Shown here in pieces: positions 1-31,374 of a stretch of 31,374 nucleotides of DNA. Made by a program: the position numbers and the translations under genes. The stretch is taken from positions 1-31,374 of the IMG/VR virus record IMGVR_UViG_3300043775_000010. The stretch is one strand, 5' to 3'. Source of the DNA: a virus. The notes beneath the pieces are model-generated. The model was not told the origin of the DNA, did not search any database, and saw nothing but the letters and a program-made list of their open reading frames with translations. Positions within the stretch are counted from its first letter, which is position 1, and every line of letters begins with the position of its first letter.

Positions 1-1
1 T

Positions 2-424
2 GCCACTCCTGTTGGTGTGTTTTTGGGTGTGAGTTTTACTAACCAGTCAACTGGTCAAGTCCAGCAACAACAGTACTATCCAGCCAGCCAAGCAATTGCT
101 TCGGGGAGTAAAATCTTCGCTGTGGTTGCTGATGATCCTGATACGCTGTTTCAAGTAGTCTCTTGTTCTTCAGGCACAACTGTGGCTGGAATGGGCATTT
201 CTGCTATTGGTAATAACATTGCTTTGATTCAAAACTCTGGATCTACCGTTACAGGCAACTCCAAAGTGGCTATTGATGAAGGCACTCAAGCTACTACCAA
301 TACGCTGCCTATCCGCATCATTGATGTGGTTCGTGAGACAGCAACAGGCGCTGATACATTTGTTGAGTTTATTGTCAAGATAAATGCGACTATGCACCAG
401 TACAACAACTCAACCGGTGTATAA
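2..424 (+). CDS. Capsid-associated / head decoration-like protein (5' partial)
   Basis: The reading frame is already open at the window's first full codon, so the N-terminus lies outside. An internal GTG at 17 could serve as a start, but the residues before it (ATPVG) read on smoothly into the protein. The 140 visible residues are rich in beta-branched amino acids. They contain a TNTLPIRIIDVV segment and end with MHQYNNSTGV, a pattern I associate with a protein family encoded just before major capsid genes in environmental tailed phages. The major capsid gene follows after 11 bases with a strong AAGGAG at 423-428 that overlaps this gene's stop. The likely role is a head structural or decoration protein, inferred from position and sequence style. 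No catalytic motif is visible. Confidence 0.6.
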   Translation, partial: ATPVGVFLGVSFTNQSTGQVQQQQYYPASQAIASGSKIFAVVADDPDTLFQVVSCSSGTTVAGMGISAIGNNIALIQNSGSTVTGNSKVAIDEGTQATTNTLPIRIIDVVRETATGADTFVEFIVKINATMHQYNNSTGV

Positions 425-435
425 GGAGCTAAATC

Positions 436-1353
436 ATGGCTATTTCACGCGCACAGCTACTTAAAGAACTCTTACCCGGACTGAATGCTTTGTTTGGCAT
501 GGAGTACGCACGCTACGGCGAAGAGCACAAAGAAATCTATGACACTGAGAAATCAGAGCGTAGCTTTGAAGAAGAGACCAAGCTTGCTGGTTTCTCCGCT
601 GCTCCCGTCAAGAACGAAGGTTCTGCCATTGCTTATGACAATGCGCAAGAAGCGTTCACAGCACGCTACAACCACGAAACCATTGCCTTGGGTTTCTCAA
701 TCACTGAAGAAGCGATTGAAGATAACTTGTACGACAGCTTGTCTGCTCGCTACACCAAAGCTTTGGCCCGTGCAATGGCATACACCAAGCAAGTCAAGGC
801 AGCTTCTGTTTTGAACAACGGTTTCACTAACTCTGCCGCTTATTACGGTGGTGATGGCGTTCCTTTGTTTAGCACAGCACACCCCTTGGTTTCTGGTGGC
901 ACCAACAGCAATCGCCCAACTACCAACTCTGACTTGAACGAAACTTCATTGGAAAATGCAGTTATTCAAATCGCAGCTTGGACTGATGAGCGTGGCCTGT
1001 TGATTGCAGCAAAGCCCCGCAAGCTGGTGATTCCTCCTGCTCTGATGTTCGTTGCTACCCGTTTGTTGGAAACCAACCTCCGTGTTGGCACTGCTGACAA
1101 CGACATCAACGCGTTGAAGAACAACGGCTCAATCCCAGAAGGTTACTGTGTCAATCACTTCTTGACAGACAGCAACGGCTGGTTCTTGATGACCGACGTT
1201 CCCAACGGCTTGAAGCATTTTGAGCGTATGCCTTTGGAGAACAAAATGGACGGCGACTTCGATACTGGTAACGTACGTTACAAGGCTCGTGAGCGTTATT
1301 CATTCGGCTGGTCTGATCCATTGGGAGCTTTCGGTTCCCCCGGTACGACCTGA
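436..1353 (+). CDS. Major capsid protein, Mu gpT-like (HK97 fold)
   Basis: This 305-aa protein matches the Mu gpT major head subunit family in length and layout. It has an N-terminal helical section, a glycine/asparagine-rich middle with the characteristic F-S-x-A-H-P-L segment near residue 152, and a C-terminal stretch rich in aromatic and charged residues. It would assemble the icosahedral head. The start ATG follows AAGGAG at 423-428 by 7 bases. A perfect hairpin terminator follows the tandem stops (TGA TAG), consistent with independent, high-level expression. Codons look optimised, with many repeated AAC, TTG and GGC. No separate protease or scaffold gene is visible here; these would lie upstream. 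The family assignment is from motif recognition; the fold is inferred from the family. Confidence 0.88.
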   Translation: MAISRAQLLKELLPGLNALFGMEYARYGEEHKEIYDTEKSERSFEEETKLAGFSAAPVKNEGSAIAYDNAQEAFTARYNHETIALGFSITEEAIEDNLYDSLSARYTKALARAMAYTKQVKAASVLNNGFTNSAAYYGGDGVPLFSTAHPLVSGGTNSNRPTTNSDLNETSLENAVIQIAAWTDERGLLIAAKPRKLVIPPALMFVATRLLETNLRVGTADNDINALKNNGSIPEGYCVNHFLTDSNGWFLMTDVPNGLKHFERMPLENKMDGDFDTGNVRYKARERYSFGWSDPLGAFGSPGTT

Positions 1354-1358
1354 TAGAC

Positions 1359-1386
1359 AAAGGGGGCCTTGTGCCCCCTTTTCTTT
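1359..1386 (+). terminator. Rho-independent terminator after the major capsid gene
   Basis: AAAGGGGGC (1359-1367) pairs perfectly with GCCCCCTTT (1373-1381) around the 5-base loop CTTGT, and the sequence continues TTCTTTT. This is a textbook intrinsic terminator. It starts only a few bases after the capsid gene's tandem stop codons, so it would end most transcripts of the most abundant virion protein. Confidence 0.88.
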
Positions 1387-1406
1387 TGAGTTATATTAAA
1401 ACCATT

Positions 1407-1480
1407 CCGGGATTCTCCGGTGTATCTGACAGTCCCGGCTGACGACATGCAGACAGATACGCCCAACTTGCATGTAAGGA
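1407..1480 (+). ncRNA. Structured 5' leader: three interlocked stems (chained pseudoknots)
   Basis: Three helices are visible. S1 pairs 1407-1414 (CCGGGATT) with 1431-1438 (AGTCCCGG), 8 bp including one G-U. S2 pairs 1422-1428 (GTATCTG) with 1454-1460 (CAGATAC), 7 bp. S3 pairs 1445-1451 (ACATGCA) with 1469-1475 (TGCATGT), 7 bp. The S2 5' strand lies in the S1 loop and the S3 5' strand lies in the S2 loop, so the stems interlock as two successive H-type pseudoknots. Exactly two bases separate each new 5' strand from the previous 3' strand. S3 ends directly at the Shine-Dalgarno (AAGGA, 1476-1480) of the gene starting at 1488. A weak promoter-like TATATT (1392-1397) sits just upstream. From memory, a metagenomic RNA family named Mu-gpT-DE is associated with Mu gpT-like capsid genes and could be the same element; I could not check this. 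Confidence 0.75.
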
Positions 1481-1487
1481 AAAAATC

Positions 1488-2036
1488 ATGGCACGCACTA
1501 CGTTTCAAGGCCCAATTCGTTCATTGGGCGGCATTTATCAACAAGGCCCAGCTACTGTTGTTGACATCACAACAAGCACCACATTAACCCCCGAAGATCA
1601 CGGCGGTCGTATCATTGCTGTTGGCGGTTCTTTGGCTGCCGCACTGACATTGACTTTGCCCACAATTAACACCAGCGCTAATTCAACTACATCTGGCCCC
1701 GGTCAAGACCCAAGCACAGCCAACAACGAAGGCGTTGTGTACACAATCTGGGTTCCTACTACCATCTCTACAAGCTCTTTGAAGATTGGTACAACTTCTG
1801 GTTCCAGCGATTTGTACGTTGGCGCTGTGATCTCTATTGATTCAGATACATCTGGCGCTGTGGTTGGCTTCTCTGCCAACGGTTCTTCCAATGACTTCAT
1901 CAACTTGAACGGTACAACTACCGGCGGTGTTGCTGGCACATGGGTTCAAATCGTGGCAATTGCTGCTAACAAGTACATGGTGAGTGGGAATGTTATTGGT
2001 TCCGGCACTGTTGCTACACCATTTGCAGATTCCTAA
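1488..2036 (+). CDS. Probable virion structural protein, beta-rich
   Basis: This 182-aa protein is dominated by Ser, Thr, Gly, Ala and Val, with almost no cysteine and few charged residues, as in head-decoration or minor capsid proteins. It begins MARTTFQGPIRSLGG; homologues of this opening commonly follow phage capsid genes in my recollection. No enzymatic motif is seen. The start ATG is fixed by AAGGA at 1476-1480. It sits downstream of the capsid terminator and an interlocked RNA leader, so its dosage is probably controlled separately from the capsid. A second hairpin terminator follows it. The function is inferred from position and composition. Confidence 0.7.
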   Translation: MARTTFQGPIRSLGGIYQQGPATVVDITTSTTLTPEDHGGRIIAVGGSLAAALTLTLPTINTSANSTTSGPGQDPSTANNEGVVYTIWVPTTISTSSLKIGTTSGSSDLYVGAVISIDSDTSGAVVGFSANGSSNDFINLNGTTTGGVAGTWVQIVAIAANKYMVSGNVIGSGTVATPFADS

Positions 2037-2045
2037 TCAACCCAA

Positions 2046-2065
2046 GGGGCTCCGGCCCCCGTTTT
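2046..2065 (+). terminator. Short hairpin terminator
   Basis: GGGGC (2046-2050) pairs with GCCCC (2055-2059) around a TCCG tetraloop, followed by C, G and TTTT. The stem is shorter than the one after the capsid gene, so partial readthrough is likely. The Shine-Dalgarno of the next gene (AAAGGAG, 2066-2072) follows immediately. Confidence 0.65.
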
Positions 2066-2079
2066 AAAGGAGATTGATT

Positions 2080-2361
2080 ATGACGATGCAAACCGATGTA
2101 AAAGCCGCGCACACAGAGGCTACAGGCACAATGGTATCTGGGCGCAACCGCCTCAAGGCATACCATTGCATTTCTGGTGGGACAGCGGGGGATGTTATTT
2201 TTCGTGACGGCGGTGCTTCCGGTACTGTGAGGTTGCAATTTAATATTGGTACAGGCACACAACCAATCACGCTACCTGTTCCCGGCGAAGGCATTTTGTT
2301 TACAACAGACATTCATGTAACGCTACCCGCAACCGCAAAAATCACGATGTTCTATGGCTAA
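2080..2361 (+). CDS. Small virion-type protein of unknown function
   Basis: The protein is 93 residues, starting MTMQTDVKAAHTEATG. The ATG at 2080 is chosen over the in-frame TTG at 2074 because AAAGGAG ends at 2072, giving 7-base spacing to the ATG. It alternates hydrophobic and polar residues (LKAYHCISGG, VRLQFNIGTG, GILFTTDIHVTL), suggesting a compact beta-barrel or sandwich. I recognise this only as a type of small protein found near phage head genes. It follows a weak terminator and overlaps the next gene by 8 bases, so it probably heads the next co-transcribed run. No catalytic residues stand out. Confidence 0.7.
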   Translation: MTMQTDVKAAHTEATGTMVSGRNRLKAYHCISGGTAGDVIFRDGGASGTVRLQFNIGTGTQPITLPVPGEGILFTTDIHVTLPATAKITMFYG

Positions 2362-2611
2362 GAAAAAAGGCCCCTCTCTCGCTGTTGGTCGCGGTGAAAA
2401 GCTTCCTGTCAAGCAGGGGGCTGGCTTGACTGCCAAAGGTCGTGCCAAGTACAACGCAGCAACAGGAAGCAATCTGAAGGCTCCGCAACCACAAGGCGGC
2501 GCACGTAAGAAGTCATTCTGCGCTCGTATGTCTGGTATGCCCGGCCCGATGAAAGACGAAAAAGGCAAGCCCACCCGCAAGGCGGCTTCTCTAGCAAGAT
2601 GGAAATGTTGA
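2354..2611 (+). CDS. Small basic protein, DUF6321-like
   Basis: The protein is 85 residues and very rich in Lys, Gly and Ala. The C-terminal half carries LTAKGRAKYNAATGSNLKAP and then a KKSFCARMSGMPGPMK stretch with C-x-x-x-M-x-G-M spacing, ending in a terminal cysteine after RWK. This pattern matches the uncharacterised phage family I remember as DUF6321. Its function is unknown. The high positive charge suggests contact with nucleic acid or an acidic protein surface. The start overlaps the previous gene by 8 bases, implying coupled translation. It is the first of a run of small lysine-rich proteins between the head and connector genes. Confidence 0.75.
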   Translation: MAKKKGPSLAVGRGEKLPVKQGAGLTAKGRAKYNAATGSNLKAPQPQGGARKKSFCARMSGMPGPMKDEKGKPTRKAASLARWKC

Positions 2612-2618
2612 GGTAAAC

Positions 2619-2807
2619 ATGAACAACGACATAAAAGCAATGACTGATGGCGCGGCTGTGGTAGTTGGACTTGGGGGTTTCATGGGTTGGATGACTCCAG
2701 TTGTAGCGCTTGTTGGTGGAATATTGACCATTGTGTGGATGATTATCCGCATCTGGGAAACTGAAACTGTTAAAAACTTGGTGGCTAAATATGCCAAGCA
2801 CGAGTAA
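2619..2807 (+). CDS. Small membrane protein, putative holin
   Basis: The protein is 62 residues. A short polar N-terminus is followed by a hydrophobic block from about residue 12 to 44 that could form one long or two tightly packed membrane helices, then a charged tail (ETETVKNLVAKYAKHE). The size and layout resemble the small holins of T7-like and other podoviruses, but no decisive motif exists. GAGG at about 2610-2613 precedes the ATG. Its stop lies 17 bases inside the next gene. A second, better-supported 3TM holin lies at 15741, so this protein could instead have another membrane role, for example in DNA entry. Confidence 0.55.
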   Translation: MNNDIKAMTDGAAVVVGLGGFMGWMTPVVALVGGILTIVWMIIRIWETETVKNLVAKYAKHE

Positions 2808-3132
2808 GAAACAACACAATTTCATGGCGGCGGTGGCTAACAACCCAGCGTTTGCTAAGAAAGCCGGAGTCCCGCAGTCTGTGGGCAAAGATTTTTCAAA
2901 CGCCGATAAAGGCAAAACTTTTAAAAGAGGTGGTGATATGGCTAAAGCAAACCCTTTCATGGAAATGATTGCCAAGAAAAAAGAAATGGCAAAAGGCAAA
3001 AAAGAAATGCCAATGAAGAAAATGGCAAAAGGTGGCTTAGCTGCTGGCCATAAAGCTGCTGACGGTGTTGCCTCTAAAGGTAAAACCAAGGGCAAGATGG
3101 TTACCATGAAATCTGGCGGAAAGATGTGCTGA
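2791..3132 (+). CDS. Small lysine-rich protein, DUF3008-like N-terminus
   Basis: The protein is 113 residues. The N-terminus (MPSTSKKQHNFMAAVANNP, then FAKKAGVPQSVGKDF) matches a short family I remember as DUF3008. The C-terminal half is a low-complexity Lys/Met/Gly tract with repeated KEM and KKMAKGG elements and ends in GGKMC. It overlaps the upstream membrane-protein gene by 17 bases. It carries several copies of the short GG motif (KRGGD, AKGGL, KSGGK) that recurs in other proteins of this window. The role is unknown; virion association or DNA binding is plausible because of the charge. Confidence 0.7.
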   Translation: MPSTSKKQHNFMAAVANNPAFAKKAGVPQSVGKDFSNADKGKTFKRGGDMAKANPFMEMIAKKKEMAKGKKEMPMKKMAKGGLAAGHKAADGVASKGKTKGKMVTMKSGGKMC

Positions 3133-3133
3133 G

Positions 3134-3409
3134 ATGATGTCCAGCCGTGGTATGGGGGATATTTCCCCCTCCAAAATGCCCGGCGGGAAGAAAAAAGCCC
3201 GTCGGGATGATACTGACTTCACCCAGTACAAAGAGGGTGGGAAAGTGAACGCGGCGGGTAACTATACGAAACCGGAACTCAGGAAACGTATAGTCAGCCA
3301 AGTCAAGGCGGCGGCAACTCACGGCACTGGCGCAGGTCAGTGGTCAGCCCGTAAAGCACAGTTGGTAGCCAAGAAGTACAAGGCTGCTGGCGGGGGCTAC
3401 CGAGATTGA
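3134..3409 (+). CDS. Small basic conserved phage protein
   Basis: The protein is 91 residues starting MMSSRGMGDISPSKMPGGKKK. It has a KEGGKVNAAGNYTKPELRK segment in the middle and ends with GQWSARKAQLVAKKYKAAGG. I recognise this combination as a common uncharacterised phage protein encoded near connector genes, without a known biochemical role. The ATG lies two bases after the previous stop, and the second in-frame ATG (3137) could also be used. The C-terminal third is likely helical and strongly positive. It is part of the small-basic-protein run. Confidence 0.7.
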   Translation: MMSSRGMGDISPSKMPGGKKKARRDDTDFTQYKEGGKVNAAGNYTKPELRKRIVSQVKAAATHGTGAGQWSARKAQLVAKKYKAAGGGYRD

Positions 3410-3639
3410 AAGCGCCGCAGGCTTCTCTTAAAAACTGGGGCGACCAGAAATGGCGCACCAAGTCGGGAAAGCCTTCGTCAAAAACAGGTGAGCGGTATCT
3501 CCCTGAAGCGGCTATAAAGTCTTTGTCTTCTGCGGAGTATGCTGCAACAACCAAGGCCAAGCGCAAAGGTAAGGCGGCGGGGAAGCAGTTTGTGGCCCAG
3601 CCTAAAGGTATAGCGAAGAAAACGGCAGGATTTAGATAA
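3406..3639 (+). CDS. Small basic protein, DUF5872-like, TTG start
   Basis: The protein is 77 residues. The start is TTG at 3406, overlapping the previous stop as TTGA; the next internal ATG would remove most of the conserved part. The sequence contains SLKNWGDQKWRTKSGKPS, TGERYLPEAAIKSLS and AEYAATTKAKRKG, a pattern I associate with DUF5872, a small domain found in phages and large DNA viruses. Its function is unknown. Charge is strongly positive. The stop overlaps the ATG of the connector gene (TAATG), so it is translationally coupled to it. Confidence 0.7.
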   Translation: MKAPQASLKNWGDQKWRTKSGKPSSKTGERYLPEAAIKSLSSAEYAATTKAKRKGKAAGKQFVAQPKGIAKKTAGFR

Positions 3640-4574
3640 TGGCAACAACTTCTGGGTCAGCAGGCTTTAATTTAGACCTCACTGAAATAGTGGAGGAGGC
3701 GTTTGAGCGTGCGGGTTCAGAGTTGCGCACGGGGTATGACCTCAGAACGGCTCGCCGGTCGTTGAATTTACTGTTTGCTGACTGGGCAAACCGTGGCATC
3801 AACATGTGGACGTTTGAGCAGGGAACGATCCCACTAACTCAAGGCTTGAACACCTACGCAGTCCCTACAGATACGGTTGATTTGCTCGATCACGTCATCC
3901 GAACACAGGCAAATGTGGCTTCAACCCAGTCTGATTTGACAATCACACGCATCAGCGTCTCGACCTACGCCACACTACCCAACAAACTGACCCAAGCGCG
4001 GCCAATTCAGGTCTGGTATCAGCGTTTAGACGGTCAAATCATGCCAACAACGGCTGTTTTGGCAACAAGTGTCAACGCTACCGCAGACACAATCGTCCTT
4101 TCCAACGTAGTTGGGCTTCCTGCCATTGGGTACATTAACCTTGACAGCGAAACCATCTTCTACAACTACATTGATGGCAACACTTTGAGCAACTGCTTCC
4201 GTGGACAGAACGGAACGACGGCTGCTGCCCATACTGCAAGTGCCAATGCCAAGATTTACATCAATAACGTACCCCGCGTGACCATGTGGCCTACGCCTGA
4301 CGGCTCTCAGCCATATCAGTTTGTCTACTGGCGTATGCGTCGCGTGCAAGATGCCGGTAACGGTGTCAATGTGATGGATGTACCCTTCCGTTTTATCCCC
4401 TGTATGGTGGCTGGACTGTCTTACTACATCGCTTTGAAGGTGCCGGGCGGTATGGACAGGCTGGTGGTGCTCAAAGCGCAGTACGACGAGGCGTGGATGA
4501 CAGCGGCTGACGAGGATCAGGAACGCGCTGCGCTGCGTCTCGTGCCTAGGCAGATGTTCATTGGGGGTGGCTAA
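3639..4574 (+). CDS. Head-tail connector / tail adaptor-like protein
   Basis: The protein is 311 residues. The N-terminal region (EIVEEAFERAGSELRTGYD, then ARRSLNLLFADWANRGINMW) and the C-terminal part (PFRFIPCMVAGLSYYIALK, then LKAQYDEAWMTAADED) follow the pattern of podovirus connector/adaptor proteins (P22 gp4 or T7 gp11 type). These attach below the portal and link head to tail. A beta-rich insertion at residues about 149-207 (D-S-E-T-I-x-Y ... C-F-R-G-x-x-G-T) resembles an element in the nozzle-like protein at 16815. Start and stop both overlap neighbours (TAATG). The general role is supported by family resemblance and by the SU10-type adaptor close by; the exact subfamily is uncertain. 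Confidence 0.72.
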   Translation: MATTSGSAGFNLDLTEIVEEAFERAGSELRTGYDLRTARRSLNLLFADWANRGINMWTFEQGTIPLTQGLNTYAVPTDTVDLLDHVIRTQANVASTQSDLTITRISVSTYATLPNKLTQARPIQVWYQRLDGQIMPTTAVLATSVNATADTIVLSNVVGLPAIGYINLDSETIFYNYIDGNTLSNCFRGQNGTTAAAHTASANAKIYINNVPRVTMWPTPDGSQPYQFVYWRMRRVQDAGNGVNVMDVPFRFIPCMVAGLSYYIALKVPGGMDRLVVLKAQYDEAWMTAADEDQERAALRLVPRQMFIGGG

Positions 4575-4963
4575 TGGGGAACAGGTTTGCCAGTGGCAAG
4601 AACTCGATTGCCATATGCGACCGATGTGGCTTCGGGTACAAACTTTCGCTGCTTAAAAAGCTTGTTGTTAAGACCAAGACGTATGACTTGAAAGTGTGCC
4701 CCCAGTGCTGGGATCCAGATCAGCCGCAGTTGCAGTTGGGTATGTACCCAGTGGATGACCCACAAGGGATACGCGACCCACGTCCTGATTTGAGTTATCA
4801 GGTTTCTGGCTTGTTAGCAGATGGTTTCAGCGGTGGTGGTAGTCGGGTATTTCAGTGGGGCTGGAACCCAGTTGGTGGAGCCAGTGGGTTTGACACTCTT
4901 TTAACGCCAAATAACTTGGTGTTAGCGGTAGAAATTGGTACAGTAACGGTAGTTGTAACTTAG
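4574..4963 (+). CDS. Zinc-ribbon phage protein
   Basis: The protein is 129 residues. Two CxxC knuckles are visible, C15-D-R-C18 and C42-P-Q-C45, 24 residues apart, as in a zinc ribbon. They are followed by the conserved-looking DPQGIRDPRPDLS stretch. The C-terminal 40 residues are hydrophobic and beta-like (NNLVLAVEIGTVTVVVT). I recognise this layout as a frequent companion of phage connector genes. It may help neck or tail assembly through zinc-stabilised protein contacts; no enzymatic role is evident. It is coupled to the connector by TAATG overlap and is followed after 9 bases by a 59-codon gene. Confidence 0.75.
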   Translation: MGNRFASGKNSIAICDRCGFGYKLSLLKKLVVKTKTYDLKVCPQCWDPDQPQLQLGMYPVDDPQGIRDPRPDLSYQVSGLLADGFSGGGSRVFQWGWNPVGGASGFDTLLTPNNLVLAVEIGTVTVVVT

Positions 4964-4972
4964 GAGTTCAAA

Positions 4973-5152
4973 ATGCACAAAGCGGACATGAAGCAGGACA
5001 AAAAGATGATGGCTGGAGCCGTGCATAAGCACGAGAAAAGGCTTCATCCCGGCAAGCCTATGACAAAGCTAGCCAAAGGTGGCAAGACCAACGAGATGAT
5101 GATGAGTATGGGCCGTAATATGGCTAAAGTTGCAAATCAGCGAGGCAAATAA
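4973..5152 (+). CDS. 59-residue lysine/methionine-rich protein
   Basis: The gene is short (59 codons plus stop) but well supported. The ATG at 4973 is preceded by TAGGAG (4961-4966) with 6-base spacing, and its stop overlaps the next ATG as TAATG at 5150-5154. The protein starts MHKADMKQDKKMMAG and contains LAKGGKTNEMMMSMGRNMA. It is strongly positive and low in complexity, like the small proteins at 2354-3639, and carries the same AKGGK element. The function is unknown. The small size makes it easy to miss in automated gene calling. Confidence 0.75.
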   Translation: MHKADMKQDKKMMAGAVHKHEKRLHPGKPMTKLAKGGKTNEMMMSMGRNMAKVANQRGK

Positions 5153-5418
5153 TGGCTAAATTCAGCATGAAACGAGACGGCAAAGAAGTTGGCGGCGCCA
5201 GCGTCTATGCACAACCACACAATATGTCTGGTAAGGCTGTGGGGATTGAGTCCAACCCCGGCAAAATGCCAAACCGCAGCAAAGCCGACACGGTCAACAT
5301 GAGCGTTGGCAACATCAGCAAAAATGCTGGTGACAAGCAAGTCAAAACCGACGGCATTAAAATGCGTGGCGTTGGCGCGGCTATCAAAGGCACGATGTGT
5401 AGAGGCCCGATGGCATGA
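5152..5418 (+). CDS. Small conserved phage protein of unknown function
   Basis: The protein is 88 residues starting MAKFSMKRDGKEVGGASVY. It contains GIESNPGKMPNRSKAD, SVGNISKNAGDKQVKTDGI and a C-terminal KMRGVGAAIKGTMCRGPMA. I recognise the GIKMRG-x-G-A-A-x-K-G-T-M ending from small uncharacterised proteins of T7-like and related podoviruses. It is basic, Gly/Lys-rich and has no predicted membrane segment. It is coupled on both sides: TAATG at its start, and ATGA at 5415-5418 with the adaptor gene. A structural or assembly role is inferred from context only. Confidence 0.7.
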   Translation: MAKFSMKRDGKEVGGASVYAQPHNMSGKAVGIESNPGKMPNRSKADTVNMSVGNISKNAGDKQVKTDGIKMRGVGAAIKGTMCRGPMA

Positions 5419-6137
5419 ATTACACGACGTTGTATAACACGATTCAGTCGTACACGGAGAATCAGTTCCCCGATGTATACCTTGCGAGTGGAGCAACTGT
5501 ATCTGCAACTACGCAGATCAATACCTTCATTACGCAGGCTGAACAACGTATATACAACTCAGTTCAGTTCCCATCACTGCGTAAGAATGTGACCGGCACA
5601 ACAACTAGCAGCAACAAGTATTTGTCTTGTCCCGGAGATTTTCTTGCAACGTATTCAATGGCCGTGGTCGATGCTACGGGCGCTTACGAGTACTTGTTGA
5701 ACAAAGATGTAAATTTTATCCGGCAAGCATATCCAACCCCAACAGATACAGCCATCCCCAAGTATTACGCATTGTTTGGTCCAACAGTAAGCGGAGTAAC
5801 CATCTCAAACGAGTTGTCGTTTATTCTTGGCCCAACACCGGATACTGTCTACACAATTGAGCTTCACTATTACTACTACCCTGAGTCAATCACCACTGTA
5901 GCGTCTGGTCAAACATGGCTGGGCGACAACTTTGATACCGTGCTTCTATATGGCTCACTGGTTGAGGCTTATAGCTTTATGAAGGGTGAAGTCGATATCA
6001 TTGCTGGGTATGACGCCAAGTATAAAGAGGCTCTTGCAATGGCGCAACGTCTTGGCGATGGTATGGAACGCAGCGACGCATACCGCAGTGGGCAGTACCG
6101 CCAAGCGCCGTTGCCTCAGAATAACGGGGTGCGTTGA
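5415..6137 (+). CDS. Phage adaptor protein, SU10-type
   Basis: The protein is 240 residues. It begins NYTTLYNTIQSYTENQFPD and continues with INTFITQAEQRIYNSVQFP, the typical opening of the SU10/phiEco32-like adaptor family. The middle is beta-rich (GDFLATYSMAV, PKYYALFGP, YTIELHYYYYPESIT). The C-terminal helix runs LVEAYSFMKGEVDIIAGYD into YKEALAMAQR. In the family, twelve copies bind below the portal and form a neck ring joining head to short tail. Length and order of elements fit. The start overlaps the upstream stop (ATGA) and the stop overlaps the next ATG (TGATG). Together with the connector at 3639, this is the best indication of a podovirus-like particle. Confidence 0.82.
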   Translation: MNYTTLYNTIQSYTENQFPDVYLASGATVSATTQINTFITQAEQRIYNSVQFPSLRKNVTGTTTSSNKYLSCPGDFLATYSMAVVDATGAYEYLLNKDVNFIRQAYPTPTDTAIPKYYALFGPTVSGVTISNELSFILGPTPDTVYTIELHYYYYPESITTVASGQTWLGDNFDTVLLYGSLVEAYSFMKGEVDIIAGYDAKYKEALAMAQRLGDGMERSDAYRSGQYRQAPLPQNNGVR

Positions 6138-6562
6138 TGGCTTTTCAAGGCAACTTCTCCTGCAACGTGTTTAAGACTGGGTTGATGAACGGCACATTCA
6201 ACTTCACTTCGGGGACGTTCTATATTGCACTCTATACCAATGACGCCACACTTAATGCCTCTACCACGGCTTATACGGCTGCGGGCGAGGTTGTGGCTTC
6301 TGGGTACACGGCTGGTGGGCTGGCACTCACGGTTGCGCAAACTCCCACGGTAGGCAACTCCGGTAATACGGCCTACATCTCTTTTAACAACGCAGTCTGG
6401 ACTTCGGCTCTTACTGCGCGTGGCGCTTTGATTTACCAAAGTGGTGGTGGAAACCCGGCAGTTTGCGTGCTAGACTTTGGCGCAGACAAGACTTCAACCA
6501 CAACATTCACGGTACAGTTTCCCGCTGTATCAAACACGTCAGCAATTATTCGCATCATTTAA
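6137..6562 (+). CDS. Minor virion structural protein, beta-rich
   Basis: The protein is 141 residues from the ATG at 6137, which overlaps the upstream stop (TGATG); the in-frame TTG three bases earlier is less likely. It begins MAFQGNFSCNVFKTGLMNG and contains FYIALYTNDATLN, GEVVASGYTAGGLAL and NTAYISFNNAVWTSALTARG. These read as successive beta strands in a compact sandwich. This pattern is common in environmental phages beside tail and adaptor genes, but the biochemical role is unknown. The next gene follows after a clean AAGGAG (6561-6566). It could be a tail-associated or head-fibre subunit. Confidence 0.68.
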   Translation: MAFQGNFSCNVFKTGLMNGTFNFTSGTFYIALYTNDATLNASTTAYTAAGEVVASGYTAGGLALTVAQTPTVGNSGNTAYISFNNAVWTSALTARGALIYQSGGGNPAVCVLDFGADKTSTTTFTVQFPAVSNTSAIIRII

Positions 6563-6573
6563 GGAGCACTCTC

Positions 6574-7152
6574 ATGTTTAACGAAAAAGTAAAAAGCACC
6601 GACACTGTTACAAGCGGTTTAGTTGCAGGAACACGTTCTGGCGATAACGCACTTGCGCTTGGCAGATTTAAAATGGCGTGCTATGACAAAGATGGCACGT
6701 TAAAGTGGGAAGCTGAAGAAGACAATCTTGTGGTTAACGTAGGTCTGCAATACATGTGCGGCACGGCGTTAACCAGCGTTACTCAAGTCACTACTTGGTT
6801 CATTGGTTTGTATGGTGCTGGCGCTTCTAACACTCCTGCGGCTGGCGACACCATGTCTTCCCATGCTGGCTGGACTGAAGTTGTTCCATATAGCAATGCC
6901 ACGCGGCCTGCTTGTACGTTTGCCACAGCTACGACAGCTAACCCTTCTGTTGCAACAAACTCTGCTTCAGTGGCAGCATTTACCATCAATGCAACTTCAA
7001 CTGTTGGCGGCGCGTTCTTGGTAAGCGACAGTACCAAGTCTGGTACTACCGGCACACTGTTTTCGGCTGCTGACTTTTCTTCCCCCGGCGACCGCAATGT
7101 TGTTTCTGGCGACACCCTGAACGTGACTTATACCTTAAGCCTTGCGGGTTAA
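6574..7152 (+). CDS. Minor virion structural protein, beta-rich
   Basis: The protein is 192 residues. The frame is open further upstream, but the ATG at 6574, 7 bases after AAGGAG (6561-6566), is the clear start; the longer version would run through the upstream gene. It begins MFNEKVKSTDTVTSGLVAG and has an N-terminal charged section (FKMACYDKDGTLKWEAEED), then a Ser/Thr/Ala-rich beta section ending NVTYTLSLAG. The phrase WFIGLYGAGASNTPAAGDT resembles a conserved element in phage minor structural proteins. Its position next to the preceding 141-aa gene suggests a functional pair. An attenuator-like hairpin set follows. Confidence 0.68.
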   Translation: MFNEKVKSTDTVTSGLVAGTRSGDNALALGRFKMACYDKDGTLKWEAEEDNLVVNVGLQYMCGTALTSVTQVTTWFIGLYGAGASNTPAAGDTMSSHAGWTEVVPYSNATRPACTFATATTANPSVATNSASVAAFTINATSTVGGAFLVSDSTKSGTTGTLFSAADFSSPGDRNVVSGDTLNVTYTLSLAG

Positions 7153-7161
7153 TAGTTATTT

Positions 7162-7199
7162 GCGGGTATAACCTTGTACCCGCTACGGCGGGTACTTTT
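7162..7199 (+). terminator. Terminator with competing upstream arm (attenuator-like)
   Basis: GTACCCGC (7176-7183) and GCGGGTAC (7188-7195) form a perfect 8-bp hairpin with a TACG loop, followed by TTTT (7196-7199): an intrinsic terminator. A third segment, GCGGGTA (7162-7168), is also perfectly complementary to 7177-7183, so the middle strand can pair with either side. Pairing with the upstream arm would prevent the terminator. The segment begins only 10 bases after the preceding stop codon, so ribosomes finishing that gene could cover the upstream arm. It lies before the host-recognition genes. Confidence 0.7.
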
Positions 7200-7213
7200 G
7201 CTTTGGAGTAGCT

Positions 7214-7438
7214 ATGATAAAAATTGACTTCTCTTTTCACTCACAGCACGGCACATTTTCAGATGCTTTGCATTTGCCTGACGATCATGCGTTTACAGAT
7301 GCTGAGATTGAAGCTATGAAACAGCAAAGGTTTGATAACTGGATTGCTGTAATTACTGCGCCTGCACCAAACTATGTTCTGGATGCTGATGGAAATATTG
7401 TTTTAGATGCTGATGGTAACCCCGTGATTGCGGAGTAA
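7214..7438 (+). CDS. Small protein with tandem LDADGN elements
   Basis: The protein is 74 residues starting MIKIDFSFHSQHGTF. The ATG is preceded by GGAG (7205-7208). The middle is helical and charged (AEIEAMKQQRFDNWIAVI). The C-terminus has a direct repeat of period 8, VLDADGNI then VLDADGNP. The D-x-D-G-N spacing resembles calcium-binding loops, though that is only a resemblance. The gene lies between an attenuator-like terminator and the giant fibre gene, ending 3 bases before the fibre ATG, so it could be an assembly partner or chaperone for the fibre. I do not recognise a named family. Confidence 0.65.
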   Translation: MIKIDFSFHSQHGTFSDALHLPDDHAFTDAEIEAMKQQRFDNWIAVITAPAPNYVLDADGNIVLDADGNPVIAE

Positions 7439-7441
7439 AAA

Positions 7442-10400
7442 ATGGCTGATCGCTATTGGGTAGGTGGTGCAGGTACTTGGGGTAGCACTCAAACAACCAA
7501 TTGGTCTGCATCATCTGGCGGGGCTAGTGGCGCATCTGTCCCAACTGCATCAGATAACGTATTCTTTGATGTCAATTCAAACACAGGAACTAACTCATTT
7601 ACAGTCACTATGGCAAACTCGCCAAGGGTCTGTAATGACTTTACAGCGTCAGGGCTTGATGGATCGATGTTCCTTGCTGGTTCTGGTATTGCATTAACAG
7701 TATCAGGCAGTCTTACGTTTCAAGCCACAAACTTTACCCGCCAATATTCAGGCACAACCACATTTAACGCTACGACAACAGGTAAAACTGTAACTACTAA
7801 TGGCGTTGCTTTTGGTGGGGCTGTTACGTTTAACGGTGTAGGTGGTGCATGGACACTTGGCTCTGCGTTTAGTTGCGGCACTAGCACATTAACACTTACC
7901 AACGGCACATTTGATACTTCAGCAAGTAATTACGCTGTTACTGCTGGAGGATTTTCATCAAGTAATTCAAACGTAAGAACAATAAATCTTAATGGTTCTA
8001 CCCTTACATTTAGTAGTTCTACTGGTTGGGCTATGTCAACTAGCACTAATGCAACATTAAATGCTGGGACATCAACAATTAATTTTGCTAGCACCTCCCC
8101 AACTTTTGCTGGTGGCGGTCTTACTTATTACAACGTAGCGTTTACACCAACAAATTTATTACCTTCGGCATCAATCACAGGCGGAAATACATTCAATAAT
8201 CTATCCATAACTGGTAGAACTACTGTTGGGTTTGGCTCGGTAAGTTTTAGCGCAGACCAAACAATTAACGGAACATTTACAGTTAGTGCTGGTACTGCAT
8301 CTGCATACCGCATACAGATTTCTTCTAGCACTTTTAACACTGCACGTACATTAACTTGTGCATCCATTGCCGCAATGTCTGATGTTGATTTTAGAGACAT
8401 CACAATAGCAGGGGCGCATGGGACGTTGTCAGGAACAAGACTTGGTGACTGCAAGGGAAACACTAATATAACTTTTCCTGCGGCTAAGACTGTTTATTAT
8501 GGCCAAACAGGTTCTGCCAATTGGGGTGATACGGGTTCAGGTTCTTGGTCTGCTACATCAGGCGGTGCGTTAGACGCAACTCAGTTTCCATTAGCACAAG
8601 ATACGGCTGTATTCCCTGCGGCTACATATCCCGCATCAGGTTCAACAATAACAGTTAACGATGACTACAACATTGGCACAATAGATATGTCGCTCAGAAC
8701 GACAAACACTATGACGTTGTCAACAAGTAACAATGATCCAGTAATTTTCGGTAGTTGGATAAACGGTACGGGAATAACTTTATCAGCCACAGCCACACTT
8801 GCGTTTTCTGGTCGTACAACACAGCAAATTACAAGTGCTGGCAAAACATTTCCTCAATTAACTACGATTAACAGTCCCGGTGGTTCGGTTACTTTACAAG
8901 ATGCGCTGACAATACTTACAATATCATTAAGCCAAGGTACATTAGACCTTCAGTCATACACATTAAGCACAAATACATTTAGTTCATCTACCTCCCTCAC
9001 TAGAACCATTGCTTTTGGCACAGGAAATATTACTTGTACAGGTACAGGTACTGTATGGGATTCGGCAACAGTTACAGGACTGACCACAACAGGCACTCAG
9101 GTTGTTAACGTCACAAGTACAGGCTCTAGTGCTATTACTGTATCTACAGGTGCATTATCTGAAGCAAATTCCATCAGTTTTAATTTTACTGGGGGTACTT
9201 ACGCATTAACATTTTTAGGTAGTTCAAACTATTCTGCAAGAAATGCAAACTTTACTGGCTTTGCTGGTACATTGGCTCAAATTGGAATAACTACGCCTAT
9301 TATTTATGGAAACTTAACATTGTCCACAGGCATGACGTTAACTTCGTCTACAAGGACACTTGTTTTTGGCGCAACAAGCGGAACTCAGCAGATAACTACA
9401 AACGCAAAGACAATAGATTTTCCACTTACATTTAATGGAGTTGGTGGAACATTCCAACTTCAAGATGCGTTAACAATGGGTTCTACAAGAACCGCCACAC
9501 TGACCAACGGCACATTAGACCTTCAGTCATACACACTAACCACAGGTTTGTTTAGCTATAGCAACACAAACACTAGAACGATTGCTTTTGGTACGGGCAA
9601 TTTTATTTGTACGGGTACAGGTACGGTCTGGAATGGAACAACAAGAACTAACTTAACCGTAACAGGCACTCCAGTTGTTAACGTAACATCTGTTGGCTCT
9701 ACTTCTATTACTTGTAGCGTAGGTAATTTACCAGAAGCAAGCGCCATCAGTTTTAACTTTACTGGTGGAACGTATGCTTTAAATCTTTTTGGAGACTCTG
9801 GGTCTAGTGTAAAAAATGTAGATTTTACAGGTTATGCAGGAACATTAAGCTCACACATTACTACAGCAGTGGTTTATGGAAACTTTACACTTTCCACTGG
9901 AATGTCATTAACTTCCCAAACCAATACATTAACTTTTGGCGCTACTAGCGGGACACAGTTAATTACAACAAACGGAAAAACATTAGATTTCCCGCTTTTG
10001 TTTAGTGGTGTTGGTGGAACATTCCAACTTCAAGATGCGCTGACAATGGGTTCTACTAGAACAGCTACGTTAACCAACGGCACATTAGACTTAAATAATT
10101 TAACATTTAGCCCGGGTTTATTTAGCTCAAACAATTCAAACATCAGAACACTTGCTTTTGGAACTGGGAAAATTGATGTAATTGGCACAGGCACTGCATG
10201 GGAAACATCAACGGTTACAAACTTTTCTATATCCGGGTCAAAGACAGTAAACTTTACAAGTGTTGGCTCTACTACGATTACTTGTAATAGCGGCTTGTCA
10301 GAAGCAAACGCAGTAGATTTTAATGTTATTGGCGGAACATATCAATTCCGCTTTGGTTATACCTCTGGCATTAGTTCTGTAAGAAATTTAAACTTTACTG

Positions 10401-12196
10401 GGTATGCTGGCACATGGAGTGGGTTGCTTGGGGACGCTTACATTTATGGCAACTTAATTATGTCAGCCACTATGCTAGTAGGAAATAGCGGCAGTAAGTT
10501 TTTTGCGGCAACCAGTGGTACAAAAACAATCACTTCAAATGGGGTGTCTTTAAACCTTGTTGAATTCGCTGGCGTTGGCGGAACTTGGCAGTTGCAAGAC
10601 GCCATGACTGTGACGCAATCAACGGGCACTAAATTTGTAAATGGAACAGTTGATTTAAACGGTAAAACACTAACAACATCTGTAGCAAAGACAGAAACAG
10701 GAACAAAAAATATAACATTTAATGGCGGTACTATTGCTATAACTACCGCAAGTAGTATTGCTTGGTACAACAACAGCCCTACCAACTTCACCACAACCGC
10801 AGGAACAGGGGTAGGCACGATTTCCATGACTGCCGCAACCGCTAAGTCGTTTTCGGGTGGTGGCTCTACATACAACTGCACAATTAATCAAGGTGGTGCT
10901 GGTGATTTGTCGATTACAGACTCAAACACGTTCAACAATATTACCAATACAACACAACCAGCATCTGTGATATTTTCGTCAGGGCAAACCAACACGTTCC
11001 TTTCTGGGTTTTCGTTGTCAGGAACATCAGGCAATCTGATAACCATTGGTTCATCTGCATCCACAAACCACACACTATCCAAGGCAAGTGGTACTGTGTC
11101 TGTTTCGTTTTGCTCGATTAGCAAGTCAAACGGTACTGGCGGGGCAACTTGGGAAGCACTTACAACAAATGGCAACGTAGATGGGGGTAGCAACACAGGG
11201 TGGGATTTTGGTGGTGTTATATATGCGGCGGCAATAGCTGAAGCAGCAACAGTTACGGACGCAATTTTAGGGTTAGCTGCTTTTCGTTCTACCTTATCCG
11301 AGACCGCCACCGCTACAGACTCAGTTCTAAGCCGGGCGGCCTTTAGTTCTGCCTTATCCGAGACCGCTACAGCTACGGATTCTGTTTTAGGGCAAGCTGC
11401 CTTTAGTTCTGCCTTATCCGAGACCGCTACAGCTACGGATTCTGTTTCAGGGTTAGCTGCTTTTAGTTCTGCTCTGTCCGAAACAGCAACAGCCACAGAT
11501 GCAATTTTAGGACTAGCTGCTTTTAGTTCTGCTTTGGCTGAAACAGCAACAGCCACGGACTCCCCTAGCGTGGCGGCATCTACGTTCAATGCTCCTGTAG
11601 CTGAAACCGCTACTGCCACGGATTCAGTTTTAGGTCGAGCTGCTTTTAGTTCCGCCTTGTCTGAGACTGCTACTACTACGGATTCAGTCTTGAGTTTTGC
11701 AGATTTCTACGCCGCCCTGTCCGAGACTGCCACTGCCACGGATTCTGTTATAAGTTTTGCGGATTTCTACGCCGCCCTGTCCGAGGCAGCAACAGCCACA
11801 GATTCAGTCTTGAGTTTTGCGGATTTCTACGCCGCCCTGTCCGAGACTGCTACAGCCACGGACTCCGTTTTAGGTCTTTCAGATCTCTTTGTTTCTTTAG
11901 AAGAAACGGCTACAGCCACGGACTCCCCACTTGTTGCACCGTCCACATTTAACGCCCCAGTAGAAGAAACCGCTACAGCCACAGACGCCGTATCCCCGCC
12001 CGGTAGTATTTACAACGCCCCTGTATCCGAAACTGTAACAATTTCTGATTTGGTCTTGGGGCTATTCCTGTGGAATCTGATAGATGACAGCCAGTCTGTT
12101 ACATGGCAAAATATAAACAGTAGCCCCGGAACAACTTGGTCGCCAATTGATACTGACCCTGACACAGGCTGGTCAGTTACACCAACCGTAAACTAA
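7442..12196 (+). CDS. Giant repetitive tail fibre / adhesin-like protein
   Basis: The protein is 1584 residues, nearly all short beta strands rich in Thr, Ser, Gly and Asn, as in beta-helix adhesins. Two related modules open with a G-x-W ... W-S-A-x-S-G-G-A pattern, at residue 1 and near residue 351. Four repeats of about 188-190 residues follow, each with a GG-x-x-LQDA-(L/M)-T block (Q at residues 486, 674, 864 and 1052). Residues about 1262-1540 hold 14 copies of an ETATATD repeat, mostly 20 residues apart. The C-terminus has three Trp-containing elements (SVTWQNI, TTWSPID, TGWSV). It probably forms a long fibre contacting the host surface. The first ~1260 residues use AT-rich codons, unlike the repeat tract. 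No enzymatic motif is seen. Confidence 0.72.
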   Translation: MADRYWVGGAGTWGSTQTTNWSASSGGASGASVPTASDNVFFDVNSNTGTNSFTVTMANSPRVCNDFTASGLDGSMFLAGSGIALTVSGSLTFQATNFTRQYSGTTTFNATTTGKTVTTNGVAFGGAVTFNGVGGAWTLGSAFSCGTSTLTLTNGTFDTSASNYAVTAGGFSSSNSNVRTINLNGSTLTFSSSTGWAMSTSTNATLNAGTSTINFASTSPTFAGGGLTYYNVAFTPTNLLPSASITGGNTFNNLSITGRTTVGFGSVSFSADQTINGTFTVSAGTASAYRIQISSSTFNTARTLTCASIAAMSDVDFRDITIAGAHGTLSGTRLGDCKGNTNITFPAAKTVYYGQTGSANWGDTGSGSWSATSGGALDATQFPLAQDTAVFPAATYPASGSTITVNDDYNIGTIDMSLRTTNTMTLSTSNNDPVIFGSWINGTGITLSATATLAFSGRTTQQITSAGKTFPQLTTINSPGGSVTLQDALTILTISLSQGTLDLQSYTLSTNTFSSSTSLTRTIAFGTGNITCTGTGTVWDSATVTGLTTTGTQVVNVTSTGSSAITVSTGALSEANSISFNFTGGTYALTFLGSSNYSARNANFTGFAGTLAQIGITTPIIYGNLTLSTGMTLTSSTRTLVFGATSGTQQITTNAKTIDFPLTFNGVGGTFQLQDALTMGSTRTATLTNGTLDLQSYTLTTGLFSYSNTNTRTIAFGTGNFICTGTGTVWNGTTRTNLTVTGTPVVNVTSVGSTSITCSVGNLPEASAISFNFTGGTYALNLFGDSGSSVKNVDFTGYAGTLSSHITTAVVYGNFTLSTGMSLTSQTNTLTFGATSGTQLITTNGKTLDFPLLFSGVGGTFQLQDALTMGSTRTATLTNGTLDLNNLTFSPGLFSSNNSNIRTLAFGTGKIDVIGTGTAWETSTVTNFSISGSKTVNFTSVGSTTITCNSGLSEANAVDFNVIGGTYQFRFGYTSGISSVRNLNFTGYAGTWSGLLGDAYIYGNLIMSATMLVGNSGSKFFAATSGTKTITSNGVSLNLVEFAGVGGTWQLQDAMTVTQSTGTKFVNGTVDLNGKTLTTSVAKTETGTKNITFNGGTIAITTASSIAWYNNSPTNFTTTAGTGVGTISMTAATAKSFSGGGSTYNCTINQGGAGDLSITDSNTFNNITNTTQPASVIFSSGQTNTFLSGFSLSGTSGNLITIGSSASTNHTLSKASGTVSVSFCSISKSNGTGGATWEALTTNGNVDGGSNTGWDFGGVIYAAAIAEAATVTDAILGLAAFRSTLSETATATDSVLSRAAFSSALSETATATDSVLGQAAFSSALSETATATDSVSGLAAFSSALSETATATDAILGLAAFSSALAETATATDSPSVAASTFNAPVAETATATDSVLGRAAFSSALSETATTTDSVLSFADFYAALSETATATDSVISFADFYAALSEAATATDSVLSFADFYAALSETATATDSVLGLSDLFVSLEETATATDSPLVAPSTFNAPVEETATATDAVSPPGSIYNAPVSETVTISDLVLGLFLWNLIDDSQSVTWQNINSSPGTTWSPIDTDPDTGWSVTPTVN
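8812..10700 (+). repeat. Long-period (about 564-570 nt) repeats within the giant fibre gene
   Basis: A conserved block encoding LQDA-(L/M)-T recurs with its CAA/CAAGA anchor at 8897, 9461, 10031 and 10595, spacings of 564, 570 and 564 bases. Each unit also carries an I-T-(S/T)-x-(G/A)-K entry, an NGTLDL-type strand and, in the complete units, an FTGYAGT-type strand. The middle two copies are the most alike, including long shared stretches around the anchor. The last copy is incomplete and diverged. Confidence 0.75.
11231..12060 (+). repeat. 14-copy tandem repeat, period 60/63 nt, ETATATD unit
   Basis: The second Glu codon of each unit starts at 11240, 11300, 11360, 11420, 11480, 11540, 11603, 11663, 11723, 11783, 11843, 11903, 11966 and 12029. 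Spacing is 60 bases except for three 63-base steps. All copies stay in frame. Three linker types alternate: AAFSSAL, FADFYAAL and STFNAPV. Copies at 11360 and 11420 are almost identical in DNA, whereas others keep the protein but use different synonymous codons. Confidence 0.88.
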
Positions 12197-12205
12197 GGAA
12201 AAAAC

Positions 12206-13525
12206 ATGAGCAGTACATATTCCAGCAGCCTACGGGTCGAGCTTATTGGTTCAGGAGACCAAGCAGGTACATGGGGAACCACCACTGACAATAACTTTGC
12301 TTACATTTTTGACTCGGCAATCGCTGGGTATCAGGCGGTAACGGTCACCTCTACTGCTCAGGCTTTGACATATGTGAACGGGCCAACGTCTACAGCCAAC
12401 TTGAATCAGTCTGTGTACGCTATTTTGAAATTCAACAGCGCATCTGCGGCAACGGCTATTTACGCCCCACCAGTATCAAAAACATACATTATCTGGAACA
12501 ACAGCGGCTACACCATAACCATTTACAACTCTACGGTCATCGGTAACACAACTGCGGCGGGTACAGGCGTAGCAATTCTCAATGGTAATAAGGTTATGGT
12601 TTGGTCAGACGGAACAAACTTCTATGAAGTCCAAGCCCAAAACTTAACCGGCACACTTGCTATTGCTAACGGGGGTACTGGACAGACAACCCAACAAGCT
12701 GCTATCAATGCTTTGGTGGGAGCGCAGACAAACAACCGAGTACTTCGCTCAGACGGTACAAACTCCACACTGTCTCAAGTGGTTCTTACCACTGACGTTA
12801 CAGGAACTTTGCCGATTGCCAACGGCGGTACAGGGTCTACAACATCCACTGGTACAGGCGCAGTTGTTTTAACCGCAAGTCCTACAATTACAAACGCAAC
12901 CCTGACAACGCCAACCTTAACAACCCCAACACTTAACTTCCCAACGCTTAACAACTTTACGCTTGGAACTTACGGAAATATCAAAACACTGTTTGAGACG
13001 GCGACCATCACGGCCTCTGCTCCTTCCGCAACAACAAACTTTGACATAGCCACCCAAGCTGTTCAGTTCTACACCAGCAACGCTTCAACCAACTTTACCT
13101 TGAACTTCAGGGCCAGCGCCACTTCTACCGTGACGGCTGGTAGCTTTGTCGTCAATACTATTTACACAATTGCTTCAATTGGCACGACAGACTTCACTTT
13201 GATTGGTGCATCTTCAAATACTGTGGGTGTAATCTTCACTGCGACAGGCGTTGGTACTGGATCTGGTACGGCTACAACAGGTACTTTAAATAGCATCTTG
13301 TCCGCAGGACAGTCCGTTACTTGTTCCTTACTTGTGACAAATGGCGGTACGGCTTATTACCCGTCGACAATTCAAATTGACGGCTCGTCAGTTACACCTA
13401 AATGGCAAACGGGTACCGCTCCAACAGCGGGTAACGCAAACAGTGTTGACTTGTACACATTTGCTATTGTCAAGACGGCAAACCTGACGTACACAGTGTT
13501 GGCCTCACAAGTGAAGTTTGCTTAA
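12206..13525 (+). CDS. Tail fibre protein with inserted cassette
   Basis: The protein is 439 residues; the ATG follows AAGGA (12196-12200). The N-terminal 150 residues (RVELIGSGDQAGTWGTTTD, NNSGYTITIYNSTVIG) match a phage tail-fibre head found in many environmental phages. Two LANGGTG-type repeats follow: TLAIANGGTGQTT and TLPIANGGTGSTT, typical of fibre shafts. A Thr/Pro-rich linker (TLTTPTLTTPTLNFP) leads to a C-terminal domain ending FTVLASQ-type (YTVLASQVKFA). Within that domain, residues about 309-360 look like an inserted module (TAGSFVVNTIYTIASIGTTD). Its likely role is host attachment, possibly assembled with the adjacent fibre and glycine-rich protein. Confidence 0.78.
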   Translation: MSSTYSSSLRVELIGSGDQAGTWGTTTDNNFAYIFDSAIAGYQAVTVTSTAQALTYVNGPTSTANLNQSVYAILKFNSASAATAIYAPPVSKTYIIWNNSGYTITIYNSTVIGNTTAAGTGVAILNGNKVMVWSDGTNFYEVQAQNLTGTLAIANGGTGQTTQQAAINALVGAQTNNRVLRSDGTNSTLSQVVLTTDVTGTLPIANGGTGSTTSTGTGAVVLTASPTITNATLTTPTLTTPTLNFPTLNNFTLGTYGNIKTLFETATITASAPSATTNFDIATQAVQFYTSNASTNFTLNFRASATSTVTAGSFVVNTIYTIASIGTTDFTLIGASSNTVGVIFTATGVGTGSGTATTGTLNSILSAGQSVTCSLLVTNGGTAYYPSTIQIDGSSVTPKWQTGTAPTAGNANSVDLYTFAIVKTANLTYTVLASQVKFA

Positions 13526-13527
13526 TC

Positions 13528-14292
13528 ATGCCTATCCTATCCACCCTTGGAGCATCTAGCGCCCGTGCTTACGGGTTTGGGGGTTATACGCTTGTGGCAG
13601 GAAACTCAGGTGTGTTAACCAGCGGAACCTCATACACACTACCAATAACATCTGGAACATCCGTAAAAATCATATGTATCGGCGGTGGCGGCGGTGGCGG
13701 CGGCGGATCATCTCGCTCAGGAGCAGCAATGGGTGCTGGCGGGGGCGGGGCAGATATTCGCTCTACAACCGTGCAAGTAACGCCGGGCGAAACAATTACT
13801 TACAGCCTTGGTGCAGGGGGTGCGCAAGGCTCGCCTAGAGACGGCCCTTTTTCGGGTGGGTCTTCAGGAAGCGCGGGGGCTACATCATCGGTTACCGTAA
13901 GGGGTAATAATGTGTTGACCGCACCGCCGGGTGGTGGCGGAGAAGTTGCAAATTATGCAGGCCCCGGCCCAACAACGGGGGGTTACGCTGGATCAGGCGG
14001 TACAGGCACACAGATCTTAACGCCAAATGCGGGTGCTGGTAGTAACAACGGGACTGTTGGCGGGGCTGGCGCTAGAGGATACAGTATTAATACTACTGTT
14101 GGCGCTACCACCGTTGCTAGTTACGGCGCTACTGGCGCAGGTGGTATTGGGCAGTCCAACAGTGCTGGACAAACAGGCACAACATACGGCGCGGGTGGTG
14201 GGGGCGGCGGCGGTAATGGCGCAAACAACCTTGCTGGTATGAATGCAGCGCCCGGCGCAACAGGCATAGTATTTATTTATTGGGGGTACTGA
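13528..14292 (+). CDS. Glycine-rich tail tip / adhesin-like protein
   Basis: The protein is 254 residues. After an N-terminal beta section (ILSTLGASSARAYGFGGYT, then VKIICIG), it has runs of nine and seven glycines plus many GAGG, GGTG and GYAGSG segments, ending GATGIVFIYWGY. This matches the glycine-rich domain common in phage tail-tip proteins. The polyglycine-sandwich adhesins of T-even-like phages (S16 gp38) are a structural analogy, not a demonstrated homology. It lies immediately after the tail fibre (2-base gap), consistent with a distal receptor-binding partner. The final hydrophobic strand probably closes the fold. Confidence 0.75.
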   Translation: MPILSTLGASSARAYGFGGYTLVAGNSGVLTSGTSYTLPITSGTSVKIICIGGGGGGGGGSSRSGAAMGAGGGGADIRSTTVQVTPGETITYSLGAGGAQGSPRDGPFSGGSSGSAGATSSVTVRGNNVLTAPPGGGGEVANYAGPGPTTGGYAGSGGTGTQILTPNAGAGSNNGTVGGAGARGYSINTTVGATTVASYGATGAGGIGQSNSAGQTGTTYGAGGGGGGGNGANNLAGMNAAPGATGIVFIYWGY

Positions 14293-14295
14293 TAA

Positions 14296-14988
14296 ATTGA
14301 TCCGCTCAGCATCCTCTTTGCTGCCAATGCCTGTGTCGCTGCTATTAAGCAGGGGTGTAGTCTGTACAAGCAAGCTAAGACTTCCTTTATGGAAGTCAAA
14401 AGCACTGTCAACGAAGTCATTGGAATCGCAAAAGAGGTTAGGGGTTTCTGGGCAAAGCTGGGAGAAATGTTTGGTGCAGGTACTGCACCTGTCTCACAGG
14501 GAAAATCGCCTCAGTCTGTGGCGAAAAAGAAGGAAGTCTACGTTGCCGTTGACGAAACCCAAGTCATGGCAGACATCGTCACTCAGTTGTCCCAATTTTT
14601 CAAACTCCAAGAACAGCTTGCCGACCACATAAGGGAAGAGGAAGAAAAAAGCAAAACAGTCTACGACCCTGATGCAAACCTGATGGAAGCCGCCCTGAAG
14701 CGGGTAATGGCTCAAGACCAGATGGCATTGCTGGAGACTGAGATTAGAGAAGCGATGGTGTACGGCGCTCCTAAAGAGATGGGGGCTTTGTATAGCAAAG
14801 TGTTTGATATGCGGGATGTCATCAAGGTAGAGCAGGACAGAGCAAGGAAGAAGCGGGATGATGAATCATGGCAACGCAGGGAAGAGGAGCGACTTCTAAG
14901 GGAAAGGCAGGCGTATCTGCTGGTGACTATCCTATTCCTCCTATATATGTGGTTGCTCCTCGGCCTCTTCAGCAAGATTGGGAGATAG
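14296..14988 (+). CDS. Coiled-coil protein with C-terminal membrane anchor; probable ATT start
   Basis: The first ATG is at 14389, but the frame is open back to a TAA at 14293. The 31 codons from ATT (14296) encode a sensible amphipathic N-terminus (DPLSILFAANACVAAIKQG), so the gene probably begins at ATT with GGGGG at 14282-14286 as Shine-Dalgarno. From there the protein is 230 residues. The middle is charged and helical with likely coiled coil (LQEQLADHIREEEEKSK, DRARKKRDDESWQRREEER). One membrane helix spans residues about 206-225, followed by SKIGR. It sits at the head of the lysis block. The function is unknown; a membrane-associated structural or lysis accessory role fits. Confidence 0.65.
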   Translation: MDPLSILFAANACVAAIKQGCSLYKQAKTSFMEVKSTVNEVIGIAKEVRGFWAKLGEMFGAGTAPVSQGKSPQSVAKKKEVYVAVDETQVMADIVTQLSQFFKLQEQLADHIREEEEKSKTVYDPDANLMEAALKRVMAQDQMALLETEIREAMVYGAPKEMGALYSKVFDMRDVIKVEQDRARKKRDDESWQRREEERLLRERQAYLLVTILFLLYMWLLLGLFSKIGR

Positions 14989-14990
14989 TT

Positions 14991-15179
14991 GTGGGGTGGA
15001 TAGCTGCATTGATTTTGGTGGCGCTGATGTTACCCTTGCTAGGTATGCTGTACATGGATGTACTTGAAGCCAAGCATGATGCCAAGGTGCAGATTGAAAA
15101 GATGGAAAAACTGCGTAGAGAACTTGAACAACAGAAACGAGAACAGAACACAAATGCAGCCTCACGAAATCAACGCTGA
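14991..15179 (+). CDS. Small N-anchored coiled-coil membrane protein, GTG start
   Basis: The protein is 62 residues from the GTG at 14991, which has GGGAG at 14980-14984 and follows the preceding stop by 2 bases. The frame is open back to an ATG at 14868, but that longer form would overlap the upstream gene by 121 bases. One membrane helix (WIAALILVALMLPLLGMLYM) is followed by a charged coiled coil (IEKMEKLRRELEQQKREQ). An N-terminal anchor plus coiled coil is the layout of inner-membrane spanins, but this is shorter than usual and no outer-membrane partner is evident. It could also pair with the coiled-coil membrane protein directly upstream. Confidence 0.6.
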   Translation: MGWIAALILVALMLPLLGMLYMDVLEAKHDAKVQIEKMEKLRRELEQQKREQNTNAASRNQR

Positions 15180-15732
15180 AAACAACTTCATAATGGGGTG
15201 GTATCCTGAAGATACGGCATTCTGTGATGTTGTGCTTGATTACTACAATTCCAAAACCCCATACAGAGGTTTTTCTTCTGGGGGAGTTAATCTGGAAATA
15301 AAGGATAGTTTTGATGTTGTATGGGCAGGCGATGCAGACTTTACAGCCTTCTTTGTAAACCTCCAGAAATGCGCAGATGCGTACATAAATAAATATGAGC
15401 ACTGCAACAACCAATCTGCTTGGGCGGTTCTAGAAGACGTAAACATACAGAAGTATTTACCCCAAGGCGGGTACCACGTTTGGCATTGCGAACGAACAGG
15501 CTCATCAAGCATGACCAATACGCGTCATCTGGTTTTTATGACCTACCTGAATGACGTAACTGATGCAGGTGAGACAGAATTTTTTTACCAAAAGGCCAAG
15601 ATAAAACCAAAAAAAGGGCTGACGCTTATATGGCCTGCTGACTGGATGTTTACGCATCGTGGCGTGGCATCCCCGACACAAGAAAAAACAATAATCACGG
15701 GGTGGTTTAATTACATACCCCCAAACCTCTAG
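15154..15732 (+). CDS. 2-oxoglutarate/Fe(II)-dependent oxygenase
   Basis: The protein is 192 residues from the ATG at 15154, which overlaps the upstream gene by 26 bases; the Shine-Dalgarno is weak. Residues H111-x-E113 (in YHVWHCER) and H168 (FTHRG) form the expected 2-His-1-carboxylate iron site, with Glu in place of the usual Asp. DAGETEFF at 137-144 corresponds to the GGxTxF strand of prolyl-4-hydroxylase-like enzymes. R169 or K178 near the C-terminus could bind the 2-oxoglutarate carboxylate. The enzyme would couple decarboxylation of 2-oxoglutarate to hydroxylation of an unknown substrate. Such genes are frequent in aquatic phages. Its place between tail and lysis genes suggests it modifies a virion or envelope component. 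Confidence 0.82.
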   Translation: MQPHEINAENNFIMGWYPEDTAFCDVVLDYYNSKTPYRGFSSGGVNLEIKDSFDVVWAGDADFTAFFVNLQKCADAYINKYEHCNNQSAWAVLEDVNIQKYLPQGGYHVWHCERTGSSSMTNTRHLVFMTYLNDVTDAGETEFFYQKAKIKPKKGLTLIWPADWMFTHRGVASPTQEKTIITGWFNYIPPNL

Positions 15733-15740
15733 GAGCCTAA

Positions 15741-16253
15741 ATGATTCCAATAGTTGCATCCCTCCTCGGTAGCCTAGCCCAAAATGGGTTGACGCTACTG
15801 TCGTCTGCCATCCAAGCCAAAGGCAAAGAGGTGGTTGAGAAAACGCTTGGAGTAAAGATTCCTGACGACCCGACACCTGAAGATGTCAGCAATCTGCGTC
15901 AGTTGCAGTTTGAGCATGAGGAGCGCCTGCTTGAGTTAGGTATTGAGAAGGCCAAGATGGAATTGGCTGAATTGCAGATGTTTGCCGATGCCGCCAAGAG
16001 CGAGGACGATAACGTCACAGACCGCTGGCAGTCAGATATGAACAGTGATTCTTGGTTGTCCAAGAACATCCGCCCTATGTCGCTTATCGCCATCTTTTCA
16101 GGTTACTTTTTGTTTGCCATGATGTCTGCCTTTGGCTATAACGCCAACGAGTCTTATGTATCCTTGCTTGGGCAGTGGGGTATGCTCATCATGGGCGCAT
16201 ACTTTGGCGGTAGAACCATTGAGAAACTAGCTGAAATGAAAGGCAGAAAATGA
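15741..16253 (+). CDS. Holin, 3TM type (gene-transfer-release family)
   Basis: The protein is 170 residues; the ATG follows TAGGAG at 15730-15735. It starts with a hydrophobic segment (IPIVASLLGSLAQNGLTLL), followed by a long charged helix (residues about 40-90). The family-typical WLSKNIRPMS motif comes next, then two membrane helices (LIAIFSGYFLFAMMSAFG and LLGQWGMLIMGAYFGG). This matches the 3TM holin family (PF11351, by memory), which makes inner-membrane lesions to release endolysin. It sits directly before a second small membrane protein and the M15 peptidase, forming a lysis cassette. The stop overlaps the next start (ATGA). Confidence 0.83.
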   Translation: MIPIVASLLGSLAQNGLTLLSSAIQAKGKEVVEKTLGVKIPDDPTPEDVSNLRQLQFEHEERLLELGIEKAKMELAELQMFADAAKSEDDNVTDRWQSDMNSDSWLSKNIRPMSLIAIFSGYFLFAMMSAFGYNANESYVSLLGQWGMLIMGAYFGGRTIEKLAEMKGRK

Positions 16254-16474
16254 AAGCCAAGCTAACCTTTTTTGTGACCTTGATGGTCAGCTTTACCCTG
16301 TGCATTGTCGTTGTTGGCATGGTGGGCGTTCTAATGGCTGGACTGTTTGACGACAAGGTTGACAACGCTGAAATCTTTAAATTGATTAGCCCAGCATTTC
16401 AGACCATTGTGGGCGGCTTTATTGGCTTGCTTGCTGGCGTAAAACTGTCGCACGGCGAAACGGAGGAAAAATGA
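16250..16474 (+). CDS. Small two-helix membrane protein in the lysis cassette
   Basis: The protein is 74 residues. Two hydrophobic segments are visible: residues about 5-32 (FFVTLMVSFTLCIVVVGMVG) and about 46-66 (SPAFQTIVGGFIGLLAGVKL), with a short acidic loop (DDKVDNAE) between and a charged C-terminus. The size and twin helices suit a class II holin, an antiholin or a holin accessory. It overlaps the upstream 3TM holin (ATGA) and the downstream endolysin (ATGA at 16471-16474), so the three are translationally coupled. Function is inferred from context; no family motif is certain. Confidence 0.7.
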   Translation: MKAKLTFFVTLMVSFTLCIVVVGMVGVLMAGLFDDKVDNAEIFKLISPAFQTIVGGFIGLLAGVKLSHGETEEK

Positions 16475-16812
16475 GCTTAAGCACCGAACAAGCTGCGTTT
16501 TTGCTGGACATGTGTAAGCTAATCCAGTACGCTACAGACCAAGGATTCGTGGTGACCGGCGGGGAACTTGCCCGTACTCCCGAACAGCAAGCCATTTATT
16601 TCAAGACGGGGCGTTCCAAGACAATGAATTCCATCCATCTAAAGCGGTGCGCCATAGATTTGAATTTTTTCAAGGATGGAAAGATCATTTGGGATAAAAC
16701 AATCCTTGCCCCTCTAGGTGCATACTGGGAGACTCTGCACCCTAAAAACCGTTGGGGCGGCAACTTCAAGTCCCTTGTTGATTGCCCTCATTTTGAGCGC
16801 AATGTAGGTTAA
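16471..16812 (+). CDS. Endolysin, M15-family peptidase
   Basis: The protein is 113 residues. The SxHxxxxAxD motif is SIHLKRCAIDL, giving zinc ligands H56 and D63. The third ligand is H107 in DCPHFE, with D104 in the position of the catalytic acid. The helix TPEQQAIYFKTG and the WGGNF segment before the final histidine also fit the VanY/L-alanyl-D-glutamate peptidase type. It would cut peptide cross-bridges of peptidoglycan at the end of infection. No signal peptide is visible, so it depends on the adjacent holin(s). The ATG has GGAGG (16463-16467) and overlaps the previous stop. Cys60 replaces the more usual Leu/Val of this segment. Confidence 0.85.
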   Translation: MSLSTEQAAFLLDMCKLIQYATDQGFVVTGGELARTPEQQAIYFKTGRSKTMNSIHLKRCAIDLNFFKDGKIIWDKTILAPLGAYWETLHPKNRWGGNFKSLVDCPHFERNVG

Positions 16813-16814
16813 TC

Positions 16815-19061
16815 ATGCCCTTACAAAAACTCCAGTTCCGCCCCGGCATAAACAGAGAGAACACCTCTTATGCCAATGAGGGTGGGTACTATGCTGCCAA
16901 TAAAATTCGCTTCCGCTCTGGTCAACCAGAGAAAGTTGGCGGATGGGTAGCCGACACTGGGACAAACCTATCTGCGCTAAAGCCAACTACCGGCACTTTG
17001 TGGGGTGTTTGTCGGGCGCTGTGGAATTGGCTAAATCTGTCGGGCTACAACTTATTGGCCCTTGGCACAAATTTCAAATACTACATTCAAAGCGGCACAA
17101 ACGGTTTCTATTACGACGTTACCCCGTTGCGCACAACAACTTCGGCGGGAGAGGTCACCTTTGCCGCTTCCACTGGTTCTTTCATTATTACAGTTACCGA
17201 TGCCGGGCATGGTGCGCAAACTGGCGACTTTGTAACTTACAGCGGAGCGGTTTCTTTGGGTGGCAACATCACAGCCACGATACTGAACGCTGAGTTTCAG
17301 ATTACCTATTTAAGTTCCAACCAGTACACCATAACATCTTCAGTCGCAGCAACCGCAGGTGACTCAGGCAATGGTGGAAGCTCGGTTGTTGGCGCTTATC
17401 AAATCACAACAGGTAATGCTATTTTTACCCAGAACGTCGGTTGGGGCGCTGGTACTTGGGGTGGCGTTATTCCCGGCACAGCAACAAACCAACTTAATGG
17501 GGCTATAAATAATTCCGTCACCACAATCACGGTTGATTCAACAACAGGGTTTTCTACGCCAACCGGCACGTTATTGATCGACCAAGAAACAATTACATAT
17601 ACAGGTACAACAGGAACAACATTTACAGGCTGTACTCGCGGGGTCAGTGGCACAGGCTCAGGCGCAGCCGCCTCCCACGCCGACAATGCATCCGTTGTGC
17701 AGTCCACTACATTTACTGGTTGGGGTGTCTCGGCTCCTGCTGGTCAAGGTATTGGAGAACAGCTTCGTTTGTGGAGTCAGTCAAACTTTGGTGAGGACTT
17801 GATTTTTAATGCCCGTGGCGGTGCGCTGTATTACTGGGCAAACGCTGCGTCGGCTAATACTTTTAACCGAGGCCAATACCTTGGCCCAAGCATCGGGATT
17901 GTCACCAAAGCTGGAACTATTACCACTGACGCATCCTGCCCAACGATAGCCAACTTTGTAATGGTGTCAGATGCCTCAAGGTTTGTCCTTGCATTTGGTG
18001 TTAATGACTACGGCAGCGCCATTCAAGACCCGTTGCTCATTCGCTGGTCTGACCAAGAAAGTTTTGCTACATGGATTCCGGCTGTTACAAACCAAGCGGG
18101 TAGCTACCGACTGAGTCATGGCTCACAAATTGTGACCGTCATGCAGACCCGCCAAGAGATTTTGGTGTTGACGGACTCCGCTATATATTCCATGCAATAC
18201 CTTGGCCCACCCTATGTCTGGAGCTTCCAGATCATGGGCGACAACATATCTATTGCTGGGCCAAATGCGATAGCAACCGCTAACAACATTACATATTGGA
18301 TGGGTACGGACAAGTTCTACACGTATTCAGGTCGAGTTCAAACGCTGCCATCCACTTTGCGCGAGTACGTCTACAACGATATAAACTTAACCCAATCTTT
18401 TCAGTTTATGGCTGGCACAAACGAGGGCTACAGTGAAGTGTGGTGGCAGTATTGTTCCGCCAATTCTGATGTGATTGACCGTTACGTTATTTACAACCAT
18501 TTGGAAAACACTTGGTATTACGGTGACTGGGTTAACTACACCGGCACGGCATTCCAAGGAAGAACCGCATGGCTTGATAGTCCATTACGTGCGTATCCTA
18601 TGGCAGCAACCTACGGGGTGGCTGGTGGCAATGCAAACGCATTGCTCGTGTACCATGAAAACGGGGTGGACGACGGCACAGTTAATCCGGCTGTACCAAT
18701 TGTGGCGCAGGTCACCTCATCAGATTTTGACATTGGTGACGGGCATAACTTCGGGTTTGTCTGGAGATTGATTCCTGACTTGACTTTTGACGGCTCAAAC
18801 ATAAATGGGCCGACTGCTGTGTTCACGGTACTCCCCCGCGCTAATTCAGGTGCGCCATACGGCTCGTCAAATAACCCTGATGTTGTCAGTGCGCAGAATT
18901 ATCAGAACCAAAGAAACTACGCTATCCAAGAGTTTACCCAGCAAGTGTATGTGCGGATTCGCGGTCGTCAAATGGCGTTCAAGGTAAGCTCGTCTGAGTT
19001 AGGTGTTCAGTGGCAGTTGGGTGTACCCCGTATAGATATTCGTCCTGACGGCAGACGCTGA
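16815..19061 (+). CDS. Nozzle-like / tail stabilisation protein
   Basis: The protein is 748 residues. It begins LQKLQFRPGINRENTSYANE and has ANKIRFRSGQPEKVGGW, LWGVCRALWNWLNLSGYN and FKYYIQSGTN. This opening is common to large tail proteins of environmental podoviruses, where P22 gp10- or T7 gp12-like proteins form the tail nozzle. Two inserted beta modules interrupt the core: residues about 115-195 (VTDAGHGAQTGDFVTYSG) and about 236-297 (D-Q-E-T-I-x-Y ... C-T-R-G). The second resembles the insertion in the connector at 3639. The later core includes SIYSMQYLGPPYVWSFQIMG and ends PRIDIRPDGRR. The tail role is inferred from homology to that general class; the precise subfamily is not certain. 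Confidence 0.72.
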   Translation: MPLQKLQFRPGINRENTSYANEGGYYAANKIRFRSGQPEKVGGWVADTGTNLSALKPTTGTLWGVCRALWNWLNLSGYNLLALGTNFKYYIQSGTNGFYYDVTPLRTTTSAGEVTFAASTGSFIITVTDAGHGAQTGDFVTYSGAVSLGGNITATILNAEFQITYLSSNQYTITSSVAATAGDSGNGGSSVVGAYQITTGNAIFTQNVGWGAGTWGGVIPGTATNQLNGAINNSVTTITVDSTTGFSTPTGTLLIDQETITYTGTTGTTFTGCTRGVSGTGSGAAASHADNASVVQSTTFTGWGVSAPAGQGIGEQLRLWSQSNFGEDLIFNARGGALYYWANAASANTFNRGQYLGPSIGIVTKAGTITTDASCPTIANFVMVSDASRFVLAFGVNDYGSAIQDPLLIRWSDQESFATWIPAVTNQAGSYRLSHGSQIVTVMQTRQEILVLTDSAIYSMQYLGPPYVWSFQIMGDNISIAGPNAIATANNITYWMGTDKFYTYSGRVQTLPSTLREYVYNDINLTQSFQFMAGTNEGYSEVWWQYCSANSDVIDRYVIYNHLENTWYYGDWVNYTGTAFQGRTAWLDSPLRAYPMAATYGVAGGNANALLVYHENGVDDGTVNPAVPIVAQVTSSDFDIGDGHNFGFVWRLIPDLTFDGSNINGPTAVFTVLPRANSGAPYGSSNNPDVVSAQNYQNQRNYAIQEFTQQVYVRIRGRQMAFKVSSSELGVQWQLGVPRIDIRPDGRR

Positions 19062-19708
19062 TGGCAACGACAATCATTAACCGCTACAGACCCGTTGTTC
19101 AGCCGCGCCTGCCTGCGGCTCCCGCCCAGTACGACGCTCAGTTTATTGAGCAATATTCAAACATCCTGCGCCTGTACTTTAATCAGCTTGATAACTTGAC
19201 TGGGGTGTTGTTGGGTGAGTCTGGGGGAAGGTTTGTTCAGTTTCCTTATGGCGCGTTCTCCAGCGACCAAGACCAGACCGCTACGGCGAACACTGCCACG
19301 CTGATGACGCTTAACACTACGGACTTTGCCAATGATGTGTCGATCAGTTCGTCTGAGATCACAGTGGCAAATGCTGGTATATACAACCTTCAGTTCAGCG
19401 CCCAGTTTCAAAACACAGACACCGCCTTCCAAGATGTATATATTTGGCTACGCCAAAACGGGGTAGATATACCGGGTTCAACTGGCTTTGTATCTATTCC
19501 AAACAGACACGCCGGAACGGATGGACACACAATCGTTGGATGGAATTATTTTTTGGATATGGCGGCAAGCGATCATGTGGAAATTTATTGGTCTGTGCCT
19601 AATACTGCTGTAAGCATCCAGCATCTTGCCGCTTCTGGTACGCCAACCAAGCCGTCTACCCAGTCCGTCGTAGCTACGATGTCATTTGTATCGGCGCTCT
19701 CAACATGA
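19061..19708 (+). CDS. C1q/TNF-like jelly-roll structural protein
   Basis: The protein is 215 residues. A short N-terminal helix (QFIEQYSNILRLYFNQLDN) is followed by a beta sandwich. Key strands include GIYNLQFSAQFQNTD, VYIWLRQNGVDIPGS, SIPNRHAG, IVGWNYFLDMAASDHVEIYW and AVSIQHLAA. This strand order resembles the C1q/TNF jelly-roll found in phage head fibres and tail tips. It could trimerise through the N-terminal helix and display the jelly roll. The start overlaps the previous stop (TGATG) and the stop overlaps the next ATG. The role is inferred from fold resemblance and context. Confidence 0.7.
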   Translation: MATTIINRYRPVVQPRLPAAPAQYDAQFIEQYSNILRLYFNQLDNLTGVLLGESGGRFVQFPYGAFSSDQDQTATANTATLMTLNTTDFANDVSISSSEITVANAGIYNLQFSAQFQNTDTAFQDVYIWLRQNGVDIPGSTGFVSIPNRHAGTDGHTIVGWNYFLDMAASDHVEIYWSVPNTAVSIQHLAASGTPTKPSTQSVVATMSFVSALST

Positions 19709-20013
19709 TGCCACCAGTAAGAGAAAAGATCTACGAAGATGCGGACACCGAGGTCTTGTGCGATTACATGTGTAACCGGACAAAGGTTGCATTGCATTTG
19801 ACATTTAAAGAAGGCGCATGGACACCATCAAAGTTCAAGCGGTACAAGCAAATCTTCAAAGGTATGCTAAAAGATTTTGAAGACAAAAAGTACACAGAAG
19901 TGTATGCTACACCCTTTGAAAATGATGTAAAAGCTCAGAAGTTGATAACCATGTTTGGCTTCAAAGAATTCGCTCGTAACGGCGGGTTTGTTTTAATGAA
20001 AAGAGGAGTTTGA
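19705..20013 (+). CDS. Small GNAT-like protein
   Basis: The protein is 102 residues, starting at tandem ATGs overlapping the previous stop. The C-terminal half (YTEVYATPFENDVKAQKLI, then MFGFKEFARNGGFVLMKRG) matches the last part of an N-acetyltransferase fold: a strand, a helix and a G-F-x-E/D-x turn. The N-terminal half lacks the usual R/Q-x-x-G-x-A acetyl-CoA loop, so catalysis is doubtful. Similar short GNAT-like proteins occur among podovirus virion genes. A scaffolding or assembly role is plausible. It precedes a series of ejection-type proteins. Confidence 0.6.
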   Translation: MMPPVREKIYEDADTEVLCDYMCNRTKVALHLTFKEGAWTPSKFKRYKQIFKGMLKDFEDKKYTEVYATPFENDVKAQKLITMFGFKEFARNGGFVLMKRGV

Positions 20014-20014
20014 T

Positions 20015-21235
20015 ATGCCGCAAGCCGCACCTGTACTTGCCACCGAAGCAGCCGTTGCAACCACAATGACCGCCGCCGAGATTGCCGCAGCCCAAGCTGC
20101 TGCCGCCCATGCTGCACAAGTAGCCGCCGCACAAACACTTGCCGCTGAACAAGCCGCCGCACTTGCAGCCCAACAAGCTACCGCAGCCACAGCTACTAAC
20201 GTCGCCACTAGCGGTATTCAAACATTAGCTAAAGAAGTTAGCGGGAATATAGTGGCAGGAATGGACGCTAATCAAATAGCGTCTATCAACACACCCGTCC
20301 ATTTAGGGTATGCGGATAAAGGAAACCTTTTGGAGGTTGGCAACGCCGTTTCTACTCCGGTTGGTGCTTCTTCCGCAACCCCTTCTGCCATACCGCCTGT
20401 ACCCAACATTCCACCTGTAACTTCACAGCTACCGCCTATTGATACTGCGAAGTTTGGCACTGAGTACCTTTATTCAACAATGCCAGGCTCGGTACCTCCT
20501 ACGCTGCCTGCGTCGCCTGCTGCCCCGCTTTACAGTTTTGGATCACCATCATTGCCCGGCAAGGGAACCAACTTCCTACCGGATATTGTTCCGCAAGCCC
20601 CTGCGCCTGCTCCGGTTGTAGAAACTCCCTCCCTTGGAGGTGCAGGAACAGGGTATCGAGGACAAGCCGTACAGATTGGATCAGGAGGTGACGCTACGCC
20701 CTACACAGCGGCAGAACTACAAGCGATGCAAGGTCAGAGCCCAAGCGGAATTGAAAGTCTATTTAATCAGGGCTTGGACTTTGCCAAAAAGAACCCTTTA
20801 TCTGTGGCAACTGGCGCAAATGCGCTTGCCATGTATTTAAACAAGCCCGAGCCCTACGAAAAAGAAAAGTACAAATCAACTTTTAAGCCTGGTTTGTACA
20901 CAGGATATACACCTGTCCAACCCACCCCCTATCAACCTCAGTATGCAGGTGGTGGCTTAGCAGATCTTGGCGGCTACTCGGACGGCGGTCGTATGCTTAA
21001 AGGACCTGGAGACGGTATGTCTGACGACATTCCTGCGACAATTGCCAACAAGCAACCAGCACGCTTAGCCAACGAAGAGTTTGTAATCCCTGCCGATGTG
21101 GTTTCTCACCTCGGTAATGGCTCGTCTGAAGCCGGTGCCAAGCAGTTGTACAAAATGATGGAGCGTGTACGTAAGGCGCGTACTGGCAACAAGAAACAAG
21201 GCAAACAGATCAACCCTGAGAAGTACTTAGCTTAA
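20015..21235 (+). CDS. Ala-rich internal virion / ejection-type protein
   Basis: The protein is 406 residues; the ATG follows AGAGGAG at about 20002-20008. The first 60 residues are an Ala/Gln-rich helix (AAEIAAAQAAAAHAAQVAA). The middle is Pro-rich and disordered. The C-terminal section carries AGGGLADLGGYSDGGRMLK, GPGDGMSDDIPATI, QPARLANEEFVIPADVVSHL and AKQLYKMMERVRKARTG. This D-G-M-S-D-x-I-P-A ... E-F-V-(I/V)-P-A-D-V-V set is conserved in many phages. The exact role is not known to me. Its place next to two other low-complexity proteins and the giant polyvalent protein suggests it is packaged and ejected with DNA. Confidence 0.68.
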   Translation: MPQAAPVLATEAAVATTMTAAEIAAAQAAAAHAAQVAAAQTLAAEQAAALAAQQATAATATNVATSGIQTLAKEVSGNIVAGMDANQIASINTPVHLGYADKGNLLEVGNAVSTPVGASSATPSAIPPVPNIPPVTSQLPPIDTAKFGTEYLYSTMPGSVPPTLPASPAAPLYSFGSPSLPGKGTNFLPDIVPQAPAPAPVVETPSLGGAGTGYRGQAVQIGSGGDATPYTAAELQAMQGQSPSGIESLFNQGLDFAKKNPLSVATGANALAMYLNKPEPYEKEKYKSTFKPGLYTGYTPVQPTPYQPQYAGGGLADLGGYSDGGRMLKGPGDGMSDDIPATIANKQPARLANEEFVIPADVVSHLGNGSSEAGAKQLYKMMERVRKARTGNKKQGKQINPEKYLA

Positions 21236-21237
21236 AC

Positions 21238-21645
21238 ATGCCCCTGCACCAAGTCCACCCAAGCCAGTTGCCGCAAGTGTGGCCTATTGCTGCGCCGTTG
21301 CTTCAAAAGGCTATTGACCTTGAGCCTGAGATGATTACCATTGAGCAGGTTGAGTACTCGGTGCGGACTGGTCGGACTTTTCTGTTGGTGTGGGAAGAGC
21401 CTGATGAAGGCATCACAGGCGCTGTGACTATTGAGTTCATGGACTACCCACGCGAACGCGTGGCTCACGTCAACTTGATGGGCGGCAAACGGGTTGTTAG
21501 GAAACATGTGTTTGAAGAAGCTATGCAGTGGATGCGCAACTTCGGAGCCACTAAAGCGCAGTGTTGGGCAAGAGGCTCATTGGTTCAGATGTACGAAAAA
21601 ATGGGCATGGAAAACACCCACCAAGTTATGAGGATTAAGCTATGA
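21238..21645 (+). CDS. GNAT-family acetyltransferase-like protein
   Basis: The protein is 135 residues. The core strands (RTFLLVWEEPDEGITGAVT, then AHVNLMGGKRVVRKHVFEE) and the C-terminal GATKAQCWARGSLVQMYEKMG section follow the GNAT fold, including the tyrosine and glycine preceding the last strand. The usual acetyl-CoA pyrophosphate loop (R/Q-x-x-G-x-A) is not clear; GGKRVVRKH lies in that place. It may be a degenerate, structural version like those in podovirus internal virion modules. The gene follows the previous stop by 2 bases and overlaps the next start (ATGA). Confidence 0.65.
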   Translation: MPLHQVHPSQLPQVWPIAAPLLQKAIDLEPEMITIEQVEYSVRTGRTFLLVWEEPDEGITGAVTIEFMDYPRERVAHVNLMGGKRVVRKHVFEEAMQWMRNFGATKAQCWARGSLVQMYEKMGMENTHQVMRIKL

Positions 21646-22796
21646 ACATCGTTAAAAGTTTATTTAATTGGTTGACTGGCGAACAGTTCATCATGTACAT
21701 GGGTGGTGGCGGTTCCGGTGGCGGTGCGCCAAATACTACGTACTCTCAAACCTCAAACATCCCTGAGTATGCACAGCCGTATGTTGAGCAGATGCTTGGC
21801 GCTGCACAAGGTGAGATTTTTGATAGAGATGCTGCGGGTAACCCAACAAACATCAAGCCATACAAACCGTTTAGCAACGACCCCAACGCCTATTTTGCAG
21901 GGTTCTCTCCCATGCAGCGGCAAGCGCAGCAACAAGCGCAAAATATGCAAGTCACTCCTGAAACAGGTCTGGCTTCTGGCATAGCTGGCGCTGCTGGTAT
22001 GGGTGCCTTGGGTACTCAGTACAACCCGATGATGGCGCGGTCTCAGCAGTTTGGCCAACAGCAAGCTGACCAGTACATGAACCCCTACATGCAAAGTGTA
22101 GTGAATATTCAGCAACAAGCTGCCCAACGCCAAGCCGATATTGCCCGTACAGGACGTAATGCACAAGCTACCCAAGCAGGTGCTTTTGGTGGCGCTCGAC
22201 AATTTATTACCGATGCCGAAGCCAATCGTGCGCTGGCCGACCAGCAAAACGCCATCCAAGCGCAAGGGTTGAATACTGCATTCAGCCAAGCCCAGCAACA
22301 GTTCAATGCCGATCAAGCCGCACGGATGCAAGCACAGCAAGCCAATATTGGCCAACAGCAGTTTGGCGCTAACCTTGGTATGCAAGGACTTCAAACAGGT
22401 CTACAGGCAGCAGGTCAATTGGGTCAGCTTGGTCAGAACGTGTACGGCCAGCAAATGGGTATTAACCAGTTGCAGAACCAATATGGCGCACAGCAACAAG
22501 CGTTGGAGCAGTCAAAGATAAACCAGCAGATTCAAGACTACGCAACCGCACAGCAGTACCCCATGTTGCAGTTGGCCAACATGAACGCGTTGACACGCGG
22601 ACTACCAATGCAAGCTGCCACCACACAGGTGTATCAAGCCGCGCCAAGCATGGCTTCTCAACTTGCCGGTTTGGGTACCGCAGCCTACGGACTTTCTCAG
22701 TTGGGCGGTACAGCAGCAAAAGCCAAGGGTGGTCAGATCAAAGAAAAGAAACGCCCAGCCGGCTTGGCTGAGTTGGCGCTTTCAAAAATGGCGTAA
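21642..22796 (+). CDS. Gln-rich internal virion / ejection-type protein
   Basis: The protein is 384 residues, very rich in Gln, Ala and Gly. After an N-terminal segment with GGGGSGGGAP, it has PEYAQPYVEQMLGAAQGEI and YKPFSNDPNAYFAGFSPMQ, then a long helix-prone Gln/Ala region (residues about 85-310). The C-terminus carries GGTAAKAKGGQIKEKKRPA. The start at 21642 overlaps the previous stop (ATGA); an internal ATG at 21693 would give MYMGGGGSGG. The layout resembles internal virion proteins that form a transperiplasmic conduit, but no specific family is certain. It is part of a three-gene set of low-complexity proteins before the polyvalent protein. Confidence 0.66.
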   Translation: MNIVKSLFNWLTGEQFIMYMGGGGSGGGAPNTTYSQTSNIPEYAQPYVEQMLGAAQGEIFDRDAAGNPTNIKPYKPFSNDPNAYFAGFSPMQRQAQQQAQNMQVTPETGLASGIAGAAGMGALGTQYNPMMARSQQFGQQQADQYMNPYMQSVVNIQQQAAQRQADIARTGRNAQATQAGAFGGARQFITDAEANRALADQQNAIQAQGLNTAFSQAQQQFNADQAARMQAQQANIGQQQFGANLGMQGLQTGLQAAGQLGQLGQNVYGQQMGINQLQNQYGAQQQALEQSKINQQIQDYATAQQYPMLQLANMNALTRGLPMQAATTQVYQAAPSMASQLAGLGTAAYGLSQLGGTAAKAKGGQIKEKKRPAGLAELALSKMA

Positions 22797-22805
22797 GGAA
22801 AACTC

Positions 22806-24467
22806 ATGCTTAATGTAAAGACCCTCACCGATACCATGTCCCGCATGGAGTTGCCACAGTTGCAGCAATATGCGGCACTGCACAAGAATGACCCTTACAT
22901 CGTGACGCTGGCGCTGTCTATTGCCAACCAGAAGAAACAGATGAAGGCTGGACAAGAGGGGCGAGCAGGAATGCAGCCTCAACCCAAAGTAGTTGACCAA
23001 GATATTGCACAGATAAATCCTATGCAACAAATGGCTCCAGCTCAGCAGATGATGCCTGAAGATCAAGGGATTGGCACGCTCCCCGCTCGGAACATGCAAG
23101 GCATGGCCGGCGGAGGTATTGTTGCGTTTGATGAGGGTGGTGAAGTTCCTGGTTATTACGAAGGCGCACTTGTAGGCCAAGGCTTTAGGCGCGATCAGAT
23201 GCTGCCACCACCAACGTCAAACAGAAGCGCCTTGATTGCAGGCACGATGTCTAATATAGCCGCACAATCAAACCAAGATGAATTAAAAAGAATTGAAGCG
23301 CAACTTCAAACTATGCCGCCAAGTCCGCAGCGGGATTATTTGGAAAATAGAAAACAACTTTTGTTGAGCAGCCCAGCAGCGCCCACTGCTCCTGTTGCTG
23401 CACCTGTTTTAAACGATCATGCTGCACAAGTAGCCGCTGCAAAAGCAATGCCTGCGCTACCCGCTGTCGTTGCCAAGCCGCCTGCTGCTGCTAAACCACC
23501 TGCTGCTGTCGCACAAAATCAAGCTGTCGCACAAGATAAAGCTTCCGGCATTTCAGCACTTGCCACCAAACCTGAAGACTTGCAGCGTATCTACGGCAAC
23601 ATGATGCCGGCTGCGCCAGATCCTTTTGAAGGCAGGATTCGTGCTGTCGGCGAAATGGAACAGGCCAATGCTGCGCAAGATTTGGCACGGCGTAGACAAG
23701 ATATTGCCGATCTTGGGGAGGCTTATACAGAGCGCGAAGCAAAGCTTAAGGGTCGTCAAGGTCGAATAGAAAAGCAAGAAGCACAACTTCCTTATGGGGC
23801 GCTTGTAGAGGCCGGCTTGGCCATGATGTCAGGAACTTCCCCTCACGCTTTTGTAAATATTGGAGCCGGCGGAGCTGCGGGATTAAAGTCATATCAGCAA
23901 GGCGTTGAAAAGATATCTGATGCCAAAGATAAATTGGATGATGCGTTTGGCCGAATTGAAGAAGCCCGTCGCGGCGAGAAGGTTCTCAATGCCAAAGAAT
24001 TGCGAGAGCTTGAAGCTAATGTCAGAAAGACCGTTATTCAATCAGAAAAAGATGTGTTGGCTGGTGCGCAGCAGGCTTATGGCTTGGCAAACACACAAGC
24101 CGGAAAAATGTTTGATGCTTATGTGACCAATAAGCGTTCTGAGTTTGAGCAAACTGAGGCAACCAAGCGATCTATTTACGAGCAAGATAAAGCTAGTGAG
24201 CGCACAAGGATGACAGCCAATGCGCCCACTGGATTGGAGCGCATATTAGCTGACCCCGTTAAGTTCAAGAGGTACATGGAATCTCAAACGGGCGGCGCTA
24301 ACGTTCGTGCCGAATCGATGCTCAGAAAAGAATATTTTGAAAATCCTATGCTGAAAAAAGATTATCCTACGATTGAAGATTATTTGGCGGCCAACGGAGT
24401 AAGTGGGCAGACAGGCGTAGACCCCAGATACAAAGTTCTTGGACCGCAAGTTGCACCTAAACCCTAA
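22806..24467 (+). CDS. Internal virion / ejection-type protein with AGGGIVAFDEGGEV motif
   Basis: The protein is 553 residues; the ATG follows AAGGA at 22795-22799. It begins with helical segments (MSRMELPQLQQYAALHKND, VTLALSIANQKKQM), then GIGTLPARNMQGMAGGGIVA and the FDEGGEVP hairpin near residue 100-115, a combination I recognise from many environmental phages. A Pro/Ala-rich linker (residues about 195-250) leads to a long coiled-coil region (residues about 275-460). Between these is a hydrophobic patch (PYGALVEAGLAMMSGTSPH). It may be a DNA-ejection protein crossing the envelope; this is inferred from context and architecture. Confidence 0.7.
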   Translation: MLNVKTLTDTMSRMELPQLQQYAALHKNDPYIVTLALSIANQKKQMKAGQEGRAGMQPQPKVVDQDIAQINPMQQMAPAQQMMPEDQGIGTLPARNMQGMAGGGIVAFDEGGEVPGYYEGALVGQGFRRDQMLPPPTSNRSALIAGTMSNIAAQSNQDELKRIEAQLQTMPPSPQRDYLENRKQLLLSSPAAPTAPVAAPVLNDHAAQVAAAKAMPALPAVVAKPPAAAKPPAAVAQNQAVAQDKASGISALATKPEDLQRIYGNMMPAAPDPFEGRIRAVGEMEQANAAQDLARRRQDIADLGEAYTEREAKLKGRQGRIEKQEAQLPYGALVEAGLAMMSGTSPHAFVNIGAGGAAGLKSYQQGVEKISDAKDKLDDAFGRIEEARRGEKVLNAKELRELEANVRKTVIQSEKDVLAGAQQAYGLANTQAGKMFDAYVTNKRSEFEQTEATKRSIYEQDKASERTRMTANAPTGLERILADPVKFKRYMESQTGGANVRAESMLRKEYFENPMLKKDYPTIEDYLAANGVSGQTGVDPRYKVLGPQVAPKP

Positions 24468-24483
24468 TAATTAGGAATTGTCG

Positions 24484-27400
24484 ATGCGAATTTACAGCGT
24501 ACAAGGCCCGGACGGACGGATCTATGATGTTGAGGGGCCGGATGACGCTTCGGAAGGCGCACTCATTGCATCTGTTAAGCGTCACGTTGCCGCGCAAGCA
24601 GCAGCACCAAAACCAGAAAGCGGTTTTATAGCTGCGTCCAAAGCTGGACTAGCTTCACTGAAATCTGACATTGCCGCCCTTGCGGGTAGGACGGGCTTGA
24701 TGGATGAGGCTGCGGCCAATAAGTACATCCAAGAACAAGAAGCCTACCGACAAAAGACATTCAAGCCAACGGAGACTTTTGGTGAAGCTCCTGTAACCAA
24801 GGCTCTTGAATTGTTCGGTGGATCGCTTCCATACATGGCCGCGCCCGTGGCTGCTGGTGTTGGTGCCTTGGCCGCACCCAGTGCAGCGATTGTTGCTCCT
24901 ATAGCTGCCGGCCTGACATCTGCCGCTCAGTTCACAGGCTCAAACCTATCTCGCCAAATGGCAGAGGGCAAGACTCTTGGACAAACAGAGTTGGGTTCTG
25001 CGGCTGCCGCAGCAATCCCACAGGCCGCATTGGATGTGTTTGCATTCAGGCTGCTGCCAGGTATTCGTGGCATCTTCGCCGCCGCCGGCAAAGAGGTTCC
25101 CGAGAAGTTACTGTTAGACGCTACAAAGCAGTCTGTTGGCAAGATCACGGCTGATTACACATTGGCCACCGGCAAAGCTGCTGGCATGGAAGGTTTGACC
25201 GAGGCAGGTCAACAGGTTCTGGAAAGGTTGCAAGCTGGTCTTGCTATCAATGATGAGAAAGCGCGAGACGAATACTTTGACAGTTTTGTTGGCGGAGCTG
25301 TACTGGGCGGAGCCTTGGCTCCTGCTGGTAGATATGTTGAGAGATCCCGCGAACAAGGCAAAGAGCAAGCAGCTCAAAGGGCTGAGAGCAAACGTTTGGC
25401 CGATGAGGCGAGAGCCATTCAAGCAGCGGAAGATGCCAAGGCACAAGAGTTATTGGCTGCTGGCCAAAGACGCGAAGCCGCCATGGAGCGTGCCCGCAAT
25501 ATGCCTGGGTTCACAGGCGTCACAGATCCAAATGCTGAACTTCTAAGCGCCGCCCGCGATCAGCGTGAGGCTGAAGCTGCCGCATTGGAGCAGGCAAGAC
25601 TTGAAAAGATTCAGGAAGTTGAGGCGACTCAGTTCCATGCAGACCCTCTTGAGAACCAGCGTCGCAAGACTGCTGAGTTGGCCAAGCTGGGTGAGATGCC
25701 TGAAGTTCAAGAGCCCGCGCCGCCTATTGAGATCATCACCCCTGAGCAGCAAGCTCAGATGAAAGCTGCTGAGATCCAAGGTCGCATGGCCGAAGCGCCT
25801 GGATTCACGGGTGGTCCTGGTGGCATCAATGAGTTAATGATGAGAAATGTCCGCGAGAGTCAAGCGGATCAGGAGCGCCAGCAGAAAGTTGATTTGCAGG
25901 CCAAGGTCGACGAGATTCGCAATACCGAATACAGCTCAGACCCAATTCAAAATGTAATGCTTCAGCAGAAGGAATTTGAGAAGCTGGGCTTCATGCCGTA
26001 TGTGCCTATTGAAACGCAGCTTGGCATGACGCCAGAGGGCAAAGAGCCTGCTGCCCCTAAAGCTGCCGCCGCGCCCAAGGGTGTATCCAAGGCCCAACTG
26101 CCAATCAAGGAAGAGCCTGTTTCGGAAGAGGTTGTCAAGCCAACCGAAACTGAGCCAATGGATGAACGCCAAAGGATTTTGGCTGAGCGCGCTGACGCGG
26201 TTGCAAAGATGACCATGATGCGCGAGGAGAACAAAGGCAATGTGCCGTCACTCCGCTCTAAGGCAGGCAAAGAATACGCCACCCTACAGGAGCGCGCCAA
26301 AGAGCTGTCAATTAGATTGATGAGCAAAGAGCCTCCTGAGTTTCAGGAAGCTACGCCTACCGAAGGCAAGCCCATGCCTGTCTCAAAAGAGTTTGAGGCA
26401 GAAACTGCGCAAATGCTCAAAGAGTCAAAGGGCATCACTGCGGCAATGAACAAAGAGAAGCGCGGTAGCTGGAGCTTGTGGCAGGCGTTGCGCGGCACCT
26501 TAGATCCATCTGAGGTAAACGACATCAGTCCCGACAAAGAGTACAGACTGTTGCGCGCCAAGGCTGGAAGACGCGGAGCTATTTTGGATGACGTCGTGGC
26601 GGATGGAAAGCTTGATGAATTCCTGCCGTACAACAACCGACATGACAATCCTGGGTTTGACCTGAAGGATGCGGTCGAGCACGTCAAAGAAAAGCTACGC
26701 CGCAAAGATTACCTCACCGAAGAAACCAATCAGGCGCTGAGAGAACTTGGTTACGCCAAGGATGAAATTGAAAAGCAGATTGATCTGCATCTAGGATTAA
26801 AGGACATCAACTATGAACTCCAAATTGCCTCCGATGAGCAAAGAGAAATTGATCTCGCTGCTGAGAAAGCTCCCGCCAAAGGCGAGGAAAGAGCTGCTGC
26901 TCCAAGCGAAAGAGCGAAAGCTGAACCAGCAGAGCGCGAAGTAAAGCCTGAGAAACTTTCTGATTTTTTAGATCAAGAAGGATTTGAAAGACTGCATGTT
27001 CCGCGAGTAAAAGAGCAGCCAAATCCAAGGGTGTATGTAGATAAGGGTGGTCAATGGCACCCAACATGGGAAAAGGATGGTGTTCGCATAGCTCTTGGTC
27101 AAGGCAGGGTGATCTACGCGGAGCCAGGAAAGCGCGATGTTGGCGTCTTCCAAGGCGAGCCTGAAGACATCGTTATTGAGTCATTGATGGTTGATCCGGA
27201 GGCAAGGAAGCAAGGCAAAGCTGCTGCCGCTTTAAAAACCTTAATGGATATTGCGGACAAGAAGGGTCAAACTTTATATGTTGAGCCAACCCCATTAGAG
27301 GCTGGCGCTATGGATCTTGCCCAACTTGTAAGCTTTTACAAAAAGGCAGGTTTTGAGCAGCAAGAGGCTGGGTATGACAAGGTGCTGGTGCGCAAGCCGG

Positions 27401-30400
27401 TAACAGAAGAGTTCAAGCTAAAGACTGAAACTGCCGACGAGGTTAGAGCCAAGCAGGCAGAAGCTGAGAAACGTGCCGCAGCAGAAGAGAAAGCTTTCAA
27501 AGAGGAAGAGGCTAAGGCCAAGGCTGATGCCGAAGTTGGTGAGTTCACTCTGACCGGAAGCAATCGACCTGCTGATGTGGCTGCCTCTCAAGGTCAGAAG
27601 GATATCTTTGCCGCTCCTGAAGAGAAGAAGCCCGAGCCAAAAGCAGAGCCGCAAGAAGATAGAACATATTTGTTCGTTCCATTTAAAGATAAAGATTTTG
27701 TAAAAGCTCGCGGGGCAAAGTGGGATGCGGATAAAAAGCTTTGGTATGCAACGCCTATTGAAACTGGCACGGCCAAAGGCGAAATTAACCTTGCCTTAAA
27801 GAGATTTATACCTTCAAAAGACTCTACCACCCGCGACAAAGCAATGGTAGAAGCTGCGGCTTTGAATGAGACAAAGGCGACTGGTAAAGAACACAAGGCC
27901 GTAAAAATTCCCGAGAGTGACGGCTATGCGGTAGCAAATGAAAAGGGCGAATTTCTCAATAAAGCAATCTATCGCGAGCAAGAAAGATTTGGAAAGAAAC
28001 CAGAAGAGCCTAAAGCAGAGAAAGAGCTGCCCCCAGTCCTGCCCATCCCCGATGACTACAAGCCCATCAGGGGCCGTCACCCACAGGTGGTAATGGCTGC
28101 GCGTGAGCTTGCCGCTGGCCGAATCAACAAAGCCCAGTACGACAAGTACGTTGACGCATACAAGCCAATTGGCAAGGTGCCAAACCCTGAGCCGCCTCTT
28201 ACTACCGATGCAATGGCCAAGGTTTTGAATAAGGCGCAAAAGGAAAAGATTAACCCTGTGATACCTGCCGGCACCAAGGTTGGTTTGCGCATGGATATCA
28301 ACGCACTAAATCGAGGTGATGCGCTTGGTATAAATGGTAGCGTTGTGGCCATCCATCCAGAGAACGATCCCAGCTCTCCAATCGGCTATGCAAGCGCGGC
28401 TCATATAACTGATGTCCAGTTTGTTATCCGATCTGAAAAGGCGGCAATGAAGATTGCTATGGGCAAGGATACAAAGAAGCCGCAGCAAACCGCTGAAGGC
28501 ATATGGAAGCCCGCGTCCCCTGGCAAGGTCTATGCTGACGTACTGAAGCACCTGAATGATCCAGCTTGGACTCAAGTTAGCCTTGATCCATTGCGTCATT
28601 CATACTTCTATGACCGCGAAACAAGGAAGCCTGTACTGTCTGCTGATGAAGTGTTTCAGATTGGCCGTTTCTTGTTGGCCAAGAACGTCAAGTTTGGCGA
28701 ACGCGAAGATTTCATGTACATGAAAGACATGGTTGAGCGTAATGCTACGCCTGCGCAAATTAAAGAAAAGGACGACTCAGTCAAACAATTTGGCGGAGAT
28801 GTCATTTACCAAGATGGAGACATCGGGGTATACAGAAACTTTAACTTGAACTATGAGCCAATTTATCGAGCGTTCAAAAAGGACAATCGCATACTGGTGA
28901 ATATTGAAGACTACACCGGCAAGATCTTTTCCGAAAAAGAAAAGACTCAAATCAAAGACGCCATTGACAAATGGAAAGCTGAAGACGCGGCAAGATACAA
29001 AAACGATCCGTTCGTTAAGTTTGACCAAGACGGCGTAGCGTTCTCACAAAGCATTTCTCCTGAGATAGCTGGCATTTTTGCCGGCTGGAAGAAGATGCTC
29101 AAGTTGGACAACAATATCTATCTCACCACCGTAGAGGATACTGCTGCCAACCGCTTGATGTTTACCGGCGAGCAAGCAACCATTGGCGCAGGCTCATTGC
29201 ACGAGGCAGGTGGCTATGCTCAGCGCCTGAAGAATGGGGATTACGTTATTGCGTTTAAGCCCAAGCAAAGCAAGGCCAGACTGCTTGAGGTGTTGGCTCA
29301 TGAGCTTGGACACATCCACGAGAAAGAGGTGTTCAACGATGCAAGCAAATCAACCAAGGACGCCATCAAAGTTGCTTATAGTGATTGGCTGAAGAAAACC
29401 AAAGGCATGTCTGCTTCGGAGTACGTGCAAGAATTGCGTGCGCGCGCCACTGGTAAAACAACTGTTGCGCCAGACATGCCAATTGAAAATGTTTCTAATT
29501 ACCAACAATATTGGTCATCGTTTGCTGAGTGGTACGCAGACCAAGTATCCAAGTGGGCAACTACCCAACAAAAGCCGCTGACCGTTGTCGAGAAGTTTTT
29601 TGCCAAGCTGGGCGCTGCCATGAAGGCGTTCTATGCCAAGCTGCGCGGCTCCAAGTACTTGCCCAACGAAACGCTCAAGAAATACCTTGATCGCGTTACC
29701 GATGCTGCGATTGACGCAACCCCAGACACAAGCATGCAAATGCCACTGGTATCAGACCAGATGGAATTGAACTTCATGAAGGAAACGATTAAGGCCAAAG
29801 CGCAAGAGGTGCTGCAAACGCGTGCGCCCATGAACGTCAAGGCATTTGAAGGCTTGGATGAAGATGTCGTGGCCGATGTCAACAAGAACTTCTTTGCGCC
29901 CAACCTGACGATCATTGATCGCATGGAGCAAAACAAAGGCCGAGCGTTTGAGTGGCTTGCCCAAAAGACTGTGGATGAATTCCGCTCAGCCAAGACCTAC
30001 TCACCTATGGGGCACATGCAGGCCACGCTGTCCAAAGATACCGGCGGAGCGTTGGAGAACCTGCTTTATCACGGCCATGTGACCATGAACCAAGGCGCTC
30101 TTGATGTCATTGCTGACGAGAACAAGAAGGGCTTCATTGATTCGGTCAAGCCTTTGGGGCAGGAGCTGGATCGCTGGCAAGTTTGGATGGCACTGAGCCG
30201 CGAAGCAAATCTGCCTGACGAGAAGCGCTCTTCAAGACTGGATGACTTGGTTGCCAAGAAGAATGACTTCGTCAAGGGAACTATCAATGGTCGGCCACGC
30301 GCAGAGGTCTATGAGCAAGCCCGTAGAGACGTAATGGCGCTGAACAGGTCGGTGCTGAATGTGGCGCTGATGAATGGCCTGATTGATCGTCAAGCCTATC

Positions 30401-31374
30401 AACGCTTTTCAAACGACATGTTCTACATCCCGTTCTATCGGGCGATGGAAGATGGCCAACTCGAATCCATCCGTACGGCGTCACGCCTGTCCAATCAGCA
30501 GTTTTCCAAGATGCTCAAAGGCCAAAGCGACAAGCCGTTTGGCGACCTGATGGAGAACACCTTGCGCAACTGGAGCCACATCCTGTCTGCGTCCATGAAG
30601 AACTTAGCGTCTAACACTATCTTGGAAGATGCCCGCGAGCAGGCTGTTGTTGTGCCTGCGCTCAAGCCCGGCATGGAGTGGAGGACTGATGCGGACGGTA
30701 AGAATGGCCGCGTGGTTAACTCTATTACGGGCAACATAGTTGGCGACGGCAAGCTAGTTCAGGTTCGCGCAAACGCAGCCGGCGAAGATGAGTTGGTATC
30801 CATGACCGAGTCCAAGCCAGGTTCCAAAGATATCGTCAAGACGCAGGTCGATGGCGTGACCACCTATCACCATATCAATGACCCGCTGTTGCTTGAGTCG
30901 ATTGGCATGATTACAGAGCTAGGCCCACGCGGCCTTGCTGTGGATATCATGCGGCCATTCAAAGACCTGTTGCGCTTTGGTGTGACGATGTCTCCTACAT
31001 TCAAGGCATACAACTTAATCAGGGAATCCATCCAGTCTGCCGCACTGTCGGACTTGAGTGGCAACCTTGTGAAGAACGTGTATAGCGGCCTGTATGACTC
31101 AGGCAGGGGCTCTCCAATCTACAGATCAGCATTGGCTGGCGGCGCTGTATTTAACTTTGGCACAGTGCTAGAGGGTGATCGTGCGCAAGCAATTAAAAAG
31201 TTGATTGATCGCGGTGTAGACGAGGCCACTATTCTTGATACTCCCGAAAAGGTCAAGAGCATGTTTACTAAGTCGTGGCGCTATTACGAGGACTTGGGTA
31301 ACAAGGCTGAGAATGCAAACAGGATTGCCCTGTACAAGCAATTGATGGAGAGCGGTAAGACTCACTTGGAAGCA
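24484..31374 (+). CDS. Giant polyvalent protein (3' partial)
   Basis: The frame is open from ATG 24484 (AGGA at 24473-24476) to the window end, giving at least 2297 residues. N-terminal MRIYSVQGPDGRIYDVEGPD precedes a hydrophobic region (residues about 115-185) and long charged helices. A GNAT-like domain lies near 885-970, with R908-K-Q-G-K-A913 as acetyl-CoA loop. A DUF5710-like segment (VPFKDKDFVKARGAKWDAD) is near 1063-1081. A zinc-metallopeptidase motif HELGH (H1606-H1610) follows, with possible third ligand E1682 in FAEWYADQ. From about 2129 an LPD38-like domain (FKAYNLIRESIQSAALS) runs to the cut end. In established work on polyvalent proteins, such fusions are packaged and injected with DNA to act in the host. 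This is the last gene of the ejection set. Confidence 0.8.
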   Translation, partial: MRIYSVQGPDGRIYDVEGPDDASEGALIASVKRHVAAQAAAPKPESGFIAASKAGLASLKSDIAALAGRTGLMDEAAANKYIQEQEAYRQKTFKPTETFGEAPVTKALELFGGSLPYMAAPVAAGVGALAAPSAAIVAPIAAGLTSAAQFTGSNLSRQMAEGKTLGQTELGSAAAAAIPQAALDVFAFRLLPGIRGIFAAAGKEVPEKLLLDATKQSVGKITADYTLATGKAAGMEGLTEAGQQVLERLQAGLAINDEKARDEYFDSFVGGAVLGGALAPAGRYVERSREQGKEQAAQRAESKRLADEARAIQAAEDAKAQELLAAGQRREAAMERARNMPGFTGVTDPNAELLSAARDQREAEAAALEQARLEKIQEVEATQFHADPLENQRRKTAELAKLGEMPEVQEPAPPIEIITPEQQAQMKAAEIQGRMAEAPGFTGGPGGINELMMRNVRESQADQERQQKVDLQAKVDEIRNTEYSSDPIQNVMLQQKEFEKLGFMPYVPIETQLGMTPEGKEPAAPKAAAAPKGVSKAQLPIKEEPVSEEVVKPTETEPMDERQRILAERADAVAKMTMMREENKGNVPSLRSKAGKEYATLQERAKELSIRLMSKEPPEFQEATPTEGKPMPVSKEFEAETAQMLKESKGITAAMNKEKRGSWSLWQALRGTLDPSEVNDISPDKEYRLLRAKAGRRGAILDDVVADGKLDEFLPYNNRHDNPGFDLKDAVEHVKEKLRRKDYLTEETNQALRELGYAKDEIEKQIDLHLGLKDINYELQIASDEQREIDLAAEKAPAKGEERAAAPSERAKAEPAEREVKPEKLSDFLDQEGFERLHVPRVKEQPNPRVYVDKGGQWHPTWEKDGVRIALGQGRVIYAEPGKRDVGVFQGEPEDIVIESLMVDPEARKQGKAAAALKTLMDIADKKGQTLYVEPTPLEAGAMDLAQLVSFYKKAGFEQQEAGYDKVLVRKPVTEEFKLKTETADEVRAKQAEAEKRAAAEEKAFKEEEAKAKADAEVGEFTLTGSNRPADVAASQGQKDIFAAPEEKKPEPKAEPQEDRTYLFVPFKDKDFVKARGAKWDADKKLWYATPIETGTAKGEINLALKRFIPSKDSTTRDKAMVEAAALNETKATGKEHKAVKIPESDGYAVANEKGEFLNKAIYREQERFGKKPEEPKAEKELPPVLPIPDDYKPIRGRHPQVVMAARELAAGRINKAQYDKYVDAYKPIGKVPNPEPPLTTDAMAKVLNKAQKEKINPVIPAGTKVGLRMDINALNRGDALGINGSVVAIHPENDPSSPIGYASAAHITDVQFVIRSEKAAMKIAMGKDTKKPQQTAEGIWKPASPGKVYADVLKHLNDPAWTQVSLDPLRHSYFYDRETRKPVLSADEVFQIGRFLLAKNVKFGEREDFMYMKDMVERNATPAQIKEKDDSVKQFGGDVIYQDGDIGVYRNFNLNYEPIYRAFKKDNRILVNIEDYTGKIFSEKEKTQIKDAIDKWKAEDAARYKNDPFVKFDQDGVAFSQSISPEIAGIFAGWKKMLKLDNNIYLTTVEDTAANRLMFTGEQATIGAGSLHEAGGYAQRLKNGDYVIAFKPKQSKARLLEVLAHELGHIHEKEVFNDASKSTKDAIKVAYSDWLKKTKGMSASEYVQELRARATGKTTVAPDMPIENVSNYQQYWSSFAEWYADQVSKWATTQQKPLTVVEKFFAKLGAAMKAFYAKLRGSKYLPNETLKKYLDRVTDAAIDATPDTSMQMPLVSDQMELNFMKETIKAKAQEVLQTRAPMNVKAFEGLDEDVVADVNKNFFAPNLTIIDRMEQNKGRAFEWLAQKTVDEFRSAKTYSPMGHMQATLSKDTGGALENLLYHGHVTMNQGALDVIADENKKGFIDSVKPLGQELDRWQVWMALSREANLPDEKRSSRLDDLVAKKNDFVKGTINGRPRAEVYEQARRDVMALNRSVLNVALMNGLIDRQAYQRFSNDMFYIPFYRAMEDGQLESIRTASRLSNQQFSKMLKGQSDKPFGDLMENTLRNWSHILSASMKNLASNTILEDAREQAVVVPALKPGMEWRTDADGKNGRVVNSITGNIVGDGKLVQVRANAAGEDELVSMTESKPGSKDIVKTQVDGVTTYHHINDPLLLESIGMITELGPRGLAVDIMRPFKDLLRFGVTMSPTFKAYNLIRESIQSAALSDLSGNLVKNVYSGLYDSGRGSPIYRSALAGGAVFNFGTVLEGDRAQAIKKLIDRGVDEATILDTPEKVKSMFTKSWRYYEDLGNKAENANRIALYKQLMESGKTHLEA

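Follow-up and report, generated by a model that had tools for sequence, protein, structure and literature searches.

A four-helix kissing-hairpin RNA related to Mu-gpT-DE precedes a probable capsid-decoration gene in freshwater and marine phages

Which gene does an interlocked RNA structure serve when it lies between a phage capsid gene and the next virion gene, and what might it do there? The question is raised by positions 1407-1475 of the viral DNA analysed here (IMG/VR record IMGVR_UViG_3300043775_000010, positions 1 to 31,374; this whole stretch of 31,374 nucleotides is called the window). To our knowledge, few complex pseudoknotted leaders have been described for phage structural genes. 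A sequence-only reading of the window had proposed three interlocking helices forming two consecutive H-type pseudoknots, had noted their place right after a gpT-like capsid gene, and had named the RNA motif Mu-gpT-DE as a possible relative.

The locus and its interlocked helices

The layout on the plus strand is a gpT-like capsid gene, a terminator, the element and an open reading frame at 1488-2036. The upstream neighbour (436-1353) encodes a Mu gpT-like major capsid protein, as judged by matches to Pfam Phage_capsid_4 (2.4e-13), with Mu-like_gpT as a further match (3.3e-09), and to PHROG 371, major head protein (8.4e-25). It is followed by an intrinsic terminator (1359-1386) consisting of a stem-loop at 1359-1381 and a T-rich tail, and then by a putative -10 box, TATATT (1392-1397), which lies 9 nt before the first helix of the element and is spaced 17 nt from a putative -35 box, TTGTGC (1369-1374), in the terminator loop. 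This sharing of bases between the -35 box and the terminator loop (window 1359-1397) recurs among relatives. The Shine-Dalgarno sequence AAGGA (1476-1480) precedes the gene for P0002, a protein of 182 aa and probably a capsid spike or decoration protein. Elsewhere in the window, a small open reading frame 3' of this gene (2354-2611) matches DUF6321 and PHROG families of unknown function, two others (3639-4574 and 5415-6137) each match the SU10 head-tail adaptor family, and a frame of at least 2299 aa (24478-31374), cut off where the window stops, carries a GNAT acetyltransferase domain and DUF5710 and looks like a large phage protein of several domains.

All three pairings of the sequence-only reading are present in the sequence exactly where it had placed them, as are the 2-nt spacings at both crossings and the position of the third stem directly before AAGGA; what changes is the extent of the helices and their topology. 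Helix S1, put at 8 bp, stands as 1407-1412 paired with 1433-1438 (5-6 bp), since its two inner pairs, 1413-1432 and 1414-1431, are not conserved and the 3' bases 1431-1432 belong to another helix, S4. Helix S2 is real but longer than the 7 bp proposed, running for 10 bp from 1419-1428 to 1454-1463, and S3, likewise given as 7 bp, is better placed at 1445-1452 paired with 1468-1475 (6-8 bp), its last base lying directly before the Shine-Dalgarno sequence. The fourth helix, S4, is a 3-bp hairpin in the window (1430-1432 paired with 1439-1441), and its 6-nt loop (1433-1438) is the 3' strand of S1. The order of S1, S2 and S3 is ABACBC, the kissing-hairpin topology, in which a loop-loop helix connects two hairpins; through S4, the S1 3' strand becomes a docked hairpin loop as well, the second in the fold. 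The picture of two successive H-type pseudoknots thus gives way to a kissing-hairpin chain with a fourth covarying helix. The S1 hairpin, the S3 hairpin and the 10-bp loop-loop helix S2 follow one another in the strand order of a plain kissing pair, from which the element differs in that the S1 3' strand is also the loop of S4.

The joining bases are conserved as well. A single A between S2 and S4 (1429), which corresponds to position 6 of the Rfam model of Mu-gpT-DE, is found in 160 of 195 relatives, the AC after S4 (1442-1443) in 141 of 195, and a conserved GA (1452-1453) stands just before the S2 3' strand, which itself lies within the S3 loop. The geometry is constant across relatives, with S1 of 5-6 bp, S2 of about 10 bp, S3 of 6-8 bp and S4 of 3-4 bp around a loop that holds the S1 3' strand and measures 6 nt in 163 of 195; the S1 3' end adjoins the S4 3' strand in 192 of 195 elements. 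The S1 5' strand also has a local alternative partner, S1alt (1417-1420, complementary to 1407-1410), present in 102 of 195 elements where about 8 would be expected from shuffled loops. S1alt shows compensatory changes, varies together with S1 and is missing in CTAGG-type relatives; it may be a folding intermediate or a switch, although a switch would not be general, as about 48% of relatives are without it.

Comparative support for the fold

Within a single sequence the element is notable but not overwhelming, and the proof is comparative. A descriptor based on the finding and on its relatives gives the window a four-helix score of 63, a value reached by none of 2000 dinucleotide shuffles of 1386-1490 (maximum 58.5), and sliding windows over both strands return the element as the top site with a runner-up at 58.5. 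The ordinary folding energy of the region is unremarkable (z = 0.49), because minimum-free-energy folding cannot represent a pseudoknotted fold and is uninformative here.

Covariation was evaluated against a tree-based null that was modelled on the idea behind R-scape and is not R-scape itself. In a structure-blind alignment of 225 elements, not fitted to any fold, seven pairs are significant, five in S2 (a count that includes 1420-1462, which falls within S2 only at its corrected length), one in S3 and one in S4 (1431-1440, E about 2e-6). In a structural alignment thinned to 61 sequences less than 80% identical, 21 pairs are significant, of which 20 lie in one of the four helices (three in S1, nine in S2, six in S3 and two in S4) and one lies elsewhere. 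All four helices therefore covary, S2, S3 and S4 even in the unfitted alignment and S1 with the structural alignment, the delay for S1 being explained by MAFFT, which alone places the S1 5' strand one base off. An upstream complement to the S4 loop is found in 193 of 195 elements (1.9 expected), although these rows were chosen by a descriptor that includes S1. In a nearly gap-free set (n = 14), 94.3% of cells are paired, against 31-44% for slid partners, and double changes occur at 16 pairs; the 195 distinct homologous elements together display extensive compensatory change. Such changes affect S1, S2 and S3, not S1 alone, and the proposal of a structured RNA at the Shine-Dalgarno sequence of a virion gene is borne out by the covariation of all three of its stems. 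The unfitted alignment further contains 262 G-U pairs against 43 A-C mismatches, an excess that points to a plus-strand RNA under selection and that, with the constant orientation to the gene, rules out a DNA-level site.

Kinship, distribution and the gene that the element accompanies

Mu-gpT-DE exists in Rfam as RF03012 (PMC7657543). An Rfam scan of the window returned no RF03012 match even at E<=10, and the weak matches to other families at that threshold (SorX, SraG and others), which lie mostly on the terminator, were discarded. The RF03012 model likewise found no match in 20 loci of the window's type and gave only weak matches of up to 15 bits in 50 records, none of which exceeded the gathering score of 49 bits. 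As a positive control, the RF03012 member of Roseobacter phage CRP-902 scores 72.3 bits directly before the decoration gene; the locus in the window has the layout of CRP-902, with the element following a gpT-like capsid gene and preceding the next gene. Relatives of the CRP-902 decoration gene yield seven RF03012 members in 20 loci, and sibling loci carry the four-helix form in front of the same gene.

The suggested kinship thus holds for a core common to both, though the Rfam model does not match the element. The Rfam consensus line reads CCUG/CAGG around an A, a CAG..CUG hairpin and AC...GA, which is the same succession of S2, single A, S4 hairpin, AC...GA and S2 3' strand as in the element, and the two share a site after a gpT-like capsid gene and a downstream family that begins MATSTFSGP... 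or MARTTFQGP.... A strict descriptor of this core matches the window and 119 of the 195 four-helix elements (0 expected), and 27 of 53 regions upstream of the marine gene family, RF03012 members among them, where 0.05 would be expected. However, the RF03012 model comprises only two nested helices in 53 nt, whereas the element adds S1, the 5' strand of which docks in the S4 loop, and a further hairpin, S3, around the S2 3' strand. The connection to the Shine-Dalgarno sequence differs accordingly: in RF03012 the 3' strand of the outer helix, CAGG (positions 39-42, paired), is part of the Shine-Dalgarno sequence CAGGAG, whereas in the window 12 nt separate the S2 3' strand from AAGGA, and it is S3 that abuts the Shine-Dalgarno sequence. 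Intermediates are found in six loci (L430, L435, L436, L447, L451 and L457), which have S1, S2 and S4 with no visible S3, and in which the joiner AGCCAAGA is close to UAGCCAcGA of RF03012. Three grades therefore appear: S2 with S4 (RF03012), S1 with S2 and S4, and the full set including S3 (the window). Upstream of the marine cement-like gene, the leaders of L467, L481 and L498 are pared down to a single hairpin of the GACTGCGAAAGCAGAC type where S4 would lie, which may be the class in its most reduced form, and L446 has a TTCG loop and a covarying outer helix, CTTG/CAAG. On the basis of the shared site, gene and core, we infer from these sequences that the element and RF03012 are of common descent. 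Because core, site and gene are common and intermediates exist, the element is best described as a new, more elaborate variant related to the orphan class RF03012, though the model of that class misses it.

With the capsid protein and the downstream protein as queries, IMG/VR yielded 160 loci, to which 240 were added from three other downstream gene families. The same arrangement is present in 88 of 122 unique regions downstream of the capsid gene and in nearly every unique region upstream of those three gene families, and so the element occurs in hundreds of freshwater and marine phage contigs, with phage DSL-LC04 and, clearly, the cultured Pelagibacter phage HTVC023P among the isolates. A convincing element was not found in Caulobacter, Alcaligenes and Manatee Spring phages, whose capsids are more distant; a score of 62.5 in Planktothrix phage Pag-Yong1 was left out of the count, since the GC-rich stretch concerned may be a terminator stem. 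Among capsid loci without the four-helix element, L003, L036, L051 and L064 carry a different conserved gap, GTAGGAT...TTGCAGCGCCGTGCTGC...TTTTTACAG, after the capsid gene and before a MEFTLTIDFGFGE gene, which looks like another promoter or hairpin leader.

The element goes with the downstream gene, not with the capsid gene. In 11 loci with about 730-1325 nt between the capsid and decoration genes, it remains 79-91 nt before the start codon; since it stays beside the downstream gene despite DNA inserted after the capsid gene, it belongs to the former. HTVC027P and 023Pt_psg01 have a variant in front of the same gene family, at a greater distance from the capsid gene. Seven loci (L007, L012, L044, L049, L058, L070 and L074) have, between the capsid gene and the next gene, a gene with the motif KTRAEAKATGATHYFTG.PC that may encode a mobile endonuclease of the HNH type; judged by contig identity, the element is still found further downstream on some of these contigs (for example L323 on the contig of L012).

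Structure prediction gives an indication of what this gene encodes. No sequence in Pfam, PHROGs or PDB matches P0002, and its structure model is of low confidence (mean pLDDT 58); the best match of this predicted fold is the capsid spike of Pseudomonas phage Pa223 (9ny6_C, E 5.2e-4). Among the matches to the model of the marine homologue (pLDDT 81) are the cement protein of Helicobacter phage KHP40 and capsid chains of two other phages, cyanophage Pam1 and Ralstonia phage GP4, and the homologous position in DSL-LC04 carries the annotation 'cement protein'. These model matches and that annotation strongly suggest that the product is a capsid spike or cement (decoration) protein, and that the element leads a capsid-decoration gene. 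The downstream proteins form about 17 similarity clusters, most with an N-terminal TTFxGP tag or a related one; a large cluster, MALSTTQSIWRSGGG, is without the tag, yet has the element.

A putative role in translation initiation, and its alternatives

The position of the element relative to transcription and translation signals bears on its function. A TATAAT box (<=1 mismatch) 7-10 nt before S1 accounts for 151 occurrences among 183 unique upstream sequences, with shuffles giving about 2 per position, and TTGTGC is the commonest -35 sequence in relatives. In the window itself TTGTGC is weak taken alone, and a promoter consensus scan found no promoter at this site. The comparative signal strongly suggests a promoter before S1, and the position of the -10 box would place the start of transcription beside S1, so that in most freshwater relatives the element is probably the 5' end of the downstream-gene mRNA. 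Such a promoter is not universal. Some marine relatives (L430, L435 and L436) have no -10 box, their elements starting immediately behind the terminator U-tract, and the predicted start fails for marine type II elements, which directly adjoin the terminator tract. At the other end, measured from the end of S3, the Shine-Dalgarno core begins at -5 to +1 nt in 172 of 194 relatives; S3 overlaps it in 50 of 194, while in 122 it is adjacent and not paired, and the start codon follows S3 by 10-14 nt in most relatives. A frameshift element was rejected because the structure lies wholly between stop and start codon (the capsid stop is 53 nt upstream of S1), as was a transcription attenuator, no terminator having been found between element and gene.

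Since the fold usually ends on or beside the Shine-Dalgarno sequence, by way of S3 in the window and of the S2 3' strand in RF03012, control of translation initiation is the best account. We consider it reasonably probable that the element is a cis-acting RNA leader whose interlocked fold sets the frequency of ribosome starts on the decoration gene. The RNA would fold as the 5' end of a new mRNA, whose first base would, in most freshwater relatives, lie a few bases upstream of S1; S4 would form a small hairpin, into the loop of which the S1 5' end would dock, the S2 strand between S1 and S4 would pair with the loop of the next hairpin, and the S3 hairpin would close against or over the Shine-Dalgarno sequence. 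The fold would in this way fix the rate of initiation on the decoration gene and uncouple it from the capsid gene just upstream. We infer that the fold restricts the entry of ribosomes, and does not promote it, and that selection has kept it for this role; a fold beside the Shine-Dalgarno sequence could, however, assist initiation as a standby site rather than block it. Precedents exist in both senses. The leader of gene 32 in T4, T2 and RB69 has a pseudoknot upstream of the ribosome-binding site that controls a phage protein (PMC3014915), and resembles the element as a conserved pseudoknot in a phage mRNA leader near that site, but it is a single H-type pseudoknot located 67 nt upstream of the start codon and bound cooperatively by gp32, unrelated to the element in sequence, gene and topology; regulation by the element is putative. 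A 2010 review of T4 regarded the gene 32 pseudoknot as possibly the only viral example of a pseudoknot in translational autoregulation (PMC3014915). In the opposite sense, the pseudoknot at the 5' end of the E. coli tisB leader governs initiation by ribosome standby (PMC7708055); it acts about 100 nt from a sequestered ribosome-binding site, where it promotes 30S/S1 binding, and the element, also at a putative mRNA 5' end, has no sequence or gene relation to it.

A narrower form of the leader explanation has the S2/S4 core as the binding site of a virion protein, either the decoration protein, via its shared N-terminal tag, or the capsid protein, so that an excess of that protein would repress translation and set the decoration-to-capsid stoichiometry. 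By analogy with the gene 32 leader (PMC3014915), such an operator is possible but doubtful. The unpaired joiners A, AC and GA persist in RF03012-type and four-helix elements while helix sequences change freely, a hint of a binding site, and the gene in question probably encodes a decoration protein, required in ratio to capsid; against such an operator, the element stands before all of the about 17 downstream-protein clusters, the tagless MALSTTQSIWRSGGG cluster included. Structured 5' ends stabilise bacterial mRNAs, as in ompA-type leaders, and S1, with a predicted transcription start within a few nt in most relatives, might likewise shield a late, abundant mRNA from 5'-end-dependent decay, its closeness to the Shine-Dalgarno sequence being incidental. 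This is unlikely, as a plain stem-loop would suffice, S3 beside the Shine-Dalgarno sequence and the conservation of the joining bases would be left unexplained, and some marine relatives have no visible start at S1.

It is highly improbable that the element is the 3' end of the capsid transcript or an independent small RNA. Its place just 3' of the capsid gene and terminator, directly after the U-tract in some marine relatives, would fit this, as would the Rfam entry type of Mu-gpT-DE ('Gene; sRNA'), but insertions behind the capsid gene leave it beside the downstream gene, its distance to the start codon is constant, and HTVC027P and 023Pt_psg01 have their variant in front of the same gene family at a site away from the capsid gene. 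A metabolite or ion riboswitch, with the kissing-loop fold as aptamer, is the least probable account; a complex pseudoknotted leader with conserved joining bases and a possible alternative pairing, S1alt, might be expected of one, yet in the loci examined the element occurs only before virion genes, with no metabolic gene association seen, and the window has no match to an Rfam riboswitch.

For the phages that carry it, the broader meaning of the leader can be put only tentatively: a widespread class, defined by a kissing-hairpin fold with a loop-docked 5' end, might serve as a translational operator that senses a virion protein and sets the ratio of decoration protein to capsid, and as part of that operator reading it is conceivable, and no likelier, that Rfam holds only the simplest form of the class. 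The orphan Mu-gpT-DE family gains a place, as the 5' leader of a probable capsid-decoration gene, together with a common core and a full architecture, and control of decoration-to-capsid stoichiometry in tailed phages becomes directly testable.
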